Shown here in pieces: positions 1 to 64,000 of a stretch of 64,000 nucleotides of DNA. The notes under the pieces were generated by a model. That model saw nothing but the letters and a program-made list of their open reading frames with translations, was not told the origin of the DNA and ran no database searches. Source of the DNA: Bifidobacterium aesculapii (GTDB lineage Bacteria > Actinomycetota > Actinomycetes > Actinomycetales > Bifidobacteriaceae); NCBI RefSeq assembly GCF_001417815.1, contig NZ_BCFK01000031.1, forward strand, positions 62,001-126,000, read 5' to 3'. Position 1 is the stretch's first letter; every line of letters begins with the position of its first letter. The position numbers and the translations under genes were made by a program.

Positions 1-198
1 ATACGTGTGTGCATATATCTTTAGAGCCGATAATGTACGTTATGTCAGATTACGTCTATCCAATAGGATAGACGCCGTTCCGGTTCCCTCAAGTCACATA
101 CCTTGACATACTTCAGTACCAGAGTATTTGTTCCAACCATGCACCGCCGGCAATCATCGTCTACCCTGCCGATTGGACTGCACATCTGAAACCAACCG

Positions 199-576
199 TC
201 ATTTACCGATGGCCCTATGTAACCGTTCATCCATTTCGGTGCGCATCGCACGCTTCGCCTGCATATACATGCAGAGAATCTGCACCATGATCAGCAGGAT
301 GATGACGCACGCCGACGGCCACCCGTACTGCGAGTAGAAATCCTTGACATCCGCGTCGAATCCGCCATCGGCGAACCACAGGTATGTCAGATATGGTGCA
401 AGTCCCAGCAACGCCGACACCACATGGCATATCACCACCGGCCAGCTGACGCGCGACACATGCAATGCGGATGAATACGGTGCCGTCAATCGGCCGCGGA
501 TCACGCACAGACCTATGATGTTCAACGCCATCACCACATCGATGCACCACAACAAGGCGGGGAGCATGTCTATCAT
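199..576 (-). CDS. Small three-helix membrane protein, unknown function
   Basis: This predicted 125-residue protein is not one I recognise. It has three clear hydrophobic segments at about residues 4-25, 43-68 and 85-104, and a short basic and acidic tail, so it should sit in the cytoplasmic membrane. The ATG at 576 is preceded on the minus strand by a purine-rich AGGAAAGG stretch that could serve as ribosome binding site. It is the last minus-strand gene before the left edge and lies 115 bases downstream of the MerR gene. An overlapping frame (227-598) is arginine-rich and looks like a shadow. The hydrophobic pattern is the main reason to believe this is a real gene. Confidence 0.6.
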   Translation of the reverse strand: MIDMLPALLWCIDVVMALNIIGLCVIRGRLTAPYSSALHVSRVSWPVVICHVVSALLGLAPYLTYLWFADGGFDADVKDFYSQYGWPSACVIILLIMVQILCMYMQAKRAMRTEMDERLHRAIGK

Positions 577-691
577 GGTCGGAACGTCCTTTCCTCATCC
601 TTCCGGGTCATGACGAGTCTCTGGATCGCACGAAATCGCATCACGAATCGAATCACATCGTCATACGGATTCCATCGGCGCCCATCCTCCG

Positions 692-1342
692 TCACACGCC
701 GCTCCCCTGCCGTTCACGCCGCTTGCGCCGGACCTCAAGGGTTCGCCGCATCCGTTCAGCCGTCAGATCATCGATCGGCCGGCCTGTGGAACGCTTCGCC
801 GGCGAATGCGTCAAATCGACGAAGTCCTCATGTTCCAACGCGTCTTTGATCTGGTGCCACAACGAACCGACCGATACGGCGAATACGGCTTTGCCGCTCT
901 GCAGCAGTTCCAGCATCTGCTCGCTCGTCATGCACTCATGCACCTGCTGACCGTCGCACATGATGGTGATATGTTCAAGCGCCCCCACCGAACGTTGGGT
1001 GAGAAAACTGATTGCGGTGGTCACGTTCTGCAGATTCACTCCGGCATCCAGCAGACGCTTGGACACGGCGAGGATGACGACGTCCTTGAACGAATACAGG
1101 CGTCTGGAACCGGAACCGTGCGAGGGTGTGATCGACGGTTCCAGAATCTGTTTGCGCGCCCAATAGTCGAGCTGACGATAGGTGATGCCCGCGACTTTGG
1201 AGGCGATGGAACCCCGGTAGCCACGGTTCATCTCCTCGTCGTCGGGAGTGGCGAACAACTCCCCTTGCACGGCTTCCTCGTTGAGATCCATACGGTTGCG
1301 CAGAGGAACATGCAGATGAAGCTGGAGTCTTTCCTCATTCAT
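692..1342 (-). CDS. MerR-family transcriptional regulator (Rv1828-like)
   Basis: This 216-residue protein has a MerR-type winged helix-turn-helix at about residues 47-115, containing ITYRQLDYWARKQIL and the wing SGSRRLYSFKDVV. A roughly 100-residue C-terminal region with no metal-binding cysteine cluster follows. It sits directly downstream of the FHA protein, the same neighbourhood as mycobacterial Rv1828 next to garA (Rv1827), so I assign it to that group. Members bind promoter DNA as dimers; the effector of this one is unknown. It is probably co-transcribed with the upstream minus-strand genes. The alternative, HspR, is less likely because no dnaK or dnaJ lies nearby. Confidence 0.85.
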   Translation of the reverse strand: MNEERLQLHLHVPLRNRMDLNEEAVQGELFATPDDEEMNRGYRGSIASKVAGITYRQLDYWARKQILEPSITPSHGSGSRRLYSFKDVVILAVSKRLLDAGVNLQNVTTAISFLTQRSVGALEHITIMCDGQQVHECMTSEQMLELLQSGKAVFAVSVGSLWHQIKDALEHEDFVDLTHSPAKRSTGRPIDDLTAERMRRTLEVRRKRRERQGSGV

Positions 1343-1380
1343 AGCCGCTCCCCTGTCGCCCGCATCACGTCGGCTTCGGT

Positions 1381-1818
1381 TCAGGAGATGACCGCCGACT
1401 TCGTGAAGAACACAAGTCGGAATTTGCCGATCATGATTTCGTCGCCGTTCTTCAGGGTCGCCTGGTCGACACGCTGACGGTTCACATACGTGCCGTTCAG
1501 AGAGCCGGCATCCACGACGGTGAACACTCCCCCGACGCGCCGGAACACGGCATGCGAACGGGAGACCGTGGAATCGTCGAGCAGGATATCTGCACGGGGA
1601 TCGCGCCCCACCGTCACCTCATCCTCATCGAGGAGGTATCGTGAACCGGAGACCGCGCCACGCGTCGAAATCAGCAACGCCGTACCCTCCGAAAGACGGG
1701 CGATGGTGTCGAGATCCTCCGTGGTGAGCGGACGGTCTCCGGTTGCGGTCACGGGAATGGTGATTGCAGGCAGACCGATGATCGTGGTCTCGCCTGCGCT
1801 AGGAATTGGTTCTGTCAT
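1381..1818 (-). CDS. garA: GarA-like FHA-domain signalling protein
   Basis: This 145-residue soluble protein carries a C-terminal FHA domain at about residues 57-135, with the conserved Gly71-Arg72, Ser86-x-Ser88-His89 and Asn108-Gly109-Thr110 that bind phosphothreonine peptides. The N-terminal tail contains Glu10-Thr11-Thr12, matching the ETT motif that PknB and PknG phosphorylate in mycobacterial GarA/OdhI. In those relatives the unphosphorylated protein binds 2-oxoglutarate and glutamate enzymes, and phosphorylation makes the tail dock into its own FHA domain. Which enzymes it would bind here is unknown. It starts six bases after the DUF881 gene. In Mycobacterium gcvH lies between these two genes; it is absent here. 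Confidence 0.88.
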   Translation of the reverse strand: MTEPIPSAGETTIIGLPAITIPVTATGDRPLTTEDLDTIARLSEGTALLISTRGAVSGSRYLLDEDEVTVGRDPRADILLDDSTVSRSHAVFRRVGGVFTVVDAGSLNGTYVNRQRVDQATLKNGDEIMIGKFRLVFFTKSAVIS

Positions 1819-1824
1819 AGTTGC

Positions 1825-2658
1825 CTATTCTACCGTCCTTGCGTACTTATATTGCTTTTCGCCGCGCACGGCCGTGATGACGACATCGTCGGATTGTTCG
1901 ACGGTGACGCGAGAACCGTACATGACCTTAAGTCTTGAGCCGATGCCGCCCGCGATGTTGACGGCGTTCTGGAGGTCGCCCGGGTTGCCGATGGCGCGGA
2001 CCACATACGGCGTGTCGAGCGTGATGCCATCGCATTGCAGCTGACCGTCCTGCCCCTGGGTGATCGACGTGGAGGTGATCACCCTGACGTCTCCTACGGA
2101 GATGACCTCGGCGCCCGCGTTGCGCAGTTCCTCGATGAGAGTGAACATCGTCGCCGCGTCGATGTTCTGCTTCGAGCCTTTGGTGATGCGGATGACCACG
2201 CCCTGGCCTTGCGCGGGAAGTCTGCCGGAGATGATGCCGCTGGTCTCCTCGTTCTGCTTGGCGATCTTCTCCGCCTGGTCGCGCTGGTCCGCCGCCGCTT
2301 TGAGGCTGGTGAGCTGACTGGTCAGCTCGTTCTTGCGCTGCTCGAGATTGGTGGCCTGCGTACTGGTCTCGTTGATGAGGCGAACGAGCTCGTCCTCGCT
2401 CATCGTCTCGTATGTGGACTGTGTGTTGTTGATCTGCGTCATATAGCCGAAACCGAGCAGGGCGCACATGAGCATGACCAGCAGCGATGAGAACAGTTTG
2501 GTCTTCAATCCGCTGCCGGCGAGACCGCGTTTGCCCCTGCGGGAGCCATCCACCTGCGGGAACGATCCGGTCTGCGTGGAGTCGTTGCGTTTCTCGGCGG
2601 CATCCCGGGCCTTCATTTCACCGATGGTGCCGCAGTTCCTTCGATTGCGTCTCGCCAT
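1825..2658 (-). CDS. DUF881 membrane-anchored protein (Rv1825-like)
   Basis: The product (277 residues) has a basic cytoplasmic N-terminus of about 50 residues and a single membrane helix at about 55-73. A likely coiled coil at about 85-135 follows, then a C-terminal extracytoplasmic DUF881 domain. It belongs to a family found with Sbp in actinobacteria and Firmicutes and suspected to act near cell division or the envelope; no biochemical activity is established. The ATG at 2658 has AGAGG upstream, and a downstream ATG (residue 15) is also possible. It follows the Sbp gene by one base, so translation is probably coupled. Confidence 0.85.
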   Translation of the reverse strand: MARRNRRNCGTIGEMKARDAAEKRNDSTQTGSFPQVDGSRRGKRGLAGSGLKTKLFSSLLVMLMCALLGFGYMTQINNTQSTYETMSEDELVRLINETSTQATNLEQRKNELTSQLTSLKAAADQRDQAEKIAKQNEETSGIISGRLPAQGQGVVIRITKGSKQNIDAATMFTLIEELRNAGAEVISVGDVRVITSTSITQGQDGQLQCDGITLDTPYVVRAIGNPGDLQNAVNIAGGIGSRLKVMYGSRVTVEQSDDVVITAVRGEKQYKYARTVE

Positions 2659-2659
2659 G

Positions 2660-2995
2660 TCAGCCTCTGAAGATGAACCTGCGGATCGCGGAGACGTTCG
2701 AGAAGATGCGGATGCCGAGCACCACGATGACGGCCGTCTGCAGCTGCGAACCGACGCCGAGCTGGTTGCCGAGCAGCACCAGGAGGGTGGCGGTCAGAAC
2801 ATTCGCGAAGAAGGAGATGATGAACACGCGGTCGGAGAACCGGCGCTCGAAATAGGCGCGTGCCGCGCCAAGCAGGGCGTCGAGTGCGGCGACGACCATG
2901 ATGGGGAGATAGGGCTGCACCCAGACGGGTATGTCCGGTTGAACGAACACGCCGATCACCACGCCGATGACCAGTCCAAGCACTGCTGCCATCAC
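2660..2995 (-). CDS. sbp: Small basic protein Sbp (DUF1290)
   Basis: This 111-residue protein has a first membrane helix at the extreme N-terminus, a Pro/Val-rich region that may re-enter the membrane, and two further helices centred near residues 35-60 and 65-90. The pattern matches the DUF1290 small basic protein family, which lies near ftsZ in Bacillus and between two DUF881 genes in Actinobacteria, exactly as here. The start overlaps the stop of the upstream DUF881 gene by four bases. The function is unknown; a role with the DUF881 proteins in the envelope is an inference from their constant association. Confidence 0.85.
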   Translation of the reverse strand: MMAAVLGLVIGVVIGVFVQPDIPVWVQPYLPIMVVAALDALLGAARAYFERRFSDRVFIISFFANVLTATLLVLLGNQLGVGSQLQTAVIVVLGIRIFSNVSAIRRFIFRG

Positions 2996-3987
2996 TCCGC
3001 CTTCCTTGCATAGCTGATGTCGCCGACCACGGCCGCTTCCAGTGTAATCGACTTCGATTGCTTCACCTGCAGCGTGATGCCTGCTCGTTTGTAGACATCG
3101 TACAGAGCGCCCAACGTGTCGGGCTCCGCCACCTGCGCGAGCGTACGCCGCTCCCCTATGGCCTCGATGCGATACGGGCTGCCGACGGCGTCAAGACCGA
3201 CGAGAATCGTTCCTCCCGCCGCACGGATGGAGGTCTGCACGCCCAGTCGGTGACCGTTGATCGCGATGGCTTCGGCCCCGCTGCGCCACAACAGGGAGAC
3301 GAGCTGCTGGAGATCGGCATCGGTGACGACACGCAGATGGTCGCCCGCCTTCTCACGCGGCGTCGCCCCTGTCGAGGAGTCGTTGGCCGCAGCGATGGGG
3401 TTGGCGACGGTGAGCGTGATGCCCTCCCCCGTCACTTTCACTTGTCCGCTGACCATCTCGTCGGCACGGACCGTTTCGGACGCTCCGGCAACATCAAGCC
3501 GCTTTGACTGCCGTTCGATGTTCGAACGCAGTGCGGCGACGTCCTTGGTGAGGGAATCCACGTCGTTTCGCGATGTCTCGAGCTGCGAGGCGAGAGACGC
3601 CCTGACCGCTTTGCGCGGATCGGAGTGCAGCTGTTGGACGAACAGGCACCCGAGGAATCCGACCGCGATGCACACGATGAAGCATATGATGCGCATCGTC
3701 CACTTCGTCACCGGGGACTCGCGATGGGTGGACAGGTTCGAATCCAGATAGATGGGGTCGAGCGGACGGTTCGTCAGGTCATCGATGAGCCTGAGCGAAT
3801 CGTCCTGACGAATCCGTCTGCGACGTTCACGTTCATTGGCGGTGACCGCGGTCTGCACCGTGTGATGCGACAGGAGGCCGGTGTACGCTCGCGAAAAGAC
3901 GGATCGTCTTCTGACCGCAGGCTCCTCCTTCCGCTCCTCCACAGGGTAGGATGCCGGCATCCCGTCCGTATCCATACCTGCCGTCAT
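2992..3987 (-). CDS. DUF881 membrane-anchored protein (Rv1823-like)
   Basis: The 331-residue product is the second DUF881 paralogue of the cluster. A long, basic cytoplasmic N-terminus of about 95 residues precedes one membrane helix (about 97-116), a coiled-coil region (about 130-165) and the extracytoplasmic DUF881 domain. That domain contains the WRSGAEAIAINGHRL stretch typical of the family. It overlaps the upstream phosphatidyltransferase gene by four bases (ATGA) and the downstream Sbp gene by four, so the three form a tight operon. Sequence similarity to the 1825-2658 product is limited to the DUF881 core. The function is not established. Confidence 0.85.
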   Translation of the reverse strand: MTAGMDTDGMPASYPVEERKEEPAVRRRSVFSRAYTGLLSHHTVQTAVTANERERRRRIRQDDSLRLIDDLTNRPLDPIYLDSNLSTHRESPVTKWTMRIICFIVCIAVGFLGCLFVQQLHSDPRKAVRASLASQLETSRNDVDSLTKDVAALRSNIERQSKRLDVAGASETVRADEMVSGQVKVTGEGITLTVANPIAAANDSSTGATPREKAGDHLRVVTDADLQQLVSLLWRSGAEAIAINGHRLGVQTSIRAAGGTILVGLDAVGSPYRIEAIGERRTLAQVAEPDTLGALYDVYKRAGITLQVKQSKSITLEAAVVGDISYARKAE

Positions 3988-4634
3988 GCATCGGCCTTCT
4001 CTCGACGCTCCTGTTCCCTGCGTTCGTGTCGTTGGGGAATCTCACGCCTGAGGACGGTGACGCCCTGCCGGAAGTAGATATACCCGGCAAGCCAGTACAT
4101 CGCGACGCCCCAGATGCCCGTCGCCAGTGCGGCGAGATGCAGCAAGTGAAACAGGGGCGCCGTTCCCAAATCGGCGACGGTGAGTGCGACGATGGCCATC
4201 ATCAGCAACGCCGTCCCTGCCTTGCCGACGAAATGCACCGGCAACGGACCGTACCCGTATTGGGCGAGCCACACCACCTGGATCGCCATGAACAGGTCAC
4301 GCACGCCGACGACGATGAGCATCCACCATGGGATGATTCCTGCCACGCCAAGGGCGATGATCGAGCAGAAAATGAGCAGACGATCGGCCAGAGGGTCAAG
4401 GATCTGACCAATCTTGCTCACCTGATTGAGTTTGCGCGCCAGTATGCCGTCAAGCCCGTCGGACACCGACGATATGGCGAGCACCGTCAACGCGGCAACC
4501 ATCTCGTGGTCCGAAATCAACCACGAGATGAAGGGAATGGAGATGATTCTGAACAGGCTGAGCAGGTTCGGAACCGTCAGGTAGATGTCCCGAGGTTCCG
4601 GACTATACGTCGAATTGGCATCATGCTCGGTCAT
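3984..4634 (-). CDS. CDP-alcohol phosphatidyltransferase (PgsA2-like)
   Basis: This 216-residue membrane enzyme carries the complete CDP-alcohol phosphatidyltransferase signature D-G-x2-A-R-x8-G-x3-D-x3-D, with Asp62, Gly63, Ala66, Arg67, Gly76, Asp80 and Asp84. Several hydrophobic helices surround it. The family transfers a phosphatidyl group from CDP-diacylglycerol to an alcohol, such as glycerol phosphate, inositol phosphate or phosphatidylglycerol. The context (DUF881-Sbp-DUF881 downstream) matches Rv1822 (pgsA2) of Mycobacterium. Whether it makes phosphatidylglycerol phosphate or cardiolipin cannot be told from the sequence. It follows hisG by 24 bases. Confidence 0.87.
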   Translation of the reverse strand: MTEHDANSTYSPEPRDIYLTVPNLLSLFRIISIPFISWLISDHEMVAALTVLAISSVSDGLDGILARKLNQVSKIGQILDPLADRLLIFCSIIALGVAGIIPWWMLIVVGVRDLFMAIQVVWLAQYGYGPLPVHFVGKAGTALLMMAIVALTVADLGTAPLFHLLHLAALATGIWGVAMYWLAGYIYFRQGVTVLRREIPQRHERREQERREKADA

Positions 4635-4658
4635 GTCTTCGAATCCACACGTTCACAG

Positions 4659-5510
4659 TCAGATGCGGGAGGCGGTCAGAGATGTGACGATGATGCCTCG
4701 GGCGCCGACCTCGTACAGCTTGTCCATGAGCTGGTTGACCTTCGCCTTGGGAACCATGACGCGCACGGCGTTCCACTGCTTGTCGTGCAGCGGAGAGATG
4801 GTGGGGCTTTCGAAGCCGGGCGTGACCGCGACCGCGGCGGAGACCTTCGAGATCGGAATGTCATAGTCCATGAGCACATAGCGCTGCGCGGTGATGACGC
4901 CTTCGAGACGGCGGCTGAGGATGGTGAGACGCTCGTCGTTCTCGTCCAGACGCGGGGACCGGATGAGGCACGCCTGCGAATGCATGATCGGGTCGGCGAA
5001 GATGCGCAGGCCGGCGTTGCGCAGGGTGGTGCCCGTCGAGACCACGTCGGCGATGAGATCGGCGACGCCCAGCTGCACGGAGGATTCGACCGCGCCGTCC
5101 AGGTGGATGGTCTCGGCGTTGATGCCGTGCTCGACGAGATAATCATGCACGAGCTTGTCGAACGAGGTGCCGACGCGCTTGCCTTCGATGTCTTCGAGCT
5201 TGGAGAAGGAGGACTCGTTCGGCGCGGCGAAACGGAACGTGGAGGCTCCGAAACCGAGCGGAAGATGCTCGAGCGCCGCGGTTCCGGAGTTCTTCAGCAG
5301 ATCCTCGCCGGTGATGCCGCAGTCAATGGTGCCGCTGCCCACGTAGACGGCGATGTCGAGCGGACGAAGGTAGAACAGTTCGATCTGGTTGTCCGGATCC
5401 TCGACGACGAGCTGGCGCGGATTGGAGCGCAGACGGTAGCCCGCCTCGGAAAGCATGTTCCAAGCGGGCTCGGACAGCATGCCCTTGTTGGGCACGGCGA
5501 TTCTCAGCAT
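4659..5510 (-). CDS. hisG: ATP phosphoribosyltransferase, long form (HisG)
   Basis: HisG catalyses the first step of histidine synthesis, joining ATP and PRPP. The 283-residue length and the C-terminal domain of about 75 residues (ending with [20 protein letters not shown]) mark the long form, which is allosterically inhibited by histidine and needs no HisZ. The N-terminus [11 protein letters not shown] and the internal CGITGEDLL are typical of the family. It lies 58 bases downstream of hisE on the same strand, the usual actinobacterial hisE-hisG pairing. The rest of the pathway visible here (hisI, hisF) is about 29 kb away. Confidence 0.96.
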
Positions 5511-5568
5511 GGTTTTCCCCTTTAATCCCTTGAATAGCGGAATGACGACCCGGGTGTGATTTACGCCC

Positions 5569-5832
5569 TCACAGGTGCTTGTAGACGTCCTCGAGGCTCA
5601 GCCCGTGCTTGATCATCATGACCTGCACGTGGTAGAGCAGCTGGCTCATCTCTTCGGCGGTGCGGTCCGCACCCTCGTATTCGGCGGCGATCCAGGTCTC
5701 GCTGGCCTCCTCGACGATTTTCTTGCCGATGAAATGGGTGCCCTTGTCGAGCTCCTCGACGGTCAGGGAGCCTTCGGGCCGGGTCTGGGCCTTCTCGCTC
5801 AGCTCGGCGAACAGCGATTCAAACGTCTTCAT
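5569..5832 (-). CDS. hisE: Phosphoribosyl-ATP diphosphatase (HisE)
   Basis: This 87-residue enzyme hydrolyses phosphoribosyl-ATP to phosphoribosyl-AMP, the second step of histidine synthesis. It carries the MazG-like all-alpha motif [18 protein letters not shown] with the metal-binding Glu and Asp residues, and ends in YKHL. The ATG at 5832 is chosen over longer options because it gives the usual HisE start (MKTFESLF) and has a GAAGAAAG stretch upstream. It stands between rpe and hisG, probably in one transcript with hisG. HisI is encoded separately (33859-34302), so HisI and HisE are not fused here. Confidence 0.93.
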
Positions 5833-5902
5833 GTGTCTGTGTTGCTTTCTTCTTTGTGTGGGATTGCAGGAATCCGGGGTCTGAAATTCGTGTGTCGACG
5901 GT

Positions 5903-6571
5903 TCAGTCGCGATACGCGGCAGCGGCTTTCTCGCGGATGGAGTCGATGGCCGCCGCACGATCGTCGGCACCATAGACGGCTGATCCGGCCACGAGCACAT
6001 CGGCACCGGCCTCGGCGACGATGTGCGCGGTCTTCGGGCTTACGCCGCCGTCGACCTGGATCTTGGTGGCGAGGCCGCGGCGGGTGATCTCGTCGCGCAG
6101 ACGACGGACCTTGTTCATCTGGTTGTCGAGGAACTTCTGGCCGCCGAAGCCGGGTTCGACCGTCATGATGAGGATCATGTCGAACTCGTCGAGGATGTCG
6201 AAGATCGGCTCGACCGGCTCGACCGGACGGACGGCGAAGCAGGCCTTGCAGCCCATGTCGCGCAGCTGGCGGGCGAGACGCACCGGGGCGTGGGTGGCGC
6301 CCATGTGGAAGGAGACGGAGGCAGCGCCGAGCTTGGCGTATTCGGGCGCCCAACGATCCGGATCCTCGATCATCAGGTGCACGTCGACCGGCAGGTCGGT
6401 CACTTCGCAGATGCGCTTGACGATCGGCTCGCCGAGCGTCAGGTTCGGGACGAAGTGGTGGTCCATCACATCGACGTGGACGAGATCGGCGTTGGCGATG
6501 GCCTTGAGGTCACGTTCGAGGTTGCAGAAGTCGGCGGACAGGATGCTGGGGGCGATTTCAATCTTCTTCAT
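5903..6571 (-). CDS. rpe: Ribulose-phosphate 3-epimerase (Rpe)
   Basis: This 222-residue TIM-barrel enzyme interconverts ribulose 5-phosphate and xylulose 5-phosphate. The family landmarks are [10 protein letters not shown] at the N-terminus, [14 protein letters not shown] (metal-binding His and Asp), and [10 protein letters not shown] near the C-terminus. I chose the ATG at 6571 because the family begins with this segment; seven more in-frame codons lie upstream. In a bifidobacterium it would feed xylulose 5-phosphate to the phosphoketolase shunt, and PRPP-consuming hisG and hisE are adjacent. It lies 63 bases downstream of lgt. Confidence 0.95.
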
Positions 6572-6634
6572 GGTTCCATACCTTACTATCAACGGGGACT
6601 ACGTCCGTGGTTTGGGTGGGTTGCGGCGATATGT

Positions 6635-7579
6635 TCAGTCGCCGTTCCCCGTGTGTTTGGTCTTGGCTCGCCGTTCCTCGTCCTGGCGTTGGCGTTCGAG
6701 CTCATCGGCGGTGATCGCGGTGAGGCGGTCGGCAAGCTCGCCGGTCTCGCGCCCGACGCGGTGCAGCACGACGAACAGGACGCATCCGGCGAGGAACACG
6801 AGCATGGCGGTCCACACGTTGGTCCTCAGACCGAGAATCACCGTGGAGTAGTTGATGCGCACGTTCTCGATCCATGTGCGGCCGAGCCCGTACCACATCA
6901 TGTACATGGCGAACTGCTGCCCGGCCTTGAGCTTCGATGCGAACCTGCGTCCGATCCACACGATGAGCGCGGCGCCGATGAGATTCCAGATCATCTCGTA
7001 GAGGAATGTCGGGTGGAACAACGTGCCGGTCGGGCATGCCGTGCCCTGCCAGCACACCTCGGTGCGGCCAATCGCGTCGGACTCGTAGTTGAGCTTCAAT
7101 CCCCACGGCAATGTGGTGGGCCACCCGTACAGCTCCTGGTTGAACCAGTTGCCGAGTCTTCCGATGGCCTGGGCCACGAGCAGTCCGGGGGCCAGACAGT
7201 CGGCGAGCAATGCGAATGGATAACGCTTGTGACGGCACCACAGGAACGCGGCAAGCGCGCCTACGCCGATGCCGCCGAAGATGGCCATGCCGCCTTCCCA
7301 CACCTTGATGATGTCGGCGGGGTCGCCGGTCGGAGGGAAGTACATGGCCGGTGTGGTGAACACGTGGTAGAGGCGCGCCCCCACCAGTCCGCAGGGCACG
7401 GCCACCAACGTGGTGTCGAGCACCTGGTCGAAAGTGCCGCCGACCCGCTTCCACCTGCGGGTGAGAATCCATACGGCGAAGCACACGCCGATGAGGATGC
7501 ACACCGCGTACATGCGGATGGTCACCGGGCCGATCTCGAATTTCGAGAACGACGGGGAGGGAATGTATGCGAGGTTCAT
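6635..7579 (-). CDS. lgt: Prolipoprotein diacylglyceryl transferase (Lgt)
   Basis: This 314-residue integral membrane enzyme transfers diacylglycerol from phosphatidylglycerol to the lipobox cysteine of prelipoproteins. It has seven hydrophobic segments and the family signature GRLGNWFNQELYG near residue 145, with the upstream EGGMAIFGG segment. The C-terminus is a charged cytoplasmic tail rich in Arg and Glu. The window encodes three lipoproteins that would be its substrates (13968-14828, 14970-15827, 48288-49877). Its location after trpA is typical of several actinobacteria. A long hairpin just upstream (7595-7651) suggests partial separation from the trp transcript. Confidence 0.95.
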   Translation of the reverse strand: MNLAYIPSPSFSKFEIGPVTIRMYAVCILIGVCFAVWILTRRWKRVGGTFDQVLDTTLVAVPCGLVGARLYHVFTTPAMYFPPTGDPADIIKVWEGGMAIFGGIGVGALAAFLWCRHKRYPFALLADCLAPGLLVAQAIGRLGNWFNQELYGWPTTLPWGLKLNYESDAIGRTEVCWQGTACPTGTLFHPTFLYEMIWNLIGAALIVWIGRRFASKLKAGQQFAMYMMWYGLGRTWIENVRINYSTVILGLRTNVWTAMLVFLAGCVLFVVLHRVGRETGELADRLTAITADELERQRQDEERRAKTKHTGNGD

Positions 7580-7594
7580 GCTTTCATCCTACGC

Positions 7595-7651
7595 GTGTCC
7601 ATGCGGACCGGTGCGGAAGCGATCCCGCCCCACACCGGTCCGCATGGACAC
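7595..7651 (-). terminator. 19-bp perfect hairpin between trpA and lgt
   Basis: The arms 7595-7613 and 7633-7651 are perfect inverted copies (GTGTCCATGCGGACCGGTG and its complement) with a 19-base loop. It lies 33 bases past the trpA stop and only 15 bases before the lgt start codon. There is no U tract on either strand, so it may act as a weak terminator, attenuator or RNA-stabilising structure for trpA. Confidence 0.6.
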
Positions 7652-7684
7652 GGACATGGTCATCTGTCAGGGTCGTCGTCCGTT

Positions 7685-8557
7685 TCAGGCGCGCGCGCCA
7701 TGGATGCCGGCGGCGAGTTCCTCGCTCTTGGCCGCGAGCAGCTTCAGCCCTTCGGCGGCGTCACGTGCGGAACGGTTGTCGTCGGCGAGCAGCGTGTGCA
7801 CGAGGGCGGAGCCGACGATTACGCCGTCCGCGTAGGAGCCGACCCGCGCACCCTGTTCGGCGGTGGACACGCCGATGCCGACGCACACGTTCTCGGCGCC
7901 CGCCTTGCGTGTGCGTTCGACGAGACGTTCCGGGGAGGCGTCGAGCTGTGCGCGTTCGCCGGTGACGCCCATGCGTGCGGCCGCGTAGACGAATCCGCGC
8001 GCGTTGCGGGCGACGACTTCGAGACGCTCGTCGGCCGAATCCGGGGAGACCAGGAAGATGCGGTCAAGGCCATGGCGGTCGGAGGCCTCGATCCATTCCC
8101 CCGCCTCGTCGGGAATGAGGTCGGGCGTGATGAGACCGGCACCGCCGGCGTTCTCGAAGTCGGTGGCGAAACGTTCGACGCCGTAGTGGTAGATGAGGTT
8201 CCAGTAGCTCATGACCAGCGGCACGCCGCCGGCGTTGGCCACGGTCTCGACGGCCTCGAACACGCGCTTGATGGTCTCGCCGTTGTTCAGGGCGATCGAC
8301 GATGCGGCCTGGATGACCGGGCCGTCCATCACCGGGTCGGAGTACGGCAGGCCGATCTCGACGGCGTCGACGCCGTGCTCGACCATCGTCCTCAGCGCGT
8401 CGAGCGAGGTTTCGGGGTCCGGGAAGCCGTACGGCAGGTAGCCGATGAAGGCCGGTTTGTTCTCGGCCTTGAACTTGGTGAACATGGCCTCGGTCTGGCT
8501 GGGCTTGTGGCTGATGCCCAGCGGCTGACCGGAGGGTGTGGTTGCGGTGGTTGTCAT
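7685..8557 (-). CDS. trpA: Tryptophan synthase alpha chain (TrpA)
   Basis: TrpA (290 residues) cleaves indole-3-glycerol phosphate to indole and glyceraldehyde 3-phosphate, passing indole to the beta chain. The motifs are IGYLPYGFPDPETS (catalytic Glu region), VEIGLPYSDPVMDGPVIQ with the catalytic Asp, and GIGVSTAEQ at the phosphate site. I chose the ATG at 8557 because GAGGAG lies nine bases upstream and because the longer frame runs into the trpB coding region. The start is 23 bases after the TrpCB stop, so the two subunits of tryptophan synthase are encoded back to back. Confidence 0.95.
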   Translation of the reverse strand: MTTTATTPSGQPLGISHKPSQTEAMFTKFKAENKPAFIGYLPYGFPDPETSLDALRTMVEHGVDAVEIGLPYSDPVMDGPVIQAASSIALNNGETIKRVFEAVETVANAGGVPLVMSYWNLIYHYGVERFATDFENAGGAGLITPDLIPDEAGEWIEASDRHGLDRIFLVSPDSADERLEVVARNARGFVYAAARMGVTGERAQLDASPERLVERTRKAGAENVCVGIGVSTAEQGARVGSYADGVIVGSALVHTLLADDNRSARDAAEGLKLLAAKSEELAAGIHGARA

Positions 8558-8580
8558 GATTGTCGTTCTCCTCTTCTCGT

Positions 8581-10668
<2,088 letters not shown>

Positions 10669-10784
10669 GGTCCTCCCCTTGTATGTGTAAGTCGACCATG
10701 CGCCACAATAGGACGGTCGCCGTATCTGCGGATACCCGCGTCCTACATTCTGGGCGATTTCGGAGCCTGTAGAATTCCCCGCCT

Positions 10785-12017
10785 TCACTCCCCGCGCAGC
10801 GCCGCGGTCGGCGCGAGCCGCGCGGCCCTCGACGCCGGATAGATGCCGGCGAGCGCGCCGACGAGCACGGCCGCGCCCCATGCGGCGGGCAGCGTCCCCC
10901 AATCCAGCACGGTCGGCTGCCCCGCCCATACCGCGAAGCCGAACACCGTGCCGGCCCCGAGCATCGTACCGGCGAGACCGCCGAATGCGGAGAGCATGGC
11001 CGCTTCGGTGACGAACTGCATGCGGATCGCGCTGGGGGTCGCGCCGAGCGCGCGTCTCAGTCCGATTTCGCCGCGGCGTTCCATCACGGTGACGATCATC
11101 ATGTTGGCGATGCTCATGCCGCCTACGGCCAGTGCGATCGCTCCGATCATCAGCCCCAGCGTGTTGAGGGAGTCGTCGGTGGTGTTGCGTGCTTCGGACA
11201 GGTCGACTGACGCGTTGACGGATACGTTGGCGCCGGTGAGGTTCGCCGCGTGGGCGAGCATGCGTCGCAGCGTTTCGGTGTCACCTGGTCTGGTGCGCAC
11301 GTAGATCGCGCTGATCTGGCCGATCGTTTCGGCCTGGTCCGGGTGGCTCGCCTTCGCCTGTGTCGAGCCGATGATGACCGACGGGTCGAGGTTCTGCGCC
11401 TGCGGTGCCGGGGCGAGGATGCCGACGATCCCGTACCATGCGTCGTCGATGAGGATGCGGTCGCCGACCGTGGTGACGCCGAGTCGGTAGGCGGCCTCGG
11501 AGCCGAGTATCGCCACGGGCAGATGCTGGTTGTGCTCGTCGATGCCGTGCCCCTGCACGACCCTTGCCCCGACGGCGTCCAGCGCGTCCGGCCGCATGAC
11601 CGTCAGCGTCAGGGCGTTGCCGTTGGATTTGGGTACGAACTCGTTCTTGAAGATCCTCACGTTCTCGGGTGCCGTGTCGAACACGCCCACCCGTTCCACC
11701 TGCGGCTGGCGTGCGATGGTTTCGGGCGCGTATGCGGGCAGGGGCACGGGCTGCTGTGCGGCGTCGCGTCCCGGTGACACGACCTGTAGGTTCGCGCCGA
11801 GCGAGTCGAGGCGGGCGAGCAGTGCGGCCTGGTTCGACGCGGCGATGCCGGAGAGTGCCACGTATGCGGCCACGCCGAGCGCGATGCCCAATGCGGCGAG
11901 CACCGTGCGGGACATGCGTCCGGTGGCCCCGATCCATGCCGTGTGCATGAGGTCCGCGAATCGTGTGGTCGGTGGGCGTCCTTTCGGCGGCCGCTCCGTT
12001 CGGGTGGTGACGGTCAT
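10785..12017 (-). CDS. ABC exporter permease, MacB/FtsX type
   Basis: This 410-residue permease has the MacB architecture: one N-terminal membrane helix (about 37-60), a large extracytoplasmic MacB-like domain (about 60-285), then three C-terminal helices of the FtsX domain. The conserved [19 protein letters not shown] lies between helices two and three. With the overlapping ATPase gene (ATGA, 12014-12017) and the adaptor it forms a MacAB-like mechanotransmission exporter. Such systems export peptides, antibiotics or lipoproteins in other bacteria; the cargo here is unknown. It is the last gene of the operon that begins with the two lipoproteins. Confidence 0.9.
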
Positions 12018-12748
12018 GCGCCTCTTCCCTCGTTTCCGTCGTCGTCCGCGTCGTCGTGCCGTGTGTCCGGCGGCAGTTCGGTCACGACGCCGTCCCTCAT
12101 GTGCAGCCGCCTCGGGAAGCGCGCGGCGATGGATGGGTCGTGGGTGACGACCACGAGGCTCGCCCCGTCGTCCGCCGCTCCCAGCAGCAGGTCGATGATC
12201 GCGTGCCCGGTGGCGGTGTCGAGCGCGCCGGTCGGCTCGTCGGCGAAGATCACGTCCGGGTTTTTGGCGAGCGCGCGGGCGATGGCCACGCGCTGTTGTT
12301 CGCCGCCGGAGAGCTGTGGCGGCCGGTGTCGCAGGCGTTCGCCCAGTCCGACCCGTTGCAGGGCGTCGATGGCGCGTGCGCGTCGGGTGTGGTGTGGGAT
12401 CGTCGTGTATTGCAGTCCGGTCGTCACGTTCTCGATCGCGCAGACGGTGGGGATCAGGTGGAACTGCTGGAACACGAAGCCGATGCGTGTCGCGCGCAGG
12501 GCGCTTCGGTGCCGCTCCCCCATGGCCGCGACGTCTTCTCCGTCGTAGCGCAGGGTGCCCGTGGTGGGCATGTCGAGCGTGCCCAAGAGGGACAGGAGCG
12601 TCGATTTGCCGGAGCCGGACGGTCCGACGATCGCGATCCGTTCGCCGTGTTCGATTGCGAGCGATGTGGGGTGCAGGATCTCCAGCGGGCTTCCGTCGCG
12701 GCCCGGATAGCTTTTCGTGGCTTGGTCGAGTTCGAGCAGGGCGGTCAT
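12014..12748 (-). CDS. ABC exporter ATPase, MacB/LolD type
   Basis: This 244-residue ATPase has Walker A GPSGSGKST (42-50), the signature LSGGEQQR, Walker B VIFADEPTGALD, and VVVTHD with the switch histidine. FVFQQFHLIPT and NVTTGLQY are typical of the LolD/MacB/FtsE group. It should power the permease encoded immediately downstream. The gene overlaps the adaptor gene by four bases (ATGA at 12745-12748) and the permease gene by four, so all three are translationally coupled. A long in-frame extension upstream of 12748 is a shadow of the adaptor gene. Confidence 0.93.
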   Translation of the reverse strand: MTALLELDQATKSYPGRDGSPLEILHPTSLAIEHGERIAIVGPSGSGKSTLLSLLGTLDMPTTGTLRYDGEDVAAMGERHRSALRATRIGFVFQQFHLIPTVCAIENVTTGLQYTTIPHHTRRARAIDALQRVGLGERLRHRPPQLSGGEQQRVAIARALAKNPDVIFADEPTGALDTATGHAIIDLLLGAADDGASLVVVTHDPSIAARFPRRLHMRDGVVTELPPDTRHDDADDDGNEGRGA

Positions 12749-13899
12749 GAGACGACCACCTTGTCGCCGGCCTTGAGCCCGTCGGCGCGGGTCAGCTGCA
12801 CCTGCGCGTTCGCGACGAGGCCGAGTTCGACGGGGATGCGTTCGAGCCGCTGACCGCGCACCACGTCGACCGCGTATGTGCTGCCGGCGGAGGCGATGAT
12901 CGCGGTGACGGGCACGATCAGCGTCTCCGCGGTGTTCGTGTTCGTCGTGTTGGGGATGACGAGCTGCACGGAGGTCGCGCCGAAGCTCGCGACCTGCGTC
13001 TGGTCGGGGAAGTCGATGCGCGCCGACGGCGAGGTGACCTGCCCGTCCTTGCCGGTGGACTGGCCGCCCTGGTCGACGGCGGCGAGCGTGGTGTCGATGG
13101 TCGTGTTGTTCGGCAGGATGACCTGTACTGTGTCGCCCGCTTTGAACGTGGCTGCCTGTGTGGCGCTGAGCGTGGCCTCGACGTGCAGCGCGACGCCGGT
13201 GTAGGTGCCGGGGCTCACGTTGGTTTCGCCGAGTTTGGCGGTGACGGTGTTGATGCGGATGGGTGCGGTCGCGGCGAGCGCCACGGATCCGGGTTCGAAG
13301 ACGCCGGTCACCTGGTCGCCTGTGAGCCCGAGGGTTCTGGTCTGCCATTGGCGTATGGCTTCGCGGGTGCGCCAGTCGAAATGCGTGTTGGGGGCGGCTT
13401 TGAAGTAGCCGAGTTCCTGCAGGTTCGTTTCGAGTTGGGTCACGTCGGGCCCGTCGGGCACGTCCACTTGGAGGGTGCGCCAGAACGGGCGTGTGCCGTG
13501 GAACAGCGGCACGGTCACGCCGTCCATCTCGTATACCTGTTGGCCGGTGGCGATTTCGGCGCCGGGTGTGGGCAGTTGGGTGATGGTGCCGGTCGCCGGT
13601 TGGAATTCGGATGGTTCGTCGTATTGGAGGGTGCCGCCGAGCCGGGTTTCGGCGTTGAGGACGCCTGTAGTGACCGGTTGGGTGCGCAACGTGCTCACGT
13701 CGACGGCAATGCCGGATGAGGCGTGCGTGCCCGTCGCCGTCGCCTTTCCCGTACGGTCGGGGCCGGTCATGTCGGCGATTAGTGTCCATGGTCGGGTGAT
13801 CGCGCACACGGCGATGAGTCCCGCGACCGTGACGCATGCGGCGATCGTGGCGATGATCCTGCGCACCTTGCCGATCCGTCTTGTTTCCGTCCGTGTCAT
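12745..13899 (-). CDS. Exporter adaptor protein with peptidoglycan-binding domain
   Basis: The 384-residue product has one N-terminal membrane helix (about 14-34), then an extracytoplasmic part. It holds a lipoyl-like segment (about 95-130), a PG_binding_1 domain (about 150-200, with DVTQLETNLQELGYF) and a beta-barrel region to the C-terminus. This is the organisation of actinobacterial MacA/HlyD-like adaptors. It probably links the MacB-type permease to the cell wall in a bacterium with no outer membrane. AGGAGGTG lies six bases before the ATG at 13899, one of the strongest ribosome binding sites in the window. The stop overlaps the ATPase start. Confidence 0.87.
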   Translation of the reverse strand: MTRTETRRIGKVRRIIATIAACVTVAGLIAVCAITRPWTLIADMTGPDRTGKATATGTHASSGIAVDVSTLRTQPVTTGVLNAETRLGGTLQYDEPSEFQPATGTITQLPTPGAEIATGQQVYEMDGVTVPLFHGTRPFWRTLQVDVPDGPDVTQLETNLQELGYFKAAPNTHFDWRTREAIRQWQTRTLGLTGDQVTGVFEPGSVALAATAPIRINTVTAKLGETNVSPGTYTGVALHVEATLSATQAATFKAGDTVQVILPNNTTIDTTLAAVDQGGQSTGKDGQVTSPSARIDFPDQTQVASFGATSVQLVIPNTTNTNTAETLIVPVTAIIASAGSTYAVDVVRGQRLERIPVELGLVANAQVQLTRADGLKAGDKVVVS

Positions 13900-13967
13900 C
13901 GTGGCACCTCCTGTATGTGCTGTGTACAGTCGTCCGTGCGGCCCGCCGCTGCGACCGTCGTTGGTCG

Positions 13968-14828
13968 TCATCGTGCGGCCGTCGGGCTGCCGATGCCGTA
14001 TTGCGTGGTCGTCCAATCGGCGGCGCCGTCCGCCTCGTCCATCACCTTCATGTAGTCGTAGCCGAACTCCTCGGGTGTGCCGTCGAATCCGAAGCTGATG
14101 CGCGCGTCCCCGACCGGGCATTCCTTGAAGAATCGTCTGAGCTCGTCGGCCGTCACGGTCCGTGGGATGAGAATCGTGGTCGGCTCGTCGCCGCTCGGGT
14201 CCGCGACCCAGCTGAAGCCTTTGCCGCGCGCCTTCCTCGCGAAGTCGAGCGCGGCGCGTTTGTCCTCCTCGCTGTATGTGGGTTGCCCCGAGGAGAGGTC
14301 CTGCGCGGGTTGGGTGAAGTTCGGGTGTTTCGCCTCGCAGTCCGCGTAGTCGGCCTGTTTCGACTCGTATGGGGTGCCGGCGAGCGCGGTGGAGTCCTTG
14401 AAGGCGACCCATACGGTGCCGTAGTCGAGCGCGGTGAACATGGCGTTGGCGTAGAGCTGTTGGGTTGCGCTGTCGGTGCCTATGCTCGTGCCGGTGTCGT
14501 CGGTGGTGACGGGGTTGCCGGTGCGGTCGATCATGCGCAGTTCGGCCATGTTCCTGACGGTGGGGGCTTTGGCTTTGCCGGATGCGTCGGGTGCGCCGGG
14601 GCCGACAGCGGTTCTCGCGTCGAGGCCTTTGGATGTGAGGCAGGCGACGAATTTGCGTGCGGTTTCGTCGACGGGGAGGTTGCTGGTGGTGTCGGTGGCG
14701 TTGGTGTCGGTGCCGTCGCCGGTGGTCGTGGTGTCGGATGCCGGGCCGGCGCAGGCGGCGAGCGTGAGGAGGAGGGTGGCGGATATGATGGCCGCCGTGC
14801 TTGCGGTGAGGAGTCGGTTGCGGGTCAT
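13968..14828 (-). CDS. Lipoprotein of the exporter operon (paralogue B)
   Basis: This 286-residue protein has a lipoprotein signal peptide ending in LTLAAC (lipid-modified Cys26), a Thr/Asp-rich linker, and a folded domain I cannot assign to a named family. It is clearly a paralogue of the product encoded at 14970-15827. Both share ARKFVACLTSKGLDAR-like and FSWVADPSG-like segments, a YADCE-type motif and similar length. I start at 14828 because AAGGAG lies seven bases upstream; a GTG codon directly before it is also possible. Being secreted and coupled to a MacAB-like exporter and a two-component system, it may be a sensor partner, a substrate chaperone or a ligand-binding protein (inference). 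Confidence 0.85.
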   Translation of the reverse strand: MTRNRLLTASTAAIISATLLLTLAACAGPASDTTTTGDGTDTNATDTTSNLPVDETARKFVACLTSKGLDARTAVGPGAPDASGKAKAPTVRNMAELRMIDRTGNPVTTDDTGTSIGTDSATQQLYANAMFTALDYGTVWVAFKDSTALAGTPYESKQADYADCEAKHPNFTQPAQDLSSGQPTYSEEDKRAALDFARKARGKGFSWVADPSGDEPTTILIPRTVTADELRRFFKECPVGDARISFGFDGTPEEFGYDYMKVMDEADGAADWTTTQYGIGSPTAAR

Positions 14829-14930
14829 CACGAGTCTCCTTGGGTGGTGTCCAGTGTCCGTTGGGACGGGTGGTCGGGTTGTCGCGTCCCATTCAACCGG
14901 GTGCTTCGTCGCGTGTCGGTGTGGGTCGGG

Positions 14931-14947
14931 TTTACCTTCGGCTTACC
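14931..14947 (-). promoter_or_regulatory. 11-bp-spaced direct repeat upstream of lipoprotein B
   Basis: On the minus strand this reads GGTAAG-N5-GGTAAA, half-sites 11 bases apart, typical of OmpR-family response-regulator sites. Downstream come CACACCGACACG after seven bases and AATGGGA a further 18 bases on, the same arrangement as upstream of lipoprotein A. It lies about 100 bases before the start codon at 14828. Confidence 0.6.
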
Positions 14948-14969
14948 TGCGTCGGATGGCCGATCGGGC

Positions 14970-15827
14970 TCAGCCGATCCGGGACAGCTCCTGCTGCACC
15001 GAGTGGATGTCGTATGGGTAGTCGCCGTGCCACGAGTAGGTGACCGGCGCGTCTCCGGGGTCGCATTCCCTCAGGAACCGGCGCACGTCGTTCTCCGGCA
15101 CGTAGGCGGGGATCACGATGCGTAAGGGGTGCTCTCCGCTCGGATCCGCCACCCAGTCGAATCCCTTGGCCCGTGCGGCGCGTGCGAAGGCCAATACCGC
15201 GTTCCGGTCCGTCTGGGAGGCGTTCTCGTCGGCGGTGAGGCGTTGCACGCCTTGCGTGAAATCGGGGTCGGCCCGTTCGCAGGCCGCATAGTCCTGCTGC
15301 TTCGCCGCGTACGGGGATCCGGCCAGATCGGCGGAGTCGCGTGCGATGATGTACGGGAAGTCGTCGCCGGTAAGGCCGTTGCTGAGGATGCCCGTCGACA
15401 TGATGTTCGGGTACAGTGCCGGGTCCGTGGTCCAGTCCTGGGTGGTGACGCCGTCGTCGCCGGGGATGAGCCTGGGCTGTTTGGGATTGCCGGCGGCGTC
15501 GATTTCGAGCAGTGCGACCTGATCGTTGCGTTCGCCCACGATGCGCGCGTCGAACCCTTTGGACACGAGGCAGGCGGCGAACCTGCGCACGATCGTACTC
15601 GCCGGATAGCCGGTCTCTGCGGTACAGTCTGCGCCGGCCGGGGCGGCCCCGCAATCGTCGGAGCCGTCCGACGCCATGGCGTCTCCGCCGACGGCATGCG
15701 AATGCGATGATGCCGTGCCGGTCGAATCGGCGTCGCCGCCGTAGCCCGCGCATGCGGCGAGCGCCAGCAGCATCGCCGACGCCATGGCCGCGGCAAGCAG
15801 CCGGATGATGATGGAATGGCTCTTCAT
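14970..15827 (-). CDS. Lipoprotein of the exporter operon (paralogue A)
   Basis: This 285-residue secreted lipoprotein has a signal peptide with lipobox LALAAC (Cys26), a Gly/Ala/Asp-rich linker, and the same unnamed domain as its neighbour at 13968-14828. Shared features include RRFAACLVSKGFDAR, a DYAACE motif, a FARAARAKGFDWVADPSG stretch and PVTYSW near the end. Several cysteines recur at matching places and may form disulfides. The ATG at 15827 has AGGAGG upstream, whereas the longer frame starts within the promoter. It is the first gene of the minus-strand operon and is divergent from the response regulator gene. Confidence 0.85.
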   Translation of the reverse strand: MKSHSIIIRLLAAAMASAMLLALAACAGYGGDADSTGTASSHSHAVGGDAMASDGSDDCGAAPAGADCTAETGYPASTIVRRFAACLVSKGFDARIVGERNDQVALLEIDAAGNPKQPRLIPGDDGVTTQDWTTDPALYPNIMSTGILSNGLTGDDFPYIIARDSADLAGSPYAAKQQDYAACERADPDFTQGVQRLTADENASQTDRNAVLAFARAARAKGFDWVADPSGEHPLRIVIPAYVPENDVRRFLRECDPGDAPVTYSWHGDYPYDIHSVQQELSRIG

Positions 15828-15890
15828 GATAATGCCCTCCTTCACTTCCCATTGCACTCCGCTGACGGTGCCGTATCGGTGTGAACCCTC

Positions 15891-15907
15891 CTTACCCTCG
15901 CCTTACC
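15891..15907. promoter_or_regulatory. 11-bp-spaced direct repeat between lipoprotein A and the response regulator
   Basis: The plus strand shows CTTACC at 15891-15896 and again at 15902-15907 (minus strand GGTAAG-N5-GGTAAG). CACACCGATACG and AATGGGA follow toward lipoprotein A at exactly the spacings seen in front of lipoprotein B. It lies 64 bases from the lipoprotein start and 85 from the response regulator start, so it could serve both divergent promoters. The likely binder is the response regulator encoded at 15992 (inference). Confidence 0.65.
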
Positions 15908-15991
15908 GTCGCCGCGGGAGGATAATGACGATACGGAAGGACGGATCGCAAAGTGCCGTCGGAAGCACGGGGACGAGGAGCGTGGGGACGC

Positions 15992-16663
15992 ATGCGAATA
16001 CTGATCGTCGAGGACGACCGCGATCTGGCGGCCGCATTGGATGACGCGCTGCGCTACGAAGGGTACGCGACCGACGTGGCCATGACGGGAGTCGAGGCGC
16101 TCAAGGCACTGGCCGACACGGACGTCGACATCGTCCTGCTCGACCGCGACCTGCCCGTCCTGTCCGGAGACGCCGTGATGGCGACGATCGCCGCGAACCG
16201 CATCCCCGTCGCCGTGATCATGCTCACCGCCGCGGCCGACGTCAGCGACAGGGTCAGCGGGCTCGACTTGGGCGCGGACGACTACCTGACCAAACCGTTC
16301 GCCTACCCGGAGCTCCTCGCGCGCATCCGCGCCCTGCAGCGCCGCGCCGGCAAGGGCGCCGCCACGGCCGCCGTGCTCACCCGCGGCGACCTGACGCTCG
16401 ACACCACGCGCCGGCTCGTGTTCCGCGACCACGGACGCACGCTCGTCAAACTCACCCCCAAGGAGTACGGCGTGCTCCTGGAGCTCATGCGCGCCGACGG
16501 CGGCTACGTGAGCGTGGACGAACTCCACCGGAGCGTGTGGGACGCCGACCCGGACGTCGAGGCCGCCGACGTGGTCAAGACCACCATGTACTCGCTGCGA
16601 CGCAAACTGGAGGACCGCGACCTGATCGTCTCCACACGCGGGGAAGGATACCGGCTCGCATGA
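15992..16663 (+). CDS. Two-component response regulator, OmpR family
   Basis: This 223-residue regulator has an N-terminal receiver domain with acidic residues Asp8 and Asp9, the phosphoacceptor Asp51 in VLLDRDLP, Thr79 and Lys101. A C-terminal winged-helix DNA-binding domain (about 130-223) ends in STRGEGYRLA. I choose the ATG at 15992 because the receiver begins MRILIVEDD and a GAGGAG stretch is upstream. The stop overlaps the kinase start by four bases (ATGA). It is divergent from the lipoprotein/exporter operon, and the 11-bp direct repeats in front of both lipoprotein genes are the expected type of target site. Confidence 0.95.
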   Translation: MRILIVEDDRDLAAALDDALRYEGYATDVAMTGVEALKALADTDVDIVLLDRDLPVLSGDAVMATIAANRIPVAVIMLTAAADVSDRVSGLDLGADDYLTKPFAYPELLARIRALQRRAGKGAATAAVLTRGDLTLDTTRRLVFRDHGRTLVKLTPKEYGVLLELMRADGGYVSVDELHRSVWDADPDVEAADVVKTTMYSLRRKLEDRDLIVSTRGEGYRLA

Positions 16664-18219
16664 CCCGCAACCGAGACCAGGAACATAACCGGCCGCCGGC
16701 CAAGGCACAGACACGGATCCGAGGCCGTGTCGCCCGCCGCCTGCGCCGGGTCGCCGACCGGCTCACCCCGCGCACGTTCCGCGCCAAGCTCACCATCGCG
16801 ATCAGCGTCGTGTTCCTCATCGCCCTCGGATCGGCGGCCATCGTGCAGACCGTCATCATCAACGGCATGTTCTCCTACGCGATGACCGTCTCCTACGAGA
16901 ACGGACAGGACGGCGGACAGACCGGACAGCCGAACGGCGGCGACAATACCGGGAAGGCCCCGTCGGACGACGACTTCCTGTCCGTCGAGGGCTGGTCCGT
17001 GGACCCCGACCCACGGACATGGCAGGAAACGCACCAGCAACCGTACATGGACGCCCCGCAATTCCTCGGCAGCGCCAGCAACGGCAAAGGGGCCGGCTCC
17101 GCCACCGGCCGGACCAACGGCCAACCCTACCGCGTCGAATGGGGCGACGACGGATCGTTCACCATCACCACGCCATACGGGATCTCCATATGGAACCAGG
17201 ACACCATAGCCAACGGACTGCGCATCAGCGCCGCCGTCATCTTCGTGTTCTTCGGCGCCACCAGCATCCTCGTCATCTGGATCGTCACCTCACGAATGTC
17301 CCGCAGGCTCAAATCCATCAGCGAGCAGACGGCCACGCTCGACCCGAACGACCTCGGCACGCGCATCGACACGGACGGGACGGGACGTTCACGCCCAGGC
17401 GACGAGATCACCAGCCTCGGCGACTCCATCAACGGCATGCTCGACCGCATCCAGGCCGCCTCCGAAGCCGAGCGACGGTTCGTGTCCAACGCGTCGCACG
17501 AACTGCGCACCCCCATCGCCGCCGTCGAGACGAACCTCGACGCGCCCCTGGCACAGGGGAGGTTCCCCGAGGACGTCGCACCATCCGTCCGCCGGGCGCT
17601 CGCCGCCAACCGGCGCGGCGCCGAACTCGTCGACGCGCTGCTCACCCTCTCACGCATCCAAAGCGGCGCATACGGCAAACTCGCGCCGGCCGCGACTGGA
17701 ACGGGGAACGGGACGCACGACGCAACGGGCGCATCGGCAGCGGGGACGACGGACCTCGCCGCATGCGTGGACGACGCGCTCGCCGACATGGATCACGGCA
17801 TCCGCGAGCGCCGCATCGACGTGACGTTCGACGCCGCCGATCACGTCACGGCGAAGGCCGATTCCGCGCTGATGCGTCTCGCGGTCGGCAATCTCATCCG
17901 CAACGCCGTCGTGCACAACACCGACGGCGGGTCGATCACGGCATCCATCGACGCGACCGGCGACGGCGAGGTGACGCTCACCGTCACGAACACCACCGAC
18001 GAGCGGCTGCCGGACAATCTCGACGACCTCGTCCAGCCGTTCCACCGCGGCGTGAACTCGCGCATCAGCGCCGTCTCCGGCGTGGGACTCGGCCTGTCCA
18101 TCGCCGACGCCGCATGCACCGCGATGGGCGCGCGGCTGCGCCTGTCTAAGACGTCGTCGGAGCCGCGACCTGGAACCGACGTCTTCAACGCCGGGATAAC
18201 CGGACTGTCCGCATCCTGA
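16660..18219 (+). CDS. Sensor histidine kinase
   Basis: The 519-residue protein has a basic cytoplasmic N-terminus, membrane helices at about 44-68 and 188-209, and an extracytoplasmic sensor region of about 120 residues between them, rich in Gly, Asp and Asn. A HAMP linker and dimerisation domain follow, with His280 in SNASHELRTP, and then the ATPase domain with N-box LIRNAVVHN and G-box GVGLGLSIAD. The usual DxGxG box is replaced by NTTDERLP, as in some VanS-like kinases. It is translationally coupled to the response regulator. The signal is unknown; the neighbours suggest an envelope or antimicrobial stress. Confidence 0.93.
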   Translation: MTRNRDQEHNRPPAKAQTRIRGRVARRLRRVADRLTPRTFRAKLTIAISVVFLIALGSAAIVQTVIINGMFSYAMTVSYENGQDGGQTGQPNGGDNTGKAPSDDDFLSVEGWSVDPDPRTWQETHQQPYMDAPQFLGSASNGKGAGSATGRTNGQPYRVEWGDDGSFTITTPYGISIWNQDTIANGLRISAAVIFVFFGATSILVIWIVTSRMSRRLKSISEQTATLDPNDLGTRIDTDGTGRSRPGDEITSLGDSINGMLDRIQAASEAERRFVSNASHELRTPIAAVETNLDAPLAQGRFPEDVAPSVRRALAANRRGAELVDALLTLSRIQSGAYGKLAPAATGTGNGTHDATGASAAGTTDLAACVDDALADMDHGIRERRIDVTFDAADHVTAKADSALMRLAVGNLIRNAVVHNTDGGSITASIDATGDGEVTLTVTNTTDERLPDNLDDLVQPFHRGVNSRISAVSGVGLGLSIADAACTAMGARLRLSKTSSEPRPGTDVFNAGITGLSAS

Positions 18220-18303
18220 GTGGCGCGTCCTGCCGCTCAAGGACCGTTCGCCGTCGACCGCAATCACATTCCGATGACAATCCAGCTGGCACAATCAGGT
18301 GGT

Positions 18304-18669
18304 ATGAGGCAATTCATCACACGTTGGCTGATACTGACCGTTGCGGCGGGCGTCATGGTCGCGCTCTTGCCCGGCATGAGGGCGGTCGGTGAGCCGCCGA
18401 TCCTCGGCATCGCCGCGTTCTCCCTGTTCATGGCGCTCATCAACGCGTCAATCAAACCTGTCGTGCATCTGGTGGCGCTGCCGATCTCCATCCTGAGTCT
18501 CGGCGTGTTCGCGCTGGTCATCAACTGGCTGTTCATGGAGCTTTCCTCGTGGCTGGCGTTCTCCCTGTTCGACGTGGGCGTCGTCATCGACGGGTTCTGG
18601 TGGTCGGTGGCCGGTTCGATCATCATGTCGATCGTCTCCGGCATCGTCTCCTCCATCATCGGCGAATAA
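18304..18669 (+). CDS. Small four-helix membrane protein, phage-holin superfamily IV
   Basis: This 121-residue protein has four hydrophobic helices and the family pattern INASIKPVVHLVALPISILSLG, followed by ALVINWLFM. It belongs to the DUF/PF04020-type family called mycobacterial four-TM phage holin, common in bacteria outside any prophage; a lytic role is not supported. I choose the ATG at 18304 (AGGTGG just upstream, and the family starts MRxFITRWL) over an in-frame ATG at 18274. It follows the kinase by 84 bases and may be read through from it. Confidence 0.8.
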   Translation: MRQFITRWLILTVAAGVMVALLPGMRAVGEPPILGIAAFSLFMALINASIKPVVHLVALPISILSLGVFALVINWLFMELSSWLAFSLFDVGVVIDGFWWSVAGSIIMSIVSGIVSSIIGE

Positions 18670-18768
18670 CCGCACGGGCCGGCATTCGATTATGCCGTAC
18701 CAGGCACGCTCCCCCTACGACGTTTCCTCTCCGCCAGCTTTATGTGCCATATCGGCGCAACACAATCG

Positions 18769-18791
18769 GAGCGAGCGAGCGAGCGAGCGAG
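18769..18791 (+). repeat. GAGC tetranucleotide tandem repeat
   Basis: Five full copies of GAGC plus GAG run without interruption and end exactly where the TTGATT -35-like hexamer starts. Tetranucleotide tracts can change copy number by replication slippage, which here would alter the sequence just upstream of a promoter. Confidence 0.9.
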
Positions 18792-18821
18792 TTGATTCGT
18801 CGCCGTACGTCAGGATATAAT
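18792..18821 (+). promoter_or_regulatory. Sigma-70-type promoter for the MFS gene
   Basis: TTGATT (18792-18797) and TATAAT (18816-18821) are separated by 18 bases. The -10 is a perfect consensus, unusual in this GC-rich window. It reads toward the MFS gene at 19204, about 375 bases downstream, with no other gene between. Confidence 0.6.
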
Positions 18822-18913
18822 CGTCTCACCAATGGGAAAACGCCAATGACGGACGTTCCCCGTAAACCCGCATTGAACCGTCGCACTGCTGCTTTCACCG
18901 CAAAGAGGTCTTC

Positions 18914-18949
18914 ATGTACCACGTTCTGGTCTCGTTCGCATACGACTAG
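18914..18949 (+). CDS. Possible leader peptide (11 residues) in the MFS leader
   Basis: A short frame encodes MYHVLVSFAYD, preceded by AGAGG five bases upstream of its ATG. It is followed at once by GGAAGGACGCTTCC and CGTCTTCC, which can form competing hairpins. Leader peptides of this sort regulate some drug-efflux genes by ribosome stalling. That role is inference, and the frame may be fortuitous. Confidence 0.3.
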   Translation: MYHVLVSFAYD

Positions 18950-19203
18950 CAGGAAGGACGCTTCCGCCGTCTTCCCGCCGATCATGCCCGTCCCGCCTGC
19001 TATCGGATCGGGCATGTCGTCTTGTCATGCGACATTCCGGAACACCGCCTCGAGAATCAGACGCATCGAGAAACGTCGTCCGTCGATAGGCCATCGAATC
19101 CGCTGCCATCGGCGGATTGCCCACCGGCATCATTCCCGCCGGTACTATCCGACCGTTTCCGACCGTCTTGGCTCATCGGGGCACGTCATGAAAGAAGCTC
19201 CTC

Positions 19204-20580
19204 ATGCACGCCCGCAATCAACAATCCGACTCACCTGCCCCTGCCGATCCCGCCGGCGCCGCGGCCGGCACCACCGATTCACCGAAAACCGACATCCGAA
19301 CGCGATCATTGTGGCGTTCGCGAACCTACCGGAACTGGTTCGCCGCCGACACGGCAGACGTGTTCGCGGTCAGCCTGCGCACATTCGCCATACCACTGAT
19401 CGGACTCGCCGTGTCCGGCTCGCCGTTCGTCGCCGGTCTGCTCGTCGCCGTCGAGTCGACGATCGGGCTGGTCCTGATGACGATCGGTGGAGCGCTCGCC
19501 GACCGTCACGACAAGCGGACGCTGATGATCCTGCTGGGCCTGGCAGGACTCGCCTTGTCCTCGATCGCGGCCGTCCTGCTCGCGGCAAACGCGATGGGCA
19601 CGTCCATGTTCTCCATACTGGTGGTCTTGTTCGCGGTGATGAACGGGCTGCTGGGTCCGGCCAATGACGCGATGCTCAAGTCGATCGTGCCGCAGGAACG
19701 GTTCGCGAAGGCGCAAGCCGTCCGTGAGGCTCGCGAATCCTGTGTGGAACTGTCCGGCGGGACGCTCGGCGGACTGTTGTATCGGATCGCCGGCTGGGGT
19801 CCGTTCCTCGTCTCCGCCATCCTGTACCTGGTCGCGGCGATCACGGCTCTCACGTTGCCGAAACGCGGCATTCGCGCCGTTGCGGGCATCGAATCGGCGG
19901 GCAGGTCCGATGAATCATCCACAAGACCTTCCTCCGGTTCGTCCGACCCGTCGTTTCTCCGCCAGTTCATGGACGGTTGGCGTTGGACGTTGTCCAGACG
20001 CATCGTGCTCGCCGCCATCATCCAGGGCGCCGTCATCAACGTCGCCTGTTACGGAAGCATCATCGGCGTGCAGATCATGCTCGCCGCCCGTGGTACGGAT
20101 GCGGCGCTCATCGGACTGGTAGGCACGGCCACCGGCGTCGCCTCGCTGATTGGCTCGCTGGCCGCCGGAAGACTCGTCGAACACATGCGCACCGGCCGTC
20201 TCATCATCCTCACGTTCACGGTGTTCACCATCGCGATGATCCCGCTCGTGTTCACCGACTCCTATGCGGTGGCCGTCATCTGCATGAGCGTCGCGTCCGT
20301 GTTGTTCCCCGCATTGAACGCCGGCGAACTCGGCTTCATCTACGGGCGTACGCCGGAGCACATGCAGGGCCGGGTGTCCACGGTGTTCGAGACGACGATC
20401 GGCGTGCCCGGCGCGCTCACCCCGGCATTGGTCGGATGGCTGTTGCAGGTACCGGGATTTGGGTTCCATGCGGCCATGCTGATGGTCGTCCTGTGCGCGG
20501 CTCTCGGACTGCTGCTCGCCTGTGTCACGCCGACGAGACGCATACCGAAGCCGGACCGCTGGGAGCAGGTCGAACTGTAG
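19204..20580 (+). CDS. MFS efflux transporter
   Basis: The 458-residue product has about 12 membrane helices after a 35-residue polar N-terminus. The MFS loop motif between helices two and three appears as GGALADRHDKRTLM, and the matching position of the second half as GRLVEHMRTGR. It resembles the MFS_3 group that includes macrolide-type and enterobactin exporters; the substrate cannot be read from sequence. The central loop is long and Ser-rich. The ribosome binding site before 19204 is weak, which may mean translation depends on the leader. It converges with the oxidoreductase gene, with a strong hairpin between them. Confidence 0.88.
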   Translation: MHARNQQSDSPAPADPAGAAAGTTDSPKTDIRTRSLWRSRTYRNWFAADTADVFAVSLRTFAIPLIGLAVSGSPFVAGLLVAVESTIGLVLMTIGGALADRHDKRTLMILLGLAGLALSSIAAVLLAANAMGTSMFSILVVLFAVMNGLLGPANDAMLKSIVPQERFAKAQAVREARESCVELSGGTLGGLLYRIAGWGPFLVSAILYLVAAITALTLPKRGIRAVAGIESAGRSDESSTRPSSGSSDPSFLRQFMDGWRWTLSRRIVLAAIIQGAVINVACYGSIIGVQIMLAARGTDAALIGLVGTATGVASLIGSLAAGRLVEHMRTGRLIILTFTVFTIAMIPLVFTDSYAVAVICMSVASVLFPALNAGELGFIYGRTPEHMQGRVSTVFETTIGVPGALTPALVGWLLQVPGFGFHAAMLMVVLCAALGLLLACVTPTRRIPKPDRWEQVEL

Positions 20581-20608
20581 CGGGACGGCGGGCCCCCATA
20601 ACGCGAAA

Positions 20609-20648
20609 GTGGATGCGGCCCGGTCCTGACGGACCGGGTCGCATCCAC
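20609..20648. terminator. Bidirectional hairpin terminator
   Basis: An 18-bp stem (GTGGATGCGG arm at 20609, GCATCCAC ending at 20648, one G-T pair) encloses a four-base loop. On the minus strand it is followed by TTT, fitting the end of the oxidoreductase gene; it also lies 29 bases past the MFS stop. Confidence 0.75.
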
Positions 20649-20671
20649 TCACATCGTTCGCGGCATATCGT

Positions 20672-21274
20672 TCATGCCAGGGAGGCGCCCAGCTGCCTGA
20701 TGCGGTCGAGGTGGCGGGCGGCGGCCTCGCGCTTGACCGGGTCGTCGTCGCCCATCGACAGGCCGTCGACGTAGACGAGCTCGGCATCCTTCACGCCGCA
20801 GTACTTCATGAGGGTCTGGCGGCGGATCTGGTTGTCCAGCGCCTCGCCGATGCCGTCGGACTCGTACCAGGATTCCGTGCCGCCGGTCAGGAGGATCACG
20901 CGCACCGTCTTGCCGGCGAGCGCTCCGGGGGTGCCGTCCGCGTGGTAGGCGAAGCCGCGGCAGATGACGCGGTCGAACAGGCCCTTGACCATGGCGGGCA
21001 TGGTGTACCAGTAGACGGGGAACGCGAGGACGATCACGTCGGCTGCGGCGAGCCTGTCCTGGATGGCGGCCACGTCGGCGGGGACGGGCCCCTTGCCGAG
21101 GTAGTGGGCGCGGTCGGCGGACGAGTAGACGGGGCTGAATCCGGTGTCGTAGAGGTCGAGGACGTCCGCCGTGCCGCCGCGCGTGCGGAATCCTTCGGCG
21201 AAGGCCTTGCCGACGGCGTTGGTGAGGCTGGCGTGTTCGGGATTGGAGGTGATGACGAGTGCGGTGTTGCTCAT
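20672..21274 (-). CDS. NAD(P)H-dependent flavodoxin-fold oxidoreductase
   Basis: This 200-residue protein belongs to the NAD(P)H dehydrogenase (quinone)/flavodoxin-2 family. The FMN phosphate loop is SNPEHASLTNAVG near the N-terminus, AFPVYWYTMPAMVKGLFDRV is the characteristic central segment, and TGGTESWY follows. Such enzymes reduce quinones, azo dyes or nitro compounds with two electrons using FMN. It is divergent from an aldo/keto reductase gene 296 bases away, which may mean a shared redox or electrophile response (inference). No regulator lies next to the pair. Confidence 0.87.
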   Translation of the reverse strand: MSNTALVITSNPEHASLTNAVGKAFAEGFRTRGGTADVLDLYDTGFSPVYSSADRAHYLGKGPVPADVAAIQDRLAAADVIVLAFPVYWYTMPAMVKGLFDRVICRGFAYHADGTPGALAGKTVRVILLTGGTESWYESDGIGEALDNQIRRQTLMKYCGVKDAELVYVDGLSMGDDDPVKREAAARHLDRIRQLGASLA

Positions 21275-21570
21275 GCTTCAATCCTTGTCTCCAATCTGGA
21301 CGATGAGGGGTGTGGGAGGTCGGTTTCGTTCGCCTGCTGGTCACGTGGCTTCCCCGCTTCCCCCGTAATGTGATCGCACCGGCCGAATCGGGAATCACGG
21401 CGTCATGACGACGGGTGTCGGGAATATTTCGCCATAAGCAGGATGAATACCGGCATCGGCATAGCGCATGTGTCGAAACGCCATAATGTTGAAGGCAAGG
21501 GCGGCAAAGGAACCGTCCGGCACCCGCCGGGGACGACGGGCGAACGAAGGCATGAACTGAAAGGACGATC

Positions 21571-22530
21571 ATGAGCGATACGCGTGTGAAGGTCGGCGAC
21601 AGCGACCTCGAGGTGTTCCCGCTGGTATTGGGCGGCAACACGTTCGGTTGGACCAGCGACGAGACGACGAGCCGCAAGGTGCTGGACGAGTACGTGGAGG
21701 CCGGCGGCAACTTCATCGACACGGCCGACGTGTATTCGGCGTGGGCGCCGGGCAACGCGGGCGGCGAATCCGAGATCATCCTCGGCCGCTGGCTCGCCGT
21801 GCGGAACAACCGCGACCAGATCGTCGTCGCCACGAAGGTCAGCGAGCACCCGCAGTACAAGGGCCTGTCCCACGACAATGTGATCGCCGCCGCGAACGAG
21901 TCCCTGCTGCGCCTCGGCGTCGACGCGATCGACCTGTACTACGCGCACTTCGACGACAAGGAGACCCCGCTCGAGGAGACGGCCGCCGCGTTCGACGAGC
22001 TCGTCAAGGCCGGCAAGATCCGCGCGATCGGCCTGTCCAACTACACGGCCGACCGCATCGAGGAATGGTTCCGCATCGCCCGTGAGCACGGCTACGCGCT
22101 GCCGGTCGCGTTGGAGCCGCACTACAACCTCGTCACGCGCGGCAACTACGAGCGCACGCTCGCGCCGGTCGCCGCACGCGAGAATCTCGCCGTGTTCCCG
22201 TACTTCTCACTGGCCGCGGGCTTCCTGACCGGCAAGTACCGTTCCGCCGCGGACGCGGAGGGCAAGGCGCGTCAGGGCATGGTCGCCGACTATCTCACCG
22301 TCGACGGCTTCGCACTGGTCGACGCGCTCGACGAGATCGCCAAGGCGCATGGCGCGGCGATCGCCACGGTCGCGCTCACGTGGCTGCGCCACCGCCCGCA
22401 GGTCGCCGGCCCCATCGCCTCGGCACGTACGCCCGAACAGCTGCCCGCCCTCCTCGCCTCCGCGGCTCTCGACCTGGCCGCGGACGAGGTCGCCGCGCTC
22501 GACAAGGCTTCGGAACCGTTCACGAAGTGA
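21571..22530 (+). CDS. Aldo/keto reductase
   Basis: This 319-residue TIM-barrel oxidoreductase carries the family catalytic set: Asp and Tyr in NFIDTADVYSAW, Lys in ATKVSEH, and His in YYAHFDD. The C-terminal NADPH-binding region has PIASARTPEQLPALL. It should reduce aldehydes or ketones with NADPH; the substrate is unknown. It is related to the YajO/Tas group. The start has GAAAGGA upstream. A long hairpin lies between its stop and the MATE gene. Confidence 0.9.
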   Translation: MSDTRVKVGDSDLEVFPLVLGGNTFGWTSDETTSRKVLDEYVEAGGNFIDTADVYSAWAPGNAGGESEIILGRWLAVRNNRDQIVVATKVSEHPQYKGLSHDNVIAAANESLLRLGVDAIDLYYAHFDDKETPLEETAAAFDELVKAGKIRAIGLSNYTADRIEEWFRIAREHGYALPVALEPHYNLVTRGNYERTLAPVAARENLAVFPYFSLAAGFLTGKYRSAADAEGKARQGMVADYLTVDGFALVDALDEIAKAHGAAIATVALTWLRHRPQVAGPIASARTPEQLPALLASAALDLAADEVAALDKASEPFTK

Positions 22531-22607
22531 GATGCGGGGTGCCGGGAACCGCCGGTTCCGGCGCCATCTGCGCGACCATCGGCGAATAGCGCACGCCGGC
22601 GCATACA

Positions 22608-22655
22608 ATGCTTGAGGCCGGCATCCGTCCTGGAACGGATGCCGGCCTCAAGCAT
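22608..22655. terminator. Perfect 21-bp hairpin between the reductase and MATE genes
   Basis: The arms 22608-22628 and 22635-22655 are perfectly complementary over 21 bases (ATGCTTGAGG outer end) with a six-base loop. There is no U tract on either strand. It ends eight bases before the MATE ribosome binding site, so it may terminate the reductase transcript or shape MATE translation. Confidence 0.7.
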
Positions 22656-22675
22656 GACCCAGGGAGGAGAAGGAA

Positions 22676-24109
22676 GTGGACAGCGAACTGTTCGAGAAGG
22701 CGCCGATTCCGAAGGCGTATTTCGCGCTGACGATGCCGGTGGTGCTCAGCATGCTGGTCACGCTGGTGTACAACATGATGGACACGTACTTCGTGGCGCA
22801 CACCGGCGACACGAACATGGTCGCGGGCGTATCCCTGACGGCTCCCATGTTCACGGTGATGATCGCGCTCGGCGACATCTTCGGGCTCGGCGGCGCCTCG
22901 GTCGTCTCCCGCCTGTTCGGTCGCAAACGGTACGACGACGGCCGACGTCTGAGCGTGTTCTGCTTCTGGGGCGCCATCGCGACCGGTCTCGTCATCGTCG
23001 CGCTCGGACTCGTGTTCCGCGACCAGATGCTCACCCTGCTCGGCGCCACGGCCGACACGTGGACGCATGCCAGCGCGTTCTACACGCTCATCATCATCGG
23101 CTCCCCGTTCATCATCGTCTCGATGACGCCGACGAACCTGCTGCGCACCGAAGGCCATGCCGTGCCCTCGATGATCGGATCGGTCATCGGCACCGGCGTC
23201 AACATGGTGCTCAACCCCCTGTTCATCCAGGGGCTCGGCTGGGGTGCCGCGGGCAGCGCCGGCGCGACGGTGATCGCGAACATCTGCACCGACGCGTATT
23301 TCGTCTGGTTCCTGCTCAAGCACAGCCGCAACCTGTCCATCGACCCGCGGCTCATGTTCGGCGACGCGACCGCGCCCGCGCCCGGAGCGACATCCACGAC
23401 GGGATTCCTCCGCCGTCCCGACATCACGGCGCTCGAGGTGCGCAACATCCTCGCCATCGGCATCCCGTCGGCCGTCACGAACCTCACGCAGAGCGTGGGC
23501 ATCGTGATGGTGAACCTGTTCCTGCTGCCTTACGGCACGGATGCGGTCGCGGCGATGGGCATCGCGCTGAAGGTCGTCATGATCGCCGTGCTCGTGTTCG
23601 TTGGGTTCGCGTTCGGCGCGCAGCCGCTCATCGGATACAACTACGGCGCGCGGGCGATGGCCCGCCTGCACGGCATCATGCGGTTCGCCTACGCGTTCCT
23701 ATGCTCGTTCGCGCTCGTCATGACGGTGGTGTTGAGCGTGTTCGACCGTCAGCTCATGCGGTTCTTCATCCAGGACGAGAAGGTCGTCGCGCTCGGCGCC
23801 GGCATGCTGCGCGTGCAGCTGCTCAGCCTCGTGTGCGTGGCGATCGTGATGGTGACGACGTGCACGTTCCAGTCGACCGGCAAGGCGCTGGGCGCGTTCG
23901 TCCTGTCGATCAGCAGGCAGGGCGTGATCCTCGCCGTCACGCTCGCCGTGGGCTCCCGCCTGTTCGGCTACGACGGAGTCATCGCCGCGCAGGCCGTGGC
24001 CGATCTGGTCACCGCGTTGATGGCGGTCGTCCTGTTCGTGGTGATGCTTCCGGAGCTGCGTTCAGGCTCAGGCGACGGCAAAGCGCGTCAGTCCGTCTCC
24101 GCCGCCTGA
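22676..24109 (+). CDS. MATE-family multidrug efflux transporter
   Basis: This 477-residue protein has 12 membrane helices in two MatE repeats. The first repeat contains MPVVLSMLVTLVYNMMDTYF and VSRLFGRKRYDD; the second contains IGIPSAVTNLTQSVG and IGYNYGARAM. MATE proteins exchange drugs or metabolites for H+ or Na+ across the cytoplasmic membrane. The start is a GTG at 22676 with GGGAGGAGAAGGA just upstream. It stands downstream of a perfect 21-bp hairpin and converges with the DUF2316 gene. Confidence 0.93.
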   Translation: MDSELFEKAPIPKAYFALTMPVVLSMLVTLVYNMMDTYFVAHTGDTNMVAGVSLTAPMFTVMIALGDIFGLGGASVVSRLFGRKRYDDGRRLSVFCFWGAIATGLVIVALGLVFRDQMLTLLGATADTWTHASAFYTLIIIGSPFIIVSMTPTNLLRTEGHAVPSMIGSVIGTGVNMVLNPLFIQGLGWGAAGSAGATVIANICTDAYFVWFLLKHSRNLSIDPRLMFGDATAPAPGATSTTGFLRRPDITALEVRNILAIGIPSAVTNLTQSVGIVMVNLFLLPYGTDAVAAMGIALKVVMIAVLVFVGFAFGAQPLIGYNYGARAMARLHGIMRFAYAFLCSFALVMTVVLSVFDRQLMRFFIQDEKVVALGAGMLRVQLLSLVCVAIVMVTTCTFQSTGKALGAFVLSISRQGVILAVTLAVGSRLFGYDGVIAAQAVADLVTALMAVVLFVVMLPELRSGSGDGKARQSVSAA

Positions 24110-24135
24110 CGCGTACGGCGTCGAACATGCGTCAC

Positions 24136-24435
24136 TCAGTCCAGCCTGTTCGCGTCGATGACGCGGCCGTCGAGGAACCAGTAGTCGTGGGGGTCTCCGC
24201 GCAGGGCGCTGAACGGCACCGGCGTCACCCCCGCAGCCGCGGCCTTGTCCAGCAGATAGCCGCGTACGATCCACGGGTATTCGAGCACTCCGGATCTGAG
24301 CCCGATGATGCGTTCGACGGTCTTGCCGTCGACACCGAAATCCGCACCGATGTCGTCGGCGGTCAGGCCGAGCAGACGCATGTTCTCCCGGAACTCCCGG
24401 ATGGTGTTCTCCCGCTGCTGACTGGTCAATGACAT
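24136..24435 (-). CDS. DUF2316 family protein
   Basis: This 99-residue protein starts MSLTSQQRENTIREF and ends with PHDYWFLDG, matching the small DUF2316 family of Firmicutes and Actinobacteria. The middle part (LTADDIGADFGVDGKTVERII) has the look of a helix-turn-helix, so DNA binding is possible but unproven. The ATG at 24435 has AAGGAGG upstream, which rules out the much longer frame. It is divergent from nicotinamidase and converges with the MATE gene. Confidence 0.85.
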   Translation of the reverse strand: MSLTSQQRENTIREFRENMRLLGLTADDIGADFGVDGKTVERIIGLRSGVLEYPWIVRGYLLDKAAAAGVTPVPFSALRGDPHDYWFLDGRVIDANRLD

Positions 24436-24604
24436 ACGCCTGCCTCCTTTGCTCCGAGCCTTCCGCCCGCAAGGCATACGCCCTTCACACGGGAGACGGC
24501 CGACGGCGGTCACCCCAACTCCATACGTTCCGCCGTCGCCTATCATAGGCCTCATAAGGGACTCCCGCACGAACGTCCCGCCGCACCATTCGAAAGGAGA
24601 CGAC

Positions 24605-25225
24605 ATGACGAAGAAGGCGTTGATCGTGGTCGACGTGCAGCCGACGTTCTGCGAAGGAGGCGAACTCGGCGTCGAGGGAGGCAACGCGGTAGCCGAACGG
24701 ATCGCCGCGTACGTCACGGCGCATCGCGACGACTATGCGGCGATCGCCACCACGCAGGACTGGCATATCGAACCGGGCGCGCACTGGTCCGAACACCCCG
24801 ACTTCGTGGACACGTGGCCCGTGCACGGCAAGGCGGGCACCCCGAACGCGCTGCTGCACCCGGCCATCGCCGCGCTCGGCATCGAGCACCATTTCAAGAA
24901 AGGCCAGTATTCGGCCGCCTACTCCGGTTTCGAAGGCGTCGAGGACAACACGGACCGCATCCCCACGCGCGAAGAGGTCACCGCCGCACTGGAGGCGGGT
25001 CGTACGCTCGCCAACCTGCTGGAAGCCGCCGGCGTCACGCATGTGGACGTGATCGGCATCGCCGAATCGCATTGCGTCAAGGAGACCGCGCTCGACGCGG
25101 TCCGGCTCGGCTACCCGGTCACCGTGTACGAGGACCTCACCGTGCCGGTCAGCGAGGAACTCGGCCGCACGGCACGCCACGAAATGGCCGACGCGGGCGT
25201 CACGCTCGCCGATTCGCCCCGGTGA
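24605..25225 (+). CDS. pncA: Nicotinamidase, isochorismatase family (PncA-like)
   Basis: The 206-residue enzyme should convert nicotinamide to nicotinic acid for NAD salvage. The catalytic triad is visible as Asp10, Lys99 and Cys157 (IGIAESHCVKETALD). The metal site corresponds to Asp52, His54, His60 and His74 in the segment QDWHIEPGAHWSEHPDF and after. This closely parallels Mycobacterium PncA. A GAAAGGAG ribosome binding site precedes the ATG at 24605. The endonuclease IV gene follows on the same strand after 48 bases. Confidence 0.9.
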   Translation: MTKKALIVVDVQPTFCEGGELGVEGGNAVAERIAAYVTAHRDDYAAIATTQDWHIEPGAHWSEHPDFVDTWPVHGKAGTPNALLHPAIAALGIEHHFKKGQYSAAYSGFEGVEDNTDRIPTREEVTAALEAGRTLANLLEAAGVTHVDVIGIAESHCVKETALDAVRLGYPVTVYEDLTVPVSEELGRTARHEMADAGVTLADSPR

Positions 25226-25273
25226 GCATGCGGGCGAAGAATGACCGGAGGAACGGATAGACGGGGAGAGCAC

Positions 25274-26179
25274 GTGAATTCAGGGCATGAGGCGGGGCGT
25301 ACGGCCTCGCCGTTCATCGGATCGCATCTTTCCACCAGCGGAGGTTGGGACGCGCTCATCGAACGCTCGCATGCGGAGGAAGGCTCCACGTTCGCGTTCT
25401 TCCCGCGTTCGCCGTACGGCAAACGGTCGAAGTCACTCGACCCCGCCGGCGCGTTCGCGTTCGGCGAGCGCCTGCTGGCGGAGCGGTACGGGCCGATCGT
25501 CGTCCACGCCCCGTATGTGTACAATCTCGCCGGCAAGGACGCGGCCAAACGCGGGTTCGCCATCGAGGCGCTCGCCGATGATCTTCGTCTTCTTGCGCCG
25601 ATCCGCGCGGCCGGGCAGCCGATTTGTCTCAACATCCACCCGGGATCGCATGTGGGCCAGGGCTCCGAAAAGGGATGTCATCTCATCGCGGACGGATTGA
25701 ACCAGGTGTTCGACATGCTCGCCGCCGATGGAGGCGTGGACGGGACCGTGCCGGTGCTGTTGGAGACGATGGCGGGCAAGGGCACCGAATGCGGGCGGTC
25801 CTTCGAGGAGCTGCGCGAGATCATCGACCGGTTCCACGGGAACGACGACGCCATCGGCGTCACGTTCGACACCTGTCACGTGTTCGACGCCGGTTATGAC
25901 CTGCTCGACGATTTCGACGGCGTGATGCGCGAGCTGAACGATACGCTCGGATTGGACATGGTCAAGGCCATCCACGCGAACGATTCGATGTTCGGATTGG
26001 GGTCGCATAAGGACCGTCATGCGAACATCGGCAAAGGGCTGCTCGGCATCCGATTCTTCACCCGTCTCGTCAACGATGTTCGTCTGTCGTCGCTGCCGAT
26101 GATCCTCGAGACCAAGGAGCTCACGCCGGACACGCATCGTGAGGAGATCGCGCTGTTGCGAGGGTTGCGAGAGGACTGA
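25274..26179 (+). CDS. nfo: Endonuclease IV, AP endonuclease (Nfo)
   Basis: This enzyme of about 301 residues cuts DNA at abasic sites and belongs to the AP endonuclease 2 family. Family markers are IGSHLSTSGGWDALI at the start, NIHPGSHVG, LLETMAGKGTECG, FDTCHVFDAGYD and HANDSMFGLGSHKDRH, which supply the His, Glu and Asp ligands of the three-zinc site. I prefer the GTG at 25274 because GGGGAG lies just upstream; an in-frame ATG at 25241 would add 11 residues. It may be co-transcribed with pncA. Another abasic-site protein (SRAP) is encoded 700 bases further on. Confidence 0.92.
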   Translation: MNSGHEAGRTASPFIGSHLSTSGGWDALIERSHAEEGSTFAFFPRSPYGKRSKSLDPAGAFAFGERLLAERYGPIVVHAPYVYNLAGKDAAKRGFAIEALADDLRLLAPIRAAGQPICLNIHPGSHVGQGSEKGCHLIADGLNQVFDMLAADGGVDGTVPVLLETMAGKGTECGRSFEELREIIDRFHGNDDAIGVTFDTCHVFDAGYDLLDDFDGVMRELNDTLGLDMVKAIHANDSMFGLGSHKDRHANIGKGLLGIRFFTRLVNDVRLSSLPMILETKELTPDTHREEIALLRGLRED

Positions 26180-26239
26180 ACTGCCGGTCGTCAACACCAC
26201 AGAAGAGACATCTGCTGCCGCATTGACGATCCTGAATGT

Positions 26240-26605
26240 TCACACGGCTTCGATTCGCGCGCCGAACGGCCAAAGCGCGAGTTTGGCCATCTTGAACGAT
26301 TGGATCCCGAACGGGATGCCGATGATGGTGATGCAGTTGACCACGCCGGCGGCGAGGTAGCCGAGTGCCATCCATACTCCCACGAGCACCACCCACACGA
26401 TGTTGGCGAGCAGGGAGCCTACGCCGCCGCCGTAGACCACGGTCCTGCCGAATGGGGTGAGCGTGAGACCGGCCATTTTGAACGCCTGCAATCCCAACGG
26501 GATGCCGATGATGGACACGCACAGCACGCATCCGACGACGGCCCACCCGAAGGCGAGCTCCAATCCGCCGAGAACAAGCCATAGGATATTGCCGATCAGT
26601 CTCAT
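26240..26605 (-). CDS. YccF-family membrane protein
   Basis: This 121-residue protein contains two copies of the YccF (DUF307) repeat, each a hydrophobic helix pair followed by IIGIPLGLQAFKMAGL or IIGIPFGIQSFKMAKL and then a short PFG motif. The family is widespread in bacteria, sits in the cytoplasmic membrane and has no known function. It starts with MRLIGNILWLVLGG, the usual N-terminus, with GGAGAT upstream. It converges with the endonuclease IV gene. Confidence 0.9.
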   Translation of the reverse strand: MRLIGNILWLVLGGLELAFGWAVVGCVLCVSIIGIPLGLQAFKMAGLTLTPFGRTVVYGGGVGSLLANIVWVVLVGVWMALGYLAAGVVNCITIIGIPFGIQSFKMAKLALWPFGARIEAV

Positions 26606-26876
26606 GCCATCTCCTTCCGATGCCCTTCAAGACCCGTTCGCCCGTACCGCACATCCCGCTTCCCGTATGACGCGAGGATGGGGCCCGGTCTTCCATTATC
26701 GCATGCCTCATCCGGCCCGCCATCGGGGGATTCCCTGAACCCACCCCGGGCTTCCCCCGATATCCGGCCGACCGTCCCATCCCCTTTCCTCCGTCGTCAT
26801 CCGGATGCGGCACGGCCCGCCTCCGTGGCGCACACGAGCTGCTCGCGGACCGTGGCGCGGCATAGACTGGGATGCC

Positions 26877-27575
26877 ATGTGCCGAAGGTTCGCGCTTGAT
26901 CTGGATTGGGATACGGTCGCCGCTTGGCTCGACGTGGATGCGGGAAACGTGCGTCGCGACCGGCTGCCCACGCCGTCGTACAATATCGCGCCGTCGAGCA
27001 CGATCGGCGTCGTCGCGCAGGGCCGTGACGGGCACAGGTATCTGACCGGCGCGCATTGGTCACTCATACCACGGTGGAGCCGAAGCATGACGCTCCCCTA
27101 CCCGACGTACAACGCGCGATGCGAATCCGCCGCACACAAGCCGACGTTCGCCGAATCCACGGCGTCGATGCGCTGCATCATCCCGGCGTCAGGCTATTAC
27201 GAACGGCAAGGCAAGCGCCCGTTCTACTTCCATGCTCCGGACGGTGCTCCTCTCGCGATGGCGGGCCTGTACTCATGGTGGCGCGCCTCCGACGCATCGC
27301 CATGGCGCCTGACTGCGACGGTCCTCACCTGCGCGGCCGTGGACGGGCCGGCGAACGTGCACGACCGCATGCCGTTGCTCGTACCGTCAGACATGAGATC
27401 CGCATGGCTGGACCGGACGACGGACGGCGGCACGCTGATCGAACCGTTACGCGAAGCGGGAACCTTGATTTCGTCGGCGTTGCGCTTCCACGAGGTGGCG
27501 CCACTGCCACGCGACGGCGATGGCCGCAGGCTCGTCGCCCCGCTCGACCGCACCGAACCCATACGTTTGTTCTAA
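26877..27575 (+). CDS. SOS response-associated peptidase (SRAP, YedK/HMCES)
   Basis: This 232-residue protein begins Met-Cys-Arg-Arg-Phe, so Cys2 becomes the N-terminal residue that forms a thiazolidine crosslink with abasic sites in single-stranded DNA. Other family residues are visible: Asn-Ala-Arg-Cys-Glu in YNARCESAA, CIIPASGYYE with the catalytic Glu, and HDRMPLLV with the catalytic His. It shields abasic sites at forks. There is no clear ribosome binding site before 26877, and a TAGACT -10-like hexamer lies only nine bases upstream, so a leaderless transcript is possible. Confidence 0.9.
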   Translation: MCRRFALDLDWDTVAAWLDVDAGNVRRDRLPTPSYNIAPSSTIGVVAQGRDGHRYLTGAHWSLIPRWSRSMTLPYPTYNARCESAAHKPTFAESTASMRCIIPASGYYERQGKRPFYFHAPDGAPLAMAGLYSWWRASDASPWRLTATVLTCAAVDGPANVHDRMPLLVPSDMRSAWLDRTTDGGTLIEPLREAGTLISSALRFHEVAPLPRDGDGRRLVAPLDRTEPIRLF

Positions 27576-27760
27576 GACGCATGCAGGAATGGGCCATGTG
27601 CCCACTTCCGATATCACTATCGACAACATGGGATATCTCTATTGGTATTACGTGATGAACCGAGGGAACACACGCGCTTGCGGCGCCGCGATTACCGACG
27701 GCGTCGCCTGCCGATGCAAGCATGGAACGTTGGATGCCTGCAACACGCATCGCCGCACTC

Positions 27761-27785
27761 TCATATGATAGCTACTTACATATGA
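27761..27785 (+). promoter_or_regulatory. CATATG-N11-CATATG element, copy 1
   Basis: TCATATG at 27761-27767 and CATATGA at 27779-27785 flank the spacer ATAGCTACTTA. Copy 2, read on the other strand, has the spacer ATAGACGATTA, so the two copies are oppositely oriented versions of one element. Confidence 0.55.
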
Positions 27786-27835
27786 AAGAAAACAACCCGA
27801 CTCAACGCCGTAACTTCTTGGCACGTATCTGCGTT

Positions 27836-27872
27836 TTTATTTCATATGTAATCGTCTATCATATGAAATAAA
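27836..27872 (-). promoter_or_regulatory. CATATG-N11-CATATG element, copy 2, with 13-bp perfect dyad
   Basis: TTTATTTCATATG (27836-27848) and its exact complement CATATGAAATAAA (27860-27872) are separated by 11 bases. The size and symmetry resemble an operator for a dimeric regulator. The nearest candidate is the TetR protein, but its promoter lies at the other end of its gene. Confidence 0.55.
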
Positions 27873-27968
27873 CGGCCATCTGACGCCTACGTTGGCACCA
27901 TTCTTACCACCGCATACCAAGGAAAGTCCGAACGCTTCCCCGCGTGGACAGATGGGCGAGAACCAACG

Positions 27969-28727
27969 TCACCGCACCGTGCGCATCGCCTCATCGGCCA
28001 GATCGGCCAACGAGTCAAGAGCGTCGATGCCGGTGACCACCGCCCCGTCCGACGATGCCGAACCATCATCGCCATCACAACGCCGCGACCATTCCAGCAG
28101 CGTCTCGACCACGACTCCGATCACCATGGTCATCTCCAACCGTACGGCGAACACGGCATCCGCGCCCGTATTCGACGTGCGCCCGGACGACTCGCCCAAC
28201 CATAGCTCCACGCACATGTCCGACCACCGGGGCATGCGCGCATACAACGCAGCAAGCAACGCGGCATCGGACCGTACGACGCGAAGCCGCACACGCAATC
28301 CATCCAACTGCTCCGAAGACTCGACCGAGGCGAGCAGATCGGGAATCACATGCCGGGCGAACGCCGTCGGACTCTCGCCCGGCATCCGCTCGGCGACGGC
28401 GCGTCTCACGGACACGAACGGTTCGCCGTCCGTCGAGAGCCCGAGGACGAGATCCTCCTTGGAGGGAAAATACCGGAACAAGGTGATGGCGGACGTGCCC
28501 GACTCCTCGGCGATGCGCTTCGTGGTGACGGATGCATATCCCTCCTGCTCGAACAGCCGCAAGGCCGTGTCCAGAATCGTCCGCCGGGTGGCCGCCCGCT
28601 TGCGTCGTTGCCATCGGGTGCGCGCCACCGTGGCCTTGACCGATACGCCACGTCTTGACGGCGAGCGATCGGCCGCACCAGCCACCGTATCGACCGCCTG
28701 CACCACTCCCCCACCATCGGTCGTCAT
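27969..28727 (-). CDS. TetR-family transcriptional regulator
   Basis: The product of about 252 residues has a basic N-terminal extension of about 35 residues. A TetR DNA-binding domain (about 45-92) follows, with TRRTILDTALRLFEQEGYASVTTKRIAEESG and FRYFPSKEDLV split across its helices. The C-terminal ligand and dimer domain is not recognisable to a specific subfamily. I prefer the ATG at 28727 because GGAAGGGG is directly upstream; an in-frame ATG at 28748 also exists. Its target is not obvious: no transporter or enzyme is divergent from it, and kup lies upstream on the same strand. Confidence 0.87.
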   Translation of the reverse strand: MTTDGGGVVQAVDTVAGAADRSPSRRGVSVKATVARTRWQRRKRAATRRTILDTALRLFEQEGYASVTTKRIAEESGTSAITLFRYFPSKEDLVLGLSTDGEPFVSVRRAVAERMPGESPTAFARHVIPDLLASVESSEQLDGLRVRLRVVRSDAALLAALYARMPRWSDMCVELWLGESSGRTSNTGADAVFAVRLEMTMVIGVVVETLLEWSRRCDGDDGSASSDGAVVTGIDALDSLADLADEAMRTVR

Positions 28728-28757
28728 CGCGTCCCCTTCCATCACCATCGTACGGAA

Positions 28758-28804
28758 CGTGCCCGTTCACCATTCTATGCGCGCTCCTGCGGGAGACGGG
28801 CACG
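28758..28804 (-). terminator. Hairpin downstream of kup
   Basis: CGTGCCCGT (28758-28766) and ACGGGCACG (28796-28804) are complementary, with a 29-base loop. It lies just past the kup stop and before the TetR start, so it may end the kup transcript. The stem is short for a terminator. Confidence 0.4.
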
Positions 28805-28814
28805 ACCCATCCGA

Positions 28815-30908
28815 TCACTTCGTGGACTTCGCCGTACCGGCATCCGCATGAACCGTCTTCACCGGTTCCCTGCCGTCCTTGGTCTTGACGGTCTTGACTT
28901 CCACACGCTCCATGTCCATCGGCCTGTCGACGCCGCTCCAGATGGGCACCGTGTCGATGAGCGGATCGTTGGTCTCCAATCCGAACCATTCGACCGGACG
29001 GCTGATGGCGCGTTTGAGCCACTGGTAGCTGCGCAGCAACGTGCGGTCCGCGTCGGGCACGGACGATTCCGGGCTGACCACACGGTGCATGAGCACATAG
29101 CGCACGCTGCCGATGCCGAGACGCTCGTTCCTGTTCGCCAGCTTCGGCCACTGCGGTTCGATGCGGGCGATCTCCCCCTTGGAGAGCATGTCAGCCATGA
29201 TGACGTTCATGTACTGGCGCAGATAGAACTGCGGCTCCTTGTACCCGAGACAGATGACCACACGATGGAGGTTGCGCCCATAGGAGACGACCTTCCAGCG
29301 GCGTTCGAACGGACGTTCGGATTGGATGATGGTGACGAGCCAGTACGCGTGCCCGCGATGGTGGATCATACTGACGGCCACGTCCTTCTCCACCTCCTTC
29401 ATGCTCGGATCCGCCGTCAGATACACGAGATTGTCGGCCACCAGGTCGCGGCGCTTCTCCGCCATGGAGGCGGTGAGGATGTGCGACAAATCCTCCGCGT
29501 GCACATGTCCGCGGTCGGAGACTTCCAATTGGCTGCCGCGCGAGCAGATGTGGAACATGCCGAACAGCACGCCCCAGATGGCGACGGTGATGTAGCCGCC
29601 GTCCATGAGCTTGGCCGCCGCGGCGGACAGGAACAACAGCTCCACCAGCAGATAGACGAGGCACGGCAGCACGGCGCCGAACCTCCGTCCGCGCACGCGC
29701 CACAGGAATTCGAACAACAACACGGTGTCCATGAGCATGGCGATGGTCAACGCCAGACCGTAGGCGGCCTCCATCGCGGACGACGATCCGAAGTACAGCA
29801 CGACCATCACGGTGAGCACGGCCAGCAGACCGCACGCGGAAGGAATGTAGATCTGCCCTTTGCTCACGCCCGGGTAGCGCATGTTGAGACGCGGCAGCCA
29901 GCTCAGACCATCGGCCGCGGCGGTCAGGGTGAACGCGCCCGCGATGAGCGCCTGCGACGCGATCACGCCCGCGAGCAGGGCGAGCACCACCCCCACCGGG
30001 CGAATCGTCTCGGGGATGATGTAGAAGAACGGCGCGGAATCCGCCACCCCGATATGATGCCCCTCAAGCATCCACGCACCCTGACCGAAGTACGAGCAGA
30101 TGAGCATGACGTTGACCAGCGGCCAGCTCGCGCGAATGTTGCCGCGTCCCACGTGTCCCATGTCCGAATACAGCGCCTCGGCGCCGGTCAGCGCGAGGAA
30201 CACGCTGCCCATGAGCGCCACGCCCGCCTTGTTCTCGTCGGAGAACAGGAACCGTATGCCGAGGGTCGGGTCGAGCGCCCGCAGGACGCTCCAGTCATGG
30301 CTCAGGTTCATCACGCCGATCACGCCCATGAACACGAACCAGATGGTCATGACCGGCCCGAACAGGGAGCCCAGACGATTCGTGCCGGCATGCTGGATGA
30401 GGAACAGCACCGCGATGATGGCGATGGCGATCATGATCGACAGTTCCTGCGACCAGTAGACGCTGCCGCCGATCACCGGAATCGACGCGAGACCCTCCAC
30501 TGCGGAAGTGATGCTCACCGCCGGCGTGAACACGCTGTCCGCGAGAAACGCGGCCGCGCCGACCATCGCGAACACGCCGGCGGGTTTCCAATACCGGCGG
30601 ACTGCGGCGAACAGGGCGAACACGCCGCCTTCGCCGTCGTTGTCCGCCTGCATGGCGGTCCACACGTATTTGATGGTGACCACGACCAGCATGAACCAGA
30701 ACACCAAAGACAGCGACCCCAGAATCTGGAACCGGTCCAACGTGCCGCCCTGCGCGAGCATCAACGCCTTGGGCGCGTAGATGGGGCTCGTACCCAGATC
30801 GCCGTATACGATGCCCACCGCGATGAGCATGCCGCCCGGCGAGACCTTGTCGATGCTGCGTTTCTCCGTCGCGGCGCCCTTCGGGCGCCTACGTCCCCAC
30901 AGTGGCAT
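28815..30908 (-). CDS. kup: KUP-family potassium uptake protein
   Basis: This 697-residue protein has 12 membrane helices (about residues 25-450) and a long cytoplasmic C-terminal domain. GIVYGDLGTSPIYAPKAL near the N-terminus is the KUP signature, and DGEGGVFALFA, LTGAEALYSDMGH and FYIIPE follow as in the family. It takes up K+ with protons. I choose the ATG at 30908, which has GGGGAG upstream, over the ATG at 30947, which has none. A TACAAT hexamer on the minus strand (31007-31012) may be its -10. No c-di-AMP riboswitch was evident in the leader. Confidence 0.93.
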   Translation of the reverse strand: MPLWGRRRPKGAATEKRSIDKVSPGGMLIAVGIVYGDLGTSPIYAPKALMLAQGGTLDRFQILGSLSLVFWFMLVVVTIKYVWTAMQADNDGEGGVFALFAAVRRYWKPAGVFAMVGAAAFLADSVFTPAVSITSAVEGLASIPVIGGSVYWSQELSIMIAIAIIAVLFLIQHAGTNRLGSLFGPVMTIWFVFMGVIGVMNLSHDWSVLRALDPTLGIRFLFSDENKAGVALMGSVFLALTGAEALYSDMGHVGRGNIRASWPLVNVMLICSYFGQGAWMLEGHHIGVADSAPFFYIIPETIRPVGVVLALLAGVIASQALIAGAFTLTAAADGLSWLPRLNMRYPGVSKGQIYIPSACGLLAVLTVMVVLYFGSSSAMEAAYGLALTIAMLMDTVLLFEFLWRVRGRRFGAVLPCLVYLLVELLFLSAAAAKLMDGGYITVAIWGVLFGMFHICSRGSQLEVSDRGHVHAEDLSHILTASMAEKRRDLVADNLVYLTADPSMKEVEKDVAVSMIHHRGHAYWLVTIIQSERPFERRWKVVSYGRNLHRVVICLGYKEPQFYLRQYMNVIMADMLSKGEIARIEPQWPKLANRNERLGIGSVRYVLMHRVVSPESSVPDADRTLLRSYQWLKRAISRPVEWFGLETNDPLIDTVPIWSGVDRPMDMERVEVKTVKTKDGREPVKTVHADAGTAKSTK

Positions 30909-31292
30909 ATGCCTTACTCCCCGTGCCTTGCCGACAGTGCGCGCCATGCGTGATGGCCGTGACGGAAGCGCCGCGGCGGATTGCGCCCCGGACCTCCTGC
31001 GGCCTCATTGTAGGGGGTTTGCGGCGAACGCCCCGTTTTCCGTAAGCAAACCGTTAGGAACTCCCCCGAGCCGGGCGCCTGTCCACCCGCACACGGCGAA
31101 CGGGTCCGCGCCACGCCCACCGACCCCGACCGTCATCCCCGCACGAGCGATGTCAGGGTCGCGAATCAGGGTTTTCTCCGGGAGCCTCCTGCCGCATCGG
31201 CACGACGCCGCTGGTAACGTGAGACGCGACGGACGACATGCATCACGAACGCATCGGGCCCGCGCCCGATCGACACAGGAAGGAGCCGCGGC
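30909..31292. other. Divergent control region of kup and the lysozyme-like gene
   Basis: These 384 bases carry no supported gene. On the minus strand a TACAAT hexamer at 31007-31012 could be the kup -10 element, without a clear -35. I found no strong inverted repeat or riboswitch. Confidence 0.4.
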
Positions 31293-32258
31293 ATGGCACG
31301 ACGGACGCCCCGGAACACGACGCACGGCGATGGAACCCTCCGTCATGCGATGACAATCGTCGTCGCCACCATCTGCATCGTCATCGCCGTGATCGTCGGC
31401 GTCGCCAAACTCTCGGCGCAATGGCTCGCCGGATTGTCCTCCCCCACCACGAAGGACGATACGGGCGCATACTGCATGGCGAAGCAGACGGACGGCGTGA
31501 TGAGCTATGCGCTGACCACGGAGCAGTCACGCAACGCCGCGCTCATCACCGCGATCGGCGTGACGCGAGGACTGCCCGATCATGCGGCGACGGTGGCCCT
31601 GGCCACGGCGATGCAGGAGTCGAAGCTCACGAATCTGGAATACGGCGACCGGGATTCGCTCGGATTGTTTCAGCAGCGGCCCAGCCAAGGCTGGGGCACG
31701 GTCGAACAGATCATGGATGAGACCTACGCGACGAACGCGTTCTACGACGGGCTGGTGAAAGTCGCCGATTGGGAGACGATTCCGGTGGAACAGGCGGCGC
31801 AGGCGGTGCAGCGTTCCGGCTATCCGGACGCCTACGCGCAATGGGACGGCCTCGCCCGCGCATGGGCGCAGTCGCTGACCGGCGAAGTGGCCGCCGGCGT
31901 GGGGTGCAGACTGCCCGACGCCGAAACATCCGATCCGAAAGGATTCATCACCGGGCTGCGCAACGCATACCCGTCCGTCGCCGGCGCACAGTCCGGCACA
32001 GACGACGGTGGAACCACGGACGGGAATACGACGGGCGGCGACGCGGACGCCGTGAGCGTCACCCTCACCATGCCCGACGGGCTGTCCGGCGACGATCTGC
32101 GGCGCACGGTCTGGCAGACGGCGACATGGGCCGTCACCAACGCACACCACTATGGTGCCGTATCGATCGCCGCGAACGGCATGACCTGGACGCGTGCCGG
32201 CACCGACTGGACCGGCACGGAGACAGCGGGGAACACGGTGACGGTGACGTTCGCGTGA
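31293..32258 (+). CDS. Membrane-anchored lysozyme-like protein
   Basis: This 321-residue protein has one N-terminal membrane helix (about 20-40) and an extracytoplasmic domain. Its core ALATAMQESKLTNLEYGDR followed by DSLGLFQQRPSQGWG (about residues 103-135) is a pattern seen in many actinobacterial exported proteins. It resembles lytic transglycosylase or goose-lysozyme folds, with Glu109 as candidate catalytic acid. A Gly/Thr/Asp-rich linker (about 228-245) precedes a small C-terminal domain. A role in cell-wall remodelling is inferred; no activity is proven for this group. The start is chosen by AGGAGC upstream. Confidence 0.75.
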   Translation: MARRTPRNTTHGDGTLRHAMTIVVATICIVIAVIVGVAKLSAQWLAGLSSPTTKDDTGAYCMAKQTDGVMSYALTTEQSRNAALITAIGVTRGLPDHAATVALATAMQESKLTNLEYGDRDSLGLFQQRPSQGWGTVEQIMDETYATNAFYDGLVKVADWETIPVEQAAQAVQRSGYPDAYAQWDGLARAWAQSLTGEVAAGVGCRLPDAETSDPKGFITGLRNAYPSVAGAQSGTDDGGTTDGNTTGGDADAVSVTLTMPDGLSGDDLRRTVWQTATWAVTNAHHYGAVSIAANGMTWTRAGTDWTGTETAGNTVTVTFA

Positions 32259-32295
32259 TCCGCCCGCTCCAGGCGGTATCGCGCGAACGTCACCG
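32242..32295. terminator. Bidirectional hairpin spanning a stop codon
   Basis: CGGTGACGTTCGCG (32242-32255) pairs perfectly with CGCGAACGTCACCG (32282-32295); an inner CCGCC/GGCGG pair extends the stem. The stop codon of the plus-strand gene (32256-32258) lies inside. It stands between convergent genes, just past the trpE stop on the other strand. Confidence 0.65.
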
Positions 32296-32302
32296 CGGCG
32301 GA

Positions 32303-33862
32303 CTACAGCTCGCGAAGCTGCGCGGCGATCTGAATCGCCTCGACGCTCGCCTCGGCCTTGTTGCGGGTCTCCTGCCATTCGTTCGCGGGCACGGAGTCGA
32401 GCACGAGACCGGCGCCCGCCTGCACGCTCGCCTCATGATCACGCAGGAACGCGGTGCGGATGGCGATCGCCATGTCCATGTTGCCGGAGAAATCGAAATA
32501 GCCGACGGTACCGCCGTAGATGCCGCGGTCGGCGGGCTCCAATTCGTCGATGATCTCGATGGCGCGCGGTTTGGGAGCGCCGGACAGGGTGCCGGCCGGG
32601 AACGCCGACATGAACACGTCGAACGCCGTCATGTCCGGATTGACCTCGCCGGTGACGGTCGAGCAGATGTGCATGATGTGGCTGAACCGTTTGATGTCCA
32701 TGAGGGACACCACCTCCACGGTCTCCGGACGGCACACCTTGCTCAGATCGTTGCGGGAAAGGTCGACGAGCATGATGTGCTCACTGCGCTCCTTCGGATC
32801 GGCGAGCAGCTCCTTGGCGAGCCGCGCGTCCTCCTCCGGGGTCTTGCCGCGCGGGCGCGAACCGGCGATCGGGAAGGTGAGCGCATGGCCGTCGTCCACC
32901 TTGATGAGCGTCTCCGGGCTGGAGCCGATCACGTTGAAGTCGCGCCCCTGCGCGTCGGTGAGCGCCATGAAGTACATGTATGGGCTCGGGTTGAGCGTGC
33001 GCAGCACTCGGTACACGTCGAACGGGTCGGCGGGCGAATCGATGTCGAGCCGTTGGGAGATGACCGTCTGGAACACGTCGCCGTCGATGATATGGCGGCG
33101 GGTGGCCTCCACCGCCTTCTCATACACGTCACGCGGGGTGCGGAAACGCAGTTCCGGCTGTGGGACGGAAGCGTCGAGCGCGCTGACCCGCGCCTCGCCG
33201 GGGGTGGGCGTGGCGGCGTTCTCCTGCATGCGGTCCAGACGGCCGACGGCCTGGTCGTAGGCGATGTCGGCACGGGTGGGCTTGTCGTCCACGTTCACCG
33301 CGTTGGCGATGAGCCACACCGAACCGGAGACATGGTCGACCACGGCGATGTCGGTGGCGAGGGCCAGCACCATCTCCGGCTGTCCGGTCTCGTTCGGCGC
33401 CGTGGCGCGCAGCGTCGGCTCCCAGTGGCGGATCGCATCCCATCCGACAGTACCGACCAGACCGGAGGTGAGGTTCGGCAGTCCCTCGACACGCGGCGCC
33501 TTCAGCGTCTTCAACGTGGCGTGCGCGACCTCGACCACGTCGCCGTGCGTGGGCACGCCGGCGGGCACGGTGCCCAGCCAGTCGGCGTTGCCGTGCTCGT
33601 CAGCGCGAAGCTGCGCCATCGAGTTCACGCCGATGAAGCTGTATCGGCTCCACGAGCCGCCGTATTCGGCCGATTCGAGGATGAACGTGCCGGTACGGCC
33701 TCCGGCCAGACGCTCATAGAAGCCGACCGGGGTGAGTGAATCGGCGAGCAGGCGCCGCACGATGGGGATCACACGGTAGCCTTCCCCCGCGAGTTCGAGG
33801 AACTGTTCGCGGCTCGGCCAGGTGCCGCCCCAGTTGAGATGTTCGACGCTGCACTTGCTCAT
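32303..33862 (-). CDS. trpE: Anthranilate synthase component I (TrpE)
   Basis: The 519-residue enzyme converts chorismate to anthranilate using ammonia supplied by TrpG. The chorismate-binding domain shows [50 protein letters not shown] and [14 protein letters not shown], and the C-terminus carries the usual [12 protein letters not shown]. The N-terminal region holds the tryptophan feedback site ([15 protein letters not shown]), although the classical LLES motif is replaced by [10 protein letters not shown]. It overlaps hisI by four bases (ATGA), so a tryptophan gene is translationally coupled to a histidine gene. TrpG is not nearby. Confidence 0.95.
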
Positions 33863-34302
33863 GCCTCGGCCTCCTGCCCGTTCACCGTTTCCTGCACGTC
33901 CGGCCTGTGCCCTTCGACGACCGGCAGCGGCCCTCCTTCCAGGAAGCAGCTGCGCTTGCCCGTGTGGCATGCGGCTCCCACCTGATCGACCTCGACGAGC
34001 AGGGCGTCGCCGTCGCAGTCGAGGGACACGCCCTTGACGTACTGCACATGTCCGGAGGTGTCGCCTTTGCGCCAGTATTCCTGACGGGAGCGCGACCAGA
34101 AGGTCACGCGGCCCGTGGTGAGTGTGCGGCGGAGCGCCTCGTCGTTCATATAGCCGACCATGAGCACTTCCCGCGTGTCGTACTGTTGGATGACCGCGGC
34201 GACCAGCCCCTTCGCGTCACGCTTGAGGCGCGATGCGATGCGCGGGTCGAGTTCAGTCGTGTTGTCGTATTCGTTGTCTGTCACTGTCATGGATAATGTC
34301 AT
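33859..34302 (-). CDS. hisI: Phosphoribosyl-AMP cyclohydrolase (HisI)
   Basis: HisI (147 residues) opens the adenine ring of phosphoribosyl-AMP, the third step of histidine synthesis. Family motifs are [34 protein letters not shown] and the zinc-binding [12 protein letters not shown] with CHTGKRSCF. There is no HisE domain; hisE is separate at 5569. The ATG at 34302 is used, with another at 34290. It follows hisF by 90 bases and overlaps trpE by four. Confidence 0.94.
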
Positions 34303-34392
34303 CCGCCTTCCGCGTCAATGCCCGCCCGTTCCCGCCTGATCCGTTGCGGCAGGCGGCGGGAGATGAAAACCGAATCGATGGAGCCGGCTACC

Positions 34393-35163
34393 TTACCGGA
34401 CCGTGTAGCCGTGGCGCCTGAGCTCCGCCTTCACGTCGGCGATGGTCATGATGCCGTAGTGGAAGACCGACGCCGCAAGCACCGCGTCCGCTCCGGCCTC
34501 GATCGCCGGAGGGAAGTCCTCGACCTTGCCGGCGCCGCCGGACGCGATGATCGGAATCGAGACCTCCCTGCGGACAGCGCTGATCATCTCCAGATCGAAG
34601 CCCTGCTTCGTGCCGTCCGCATCCATCGAATTGAGGAGGATCTCGCCGGCGCCGAGCTGTTCGGCGCGTTTCACCCACCAGATAGCGTCGATGCCGGTCG
34701 ATTTGCGCCCGCCCATCGTGGTGACCTCGAAACCGGACTTCGTATGCCGTTCGCCCTGCTCACGGCGCGCGTCGACGGACAGGACGAGCACCTGATTGCC
34801 GAACCGTTCGGCGACGCGGCTGATGAGCGTCGGATCGTTGATGGCGGCCGTGTTGACGCCGACCTTGTCCGCGCCGCAGCGCAGCAGCGAGTCCACGTCC
34901 TCGGGAGTGCGCACGCCACCGCCGACGGTCATCGGGATGAACACCTGCTCCGCGGTGCGCGACACCACGTCGACCATCGTGCCGCGATGCGAACTGGAGG
35001 CGGTCACATCGAGGAACGTGAGCTCGTCGGCACCTTGGCGATAGTATTCGGCGGCGAGCTCCACCGGGTCGCCGGCATCCTTGAGATTCTCGAAATGCAC
35101 ACCCTTGACCACTCGTCCGGCATCGACGTCCAGGCACGGGATGACTCGAACCGCCAGCGACAT
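34393..35163 (-). CDS. hisF: Imidazole glycerol phosphate synthase cyclase subunit (HisF)
   Basis: This 256-residue TIM-barrel forms the imidazole ring and AICAR with ammonia from HisH. It has the family start [19 protein letters not shown] with the catalytic Asp. [21 protein letters not shown] and [16 protein letters not shown] (second catalytic Asp) follow, then [13 protein letters not shown]. The ATG at 35163 is chosen because GGGGAG is upstream. A strong hairpin separates it from rlmN, and hisI and trpE follow. Confidence 0.96.
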
Positions 35164-35251
35164 AACTTCACTCCCCTGTTTGCAAGGTCCTTCATTACCA
35201 ATGCCATTCACACTAGCGGCAAGGTGGCCTTTCGGCCCCGGCCGTCTCGCT

Positions 35252-35296
35252 ATGCTGAACGGGCGGCGGCGCCGAAGACGGCCGCCCGTTCAGCAT
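35252..35296 (-). terminator. 16-bp perfect hairpin at the end of rlmN
   Basis: ATGCTGAACGGGCGGC (35252-35267) pairs perfectly with 35281-35296, whose last base is part of the rlmN stop codon. The structure should terminate rlmN or insulate the hisF-hisI-trpE genes. No U tract follows. Confidence 0.7.
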
Positions 35297-36489
35297 CACC
35301 GGGAGCCGAACGACTCCCGGGTCTTCGCGGCGAGCTGGCCGCAGGCGCCGTCGATGTCCTGTCCGCGCGTATCACGCAACGTGGCGGTGATGCCGGCGGC
35401 GTGCAGGATGTCCAGGAACCTCGCCTCGTCCTCCGGTTTGGAGGCGGTCCAGCGCGACCCTTCGATCGGGTTGAGCGGAATCGGGTTGACATGCGCCCAA
35501 TCGTCGCCGTAATGGTTGAGACGCTTTGCGAGCAGGCGAGCATGCTCCGCCTGATCGTTGATGCCGCGCATCAACGCGTATTCGATGCTGACGCGGCGTT
35601 TCGAGGCGAGCCAGTAGTCGTGCGCCGCGTCGAGCACCTGCGTGGTGTCGAACCGTCGGTTCATCGGCACCAGTTCATCGCGCAGCTCGTCGCTCGGCGC
35701 ATGCAGGGAGACGGCGAGACGCACCGGAAGGCCTTCGGCCGCGAGTTTCCTGATGCCGGGCACGACGCCCACGGTGGACACGGTGATGTTGCGCGCCGAG
35801 ATGCCGAACCCCTCCGGAGGCATCGAGGAGATCTGACGCACGGCGGACAGCACCGACCGGTAGTTGCCCATCGGCTCGCCCATGCCCATGAACACGATGT
35901 TGCTCAGACGCCCCGGACCTCCGGCCACCTCGCCGTCACGCATCATGCGCGCGGCCACGCGGACCTGTTCGACGATCTCGCCGGCGGACATGTTGCGGGT
36001 GAGACCGAGTTTGCCGGTCGCGCAGAACGGGCATCCCATGCCGCACCCCACCTGCGAGGAGATGCACAGCGTGGTGCGCGTGGGATAGCGCATGAGGACC
36101 GATTCGATGTGGGAGCCGTCGAACAGGCGCCACAGCGTCTTGATGGTGGTGCCCTCATCGGCCACCTGCCGGGTCACCTCGTGGATGAGTTCGGGGAAGA
36201 ACGCGGCTGCGGCCTCGTCGCGCTTGGCGGCGGGGAAATCGGTGAACTCGGCGGCGTTCACGTCGAATCGGCCGTAGTAGTGGTTGGCGAGCTGCTTGAC
36301 GCGGAACTTCGGCATGCCGAACTCCTTCGCCGTCTCGATGCGCTGCTCGTCGGTCATGTCCGCGAAATGCAGCGGCGGTTTGCCCCTGCGCGCGTGGTCC
36401 TTGGACAGGACGTCGCGGAACGCCCCCTTGGTGCCGCCCGGTGTGATGCCGGTCTCCGGAGCTTCGGAGATGGAATGCTGATCGACCAT
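35296..36489 (-). CDS. rlmN: 23S rRNA (adenine2503-C2) methyltransferase (RlmN)
   Basis: This 397-residue radical SAM enzyme methylates A2503 of 23S rRNA and A37 of some tRNAs. The cluster-binding motif is Cys-x3-Cys-x2-Cys in VGCGMGCPFCATG. FMGMGEPMGNY, VSLHAPSDELRDELVPMN and the catalytic cysteine region near the C-terminus (GQDIDGACGQL) follow. The ATG at 36489 has GAAGG upstream; a longer frame runs into the cdsA terminator. It is downstream of rpsB-tsf-pyrH-frr-cdsA, the common actinobacterial order. Confidence 0.95.
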   Translation of the reverse strand: MVDQHSISEAPETGITPGGTKGAFRDVLSKDHARRGKPPLHFADMTDEQRIETAKEFGMPKFRVKQLANHYYGRFDVNAAEFTDFPAAKRDEAAAAFFPELIHEVTRQVADEGTTIKTLWRLFDGSHIESVLMRYPTRTTLCISSQVGCGMGCPFCATGKLGLTRNMSAGEIVEQVRVAARMMRDGEVAGGPGRLSNIVFMGMGEPMGNYRSVLSAVRQISSMPPEGFGISARNITVSTVGVVPGIRKLAAEGLPVRLAVSLHAPSDELRDELVPMNRRFDTTQVLDAAHDYWLASKRRVSIEYALMRGINDQAEHARLLAKRLNHYGDDWAHVNPIPLNPIEGSRWTASKPEDEARFLDILHAAGITATLRDTRGQDIDGACGQLAAKTRESFGSR

Positions 36490-36588
36490 TGTGGCCTTCT
36501 TTTCGTTGTTTTCGATGTGCGTGCTGTTCGTGGTTGTGCGTGTCATGCCGTTGGACCATGCGGCACGACGCCATGCCCGGACGCGACG

Positions 36589-36624
36589 CGGGGCCGGACG
36601 ATCGCGGCGGATCGCCCGGCCCCG
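36589..36624 (-). terminator. Hairpin between cdsA and rlmN
   Basis: CGGGGCCGG (36589-36597) pairs with CCGGCCCCG (36616-36624), and an inner CGATC/GATCG pair extends the stem past one mismatch. It lies 24 bases beyond the cdsA stop. No U tract follows. Confidence 0.55.
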
Positions 36625-36647
36625 GCTTCCGGAGTGGCCCGTGTGGG

Positions 36648-37634
36648 TCACAGACCCGTGAACCACAGCAGGATGCAGGTGAACGGCGCGGCCATGAGGA
36701 TCGAATCCACACGGTCCATCACCCCGCCATGCCCCTTGAGCAGGTGGCCCATGTCCTTGATGCCGAGATCGCGCTTGATCATCGAGGCGCACAGGTCGCC
36801 GAAGGTGCCGGTCACACCGACGAGCACGCCTTCGAGAATCGGAACCCACCATTTGGCGGCCCACACGTCCGACGGATACGTCGAGAACAACACGGCGAAG
36901 GCGCCCGCCATCGCGAACAGCACGGATCCGGCGAGTCCCTCCCAGCTTTTCTTCGGCGAGATGCGGGGCGAAAGCTTGTGCCTGCCAAGCCATGCGCCGG
37001 CGAACAGTCCACCCGTATCGGACAGCGCCGGCAGGAACACGAGCATGATCGCATGCGCGACCGGATGCCCGTGGAACGTCAGCGGGATGACGATGCAGGC
37101 GGCGAGCACCGGTATGTAGAGCACCGTGAGCACCGAGACGGCCACATGGCTCAGGCGCGAATGATGCTGTTCGCCGCCCTCATGGTTGAACGACGACTCG
37201 AGACGCGCGCCGGCCTCCGTGTGCGACAGCTTGTCGGCGACCGCCAACGACAGGCGGTTGCCGAAACTGAGCTTGGCGGTCGCGGTCAGCGCGACGAACA
37301 TGATCGACGCCATCGCACACAACGCCATTGCGACGACGTGGAGCGGCGCGTAGTACGTCGCCGACAGCGTCGCCACCGAGCATACGCACAACGCGATGAA
37401 CGGGATGTGCAGTCCCACCGTGGCGAAATCGACGCGCAGCTCCCACAGCGCGAGAATCATGAACACGACGATCAACGCCACGAACAGGTCGATGCTCAGG
37501 AGCATCGCGGCGAGGATGATGGCGATCAGGACGACCGCCGTTCCGATCGCCTGCGGCATGTTCCGGCCGGTTTTCTTGTTGATCTCGTCAAGCGCGACCT
37601 CGGCCTCTTCGTGGAGTTGTTCGTTGCGTTCCAT
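36648..37634 (-). CDS. cdsA: Phosphatidate cytidylyltransferase (CdsA)
   Basis: This 328-residue membrane enzyme makes CDP-diacylglycerol from CTP and phosphatidate, the substrate of the CDP-alcohol phosphatidyltransferase at 3984. About eight hydrophobic segments are seen, and the family signature SMIKRDLGIKDMGHLLKGHG continues into GVMDRVDS near the C-terminus. The N-terminal 40 residues are acidic and cytoplasmic. It lies 15 bases after frr, as in most bacteria. Confidence 0.95.
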   Translation of the reverse strand: MERNEQLHEEAEVALDEINKKTGRNMPQAIGTAVVLIAIILAAMLLSIDLFVALIVVFMILALWELRVDFATVGLHIPFIALCVCSVATLSATYYAPLHVVAMALCAMASIMFVALTATAKLSFGNRLSLAVADKLSHTEAGARLESSFNHEGGEQHHSRLSHVAVSVLTVLYIPVLAACIVIPLTFHGHPVAHAIMLVFLPALSDTGGLFAGAWLGRHKLSPRISPKKSWEGLAGSVLFAMAGAFAVLFSTYPSDVWAAKWWVPILEGVLVGVTGTFGDLCASMIKRDLGIKDMGHLLKGHGGVMDRVDSILMAAPFTCILLWFTGL

Positions 37635-37649
37635 AACTCGTTCGGAGGA

Positions 37650-38204
37650 TCAGACCTCCATGATCTCCTTCTGCTTGGTCTCCAGCAGGGAATCGATCTC
37701 GTCGGTGACGGACTTGGTGACCTTGTCGAGGTCCTTGAGGAGACGGTCGCCCTCGTCCTCGCCCATGTCGCCGTCCTTGACGGCCTTGTCGATGCCTTCC
37801 TTGGTCTTGCGGCGGATGTTGCGCACCGCGACCTTGCCGTCCTCGGCCTTGCCCTTGGCGAGCTTCACGTACTCCTTGCGGCGTTCCTCGGTGAGTTCCG
37901 GCATGGTGACGCGGATCACGTTGCCGTCGCGGTTCGGGCTCACGCCGAGATCGGAGTTGCGGATCGCCTTCTCGACGGCCGCGGCCTGCGAGACGTCGAA
38001 CGGGGTGACGGCGAGCGTGCGGGGTTCCGGCACGCTGATGGAGGCGACGGCCTTGATCGGCGTGGGGGCGCCGTAGTAGTCGACCACGATGCCGTTGAGC
38101 AGGGCCGGGTTGGCGCGTCCGGTGCGGATGCCCGCGAAGTTCTCCTTGGTGTTCTCGACGGTCTTGGCCATCTGGTCCTTGGCCTGATCGATGACGTTTG
38201 CCAT
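37650..38204 (-). CDS. frr: Ribosome recycling factor (Frr)
   Basis: This 184-residue protein releases ribosomes from mRNA after termination, together with EF-G. The typical features are FAGIRTGRANPALL near the N-terminus, YYGAPTPIKAVASISVPEPR in the middle and KLAKGKAEDGKVAVRNIRR in the second helix. Its length and sequence are standard for the family. It lies between pyrH and cdsA. Confidence 0.97.
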   Translation of the reverse strand: MANVIDQAKDQMAKTVENTKENFAGIRTGRANPALLNGIVVDYYGAPTPIKAVASISVPEPRTLAVTPFDVSQAAAVEKAIRNSDLGVSPNRDGNVIRVTMPELTEERRKEYVKLAKGKAEDGKVAVRNIRRKTKEGIDKAVKDGDMGEDEGDRLLKDLDKVTKSVTDEIDSLLETKQKEIMEV

Positions 38205-38290
38205 ATTGTGCTCCTTGCTGTTCGTCTACGAACTGTTGGTGTTGACGTTGTTCTCCCCTACAGATTGTAGGGGTTCGGCGGGGGTGCCGG

Positions 38291-39040
38291 CTATTCCGCC
38301 ACGCGCGATTCGGCGGTGGAGACGAGCGTGCCGATCTCCTCGCCGAGCAGTGCGCGGGTCACGTTGCCCGGCTCCTCGAGGCCGAAGACGCGGATGCGCT
38401 TCTTGTTGTCGCGCGCCATGGACAGCGCGGAGGCGTCCATCACGGCGAGGTTGTCGACCAGCGCGCGGTTGTAGCTCAGGGTCTCGAAGCGCTTGGCCTC
38501 GGGGTGCTTGCGCGGATCGGCGGTGTACACGCCGTCGACGCCGTTCTTGCCCATCACCACCTCGTCGCAGTGGATCTCCAGCGAACGCTGGATGGAGACG
38601 GTGTCGGTGGAGAAGTACGGCATGCCCGCGCCGGCGCCGAAGATCACGACGCGGCCCTTCTCCAGATGGCGGATGGCCTTGAGCGGGATGTACGGCTCGG
38701 CGACCTGCCCCATGGTGATGGCGGTCTGCACGCGGGTGGCCTGACCCTCCTGCTCGAGGAAGTCCTGCAGCGCGAGGCAGTTCATCACGGTGCCGAGCAT
38801 GCCCATGTAGTCGCCGCGCGAACGGTCGATGCCGGCCTGCTGCAGCTCGGCGCCGCGGAAGAAGTTGCCGCCGCCGGTCACGATGGCCACCTGGACGCCC
38901 TGCTGGACGGCGGGCACGATCTCCTCGGCGATGCGACGGATCACCTTGGTGTCGATGCCGACCTTGCCGCCGCCGAACGCCTCGCCGGACAGCTTCAGCA
39001 GCACCCTGCGCGGCTTGTCTTTCGCATCATTGCCAGTCAT
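38291..39040 (-). CDS. pyrH: Uridylate kinase (PyrH)
   Basis: This 249-residue enzyme phosphorylates UMP to UDP and belongs to the amino-acid kinase fold. The motifs [53 protein letters not shown] and [14 protein letters not shown] are all present. It sits between the DMT exporter and frr; in most actinobacteria it follows tsf directly. Confidence 0.97.
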
Positions 39041-39149
39041 ACGTTAAACCCTTTCGTCCTTGGTTCATGGCGCAAGTCGCATGGACCCGCGAAAAATTCC
39101 GTCTAACAGGTTATCCGCAATTCGCGACAGCGGCCCCGCGGGCGCGACC

Positions 39150-39191
39150 GGCGTTCCCGAATCCGCAGTCAGCCGCCCGGTCGGGGACGCC
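39150..39191 (-). terminator. Hairpin after the DMT exporter gene
   Basis: GGCGTTCCCGA (39150-39160) pairs with TCGGGGACGCC (39181-39191) with one T-G pair and a 20-base loop, immediately past the exporter stop. Confidence 0.5.
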
Positions 39192-39192
39192 G

Positions 39193-40131
39193 TCACCCGC
39201 GGAATCGGGACAAACGCTCGCCGAGCCAGTTCAGAATCGAGCCGGCGACGACCAGCAGCGCGCCGCACCAGAACGGCAACGACAGGGAGAGCCCGAGAAT
39301 GAGGGCGCTCGCCGCGACCGACAGCACCGGCGTGGCATAGGACGCGACGGCGAGCGTCCTGAGACTGCCGTGCAGGATGCCGTAGCCCCAGCAGGCGTAT
39401 CCGCCGCCGATGACCGTCGTGCAGGCGACGATCGCCAGCCAGTCGAGCGGACCGGGCATCGTCTGCGGCCACCCTTCGCCTGAGATGAAGTGGATGATCC
39501 ACAGCATGACCGCCACCCCGGGGAAGAACACCGACGTGCCGTCATACCCGTGCGATATGGACGGCGTGATCACCGCGTAGACGGACCAGGCGAAGGCGCC
39601 GAGAAACGCGAGCAGGTACGGCAGCGGGTTCGACGCCACATGCCCGAGCGCCGCTTCGAGGCGCAGGCCGCTGTTGCCGCCGACCGCCAGCGCCACGCCG
39701 ACGGTCGCCACGCCGGCGCCGGGCAGCGCGCGCCACACGGCGCCCTTGCGCCGTGGCCTGCCCAGGGCCGCGGCGAGCAGCACCATCAATGTCGGCCACA
39801 GATAGTTGACGAGGCTCACCTCGACGGATTGCTCCGCGGTGGAGGCCAGTCCGATGGACAATGATATGGACGACTCGTAGAAGACGAACAGCACCCCGCC
39901 GACGATGAGATACCGGCGCGGGCACAGACGCAGCGGCGCGGGCCTGTGGAAGACGAACAGCAGAACGACGCCGCAGGTGTAGATGAGCGCCGAGCCAAGC
40001 GTCGCGCCGAAGGATTCGGCGACGATGCGCACCAGCGCGGTCATCAGGCTCCATAGCGCGATGGCGAGCAGCCCGACCGCCGTCGCCTTGGTCGCCGGCA
40101 CGTAGGCCGTCCTTCCGTCCTTCTCGCCCAT
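39193..40131 (-). CDS. DMT-superfamily (EamA) exporter, YddG-like
   Basis: The 312-residue protein has ten membrane helices in two EamA repeats. LVNYLWPTLMVLLAAALG and the glutamate-containing ASTAEQSVEVSLVNYL segment resemble the aromatic amino acid exporter YddG, but I cannot fix the substrate. The ATG at 40131 has AAGGAG seven bases upstream; an in-frame ATG at 40152 is possible. It interrupts the usual tsf-pyrH order and is bounded by hairpins on both sides, which suggests a transcription unit of its own. Confidence 0.87.
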   Translation of the reverse strand: MGEKDGRTAYVPATKATAVGLLAIALWSLMTALVRIVAESFGATLGSALIYTCGVVLLFVFHRPAPLRLCPRRYLIVGGVLFVFYESSISLSIGLASTAEQSVEVSLVNYLWPTLMVLLAAALGRPRRKGAVWRALPGAGVATVGVALAVGGNSGLRLEAALGHVASNPLPYLLAFLGAFAWSVYAVITPSISHGYDGTSVFFPGVAVMLWIIHFISGEGWPQTMPGPLDWLAIVACTTVIGGGYACWGYGILHGSLRTLAVASYATPVLSVAASALILGLSLSLPFWCGALLVVAGSILNWLGERLSRFRG

Positions 40132-40223
40132 ACGCGTCTCCTTCCCGTTCATGGAGGGCGTTTCCGCGCCCCGTTGTCTCCGACTGGTCCAGTCCGGGCG
40201 CGTCACCGACGTCCCGGACAAAC

Positions 40224-40263
40224 GATGGCGGCCGCGCACCCTGAAAGGCGCGCGGCCGCCATC
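40224..40263 (-). terminator. 14-bp GC hairpin terminator of tsf
   Basis: GATGGCGGCCGCGC (40224-40237) pairs perfectly with 40250-40263. On the minus strand GTTTG follows. It lies about 60 bases past the tsf stop. Confidence 0.7.
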
Positions 40264-40326
40264 CTGCTGGCGTGTCGTCGTCACCCGTACCGACGGGGAC
40301 GACGACACGCTCTCAACGGGGTCCGC

Positions 40327-41178
40327 TCACTCCTCGGAGCCCTTGCCGACCTCGACGCGGGCGAAGGCCACTGCCTTGCCGCCCACTTCCTCGAAGAGCT
40401 TGCCGACGGTCTTGGAAGGATCCTTGACGAACGGCTGCTCGAGGAGGACGACCTCCTTGAAGAAGGCGTTGAGACGGCCCTCGACGATCTTCGGGACGAT
40501 CTTCTCCGGCTTGCCCTCGGCGAGGGACTTCTCGGTGGCGACGCGACGCTCGGACTCGACCACATCGGCCGGGACGTCCTCGCGGGTCAGCCACTTGGCG
40601 CCCATCGCGGAGATCTGCAGCGCGGCCTCGTGCGCGACGGCGGCGCCGGCCTCGTCGGTGGCGATCATGGCGACGATGCTCGGCGGCATCTCGGCGGACT
40701 TCTTGTGCGCGTAGACCTCGACGTGCTCGCCGGAGATCTTCGCGAACTGGCCGACCTTGACGTGCTCGCCGAACAGGGCGGCGGCCTCCTCGATGGCCTC
40801 CTTGACGGTCTCGTCGCCGGCCTTGGCGGCCAGAACGGCTTCGGTGGAGTCGGCGTCGGCGTCGACGGCGTAGCCGAGGACGGTGTCGGCGAATTCGACG
40901 AACTTCGGGGTCTTGGCCACGAAGTCGGTCTCGGAGTTCAGCTCGACCGCGTAGCCGGTCTCGCCGTTGGCGCCCGCGACGACCTTGGAGGCGATGGTGC
41001 CCTCCTGGGCCTTGCGGCCTTCGCGCTTGCCGGCCGCGGCGATGCCCTTGGCGCGGATGATCTCCTTGGCGCGGGCGACGTCGCCTTCGGCCTCGGTCAG
41101 GGCCTTCTTGACGTCGAGCATGCCGGCGCCGGTGTCCTCACGAACCTGCTTGATCAGAGCGGCGGTAATTGCTGCCAT
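40327..41178 (-). CDS. tsf: Elongation factor Ts
   Basis: EF-Ts (283 residues) exchanges GDP for GTP on EF-Tu. The N-terminal UBA-like domain has LIKQVREDTGAGMLDVKKAL, and ELNSETDFVAK is the second family signature. An extra Asp/Ala-rich insertion (about 90-125) is typical of actinobacterial forms. It follows rpsB in the same transcript, with hairpin-forming sequence in the 131-base gap. Confidence 0.97.
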   Translation of the reverse strand: MAAITAALIKQVREDTGAGMLDVKKALTEAEGDVARAKEIIRAKGIAAAGKREGRKAQEGTIASKVVAGANGETGYAVELNSETDFVAKTPKFVEFADTVLGYAVDADADSTEAVLAAKAGDETVKEAIEEAAALFGEHVKVGQFAKISGEHVEVYAHKKSAEMPPSIVAMIATDEAGAAVAHEAALQISAMGAKWLTREDVPADVVESERRVATEKSLAEGKPEKIVPKIVEGRLNAFFKEVVLLEQPFVKDPSKTVGKLFEEVGGKAVAFARVEVGKGSEE

Positions 41179-41226
41179 GAAACTTGTCTCCTTGAGATAA
41201 AACTCGATTACGTTCCTCTAAGACAA

Positions 41227-41250
41227 GAGGTGCAATCATGATTGCACCTC
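41227..41250. terminator. 24-bp perfect palindrome between rpsB and tsf
   Basis: Positions 41227-41250 (GAGGTGCAATCA and its complement) form a palindrome with no loop. A further GTGAACC/GGTTCAC inverted repeat lies toward rpsB at about 41266-41284. They may tune the ratio of S2 to EF-Ts by partial termination or RNA processing. Confidence 0.55.
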
Positions 41251-41309
41251 CCATCCTAGCGGTTGGTGAACCTCGGCGGTTCACGGTTGGCGAACCCTTC
41301 AGCGGGGAT

Positions 41310-42119
41310 TCACTCGGCCTTGGTCTCGGCCTCGGCGGCCGGGGCGGCGGTCTCCTGGTTCTCCAGGAGCTCCTTCTCCCAAGCGGCCATCGGCTGCTCG
41401 GAGGCGCCCTCCTCCTTGGCGGCCTTGCCGGAACGCTCCAGCAGACCGTCGGCGACGGCGTCGGCCATGAGGCTGGTCAGCAGCTCGATGCCGCGGATGG
41501 CGTCATCGTTGGCCGGGATCGGGTAGTCGACGGACTCCGGGTCGGTGTTGGTGTCGACGATGGCGATGACCGGGATGCCCAGCTTGTGGGCCTCCTCGAC
41601 GGCCAGCGCCTCCTTGTTAATGTCGACGACGAACATCGCGGACGGGGTGCGGCCCATGTTGCGGATGCCGCCGAGCTGCTTCTCCAGCTTGTCCTTCTCG
41701 CGCTCGAGGAGCAGCAGCTCCTTCTTGGTCAGGCCGGAGCCGTGCACGTCGGAGAAGTCCATCTCCTCGAGCTCCTTGAGGCGGGAGACGCGCTTGGAGA
41801 CGGTCTGGAAGTTGGTCAGCATGCCGCCGAGCCAACGCTCGGACACGTACGGCATGTTCACGCGGGTGGCCTGGCCGGAGACGGCCTCCTGGGCCTGCTT
41901 CTTGGTGCCGACGAAGAGCACGGTGCCGTTGTGGGCGACGGTGGTCTTGATGAAGTCGTACGCCTTGTCGATCATTTCGAGCGACTTGAACAGGTTGATG
42001 ATGTGGATGCCGTTGCGCTGGGTGAGGATGAACGGCTTCATCTTCGGGTTCCAGCGGCGGGTCTGGTGGCCGAAGTGCAGGCCTGCCTTCAGCATTTCGC
42101 TCATCGTGATCTGAGCCAT
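41310..42119 (-). CDS. rpsB: 30S ribosomal protein S2
   Basis: S2 (269 residues) has the standard start [25 protein letters not shown]. The family signature region is [33 protein letters not shown] (in part), with [15 protein letters not shown] following. The C-terminal 40 residues are Ala/Glu-rich, as in other actinobacteria. It begins the rpsB-tsf operon after a leader of over 200 bases. AAAGGTCAC lies upstream of the ATG. Confidence 0.97.
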
Positions 42120-42338
42120 GGTAGTGACCTTTCTTGTCGGTTATTGCCTGGTCATGCGCACCTGCGTGCAGCGCTCCCCCGCATTCTCACGGGTTCGGGC
42201 CGACCGACACAGGCCGTCGCGGGCATGACGCGAATTCTTCGTGCGCCGGTAGACGATATCGGTTGGTTCGGGACGGCTGCGACTCCGCCCCTCGCCTGGT
42301 TGGCGCACGAATTGGCACAGTACCATACGGCATGGAAA

Positions 42339-42364
42339 AGCCCCGGGCCTTCCGGTCCGGGGCT
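42339..42364 (-). terminator. Rho-independent terminator of def
   Basis: An 11-bp GC stem (AGCCCCGG outer arm, GGTCCGGGGC inner) with a TTCC loop, read on the minus strand, is followed by TTTT. It lies 23 bases past the def stop and is one of the few classical terminators in the window. Confidence 0.8.
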
Positions 42365-42386
42365 CACGCCTTCGGGGCGGTGGCGG

Positions 42387-42872
42387 CTACTTGGCGTGCT
42401 CGCGCATGTATTTGAGCGCCGCCCTGCGCTCCTCCTTCTCGAGACGGTCGAGGTACACGTGGCCGTCGAGATGGTCGGTCTCATGCTGGAGCATGCGGCC
42501 CATGAGGCCGGTGCCTTCCAGCACGATCTCCTTGCCGTCCAGGTCGATGCCGCGCACGCGCGCATAGTCCGCGCGACGCGTCTTGTACCACAGGCCGGGC
42601 ACCGACAGGCATCCCTCGTCGCCGTACTGTTCGCCGCGGGTCTCCTCCAGCACGGGGTTGAGCACGTAGCCGACCTTCCCGTCGATGTTGTAGGAGAAGG
42701 CCCGGAGCCCCACGCCGATCTGGTTGGCGGACAATCCGGCCCGACCGGGATCGTTCACGGTCTCCAGCAGATCGTCGACGAGACGTCGCACGGCCGGGGT
42801 GATCTCGCGGATCTCATCGCAGGGGGTGCGCAGCACGGGATCGGGGACGATGCGGATTTCACGGATGGCCAA
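42387..42872 (-). CDS. def: Peptide deformylase (Def)
   Basis: This 161-residue iron enzyme removes the formyl group from new proteins. All three motifs are visible: [10 protein letters not shown] (a variant of GxGLAAxQ), EGCLSVPG with the metal-binding Cys, and QHETDHLDG with the two metal-binding His and the catalytic Glu. The start follows the fatty acyl-CoA ligase stop by two bases, so the two genes are probably one transcript, ended by the terminator at 42339. Confidence 0.94.
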
Positions 42873-42874
42873 GA

Positions 42875-44983
42875 CTATTTCTCCTCGCTGTCGTTGTGTT
42901 CGGCATCGGCACGGTCGCTCGCGGCGTCGGCGTCGGGGAAAGCCGCCGCGGCGTCCTCCCGCGGTTCGACGGACTCGTCCTGCTGCCGCTTGATCTTCTC
43001 CGAAACGCTAGCAAGCGAATCAGACACGTTGCCCTTGGCTTGCTCGTATGCGGACCGCAGCGACTTCGTGTTGACGCTTTCCGAAGCCTGCTTGACCGTT
43101 TCCGCGGTGCGCTTGACCGATTCGGTGGTCCGGTCGAGGATGCGCACGGTGGCGGGCAACGGCTTGGCGGGGTTGCGCGGGGCGTAGATCTCGTCGTCGA
43201 TGATGCGCTCGTAACGCTTGAGGATCTTGGCGCGCACGATCTTCAGACTCGGCGTCAGCGTGCCCGACTCCTGGCTGAACTGCTCGTCGAGGATGACGAA
43301 CTTGCGCACCGATTCGGCGCGCGACACGTTCGCGTTCGCCTTGTCGACGTACTGCTGCACGAACGCGCGGACGGCGTCGTTGACGGCGATCTCATCCAGC
43401 GGGGCGTCCCGGTCGAGGCCCTGGGAGGCGAGCCAGGAACGGGTCATGTCCGGTTCGAGCTCGATGAGCGCGGCGATGAACGGCTTGCCGTCGCCGATGA
43501 CGACGGCATGGTCGACGATCGGGCACGTGGCGATGGTCTCCTCCATCGGCGCGGGGCTCACGTTCTTGCCGCCGGCGGTGATGATGATGTCCTTCGTGCG
43601 GCCGGTGATGGTCACGAAGCCGTCGTCGTCGATCGAGCCGAGATCGCCGGTGTGGATCCAGCCGTCGGCCGTCTTCGTCTCGGCGGTCAGTTCGGGCTGC
43701 CTGTAGTAGCCGAGGAACACGTTCGGGCCGGTGAGGAGCAGTTCGCCCCCGTCGCCCTGACGCACGCCCATGCCGGGGCCGGGCTTGCCGACCGTGCCGA
43801 CCTTGTTCGCTTCCTGCCAGTTGACGAGCATGGGGGCGGCGGTTTCGGTCATGCCGTAGCCCTGGATGAAGGTGATGCCGTCCATGCCGTTGAAGAAGTG
43901 CGCCAGATCGGAGTTGAGAGGCGCGCCGCCGCAGGCGAGCCACGAGAGGTTCGGACCGAGCGCGGAGCGGACCGACTTGCCGACGGTGGACATGAAGAAC
44001 GAATGGCGCACGCGGGCCGCGAGACTGTGTCCGCGTCCCTCCTGCCCGTCCTTCGACCACTGCACGAAATGACGGTACGCCGCCGCGAACACGCGTCCGG
44101 CGATGCCGTTGCCGGCCTTCTGCGAGGCGGCGTTGTACACCTTCTCGAACACGCGCGGCACGCCGAGCAGGTAGGTGGGTTTGAACGAGCGCAGATCGGC
44201 GAGCAGGTGCTTGGCTCCCGGGATGTAGCCGACGACGCCGTGGCCGCCGATGGCGACGTACTGGATGTACCGGGCGAAGCAGTGGGCCAACGGCAGGAAG
44301 AGCAGCAGGCGGTTGGGGTTGTAGAGCATGTCCTCGAGGATGATGTAGCCGTTCTTCACGATATGCGTGAAGTTGCGGTTCGACAGCATGGCGCCCTTCG
44401 GCTTGCCGGTCGAACCGGACGTGTACACGATGGTGGTCATGTCGTCGGCCCTGACGCGCGCGATGGCGGCGTCGAGCTCGTCGTCGGAGACGCCCGCGCC
44501 GAAATCGGCGACGGCGTCGAGGCCGTTCTCCTTGAAGTTGAACACGTATTCCAGACCGTCGACCTCGTCGCGCACCTGTTCGAGGGTCTGCGCGTGCGCC
44601 TGGTCGCCGGCGAACGCGATCAGCGGCGACGTATCCGCGATGATGGAGGCCGCCTGCCGCTGCGAATCGGTCTCGTAGATCGGCACGCTCACCGCGCCGA
44701 TCGCGGCGCAGGCGAAATCGGTGACGCCCCACTCGTAGCAGGTGGCGGAGTAGATGGCGACCATGGTGCCGGGGCGCACGCCCAGGGCCAGCATGCCCTT
44801 GGCGACCTCGCGCACCCGCGAGAGCATCTCGTGCGCCTTGACCGTATGCCAGCGGCGCTCGGAATCCTGGTATTCGGCGATGTCGTCGTCGGGGGCGCCC
44901 TCGGCGCGCGCGGCGAGCAACGAGAATATCGTGTCGCCGTCGTTGGTCACATATTCGGGGTCGGAAATATACTCACGCAACAT
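42875..44983 (-). CDS. fadD: Long-chain fatty acyl-CoA ligase (FadD15-like)
   Basis: The 702-residue enzyme belongs to the AMP-dependent ligases: [18 protein letters not shown] is the P-loop, and [34 protein letters not shown] and [17 protein letters not shown] are the later motifs. It should activate fatty acids to acyl-CoA, and Mycobacterium FadD15 is the closest type I recognise. The C-terminal extension of about 100 residues, rich in Lys, Glu and Ser with helical repeats ([17 protein letters not shown]), is unusual and of unknown use. Def follows after two bases. Confidence 0.92.
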
Positions 44984-45037
44984 GAATCCAAGACTATACC
45001 CGGTCCGGTATCAGCCATGGGGTGCCGCGCCGGACGC

Positions 45038-45541
45038 CTAGCCGATGTCGGCGACCGTGCACATCCAGCGCGACCCCTTGATTTCGAACCGCAGGTTCGA
45101 CCAGTAGGATTCCCCTCCCACGGACAGATGCACGGCGAGTTCCAGCGCGTCGGCGTTGACCAGCATTCCGTATACCGAGAACGGCACGACCGGCAGGTAG
45201 CGCATCCTCGCGCGCAGCGCGTCGTCCGTCCGCATGGTGCTGTCCATCAGATAGGCCATGGTCTCCAGGCGCTCGATGCAGGACGGTTCGACGGCTCGGC
45301 GCAGCATCGACGCCGACAGCGTCCCGCGAATCACGTCGGCGGCCAGGCACGCGACCTTGCATCCGGACACGGCCATGCCGTGCATCTGCCCGTCGGTCAT
45401 CGCGTCGTCCACGACCGCGACGATGCGGTACGGCACGGGTTCCGCGGAAAGCTCGACATGTATCCGTCCCTCGTAGACGGGAGGGGTGTCGCCGTGGATG
45501 AATCCCGCGGAAGGGAATATGACGTGACGCTGCGGTTGCAT
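45038..45541 (-). CDS. Rv3235-like protein of unknown function
   Basis: This protein of 167 residues has no signal peptide or membrane helix. The C-terminal segment SNLRFEIKGSRWMCTVADIG resembles the ending of the actinobacterial Rv3235 family (charged strand, then RWxCxxxxxG), a tentative match made by eye. The start at 45541 has AAGGAGCC upstream, and the longer frame is rejected for lack of a site. It lies between guaB3 (upstream) and the fatty acyl-CoA ligase. I cannot assign a function. Confidence 0.6.
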   Translation of the reverse strand: MQPQRHVIFPSAGFIHGDTPPVYEGRIHVELSAEPVPYRIVAVVDDAMTDGQMHGMAVSGCKVACLAADVIRGTLSASMLRRAVEPSCIERLETMAYLMDSTMRTDDALRARMRYLPVVPFSVYGMLVNADALELAVHLSVGGESYWSNLRFEIKGSRWMCTVADIG

Positions 45542-45618
45542 TGGAGGCTCCTTCGCCGATCGATGGCCGTTCGCGCGGACCGTCGTCGGCCTCGCACGAA
45601 GCCATCGCACCATATCCG

Positions 45619-45648
45619 AAGGCCCCGCGTCAACATGGGCGGGGCCTT
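45619..45648 (-). terminator. Hairpin terminator of guaB3
   Basis: AAGGCCCCGC (45619-45628) and GCGGGGCCTT (45639-45648) pair perfectly around a ten-base loop, 56 bases past the guaB3 stop and upstream of the next gene. There is no U tract. Confidence 0.65.
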
Positions 45649-45703
45649 GGTGCATGGGTGTGGACGACGCGGTGGATAACCTCCCCCCGCACGCCCCTAT
45701 CGG

Positions 45704-46831
45704 TCAGCGACGGTCCACGTACGGCGAGACCACCACGCCGCAGCGCTGGAAGTTCTTCACGTCGACGTATCCGGTGGACGCCATCGCACGGCGCAGGGCG
45801 CCGATGAAGTTCGTGGTGCCGTCCGCGGTGTGGCTCGGTCCGAACAGGATCTGCTCCAGCGGCGCGACCGTGCCGACATCCGTGCGGAAGCCGCGCGGCA
45901 GCGTCTGGTGACGCGCCTCGGCGCCCCAATGCTTGCCGTGACCGGGAGCCTCGGTCGCACGGGCGAGCGGCGCGCCGAGCATGACGGCGTCGGCGCCGAG
46001 CGCCAGCGCCTTGACGAAGCTTCCGGAATCGCCCATGCCGCCGTCGGCGATGAGCTGCACGTAGCGGCCGCCGGACTCGTCCATGTAGTCGCGGCGGGCC
46101 TCGGCCACGTCGGCGATGGCGGTGGCCATCGGCGCCTCGACGCCGATGGTCTGGCGCGTAGCGGACACGGCTCCGCCGCCGAAGCCGACGAGCACGCCGG
46201 CGGCTCCGGTGCGCATCAGATGCAGCGCGGCGGTGTAGTTGGCCGCGCCGCCGACGATGACCGGCACGTCGAGGTCGTAGATGAACTGCTTGAGGTTCAA
46301 CGGCTCGTGGTCCTGCGAGACATGCTCGGCGGACACCGCGGTGCCGCGGATCACGAACAGGTCCACGCCGGCGTCTACCACGGTCGAGTAGAACTGCTGC
46401 GTGCGCTGGGGCGACAGCGCGCCGGCGACGGTGACGCCGGCGTCACGGATCTCATGCAGACGACGGGTGATGAGCTCCGGTTTGATGGGCTCGGCGTAGA
46501 TCTCCTGGATGCGCCGGGTGGCGTCGGCCACGGGAAGCCGCGCGATCTCCTCGAGATACGGTTCCGGATCGTCATAGCGGGTCCACAGACCCTCGAGGTC
46601 CAACACGCCCAGCGCGCCCAACTTGCCCATCGCGATGGCGGTCGCCGGGCTGGTCACGGAATCCATGGGGGCGCCGATCACCGGCACGTCGAACTCGTAG
46701 GCGTCGACCTGCCACGCGGTGGAGACGTCCTGCGGGTCACGGGTCCTGCGGGAGGGGACGATCGCGACATCGTCCAGCGAGTAGGCCAGACGGCCCTTCT
46801 TGCCCAAACCGATTTCAATTTCCTGAGACAT
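45704..46831 (-). CDS. guaB3: GuaB3-family IMP dehydrogenase-like protein
   Basis: This 375-residue TIM-barrel lacks the CBS domains of true IMP dehydrogenase and closely follows Mycobacterium GuaB3 (VPSRRTRDPQDVSTAWQ, EPLNLKQFIYDLDVPV, LHLMRTGAAGVLVG, MATAIADVAEARRDYMDE). The residue at the position of the catalytic Cys is Ser223 (GGAVSATRQ). GuaB3 of cyanobacteria has been reported to act as a GMP reductase; whether that holds here is open. It is divergent from icd and terminates at a strong hairpin. Confidence 0.9.
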   Translation of the reverse strand: MSQEIEIGLGKKGRLAYSLDDVAIVPSRRTRDPQDVSTAWQVDAYEFDVPVIGAPMDSVTSPATAIAMGKLGALGVLDLEGLWTRYDDPEPYLEEIARLPVADATRRIQEIYAEPIKPELITRRLHEIRDAGVTVAGALSPQRTQQFYSTVVDAGVDLFVIRGTAVSAEHVSQDHEPLNLKQFIYDLDVPVIVGGAANYTAALHLMRTGAAGVLVGFGGGAVSATRQTIGVEAPMATAIADVAEARRDYMDESGGRYVQLIADGGMGDSGSFVKALALGADAVMLGAPLARATEAPGHGKHWGAEARHQTLPRGFRTDVGTVAPLEQILFGPSHTADGTTNFIGALRRAMASTGYVDVKNFQRCGVVVSPYVDRR

Positions 46832-46893
46832 GCCTCCGAGACTAATGCGCGCGCGGGACGGGGAGGGCGCGGCGGGGCGCCGTGTCTCACATA

Positions 46894-46921
46894 CTCGAAC
46901 CGGCCACGGGGACGTTACAAT
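46894..46921 (+). promoter_or_regulatory. Candidate icd promoter
   Basis: TACAAT at 46916-46921 is a good -10 match, 50 bases before the icd start. The best -35 (CTCGAA at 46894-46899, 16 bases upstream) is weak. The same TACAAT hexamer precedes the solute-binding protein gene and perhaps kup. Confidence 0.45.
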
Positions 46922-46970
46922 CCTGCGCTACGAATGACTGATGTCACAACAGCATCCGTCAGGAGGAAAC

Positions 46971-48191
46971 ATGGCCAGAATCAAGGTCGAAGGAAAGGTC
47001 GTCGAGCTCGACGGCGACGAGATGACGCGCGTCATCTGGAAGGACATCAAGGACCGCCTCATCCTGCCGTACCTCGACGTGGACCTCGACTACTACGACC
47101 TCGGCATCGAGAACCGCGACGCCACCGACGATCAGGTCACCATCGACGCGGCGCGCGCCATCCAGCGCGAGCATGTGGGCGTCAAATGCGCGACGATCAC
47201 GCCGGACGAGGCGCGCGTCAAGGAGTTCGGCCTCAAGAAGATGTGGAAATCCCCCAACGGCACGATCCGCAACATCCTCGGCGGAACCATCTTCCGCGAG
47301 CCGATCGTGATGAGCAACGTGCCGCGCCTCGTGCCCGGCTGGACCAAGCCGATCGTCGTCGCGCGCCACGCATTCGGCGACCAGTACAAGGCCACCGACT
47401 TCAAGGTGCCGGGCGCCGGACGCCTGACCGTCACCTTCACCCCCGAGGACGGCTCCGCGCCCATCGAGCACGTCGTCTACGACTACGGCGCGGACGGCGG
47501 CGTGGCGCAGGTGCAGTACAACGTCAACGATTCGATCCGCGGCTTCGCGCGCGCCTGCTTCAACTACGGGCTCATGCGCCACTACCCCGTGTACCTGTCC
47601 ACGAAGAACACCATCCTCAAGGCGTACGACGGACAGTTCAAGGACATCTTCGCCGAGGTGTACGAGACCGAGTACAAGGAACGCTTCGAGGCCGAGGGAC
47701 TCACCTACGAGCACCGCCTCATCGACGACATGGTCGCCAGCTCGCTCAAATGGCACGGCGGCTACATCTGGGCATGCAAGAACTACGACGGCGACGTGCA
47801 GTCCGACTCCGTGGCTCAGGGCTTCGGCTCGCTGGGACTGATGACCTCCGTGCTCATGACCCCGGACGGGAAGACCGTCGAGGCGGAGGCCGCGCACGGC
47901 ACCGTGACCCGACACTACCGCCGTTGGCTCAAGGGCGAGAAGACCTCCACCAACCCGATCGCCTCGATCTTCGCGTGGACCGGCGGGCTCAAGCACCGCG
48001 CCGATCTCGACGGCACGCCCGAGGTGCGCCACTTCGCCGAAACGCTGGAGAAGGTCATCGTCTCCACCGTCGAAGGCGGCCAGATGACCAAGGACCTCGC
48101 CATGCTCATCGGCCCGGACCAGCCCTGGCTCGACACCGAAGGCTTCATGGACGCGCTCGACGAGAACCTCGCCAAGGCGCTCGCGGACTGA
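46971..48191 (+). CDS. icd: Isocitrate dehydrogenase, NADP-dependent (Icd)
   Basis: This 406-residue enzyme is of the eukaryote-like (type II) NADP isocitrate dehydrogenase group, with [17 protein letters not shown] at the start, [18 protein letters not shown] and [12 protein letters not shown]. It makes 2-oxoglutarate, which in bifidobacteria supplies glutamate through a partial citric acid branch. The ATG at 46971 has AGGAGG eight bases upstream; the longer frame starting at 46941 is rejected. It is divergent from guaB3. Confidence 0.96.
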
Positions 48192-48200
48192 CCGGTTCGC

Positions 48201-48235
48201 GCATGCCGGCGGGTTCGCGCAATCAGCCGGCATGC
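48201..48235 (+). terminator. Hairpin terminator of icd
   Basis: GCATGCCGGC (48201-48210) and GCCGGCATGC (48226-48235) pair perfectly around a 15-base loop, ten bases past the icd stop. Confidence 0.55.
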
Positions 48236-48238
48236 TAC

Positions 48239-48271
48239 TACAATCGACGGCAGTGCATCGACCGTCGATTG
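48239..48271 (+). promoter_or_regulatory. Promoter with overlapping operator-like dyad
   Basis: TACAAT (48239-48244) overlaps CAATCGACGG (48241-48250), whose exact complement CCGTCGATTG lies at 48262-48271 after an 11-base spacer. The right arm touches the ribosome binding site of the solute-binding protein gene. A repressor bound here would block both start of transcription and, in RNA form, the ribosome site. Confidence 0.5.
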
Positions 48272-48287
48272 AAAGGAATCCCGTCAC

Positions 48288-49877
48288 ATGGCCCTGCGCA
48301 GCAGCAATACAGCAGCACGACTCATCGCCATGGCGGCGGGATTCGCCATGCTGGCGTCCTGCGCGGCATGCGGCGGGCAGGACGCCGCCTCCGGCACCAC
48401 CGCAGCGCCGGGCGGGAACACGGCCGCGGGCACGACGGCGTCCGCAGGCAGCGCGGTCATCTTCACCCCGTCCGACGGAATCACCATCTCCCAGAGCACC
48501 CCGCTCAACAAATGGGCGAAACTGGTGCCGGAGATCACCGACGGGCTCGTCGCCAACGGCATGGCGAAGAAGTCCATCGAGACGAAGACATCCTCCGACC
48601 TCGACGACCAGAGCCGTGACGTACAGGACTGGGTCGTCGACCATATGGCGGCCGAGGGGCAGTCCGATTCCCAAAACGACGAGAAGAGGACGACGCTGAT
48701 CGTCGCCCCGGCCGTTCCGGCGGGCGCGGCCACGCGCCAGTACGGCGACTACGTCACCCAACCGCAGGACGACGACGATACGGCAGAGGGGACCGACGAC
48801 GGGACCGATGCCTATACGCGTCTCGCATCCGCGCTGAGTCTGGCGCAGGATTCGGGCATGCACGTCATACTGCTCGCCAACGGCGTGGACGGCGTCACAC
48901 CGGACGCGTTCGCCCGCTTCTCCACCGCCGAACAGATCGGACGCATCGAAGCGCAGAAGCTCGTCACGAAACTCGATCTCGCCAAGGCGAGCAAGGACAA
49001 CCCCAAGGCCATCGAAGTGCTCATCCCCTATACGGCGACGGCCTCGAACGACTCCGACGACAACGACTCCGACGAAGAGGTCGCCTCCCCGGCACGGGAC
49101 GACGCGTTCTCGCGCGAGGCGTTCGCCGGCATGTGGAAGGTGCTCCAGCCGTATTTCACCCAAGGCAAGGCGTATTCCCCGTCCGGAACGCTCTCCAAGA
49201 CCACCACGGATGACGACTGGCGTGACGTGGCCGTGGACGGATCCGACAGGAAGACGATCGCCGCCGAGGTCGACAGACGGCTTCCCACTCGCAAGACCTC
49301 GGACGGCACGGCCCATATGCGCGTCGACGGCGTCATCGCGATGAACGACTACGTCGCCTCGGTGGTCACCGAGGAACTCGGCGCGCTCGGCTACACGGGC
49401 TCCGCCGCGGACGTCAACCCCCAGATCACCATCTCCGGCATCGTCGACAACATCACCGGCAAGAAGGATCTGCAACGCGGCAGCGTGCCCGACCCGGCGA
49501 AGGCGCCCGAGACCGCCGATGACGCTCAGGACGATGCCGCTGCCGTCTCAGGCGTCGACGAGATCAACAGCCGTTGGCCCATCGTCACCGGCTTCGGCGC
49601 ATATGTGGACACGATGCCGCAGATCGTGAACGGCAAACAGTGGATGACCGGACTGGAGAACCGCATGGCGTTGGCCTCGGACATCGCCGAGGTCACGGTG
49701 AGACTCAACCGAGGCGAGTCCCTCACCAAGCTCTCCTACATCACCAAAGCGAAGGTGGACGGCGCCGCGAAGCGCACGAACGTCATCGAGGAGGAGCCGC
49801 TCGCGGTGAGCGCCTCCAACCTCAAGGCGGCGCTCATTGATCCGGGGTACATCACCATGGCGGACGCCGGCCTGTGA
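48288..49877 (+). CDS. Solute-binding lipoprotein, orphan
   Basis: This 529-residue protein has a lipoprotein signal peptide (MLASCAAC, modified Cys25 or Cys28), an Ala/Thr/Gly linker and a large two-lobed domain. The pattern (TLIVAPAVPAGAATRQYG, AQDSGMHVILLANGVDGVTP, MNDYVASVVTEELGALGYTG) suggests a sugar-type periplasmic-binding protein, family 4. Two acidic insertions (DDDDTAEGTDDGTD and NDSDDNDSDEE) and its length are unusual. No ABC permease or ATPase lies near, so it may share a transporter encoded elsewhere or act in sensing. The ATG at 48288 has GAAAGGAA upstream. Confidence 0.82.
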   Translation: MALRSSNTAARLIAMAAGFAMLASCAACGGQDAASGTTAAPGGNTAAGTTASAGSAVIFTPSDGITISQSTPLNKWAKLVPEITDGLVANGMAKKSIETKTSSDLDDQSRDVQDWVVDHMAAEGQSDSQNDEKRTTLIVAPAVPAGAATRQYGDYVTQPQDDDDTAEGTDDGTDAYTRLASALSLAQDSGMHVILLANGVDGVTPDAFARFSTAEQIGRIEAQKLVTKLDLAKASKDNPKAIEVLIPYTATASNDSDDNDSDEEVASPARDDAFSREAFAGMWKVLQPYFTQGKAYSPSGTLSKTTTDDDWRDVAVDGSDRKTIAAEVDRRLPTRKTSDGTAHMRVDGVIAMNDYVASVVTEELGALGYTGSAADVNPQITISGIVDNITGKKDLQRGSVPDPAKAPETADDAQDDAAAVSGVDEINSRWPIVTGFGAYVDTMPQIVNGKQWMTGLENRMALASDIAEVTVRLNRGESLTKLSYITKAKVDGAAKRTNVIEEEPLAVSASNLKAALIDPGYITMADAGL

Positions 49878-49896
49878 CGCGGCGCGCCTACGCTCC

Positions 49897-49955
49897 GCGC
49901 GAGAATCGTGCGCAAAACGGCCCTTACGCGCACGATTCTCGCGCGTAAGGGCCGT
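49897..49955. terminator. Two interlocked inverted repeats between convergent genes
   Basis: Repeat A pairs 49897-49913 with 49928-49944 (17 bp, perfect). Repeat B pairs 49917-49931 with 49941-49955 (15 bp, perfect). The arms overlap, so only one hairpin can form at a time. On the minus strand repeat B is followed by TTTT and would terminate era; repeat A comes first on the plus-strand transcript of the binding protein. Confidence 0.75.
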
Positions 49956-49984
49956 CGACGATGTGATGACGCGGAAGCCTGGAA

Positions 49985-50992
49985 TCAGAATCCCAGTTTC
50001 TGCAGCTGCTTGGGGTCGGACTGCCAGCTCTTCGCCACCTTCACGTGCAGGTCAAGCAGGGCCTTGCATCCGACGATGCGGTTGACCGCGGTACGCAGGC
50101 GCTTCTTCACCGCGACGAGGTTGCCCGCCCCCCTGCCGATGATGATCGGCTTCTGCGAATCGCGCTCGACGTAGATCGAGACGCGCACGTCCGCCTTGCC
50201 GTCATACGCCTCACCGGTCTCGTTGTCCTCCGGATAGTCGATGGAATCGACGACCACGGCGAGGGAATGGGGCAGCTCGTCGTCCAGCTGTTCGAGGAAC
50301 GCGCCTCGGACGAGCTCGGCGATGGTGTCCTCCGGACGCTCCTCGGTCACCTGCTCCTCGGGGTACATCTGCGGGCCTTCGGGCATGTGGCCGATGAGCA
50401 CGTCACGCACTTCGTCGAGGTTGTCGTGTTCGAGCGCGCTCACCGGGACGATGTCCGAGAAATCCGCGAATCCGTCGATTTCGATGAGCTTCGACACGAG
50501 CCGTTCACGCGACAGTTCGTCGATCTTCGTGACGATGGCGATCAGCGGCACCTTCCAGTGAAACGTGCCGTCCTCGCGCTTGACGGCGAAATCGGAACGC
50601 AGACGCGACAGGATGCGTCGGTCGCCGGGGCCGATCTCCTGATTGGCGGGCAGCAGGAACGCCACTTCGTCCACGTCGGACAGGCTTTCGTCGACGATGT
50701 CGTTGAGACGCTGGCCGAGCAACGTGCGCGGACGGTGGATGCCGGGCGTGTCGACGAGCACGAGCTGTGCGTGATCCGTGGTGAGGATGCCGCGAATGGC
50801 CTTGCGGGTGGTCTCCGGCCGCGAGGACGTGATGGCGATGCGCTTGCCGATGAGCGCGTTGATGAGCGTGGACTTGCCGACGTTCGGCCTGCCCACGACC
50901 GCCACGAACCCCGAACGGTACGGCACCGGCCTGCCGGTGCCTTCGGACTCGTTCGTGTCGCTCCGGTTAGTCGCTGCGGCGGTATCGGTCAT
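49985..50992 (-). CDS. era: GTPase Era
   Basis: Era (335 residues) binds 16S rRNA and assists 30S maturation. GTPase motifs are GRPNVGKST (G1), DTPG (G3) and TKID (G4), with the C-terminal KH domain containing YVERDSQKPIIIGRGAGNLV. An N-terminal Thr/Ser/Asp-rich extension of about 25 residues precedes the G domain. The ATG at 50992 has AAGGAG upstream and is one base past the corC stop, so the genes are coupled. Confidence 0.96.
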   Translation of the reverse strand: MTDTAAATNRSDTNESEGTGRPVPYRSGFVAVVGRPNVGKSTLINALIGKRIAITSSRPETTRKAIRGILTTDHAQLVLVDTPGIHRPRTLLGQRLNDIVDESLSDVDEVAFLLPANQEIGPGDRRILSRLRSDFAVKREDGTFHWKVPLIAIVTKIDELSRERLVSKLIEIDGFADFSDIVPVSALEHDNLDEVRDVLIGHMPEGPQMYPEEQVTEERPEDTIAELVRGAFLEQLDDELPHSLAVVVDSIDYPEDNETGEAYDGKADVRVSIYVERDSQKPIIIGRGAGNLVAVKKRLRTAVNRIVGCKALLDLHVKVAKSWQSDPKQLQKLGF

Positions 50993-50993
50993 G

Positions 50994-52439
50994 TCACTCC
51001 TTGGATCGGTTGTGCGTGTCGTCATGCGCACGGCCTTCGTCGCCGTCGCGCTGCTGGTCCTGCGACGTCTCGTCGCCCCCGGCGTTGTCATCTTCCTCGT
51101 GCCCCTCGACGTGCGCCGGCTCCACGACGATCGTGGACACCTTCTTGCGCCGTCCGGCCGAATCGACCGCGGTGAGCCTCAGTCCGCGGGTCACGGCCGA
51201 GGCCCCGACGATCGGCACACGCCCTAGCAGCTTGGTGAGCAGACCGTAGACGGTGTCCACGTCGTCCTCGTCGATGTCGATCTCGAAAAGCTCCTCCAGA
51301 TCCGCGATCGGCGTACGTGCCGGCATACGCCACTTGCGTTCGCCGATCTGCTCCGGTTCCTCGCGCTGCGTGCGGTCGTGCTCGTCCTCGAGTTCGCCGA
51401 CGATCTGCTCGATGGTGTCCTCGATGGTCACCAGACCGGCGATGCCGCCGTATTCGTCCACGACGACCGCCACATGCTGGCGGGAACGCTGCATCTGGTG
51501 GAACAGGTCGTCGACAGGCTTCGATTCGGGCACGAGCATCGGCTTGCGCACGATCGAGGAGACCGTTCGCCCGAGGGCGGCGGGGTTGAAGGCGGTGGCG
51601 CGCACGGCGTCCTTGAGGTAGGCGATGCCGATGAGGTCGTCCACATCCTCGCCGATGACGGGAACGCGAGAGAATCCCGAGCGAGAGCACAGCTTGAGCA
51701 TCGATTCGAGCGTCGCGTCCTTCTCGATGCAGATCATGTCGGTGCGCGGCACCATGATCTCGCGCGTCAGCGTGTCCGACAGGGTGAGCACGTTACGGAG
51801 CATTTCGGAGACCTCGGGATCGAAGTCGTTCGATTCGACGAGACGGTCGATGGTGGCGCGGCCCTGCTCCTGCTGGATCTTCTCCAGTTCCTCGTCATCG
51901 GAGAGGTTCTGGCTGCGGCGGCGCACGTCGGTCGCCGCGCCGATCCTGGTGAACGGGGTGAGCCGGTTCGCGATGGAGACCATGCGCGAATGCTTGATCA
52001 TGATGTCCGCCGGCTTGATGGCACCGGTCTCGCGCGGGCGGACCAGCACGCTCACCACACCCACGATGAGCGCGACGACGACGCCGATCACGATCTGGAG
52101 CCACAGCGTCGCCCCCCATATCGAGGAGACGATGGCGACCAATACGCCGACCATCACGTTGCAGGTGACGCGGAAGAAGGCGCACGCGCCGGCGGCGGCG
52201 TACCGGTCGGCGATGATGCCCTGCACGCGATGGATACGGGCGATCCGCTTCATGCGGCTGAACTGGGTGAGATCAGGGTCGGTCTGCACCTCGAGCACGA
52301 GGTTGTTGAGACTCGCCCGGGTCACCCGTCCCACCGCACCCTCGGCTGCCGCCAGCGACAGCGACAACCACACCAGGAATGCGGCCACGATCACGAGGGC
52401 CGCGGTGATTGCGATCAATGTCGATTGGGAGTACTCCAT
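50994..52439 (-). CDS. CNNM/CorC-family membrane protein (hemolysin-like)
   Basis: This 481-residue protein has a CNNM (DUF21) membrane domain with four helices (about 1-180), a pair of CBS domains (about 205-330) and a C-terminal CorC/HlyC domain (about 350-430). The tail is rich in Asp, Glu and Gly. Relatives take part in Mg2+ transport or its control; hemolytic activity is an old label without support. It lies between ybeY and era, the common actinobacterial arrangement. Confidence 0.92.
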
Positions 52440-52533
52440 CGGTGTTGCGTTCCTTGTCGTTTGCTATGCGTGTTCTCGTATGCGCGCGTCTCGCATGTCC
52501 GCATGCGCGCTCATGCGCCCCTGTGCGATGCGC

Positions 52534-53079
52534 TCAGTGGGTGATCTGGCGTCCGGACCCGTGCCGGGCGTCGTAGACGGCCAGCGCGTCCTCGCTGCCT
52601 GCGGGCAGGGCGGGAGACGCGCCCGGATCGTGACGGACGGCGATGAACGTGAGCAGCAGCTGACGCTGCAGACCGAACATCTGCCGTTCCTGCTGCGGGT
52701 CGACGTGGTCGTATCCGAGCAGGTGGAGGATGCCGTGGATGGTGAGCAGCATCATCTCCTGCAGCATGCCGTGACCGGCAGCCGCCGCCTGCTGCGCCGC
52801 GACCCACGGGCAGATCACGATGTCGCCGAGCACGCCCTCCATGACGGTCTTGCCATCCCCCGGACGCAGCTCGTCCATGGGGAAGCTCATGACGTCGGTG
52901 GGGCCTTCGAGGTTCATCCAATGCTCGTGCATCTCGGCGATGGGCTCGGGATCGACGAACAGGATCGTCAGATCGGACTGGGTGCTCACCCTCATCTGGT
53001 CGAGCACCCACACCCCGAGATCGGAGAAGAGCTTGAGATCGATGGTCCACACCGTCTCGTTGGACACGTCAACGCTCAT
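52534..53079 (-). CDS. ybeY: Endoribonuclease YbeY
   Basis: This 181-residue zinc protein acts in rRNA maturation and RNA quality control. The metal motif is [11 protein letters not shown] (His-x3-His-x5-His), preceded by [14 protein letters not shown]. The C-terminus is about 30 residues longer than the usual form. It overlaps the phoH gene by 11 bases and lies 94 bases upstream of corC. Confidence 0.94.
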
Positions 53080-54184
53080 CGGTTTCCTTTCGTCCTTGCT
53101 TGGCGTGGGAGATGCGGCGGTGGTCGCCGTCCATGCCCTCGCTGCGGTTGTACGCCTCGACGATCAGGCCGACGAGACGATGGCGCACCACGTCCTCGGC
53201 CTTGAGATGCACGAACGCGATGTCCTTGATGCCGCCGATGATCCGCTCGATGGTGGCCAGTCCGGATCGCGGCACGGTGAGGTCGACCTGGGTGATGTCG
53301 CCGGTGATGACCATCTTCGTGTTGAACCCGAGACGGGTGAGGAACATCTTCATCTGCTGCTCGGTGGTGTTCTGCGCCTCGTCGAGGATGACGTACGCGT
53401 CGTTGAGCGTGCGTCCGCGCATGTACGCGAGCGGCGCCACCTCGATAGTGTTGTCGCTCATGAGCCTTCTGAGCTGGTCCGCTCCGAGCATGTCGCCCAA
53501 CGCGTCGTAGAGCGGGCGCAGATACGGGTCGACCTTGTCGTTGAGCGTGCCCGGCAGGAATCCGAGGCTCTCCCCCGCCTCAACCGCAGGTCTGGTGAGG
53601 ATGATGCGCCGCACCTGACGGTCCTGGAAGGCGCGCACGGCCTTGGCGACCGCCAGATACGTCTTGCCCGTGCCGGCCGGCCCGATGCCGAACGTGATGG
53701 TGTGCGATTCGATGGCTGCGACATACGCCGCCTGCCCGGGCGTCTTCGCGCGCACGGGATTGCCGCCCGCGTAGGTGATGACTCCCGGCACAGCAGGCTT
53801 GCGGCGGCCCGCCTCGCCTCGCCGGGCCTTCGCCGCGTCCGCCTCCACGCGCTGCAGCGTCTCCACCTCGCGGCCGTGGCCGGGGTGCGTGACGCGAGTA
53901 CGGTTGTCGAGGACCTCCTGATCGATCATGCGCCGCACGGTGTCGGCGTCCATGGGCGCCGTATGCGCCGCCTCGATGATGGTGTTGATGAGATCCTCCG
54001 CCTTCGAAGCGTCCGTCTCCGTCTGCTTGGAACGGGAGACGATGGCCACACGATTGCCGCGCACGAGAATCGTCAGCTCCGGAAACGCACGTTCTATCTC
54101 CCTGATCACCTCGTCCACCGGCCCGAGCACCGCTACCGGATCAAGCTGCGTGGGTATGGTGATGGTACGTGTTGTGGTCGCCAC
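53069..54184 (-). CDS. phoH: PhoH-like ATPase (PhoH/PhoL)
   Basis: This 371-residue protein has an N-terminal KH-like region followed by a P-loop ATPase domain with Walker [12 protein letters not shown] and Walker B VILDEAQN. Relatives are linked to RNA helicase or RNA-processing work together with YbeY and Era, whose genes follow. A ybeY start lies inside its last codons. The name PhoH reflects phosphate-starvation control in E. coli, which need not apply here. Confidence 0.93.
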
Positions 54185-54270
54185 GGATTCCTTTCCTGCA
54201 TGGGTGTCGCCGCCTCCCCGGACGGGAGACGGCAGGGCATGTTCTATCGACCGTCTGTCTCCGACACCGC

Positions 54271-54609
54271 CTACTCGTCGAGCTTCTCGCCGGTCAGCAC
54301 GTGGGCGTGCACGTGGAACACGGTCTGGCCGGCGTCGAGACCGGTGTTGAACACGAGCCTGAACGCGCCGTGGAAGGCGTCGTCGGCGATGCGCTGCGCC
54401 ACCTCGACGATATGGGCGAGCTCGGCGGGATCGTTCTGCGCGAGTTCGGCTACGTTCGCATGGTGTGCCTTCGGCACGACCAGCACATGCACCTTGGCCT
54501 TCGGGTTGATGTCCTTGAAGGCATATGTGGTGTCGTCCTCATAGACCTTGGCGCTGGGAATCTCCCCGGCGATGATCTTGCAGAACAGGCAATCGTCCGA
54601 TGCGCTCAT
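54271..54609 (-). CDS. HIT-family nucleotide-binding protein (HinT-like)
   Basis: This 112-residue protein has the histidine triad in [10 protein letters not shown] near the C-terminus and [19 protein letters not shown] at the N-terminus, as in HinT. Such proteins hydrolyse adenosine phosphoramidates or AMP conjugates. It lies between rsmE (upstream) and phoH (86 bases downstream), as in other actinobacteria. Confidence 0.93.
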
Positions 54610-54738
54610 GGTGTCTTTCGCTCCTTCATGCGTGGCCGCGCGGCAGATGCCGCATTATGGTTCCGCAACACAGCTTAGCGCGTCCCCGTTACCCGAGTCC
54701 GGCGCACGCACGGCGCCGATACGCTCACGGCGATACAC

Positions 54739-55536
54739 TCACGCGTAACGGCCCAACGCCCTCGACAGCAGCGACAGCGCCACCGGTCCCGCCGCCGAGG
54801 CTCTGAGGATATTCGCCCCGATCACGACGCTGTGCGCGCCGGCCCCGGTGAACGCGGCCACCTCGTCCTCGCTGATGCCTCCTTCCGGGCCGACCACCAC
54901 GTAGACGGTGCGCGGTCTGGCGTCCTGAAGGCATCGGTCGGCGAGCCGGGTGACAAGCCCTTCCACCGAATCCCATGTATCGGTCGCATCCTGATGGAGC
55001 ACGACGACGAGATCGCCATGGACGTTGGCGCGCAGGCACATGGAGACGATCTGCTTCGAGGAGACGCACTCCCCCAGCTGCGGCCTCCACGCACGACGGG
55101 ACTGTTCGGTGGCTGCGTCCAGGGTGGAGCGCCACTTGCGGTCCGTGCGGCCGGCCTTCCATTTGGCTATGGAACGATCCGCCTGCCACGGGATGACCTC
55201 GTCGACGCCGATCTGCGTGGCCATGTCGATGGCCTGCTCGTCATGCCCGTTCTTGGCCAGAGCCTGCACGAGGGCGAGTCTGGTGACCGGGGCGGGCTCG
55301 CGCGTGAACGCACGGACCCGCGCGACGCCGGCGTCCGGATCGACCAGCTCGGCGTCTATGCGCAGGCCGAGGCCGTCGGACAGCTGCAGACCGTCGCCGG
55401 CCCTCAGCCGCATCGACTGCACAGCGTGCCTTCTGACCTGGGCCGGCAGCGTCAGCGTCCAACCCGTATTGAGCTCGTCCGAGTTGACCGGCACGTCGTC
55501 ATGGTCGCAATCCAAAAGAAACAGGGCTTCCGTCAT
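54739..55536 (-). CDS. rsmE: 16S rRNA (uracil1498-N3) methyltransferase (RsmE)
   Basis: This 265-residue SPOUT methyltransferase has an N-terminal PUA-like domain (HAVQSMRLRAGDGLQLSDG) and the knotted C-terminal fold with VVGPEGGISEDEV and LRASAAGPVALSLL. The central segment NGHDEQAIDMATQIGVDEVIP (in part) is a family landmark. The ATG at 55536 is chosen because the family starts close to it. It opens the rsmE-hinT-phoH-ybeY-corC-era run. Confidence 0.93.
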   Translation of the reverse strand: MTEALFLLDCDHDDVPVNSDELNTGWTLTLPAQVRRHAVQSMRLRAGDGLQLSDGLGLRIDAELVDPDAGVARVRAFTREPAPVTRLALVQALAKNGHDEQAIDMATQIGVDEVIPWQADRSIAKWKAGRTDRKWRSTLDAATEQSRRAWRPQLGECVSSKQIVSMCLRANVHGDLVVVLHQDATDTWDSVEGLVTRLADRCLQDARPRTVYVVVGPEGGISEDEVAAFTGAGAHSVVIGANILRASAAGPVALSLLSRALGRYA

Positions 55537-55575
55537 GCGTCCAAGGCTATCAGCACCAATGCGACACGCCGGGGA

Positions 55576-55603
55576 TTGCACGTCGCGCAAAAGCCGGTAG
55601 AGT
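55576..55603 (+). promoter_or_regulatory. Candidate promoter of tRNA-Leu
   Basis: TTGCAC (55576-55581) and TAGAGT (55598-55603) are 16 bases apart and lie about 33 bases before the tRNA 5' end. Confidence 0.5.
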
Positions 55604-55635
55604 GTTCACTCGTTGCCGCAGAGCGACAAGCACCT

Positions 55636-55723
55636 GCCCGGGTGGCGGAATGGTAGACGCGCTAGCTTGAGGTGCTAGTGCCTATTTTTAACGGGCGTAC
55701 GGGTTCAAGTCCCGTCTCGGGCA
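55636..55723 (+). tRNA. tRNA-Leu (anticodon GAG)
   Basis: This 88-base class II tRNA has acceptor arm GCCCGGG pairing with CTCGGGC (one G-U), a D arm starting TGGCGGAATGGTAGACGC, and the anticodon stem CTAGC/GCTAG around TTGAGGT (anticodon GAG, reading CUC and CUU). A long variable arm and the T arm with GGTTCAAGTCC follow. CCA is not encoded after the discriminator A. The terminator follows at 55729. Confidence 0.95.
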
Positions 55724-55728
55724 CAGAC

Positions 55729-55753
55729 AAACCCCTTGGAGACAAGGGGTTTT
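55729..55753 (+). terminator. Rho-independent terminator of tRNA-Leu
   Basis: AAACCCCTTG pairs perfectly with CAAGGGGTTT around GAGA, and the right arm runs into TTTTC. It is six bases after the tRNA and upstream of the methyltransferase gene. Confidence 0.85.
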
Positions 55754-55798
55754 CTTGTATTCACACACCTCCACACCCGCCTGCAAGGAGACACACTC

Positions 55799-56665
55799 AT
55801 GCGATTCGTCCAACTGGAATCCATCGACGACGAACGCGTGGCGGCATACGTCAACCTCACCGAAATCCAGCTGCGTAACCGTCTGGAACCCGCCAAGGGC
55901 ATCTTCATCGCCGAATCCCCGAAGGTCATCGACCGCGCGCTCGCCGCCGGGCGCGAGCCGCTGTCGCTGCTCGTCGAGGAACCCTGGCTGGAGGGCATGG
56001 CCTCCTTCTTCGAGCGCATCGACGCGCGATGGGGCACGGACGTGCCCGTATACGTGGCCTCCCCGGAACAGCTCAGACGGCTCACAGGCTACCGTCTGCA
56101 CCGTGGCGCGCTGTGCGCGATGCGCCGCTGGCCACTGCCGTCCGTCGACGAGGTGTGCCGCGACGCCAGACGTGTGGCGGTCATGGAGAACATCGTCGAC
56201 CATACAAACATCGGCGCGTTGATGCGTTCCGCCGCCGCGCTCGATGTGGACGCGGTGCTCGTCACCCCCTCCTGCGGAGACCCGCTCTACCGGCGCGCGG
56301 TGCGCGTGTCGATGGGCACCGTCTTCCAGATCCCGTGGACGCGCATCGGCGGCGACGACAAACGCTACTGGCCGTTCCAAGGCATCGACGAGCTGAAGAG
56401 GCTCGGGTTCACGACCGTGGCCATGGCGTTGGAGGAGGATTCCATCGGCATGGACGAGCTGACACGCCGTCTGGAATGTGACCCCGCCGAAGACGACCAC
56501 ATCGACAGGCTCGCGCTCATCTTCGGCACGGAAGGCGACGGGCTGTCGCGCCATACCATCGCACGTGCCGACCTGACCGTGCGCATCCCGATGAGCCACG
56601 GCGTGGATTCCCTCAACGTGGCGGCCTCCAGCGCGGTCGCCTTCTACGCCACACGCGCACGCTGA
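55799..56665 (+). CDS. TrmH/SpoU-family RNA 2'-O-methyltransferase
   Basis: This 288-residue SPOUT enzyme has an N-terminal substrate-binding domain (AKGIFIAESPKVIDRAL) and a C-terminal knotted domain with ENIVDHTNIGALMRSAAAL (motif 1), IFGTEGDGLSRHT (motif 2) and IPMSHGVDSLNVAASSAVA (motif 3). It should methylate a ribose in rRNA or tRNA; the target is unknown. The ATG at 55799 has AAGGAG upstream. Confidence 0.92.
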   Translation: MRFVQLESIDDERVAAYVNLTEIQLRNRLEPAKGIFIAESPKVIDRALAAGREPLSLLVEEPWLEGMASFFERIDARWGTDVPVYVASPEQLRRLTGYRLHRGALCAMRRWPLPSVDEVCRDARRVAVMENIVDHTNIGALMRSAAALDVDAVLVTPSCGDPLYRRAVRVSMGTVFQIPWTRIGGDDKRYWPFQGIDELKRLGFTTVAMALEEDSIGMDELTRRLECDPAEDDHIDRLALIFGTEGDGLSRHTIARADLTVRIPMSHGVDSLNVAASSAVAFYATRAR

Positions 56666-56826
56666 CACGGGGCATATTCGCCGACGCGACGCGCGCGACG
56701 TGATTCGGGCGTGTCGCGGTTTTTGTGCAATCATTGTCATTGTGGGTCCGGAAGCGAGGATGCCCGGGCCAGACCCGACCGCGGCGTCGAAAGACGCTGT
56801 TAGTTGTTGAGAGGAGCAACGCGACA

Positions 56827-58074
56827 ATGGCCAAAAACAAGCAGAAGATTCTGTCGATAGTACTGGCGGGCGGCGAAGGCACCCGACTCATGCCGTTGAC
56901 GCGCGACCGCGCCAAGCCGGCCGTCCCGTTCGGCGGCGTGTTCCGCCTCATCGACTTCCCGCTGTCCAACCTGGTGAACTCCGACTACCGTCACATCGTC
57001 GTGCTCACCCAGTACAAGTCACATTCGCTCGACCGTCATATCTCCCAGATGTGGCGCTTCTCCTCGCTGCTCGGCAACTACGTCTCCCCTGTTCCCGCGC
57101 AGCAGCGTCTCGGCAAGCACTGGTACCTCGGCTCCGCCGACGCCATCTACCAGACCATCAACATCATCGAGGACGTCCAGCCCGACATCGTCGTGATCGT
57201 GGGCGCCGACCACGTCTACCGTATGGACTTCGGCCAGATGGTTCAGCAGCACATCGAATCCGGCGCCGAATTTACCGTCGCCGGCATCCGCCAGCCGATC
57301 GCCGAATCCCGGCAGTTCGGCGTGATCGACGTCGACCCGAACCACCCGAACCAGATCAAGACCTTCCTGGAGAAGCCGGAGACCTGCGCCGGCCTCCCCG
57401 ACGATCCGAACTCGTTCCTCGCCTCCATGGGCAATTATGTGGCCAACACCGACGCACTGTTCGACGCGCTCGCCAAGGACGAGAAGAGCGAGAACACGAA
57501 GCACGACATGGGCGGCGACATCGCCCCGTACTTCGCCTCTCGCGGCGAGGCCGGAGTCTACGACTTCAACACGAACGAGATCCCGGGCTCGACGCCCACC
57601 GACCACGCCTACTGGCGCGACGTGGGCACCATCAAGCAGTTCTACGATGCGCACATGGATCTGATCGCCTACGTGCCCGAGTTCAACCTGTACAACCAGG
57701 CGTGGCCGATCTACACGAACTCCGGCACGTTGCCGCCGGCCAAGTTCGTGCACGCCGGCCGTGACCGCCTCGGCCACGCGACCGACTCGATCGTCTCCCC
57801 CGGCGTGATCGTCTCCGGCGGTGAAGTGCACCACTCCGTGCTTTCACCGAACGTCCGCATCCACTCTTGGGCGCAGGTCGTCGATTCCGTCCTGTTCGAC
57901 GGCGTCGTCGTCAACCGCCGTGCACGCGTGTACAAGGCGATTCTCGACAAGAACGTGGTGCTCACCGAGAACTCCACGGTCGGCATCGACACCGAGCACG
58001 ATCTCGCGCGCGGCTTCACCGTCACGCCCGAGGGCATCACGGTGGTGCCGAAGGGTACCGTCGTCGACGACTGA
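56827..58074 (+). CDS. glgC: Glucose-1-phosphate adenylyltransferase (GlgC)
   Basis: This 415-residue enzyme makes ADP-glucose, the committed step of glycogen synthesis. The nucleotide-binding start is [20 protein letters not shown], and [32 protein letters not shown] and FLEKPE follow. A C-terminal left-handed beta-helix has the regulatory sites. The ATG at 56827 has AGAGGAGC upstream. It stands alone on the plus strand and ends at a long terminator; the other glg genes are not in the window. Confidence 0.96.
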
Positions 58075-58112
58075 CGGTCGCGGCGCTGGCGCAGTTACCG
58101 GTCGAAACCGTT

Positions 58113-58156
58113 AAGGGGGAGGCCCCGGACCTCGTAAGGTTCGGGGCCTCCCCCTT
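58113..58156. terminator. Strong terminator between glgC and sufT
   Basis: The 15-bp perfect stem AAGGGGGAGGCCCCG (58113-58127) with 58142-58156 extends to about 19 bp with one G-T pair and a six-base loop. TTTGTC follows on the plus strand. It separates the convergent glgC and suf transcripts. Confidence 0.8.
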
Positions 58157-58198
58157 TGTCGTCGTCCGCCCCGTTGATGCGGTGCGTTTCAGTGCTTC

Positions 58199-58786
58199 TC
58201 AGTACTTCGGCAGGTTGTCGAAGTTGAAGCCGAGAGCGGCCAGCTGTTCGCGTCCCTCCGGGGTGATCATGTCCATGGACCAACGCGGCTGCCACGTCCA
58301 ATCGATGCGGAACTCCTCGACCAGACCGGCGAGGGTGCTCGCGCACTCGTCCTCGATGAGGTCGGTGAGCGGGCAAGCCGGCGTGGTGAGCGTCATCGTG
58401 ATGATGGCACGCCCCAAATCGTCGATCTCGATGCCGTAGACGAGACCCAGATCGATGACGTCGATGCCGAGCTCCGGGTCGATGACCTGATGCAGGGCCT
58501 CACGGACGTCCTCCGCAGTGGCGCGGCCGATGTCGTCCACGAACTTCAGCGGGATGTGGCTGTCGTCGGATTCCGCCTCATCGCCGTGGCCGCACTCGCT
58601 TTTCTTGTGCCGGCCGCAGGCGCACATGTCCGCGCCGGTCTCCGGTTCGGCAGGGTGGCCGTTCGGGAAGCCCTTGGCGAGGGCCGGGTTGGCCATCACG
58701 CGACGGGCGGCTTCCTCGTCCTGCAGCACGCCGTTCACCGCGTCGAACACGGTCGGCTGGGGTTCGGGCACCAGATTATCGCTCAT
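58199..58786 (-). CDS. sufT: SufT-like Fe-S assembly factor (DUF59) with Cys-rich N-terminal extension
   Basis: The C-terminal half (about 85-195) is a DUF59/MIP18 domain with VIDPELGIDVIDLGLVYGI and TLTTPACPLTD, the hallmark of SufT. The N-terminal 85 residues are extra and carry Cys55-x-Cys57-Gly-x-His60 and Cys65-Gly-His67-Gly, which could bind Zn or an Fe-S cluster. SufT helps mature Fe-S proteins under high demand. It is the last gene of the suf operon, 90 bases after sufU. Confidence 0.9.
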   Translation of the reverse strand: MSDNLVPEPQPTVFDAVNGVLQDEEAARRVMANPALAKGFPNGHPAEPETGADMCACGRHKKSECGHGDEAESDDSHIPLKFVDDIGRATAEDVREALHQVIDPELGIDVIDLGLVYGIEIDDLGRAIITMTLTTPACPLTDLIEDECASTLAGLVEEFRIDWTWQPRWSMDMITPEGREQLAALGFNFDNLPKY

Positions 58787-58826
58787 TGTTCACTCCATAC
58801 TCGTCGGGTCGTCATCCACTGTACGC

Positions 58827-58868
58827 GCCGCCCGGGGCTTTCGCCGTCCGGCGAACGTCGTGGGCGGC
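58827..58868 (-). repeat. Nested hairpin between sufU and sufT
   Basis: GCCGCCC (58827-58833) pairs with GGGCGGC (58862-58868); inside it TTCGCCG (58840-58846) pairs with CGGCGAA (58849-58855). It lies just past the sufU stop. Confidence 0.55.
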
Positions 58869-58876
58869 ATATCGAA

Positions 58877-59434
58877 TCAGGCTTTGGCGGCCAGCGCCTT
58901 GGCGATGGAATCCTTGAGACCCTCCCAGGCAAGCAACGCGCATTTGATGCGCATCGGGTATTTCGAGACACCCTGAAACACGATGCCGTCGCCGAGGGTT
59001 TCCTCAAGCGCCTCGTCGCCAAGCCCTTTGCCACGCGATTCCATGAGCTTGTGGAACGTGTGTTCGAGCCGCATGGCCTCATCCACGCTCTTGCCGTCGA
59101 CCAGATCGACCATGACGGACAGGCTGGCCTGCGAAATGGAGCATCCCTGGCCATCCCACACGACGCGCTCGATGGTGTGGGGCTCCTTGTCGGAGACCTC
59201 CACATGCACGGTCGCCTCGTCGCCGCAGGTCGGGTTGAACTGGTGGGATTCGCCGGGCGTGCAGTATTCGTGGGTCGCGCGTACGACGCTGTCGCCGGTC
59301 GCGTCCGCGCCGGCCCCCTCCTTGGTGAGGTCCGCCGCGAAACGCTCCTTGCCATGCGGGTTCTTCGCGGCCTCGAGGATGACCTCCTGGTACATCTGCT
59401 CGAGGTCGTCGCCACTCATTCCGTAATCGTTCAT
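58877..59434 (-). CDS. sufU: Fe-S/sulfur-transfer scaffold protein SufU
   Basis: This 185-residue IscU-like protein has the three cluster or zinc-site cysteines in FNPTCGDE, GQGCSISQAS and MRIKCALLAWEG, and the SufU-type insertion between the second and third. In Gram-positive bacteria SufU accepts sulfur from SufS through a zinc site rather than serving only as scaffold. It follows sufS by 51 bases, which hold a hairpin. Confidence 0.95.
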   Translation of the reverse strand: MNDYGMSGDDLEQMYQEVILEAAKNPHGKERFAADLTKEGAGADATGDSVVRATHEYCTPGESHQFNPTCGDEATVHVEVSDKEPHTIERVVWDGQGCSISQASLSVMVDLVDGKSVDEAMRLEHTFHKLMESRGKGLGDEALEETLGDGIVFQGVSKYPMRIKCALLAWEGLKDSIAKALAAKA

Positions 59435-59450
59435 AACTTCCTTATCGTAT

Positions 59451-59480
59451 CCGCCCCGCGGACAGCCGCCCGCGGGGCGG
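59451..59480 (-). repeat. GC hairpin between sufS and sufU
   Basis: CCGCCCCGCGG (59451-59461) pairs perfectly with CCGCGGGGCGG (59470-59480). An overlapping GCCGCCC/GGGCGGC pair (from 59465) offers an alternative fold. Confidence 0.55.
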
Positions 59481-59485
59481 GCGGC

Positions 59486-60757
59486 TCACACGCCGAAGAA
59501 CGCGCGGATGCCCTTCGCCGCCTCGACGAGCGCCCGGGCGTCCTCGACGCTGTTGTACACACCGGACGAGGCCCTGTTGGAGGCGTACAGACCGAAGTGG
59601 CGATGCACGGGCTGGGCGCAATGGTGCCCGACGCGGATGGCGATGCCCTGCGCGTCGATGTACTGTCCGACGTCATGCGGATGCACGCCGGCGACGTCGA
59701 ACGCGACGGTGCCGATGCGGTCGACGTTCTCACGCGGGCCGAGGATGCGGATGCCTTCGATGTCGCCGAGCTTGAGCAGTTCGGCGGCGATGGCGCGTTC
59801 GTGCGCCTCGATGTTCTCCAGTCCGATGCCCATCATCCATTCGGCGGCGACGCCGGCGGCCACGACCTGCGCGACCGGCTGCGTACCCGCCTCGAAGCGC
59901 GCCGGAGGCTCCATGTACTGCGCCGGCTGGTCCATCCACGCGAGCTCCACCATTGAACCGCCGAAGTTGGCCGGAGGCAGCGCTTCAAGAAGCTCACGCC
60001 TGCCGTACAGGAACCCGACGCCGGTGGGGCCGTACATCTTGTGCGCGCTCCACGCGGCGAAGTCCACGTCGAGCGCATGGAAGTCGACCTTGAGATGCGG
60101 CACCGACTGGCAGGCATCGAGAACGAACACGGCGCCCACCTCGTGCGCACGGCGGACGATCGGCGTGATATCGGTGATCGCGCCGGTCGTGTTGCCCACA
60201 TGCGTGACGGCCACGACCTTGGTGCGTTCGGTGATGACCTCGTCCAGGTTATCGGTGCGCACGCGCCCGTCCTCGGTCAGATCAAGCCACTTGAACGTGG
60301 CGCCGGTACGGTAGGCGAGTTCCTGGAACGGCAGGAGCACCGAATGATGCTCCGCCTTCGAGACGACGATCTCGTCGCCCGGCTGCAACGCGAACCGCTT
60401 GGCGGCCGCTCCCCCACGGCCGAGCGACGCGTTGCCGAACGCGGTGGCGAGCAGGTTGAGGCCCGCGGTGGCGCCACCGGTGACGACAATCTCCTCAGCG
60501 CCTTCCTCGGCGTTCGCGCCGACGAGACGCGCGACCTTCGCGCGCGCCCGCTCGAATGCGACGGTCGAGCGCGCGGCGAGTTCGTGGGCGCCGCGGTGCA
60601 CGCCGGCGTTGATGGTGCGGTAGAACTCGCTCTCCGCGTCGATCACGCATTGCGGCTTCTGCGATGTGGCCGCCGAATCGAGATAGACGAGCGGATGCCC
60701 GTGGATCTGCTGGTCGAGGATCGGGAACTGCTCCCGAATCGCTGCGAAATCTGTCAT
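59486..60757 (-). CDS. sufS: Cysteine desulfurase (SufS)
   Basis: This 423-residue PLP enzyme removes sulfur from cysteine for Fe-S assembly. The PLP lysine is in AWSAHKMYGPTGVG, the catalytic Cys in VGHHCAQPV, and YLDSAATSQKP is at the start, as expected for the group II SufS type. The ATG at 60757 is used because the family starts near it. It lies 101 bases after sufC, with a large hairpin in the gap. Confidence 0.95.
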   Translation of the reverse strand: MTDFAAIREQFPILDQQIHGHPLVYLDSAATSQKPQCVIDAESEFYRTINAGVHRGAHELAARSTVAFERARAKVARLVGANAEEGAEEIVVTGGATAGLNLLATAFGNASLGRGGAAAKRFALQPGDEIVVSKAEHHSVLLPFQELAYRTGATFKWLDLTEDGRVRTDNLDEVITERTKVVAVTHVGNTTGAITDITPIVRRAHEVGAVFVLDACQSVPHLKVDFHALDVDFAAWSAHKMYGPTGVGFLYGRRELLEALPPANFGGSMVELAWMDQPAQYMEPPARFEAGTQPVAQVVAAGVAAEWMMGIGLENIEAHERAIAAELLKLGDIEGIRILGPRENVDRIGTVAFDVAGVHPHDVGQYIDAQGIAIRVGHHCAQPVHRHFGLYASNRASSGVYNSVEDARALVEAAKGIRAFFGV

Positions 60758-60794
60758 GGTCGTTGTCCCCCTTTGTTCAGACAGATGGTGATTT

Positions 60795-60842
60795 CGCCCC
60801 TGTGCGGGCCGGTCCGATGCCGACACGGCCCGCACAGGGGCG
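60795..60842 (-). repeat. 17-bp perfect hairpin between sufC and sufS
   Basis: CGCCCCTGTGCGGGCCG (60795-60811) pairs perfectly with 60826-60842, loop 14 bases, and no U tract. It lies 17 bases past the sufC stop and 37 bases before the sufS start. Confidence 0.7.
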
Positions 60843-60858
60843 GTTATGTCCTTCCCGC

Positions 60859-61638
60859 TCAGGCGAGGGCCGACTCGGAGTCGGCGCCCTCCGGCAGGTA
60901 GGCGTCGTAGCCGTTCTCCTCCAGCTCGTCGGCCAGCTCCGGGCCGCCGGTCTTCACGAAGTGCCCGTCGGCGAACACGTGCACGATGTCCGGCTTGATG
61001 TACTTGAGGATGCGCGTGTAGTGCGTGACCATGAGGATGCCGAACTGGTTGGCCTCCTTGGCGCGGTTCACGCCTTCGGACACGATGCGAAGCGCGTCCA
61101 CGTCGAGGCCGGAGTCGGTCTCGTCGAGGATGGCGAACTTCGGCTTGAGCAGTTCGAGCTGCAGCACTTCGGCGCGCTTCTTCTCACCGCCGGAGAAGCC
61201 CTCGTTGACGGATCGGGTGGCGAACTTCGGATCCATCTTGAGACGCTTCATGGCCGCGGAGAGCTCCTTCGTCCATGTGCGGATGGACGGCGCCTCACCG
61301 TCCACCTCGGTCTTCGCGGTGCGCAGGAAGTTCGTCATGGACACGCCGGGCACCTCGACCGGGTACTGCATGGCGAGGAACAGGCCCGCCTTGGCGCGCT
61401 CGTCCGGGGTCATCTTGAGGATGTCCTGGCCGTCGAGCAGCGCCTCGCCCGAATCCACCACGTACTTGGGGTGGCCGGCGAGCGTGTAGGCGAGCGTGGA
61501 CTTGCCGGAGCCGTTGGGTCCCATGATGGCGTGCGTCTCGCCGGAGTTCACGGTCAGGGAGGCACCCTTGAGGATCTGCTTGGTGCCCTCCTTGGTTTCG
61601 ACATGGACGTAGAGGTCCTTGATTTCGAGAGTTGACAT
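60859..61638 (-). CDS. sufC: Fe-S assembly ATPase SufC
   Basis: This 259-residue ABC ATPase has Walker A IMGPNGSGKST, the signature region EGFSGGEKKR, and Walker B FAILDETDSGLDVDAL with VTHY. SufC drives the SufBC2D scaffold complex. The ATG at 61638 has AGGAGC upstream; a longer frame is a sufD shadow. It lies 26 bases after sufD. Confidence 0.97.
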   Translation of the reverse strand: MSTLEIKDLYVHVETKEGTKQILKGASLTVNSGETHAIMGPNGSGKSTLAYTLAGHPKYVVDSGEALLDGQDILKMTPDERAKAGLFLAMQYPVEVPGVSMTNFLRTAKTEVDGEAPSIRTWTKELSAAMKRLKMDPKFATRSVNEGFSGGEKKRAEVLQLELLKPKFAILDETDSGLDVDALRIVSEGVNRAKEANQFGILMVTHYTRILKYIKPDIVHVFADGHFVKTGGPELADELEENGYDAYLPEGADSESALA

Positions 61639-61664
61639 TCGATTGCTCCTAAAAGTCTCTTGGT

Positions 61665-62900
61665 TTACTTGTCTTCCAGAACCTGCGCCATGGCCGCGTC
61701 CTCGCCGCGTGCCAGACGACGGTCGATGACGCTCATGAGATGGTCGGAGACGGCGGGGATGCCGATCTCCTCGACGAGTTCGCCGAAGAAGCCGCGCACG
61801 ACGAGCTTGCGCGCCTCGGTTTCCGGGATGCCGCGCGATTCGAGGTAGAACAGCTCCTCGTCGTCGAAGCGGCCGACCGAGGATGCGTGTCCGGCTCCGA
61901 TGATGTTGCCGTTCTCGATCTCCAGATTCGGTTCGGAATCGGCGATGGCGCCCGGGGTGAGCACGAGGTTGCGGTTGAGTTCGTAGGAGTCCGTGCCCGG
62001 GGCGGTCGGCTCGATCAGGGCGTTGCCGACCCACGTGGAGTGCGCGCCCTTGCCGTCGAGCGCGCCCTTGTAGACGACGCGGCTCTTGCATTCGGGGTGG
62101 TTGTGCACCACCATCGTGCGGTGTTCGATGTGCTCGCCCGGGTCGACGAAGTAGATGCCGAGCATGTTGAGTTCGCCCTGCTCGCCGCCGAAGTCCTGAT
62201 CCATGCGGATACGCACCACATCTCCGCCGAGCGTGACGACGGAATGGCGCAGGGACGCGCCTTCGCCGACGTGGATGCGGTGGTTGCCGACGTGCTTGGC
62301 CTTGCGGTCCCATTCCTGGATGAACGTGGCGGAGATGTGCGAATCCTTGCCGGTGGTGATCTCGACGCCCTCGGCGAGACGCGCGTCGCCGTCGTGCTCG
62401 ACGACGACGTCCGCATGCGCGCGGTCAGCGGCGTCGATGACGAGATGGAACGCGTCGAGGTCCTCGCCCGCGCCATGCACCTTGACGAGCACAGGCTGGT
62501 CGATCTCGCCTTCGAGGCGGATGACCGTAGCCGTGGCGCCCGAATTCCATTCGACGGCGGAGACGCGGTCGTTGGGCTTGGAGACCGTGCCGGAAACGCC
62601 TTCTCCGAGCTTGACCTGGGAGAGGGTGACGCCCTCGGCCAGCGGGGAGCCGTCGATCATCGACACTTCGATGCGGGTCTCGCCGCTCGGGGCGAACACG
62701 TCGAAGAACTCGCCGATGCGCTCGATAGGCGTGTAGCGCCAGTCCTCCTGGTCACGCGCCGGCACCGGGAACGCGTCCACGTCGAAGGAGCGGGGCGCAC
62801 GATCGGCGCTCGATGGCATGGCCGCCGGAATCTTGTACGGGTCGTTCGGGTCGGCGACCGGAATGTTCAGTTCCGTCTTGTGTTCAACTGCATCTGCCAT
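61665..62900 (-). CDS. sufD: Fe-S assembly protein SufD
   Basis: This 411-residue protein forms the heterodimer partner of SufB in the SufBCD scaffold. Its C-terminal beta-helix ends in the conserved IENGNIIGAGHASSVGRFDDE and YLESRGIPETEARKLVVRGFF (in part). It lacks the long N-terminal Cys region of SufB. It starts five bases after the sufB stop. Confidence 0.95.
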   Translation of the reverse strand: MADAVEHKTELNIPVADPNDPYKIPAAMPSSADRAPRSFDVDAFPVPARDQEDWRYTPIERIGEFFDVFAPSGETRIEVSMIDGSPLAEGVTLSQVKLGEGVSGTVSKPNDRVSAVEWNSGATATVIRLEGEIDQPVLVKVHGAGEDLDAFHLVIDAADRAHADVVVEHDGDARLAEGVEITTGKDSHISATFIQEWDRKAKHVGNHRIHVGEGASLRHSVVTLGGDVVRIRMDQDFGGEQGELNMLGIYFVDPGEHIEHRTMVVHNHPECKSRVVYKGALDGKGAHSTWVGNALIEPTAPGTDSYELNRNLVLTPGAIADSEPNLEIENGNIIGAGHASSVGRFDDEELFYLESRGIPETEARKLVVRGFFGELVEEIGIPAVSDHLMSVIDRRLARGEDAAMAQVLEDK

Positions 62901-62905
62901 GGGAA

Positions 62906-64000
62906 TCAGCCCACCGATCCTTCCATCTGCAATTCGACGAGTCTGTTGAGTTCGAGCGCGTACTCCATAGGCAGCTCGCGGCTGATTGGTTCGACGAAGC
63001 CGCGCACGATCATGCCCTGCGCCTCCTCCTCGGACAGACCGCGGCTCATCAGGTAGAACAGCTGGTCCTCGGAGATCTTGGAGACGGTGGCCTCATGCGC
63101 CATGGAGACGTCGTCCTCGCGCACGTCCACATGCGGGTACGTGTCGGAACGGCTGAAGTCGTCGACGAGCAGCGCGTCGCACACGGTCGAATTGGAGGAG
63201 CCCTCCGCTCCCTTGACGATCTTGACGAGGCCGCGGTATGCGGAACGGCCGCCGCCACGCGAGATGGACTTGGCGACGATGGTGGAGCTGGTGTGCGGGG
63301 CGAGGTGGATCATCTTCGCGCCCGTGTCCTGATACTGCCCCTTGCCGGCGAAGCCGAGCGACATGGTGCTGGCCTTCGCGTACGGCTCGGCGAGGATGCA
63401 CGCCGGGTACTTCATCGTGGCCTTCGAGCCGATGTTGCCATCCACCCATTCCATGGTGCCGCCCTCGCGCACGTAGGCGCGCTGGGTGACGAGGTTGTAC
63501 ACGTTGTTCGACCAGTTCTGCACGGTGGTGTAGCGCACGCGCGCATGCTTCTCGACGATGATCTCGACGATGGCGGCGTGCAGCGAGTCCTCGGACCAGA
63601 TCGGGGCGGTGCAGCCCTCCACGTAGTGCACGTAGGAGCCTTCGTCCGCAATGATGAGTGTGCGTTCGAACTGGCCCATGGCCGGCGTGTTGATGCGGAA
63701 GTAGGCCTGCAGCGGGATGTCCACGTGAACGCCCTTCGGCACGTACACGAACGAGCCGCCCGACCATGCGGCGGTGTTGAGCGCGCCGAACTTGTTGTCT
63801 TCCGGCGGCACGACGGTACCGAAGTACTTGCGCACGAGATCGGGGTATTCGCGCACGGCGGTGTCGGTGTCGACGAAGATGACGCCCTGCTTCTTCAGGT
63901 CCTCCTGGATGGAGTTGTAGATGACCTCGGATTCGTACTGGGCGGCCACGCCGGAGACGAGACGGTTCTTTTCCGCCTCGGGGATGCCGAGACGGTCATA
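62906..64000 (-). CDS. sufB: Fe-S assembly protein SufB (5' end outside the window)
   Basis: The frame runs in from the right edge of the window ([17 protein letters not shown] in frame at the edge), leaving 364 residues of a protein usually 460-490 long. It shows the SufB core: [51 protein letters not shown] and [21 protein letters not shown] (in part), with residues for cluster assembly. It is the first visible gene of the suf operon; an upstream regulator, if any, lies outside. Confidence 0.95.

Follow-up and report, generated by a model that had tools for sequence, protein, structure and literature searches.

Organization of the lipoprotein–exporter locus

The window, i.e., the whole stretch of 64,000 nucleotides of Bifidobacterium aesculapii DNA that was analyzed, contains two adjacent lipoprotein genes, an exporter operon and a divergent two-component system:

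10785–12017, (−): MacB/FtsX-type permease; MacB_PCD PF12704 (E 7.1e-21) and FtsX PF02687 (E 6.3e-16)
12014–12748, (−): ABC transporter ATPase of the exporter; ABC_tran, E 1.3e-34
12745–13899, (−): HlyD/MacA-like adaptor with a PG_binding_1 domain
13968–14831, (−): lipoprotein A; 287 aa from a GTG start, lipobox Cys27; class A, directly upstream of the adaptor gene
14932–14947, (−): tandem site GGTAAGCCGAAGGTAA, which precedes lipoprotein A by about 116 bases; the sole other genome copy found
14970–15827, (−): lipoprotein B; 285 aa from an ATG start, lipobox Cys26; assigned to Bifidobacterium class B of the two-repeat lipoprotein family
15892–15907, (−): tandem site GGTAAGGCGAGGGTAA, between the divergent lipoprotein B and regulator genes and about 80 bases ahead of the former; candidate operator
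15992–16663, (+): OmpR-type response regulator, transcribed away from lipoprotein B and likely to bind the tandem sites
16660–18219, (+): HAMP/HisKA/HATPase sensor kinase with an extracytoplasmic loop of about 114 residues, a type I loop

The initial annotation had described A and B as paralogs of similar length with shared segments, and this was borne out: both ORFs were found with the lengths given above, BLASTP aligns the proteins over 224 columns at 38% identity (E 2e-42), far beyond chance, and the segments KGLDAR/KGFDAR, FSWVADPSG/FDWVADPSG and DYADCE/DYAACE are real. The lipobox cysteine that it placed at position 26 in both proteins stands for B; in A it is Cys27 from the GTG start and Cys26 from an ATG one codon on. 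The lipoproteins do head an exporter operon, as had been proposed, with the HlyD-like/PG_binding_1 adaptor, the ABC ATPase and the MacB/FtsX permease downstream on the same strand and the adaptor starting 68 bases past the end of lipoprotein A; the neighboring sensor kinase with a large extracytoplasmic loop is likewise present, as a divergent HAMP kinase. By its domain matches, the exporter qualifies as MacAB-like (MacB_PCD plus FtsX permease, ATPase and adaptor). The adaptor profile matches the putative MacA 4dk1 in a PDB search (E 3.6e-9), and the adaptor alone stays well below the NCBIfam RND_mfp cut-off (29 vs. 94.9 bits).

Both lipoprotein genes are preceded by the tandem site GGTAAGNCGARGGTAA in exact copies, and at up to 2 mismatches the site occurs nowhere else in the 2.69-Mb genome; a reversed control pattern gives 5 occurrences. 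Among 20 named Bifidobacterium loci, 28 of 31 sites lie upstream of lipoprotein genes, against a mean of 1.7 sites in ten shuffles, none of them upstream of lipoprotein genes (five ORFs in which the script found no motif were omitted from the lipoprotein tree, and three of them were restored for these counts). The site is present in all 17 loci with a regulator and in none of the 3 without. The OmpR-type regulator is the likely binder, and the A and B genes probably form two transcription units, both preceded by a copy of the site. GGTAA-N6-GGTAA is absent from 40 distant regions, which suggests that the site is particular to Bifidobacterium. A promoter and terminator scan with generic models was uninformative. 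B. amazonense, which has no adjacent regulator, has a single site with two mismatches next to its adaptor gene (L074, 7121).

A two-repeat lipoprotein family

The earlier statement that no domain could be assigned held: neither A nor B reached a Pfam or NCBIfam cut-off, and the profile search that the initial annotation had proposed turned up no confident match to a known family of unrelated function; such a match is what it had named as counting against its reading. Pfam and NCBIfam searches of 24 Bifidobacterium members (alignment A1) gave no row better than E 0.005; in a PDB sequence search lipoprotein B had no match at E ≤ 5, and the best for the A1 profile was E 0.58. Fold searches with two models gave no Foldseek match at E ≤ 0.001 and a best VIA Z of 4.2 for each. 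The Foldseek/VIA rows for LarE, Atg10, the ArgR C-terminal domain and EscJ were discarded as background (Z ≤ 4.2). The viral contigs searched contained no relative of lipoprotein B.

At the sequence level, A and B belong, as divergent Bifidobacterium representatives, to a wider actinobacterial family, defined in the present analysis as the two-repeat F-x-x-C-M-R lipoprotein, whose repeat pattern F-x-x-C-M-R-x-x-G...D-P...A-x-x-x-C occurs in two tandem copies. A two-repeat profile built from 35 distant members, with two bridging rows excluded, matches 40 of 40 Bifidobacterium rows, including window B at 6.7e-6 and window A at 3.2e-5 (set of 40; best reversed control 0.35). Alignment of the Bifidobacterium and distant profiles by hhalign gave a probability of 90.6% (P 1.3e-6; reversed, P 0.47), and two members bridge the groups (L036, E 8.1e-17; L037, E 3.5e-11). 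A repeat-2-only profile is weaker (0.0058 for window B, 0.23 for window A). Among the 246 class genomes, 73 carry the family at E ≤ 1e-3 and 62 at E ≤ 3.2e-9; profile A6 also matches 16 genomes outside the class, and in its whole-genome search at E ≤ 1e-6 the genome of the window is absent from the matches.

In distant members the repeats match each other directly (hhalign 99.6%, E 1e-23; a strict cut kept 35 of 38 rows). The Bifidobacterium halves match their distant counterparts (P 4e-5 and 9.8e-6), half 1 against half 2 reaching only 1% probability, and in these proteins long insertions separate the conserved repeat 1 blocks. Four cysteines, two per repeat, occur in all 24 rows of the A6 alignment (4 of the 28 prepared rows were left out), a common trait rather than a membership criterion. 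The window proteins keep the cysteine pair of repeat 1 (C64/C165 and C86/C183) but have another residue in place of the first cysteine of repeat 2, which is retained in B. leontopitheci members. A lipobox-like cysteine, Cys26/27 in the window proteins, is found in 22 of 22 genus relatives.

Pfam, NCBIfam and PDB searches with 5 and then 24 distant members pointed to no convincing family; weak rows for E3_binding, COX17, Toxin_36 and CHCH (E 0.0003–0.007) each concerned 1–2 of the 24. Searches of an open-licence literature collection showed no paper whose title or abstract names the family. Net charge has a median of −13 over 40 Bifidobacterium lipoprotein rows. Acidity was rejected as a mark of cationic-peptide binding, because it is common to other extracytoplasmic parts of the locus and is lacking in 7 of 35 distant members.

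Association with the exporter and the two-component system

Pairing of the lipoprotein with the adaptor is near-obligate. Across 246 class genomes, the window's own included, a lipoprotein lies within 3 kb of 82 of the 84 adaptor matches with E ≤ 2.1e-70, with 81 of them having it on their own strand and immediately (<700 bases) upstream, compared with only 2 of 25 weaker adaptor matches having one within 3 kb. Conversely, 87 of 90 lipoprotein matches with E ≤ 3.2e-9 have an adaptor within 3 kb (left out of these counts were the 12 weakest lipoprotein rows, second pieces, one contig-end piece and rows below G244). The exceptions comprise a strong adaptor with a divergent two-repeat lipoprotein directly upstream (G311), an adaptor at a contig start in a genome with one lipoprotein also at a contig end (G233), a contig that stops at the lipoprotein (G127), and a shortened lipoprotein that is accompanied by a two-component system, with no exporter across 19.9 kb (G158). 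Within the genus Bifidobacterium, adaptor and strong lipoprotein matches co-occur in the same 25 of 112 genomes.

The remaining exporter genes follow the same pattern. Within 5 kb of the lipoprotein in 40 distant regions we found the adaptor and the ATPase in 39 each, the permease in 38, the kinase in 37 and the regulator in 36; where found, the exporter genes always share its strand (39/39, 39/39 and 38/38, respectively). This near-constant place in front of one type of efflux pump makes the lipoproteins most likely working parts of the pump and not incidental secreted proteins. The initial annotation had offered three roles: exporter partner, kinase accessory protein and immunity-like binder. 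The first is strongly supported by the class-wide gene association; the second is less supported, because the lipoprotein gene runs with the exporter, also where no two-component system was found beside it; and immunity-like binding is compatible with the data as the putative way in which the lipoprotein works.

A kinase accessory, comparable to CseA, would tune or gate the sensor kinase, making induction of the exporter conditional on its reporting substrate. The frequent kinase and regulator in the distant regions fit this, as do the regulator beside the lipoprotein gene in 17 of 20 named Bifidobacterium loci, the exporter-less G158 locus, and the lipoproteins CseA and AfsQ3, which the available text of PMC9739842 proposes to act on their own kinases. 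Overall, a two-component system usually adjoins the exporter loci, on either strand, and is sometimes absent. The kinase shares the strand of the lipoprotein in only 9 of 37 regions, in contrast to 39 of 39 for the adaptor, and exporter and lipoprotein occur with no two-component system detected in L136, L137, L144, B. leontopitheci and B. amazonense, the search in the latter two being one that would show only relatives at least 38% identical. We consider this role unlikely, and weaker than that of exporter partner.

Sensor variation bears on the same role. One Bifidobacterium clade has a kinase whose sensor module differs: the loop is 12–15% identical to that of the window kinase, the kinase core 62–66%. 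This swapped loop contains two cysteines, and 9 of the 10 species of the clade encode class C lipoproteins with a CxxxC tail. However, the swap is confined to a single clade and so counts as one event, and the match with class C is broken by B. olomucense, a clade member without a class C gene, and by B. rousetti, in which a class C-like copy accompanies the other kinase type. Kinase sensor type tracks class C presence, but within one clade, and serves only as a lead.

The lipoprotein might instead seat or seal the adaptor ring on the membrane or wall, there being no outer membrane, with no part in substrate recognition. The near one-to-one pairing with the strong adaptor subfamily, and not with weaker adaptor matches, would suit such a scaffold, as would the constant position directly upstream. 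Yet Bifidobacterium exporter loci carry 1 to 3 lipoprotein paralogs in shuffled gene order, and across 17 named loci with class A, lipoprotein A (49–91% identity to the window) is more variable than the permease (69–94%), which makes it more like a recognition part than a scaffold. We think scaffolding unlikely, to the same degree as the kinase role.

Much the least probable reading is that the lipoproteins are themselves exporter substrates, released from the membrane as by LolCDE, a MacB relative. The permease is weakly LolC/E-like (TIGR02212, 40.7 bits vs. a cut-off of 362), LolCDE is noted in the available text of PMC5768738 as a transporter of such kind with another partner, and the Aat system, according to the accessible part of PMC7943197, puts a lipoprotein on the cell surface. 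Nevertheless, a MacB_PCD permease with a peptidoglycan-binding adaptor is the arrangement of efflux pumps, and regulated, multi-copy genes beside a stress-type two-component system would fit defence better. A monoderm cell also has no outer membrane as a delivery target.

Proposed role and comparison with known systems

We hypothesize, at roughly even odds, that A and B are regulator-controlled, membrane-anchored substrate-capture subunits of the MacAB-like exporter. Each mature protein would be anchored in the membrane through its lipobox cysteine, with a flexible linker leading to two tandem alpha/beta repeats. On sensing envelope stress or a toxic compound, the HAMP kinase would act through the regulator, whose putative binding to the tandem GGTAAG sites would turn on lipoprotein B and the lipoprotein A–adaptor–ATPase–permease operon. 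The lipoproteins may then capture the compound on the membrane's outer side and hand it, by presumed physical contact, to the adaptor and permease, which would drive it into the cell wall or beyond; the adaptor could hold on to the wall through its peptidoglycan-binding domain. Extra paralogs might widen or change the range of compounds caught. What the data show is family membership, near-obligate pairing with this adaptor and upstream sites that are shared and exclusive; from these, together with precedent, we infer regulator binding, pump contact, substrate capture and the nature of the substrate. A scaffold or sensor gene, too, may be operon-obligate without touching the substrate.

More speculatively, Actinobacteria may possess a distinct class of MacAB-like pumps whose obligate fourth part is an exchangeable, compound-recognizing surface lipoprotein, with paralog gain, loss and shuffling and sensor-module replacement re-aiming the pump core at new compounds. 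Across Actinobacteria, a family for which Pfam and NCBIfam have no model is linked near one-to-one to a defined exporter, and this pairing provides a testable role for the family and a probable missing part for MacAB-like pumps that work without an outer membrane. The exclusive two-site regulon (one regulator, two promoters, one pump) makes an easily testable system. The findings may be relevant to the resistance of gut bifidobacteria and soil actinomycetes to envelope-active compounds.

In Streptomyces clavuligerus, WP_230864297.1 matches the distant member L110 (tblastn, 42% identity over 76% of the query). It is followed by a peptidoglycan-binding-domain protein, an ATPase and a permease, preceded by a divergent regulator and kinase, and represents the shorter canonical form, unlike the Bifidobacterium proteins with their long repeat 1 insertions. 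The S. clavuligerus members among the matches listed (plasmid records) are annotated as ‘hypothetical protein’ or have no listed gene.

The closest pump is Spr0693-0694-0695 of S. pneumoniae, also a monoderm, in which an adaptor, a separate ATPase and a MacB-type permease are encoded together; the available text of PMC5768738 models it as a tunnel leading to the peptidoglycan and gives a lower LL-37 MIC for its knockout. Here, in contrast, the adaptor includes a peptidoglycan-binding domain, and a lipoprotein lacking a library model leads the operon; the same text mentions no lipoprotein partner for the pneumococcal pump. LanI–LanFEG systems share the three-part logic of surface lipoprotein, ABC exporter and two-component system, as with NisI and NisFEG, which cooperate beside a two-component system (PMC4828448, in the part available), whereas the present exporter is of the MacB/FtsX type with an adaptor. 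No solved LanI-type protein (NisI, SpaI, MlbQ) appeared as a PDB sequence match or among the fold rows listed. CseA of Streptomyces is reportedly encoded in an operon with its own two-component system. The accessible text of PMC9739842 describes that arrangement for AfsQ3, and CseA and AfsQ3 are likewise lipoproteins linked to two-component systems in Actinobacteria. Compared by gene arrangement, the present family differs in being encoded with an exporter, the kinase usually lying on the other strand, as in the divergent layout of the window.

Two lipoproteins of an actinobacterial family

Both ORFs were recovered where the initial annotation had placed them, on the minus strand, and each carries the lipobox Cys it reported:

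14970-15827, minus strand, lipoprotein B ORF, lipobox Cys
13968-14831, minus strand, lipoprotein A ORF, lipobox Cys

Their paralogy was likewise borne out (38% identity, E 2e-42), and B, used as query against its own genome, matched at the places of A and B only (E ≤ 1). The neighborhood agrees with that description: downstream lie the exporter genes, i.e., an adaptor with a peptidoglycan-binding domain, an ATPase and a MacB/FtsX permease, and a regulator and a HAMP kinase are divergently encoded. The domain that the annotation could not assign stayed without a convincing family in profile searches; neither A nor B had a Pfam or NCBIfam family above cut-off, the best row of 24 relatives against these libraries was no better than E 0.005, and the PDB search gave no convincing match. 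One long ORF (8581-10929), an apparent fusion of sequences that we take to be TrpC- and TrpB-like, lies directly 3′ of the exporter operon, an order also seen in B. rousetti, B. santillanense and B. saguinibicoloris.

Relatives were found in 10 of 121 sampled Bifidobacteriaceae genomes, all within Bifidobacterium. Scanning named genomes yielded 20 loci from 19 Bifidobacterium species, B. rousetti being the nearest. The lipoprotein tree (40 rows; five ORFs were dropped by script) resolved class B (9 rows, support 100/100), class C (9 rows, 100/99) and class A (16 rows, 87/75, with a 14-row core at 100/98). Copy number varied from one to three per exporter locus in these named loci, with shuffled gene order; B. 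leontopitheci carries three copies at a single locus, and genome G115 has a fourth copy elsewhere. In B. rousetti (L055), lipoproteins B, C and A are consecutive. The window, which has no C gene, aligns on both sides of the one missing relative to L055 9875-10879, with a single junction at 14959. In B. callitrichos DSM 23973 (L068, ~1017-3144), an insertion splits a class C gene; its two ORFs are presumably serine-recombinase-like and TnpB-like ('IS607-like').

In the first distant search, a 24-member profile was run on 296 class genomes. Two clear bridges emerged, L036 at E 8.1e-17 and L037 at E 3.5e-11, the latter adjoining a regulator gene, along with shorter proteins whose FAQCMREHGVDMxDP...AxxAC repeats stand in tandem; most remaining rows cover the signal-peptide end of the profile only. 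At E ≤ 1e-3, a profile of five of these distant proteins matched 73 of 246 genomes, spread over 38 of 104 genera, and at E ≤ 3.2e-9 it matched 62; it also hit window A (3.6e-13) and B (9.5e-10). With the bridges excluded, a two-repeat profile built from 35 distant members still matched all 40 Bifidobacterium rows at E 1.9e-9 to 8e-4. These values apply to a set of 40, in which the best of the reversed controls came to 0.35. Profile-profile comparison of the Bifidobacterium and distant members gave a probability of 90.6% (P 1.3e-6) in correct register, against 0.47 when reversed. A repeat-2-only profile was too weak (B 0.0058, A 0.23). In distant members the two repeats are clearly homologous (probability 99.6%, E 1e-23); the Bifidobacterium halves compared directly gave 1%, and each half does match its distant counterpart. 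Four Cys are invariant in the 24 rows of the distant alignment A6 (4 of 28 prepared rows were left out). In window A and B the repeat 1 pair is intact and repeat 2 is missing its first Cys, a residue that B. leontopitheci retains. At E ≤ 1e-6 against 198 phylum genomes, A6 found the family in 18, of which 16 lie outside the class; the own genome was absent from these matches, and the Bifidobacterium branch has therefore drifted far. Against NCBIfam the 24 distant members gave zero rows at E ≤ 0.01, and against Pfam the sets of 5 and 24 gave scattered weak rows only.

AlphaFold2 models of A (mean pLDDT 79, 147 of 287 residues ≥90, pTM 0.58) and B (76, 112 of 285, 0.53) show a low-confidence linker followed by two small α/β domains of unsure mutual placement. 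The repeat 1 Cys lie in the first and last helices of the models, which makes a disulfide between them plausible. Comparison of both models with solved structures gave no convincing match, which does not establish that the fold is new, nor what the proteins do.

Pairing with the exporter

Adaptor, ATPase and permease genes lie next to the lipoprotein gene(s) in 19 of the 20 named loci and the regulator adjoins them in 17; L068 ends at a contig edge, with no kinase visible there. Forty distant regions were examined, one locus per genome, chosen non-randomly from the match list across scores down to E 3.2e-9. Within 5 kb of these members we found the adaptor in 39, ATPase in 39, permease in 38, kinase in 37 and regulator in 36. 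Lipoprotein and adaptor share a strand in 39/39, the lipoprotein coming first in 38; lipoprotein and kinase do so in 9/37.

For the converse test, an adaptor profile was run against the same 246 class genomes, own genome included. Strong adaptor matches had a lipoprotein match within 3 kb in 82 of 84 cases, directly upstream in 81. The exceptions are G311, where a divergent two-repeat lipoprotein lies directly upstream, and G233, where the adaptor starts at base 100 of the contig. Among 25 weaker adaptor matches copied from the list, 2 had a lipoprotein within 3 kb, a count that divergent copies like that of G311 could escape. Three lipoproteins lacked an adaptor: two at contig ends and G158, a shortened lipoprotein with a two-component system and no exporter within 19.9 kb. 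Adaptor and strong lipoprotein matches coincide in the same 25 of 112 Bifidobacterium genomes. Four more gave weak lipoprotein rows. One of them is G095, in which the 14 kb read show no exporter and a 142-residue ORF (L176, 6662-7087) resembles repeat 1 with the Cys lost and looks like a remnant of it.

Exporter and lipoprotein occur in B. leontopitheci and B. amazonense with no adjoining two-component system found (relatives of at least 38% identity being detectable), and in L136, L137 and L144 with none found beside them; in L140 such a system is present, on the far side of the exporter. Because adaptor and lipoprotein co-occur in counts taken in both directions, their pairing is close to obligate, and the tie to the exporter is stronger than that to the kinase.

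Solitary family genes occur in B. jacchi (L073, 8731-9630) and G115 (L034, 10068-11027), with no exporter or two-component genes detected nearby in the stretch examined.

A tandem site upstream of the lipoprotein genes

A tandem site, GGTAAGNCGARGGTAA, with an 11-base period, lies upstream of both genes:

15892-15907, tandem site upstream of B
14932-14947, tandem site upstream of A

Allowing up to two mismatches, these are the only two sites in the whole genome, both exact; the pattern read backwards gave five matches. With a consensus fixed after the window site was found, 28 of 31 sites in the 20 named loci, again at up to two mismatches, fell upstream of lipoprotein genes, and ten shuffles averaged 1.7 sites, none so placed. 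Altogether 28 of 41 lipoprotein genes have an upstream site; 8 of the 13 without one are second or third in a row at a locus with a site, as if transcribed from a promoter further up. All 17 loci with a regulator have at least one upstream site; in the 3 that are without it, no lipoprotein gene is preceded by one. One of these three, B. amazonense, has a two-mismatch site next to the adaptor gene (L074, 7121), and L061 and L070 hold the remaining two exceptions. Very probably the tandem site serves as the operator for the adjoining regulator. None of the 40 distant regions contains GGTAA-N6-GGTAA.

Proposed role

Within the genus, the kinase (window 16660-18219; L055-L071) combines a single core with either of two strongly divergent TM1-plus-loop modules; identity between types is 12-15% in the loop versus 62-66% in the core. 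In the second type the loop contains two Cys, and 9 of the 10 species that have this type carry class C lipoproteins ending in CxxxC. That the lipoproteins act with the sensor kinase keeps some weight, given the change of sensor module in the B. reuteri/saguini clade and the precedent of CseA and AfsQ3 (PMC9739842). However, that change is one event, and B. olomucense, without a class C gene, and B. rousetti, with a class C-like copy and the other kinase type, do not match the pattern cleanly.

What is established is that the proteins belong to the family, that the genes are paired and that the sites are shared and exclusive. From this we infer, as our committed reading, that A and B are exporter subunits: the regulator would bind the tandem sites, and the lipoproteins would touch the pump and capture a presumed substrate at the membrane surface. 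Paralogs are both gained and lost, which favors recognition over a pure scaffold.

The working model that comes nearest is that of NisI and NisFEG with their two-component system (PMC4828448), here grafted onto a MacAB-like pump (PMC5768738). Both the type of exporter and the lipoprotein-exporter-sensor logic were known before. Within the libraries and literature searched, what appears new is that this lipoprotein family supplies a near-obligate fourth gene to the exporter across Actinobacteria, and that Bifidobacterium has an exclusive two-site regulon.
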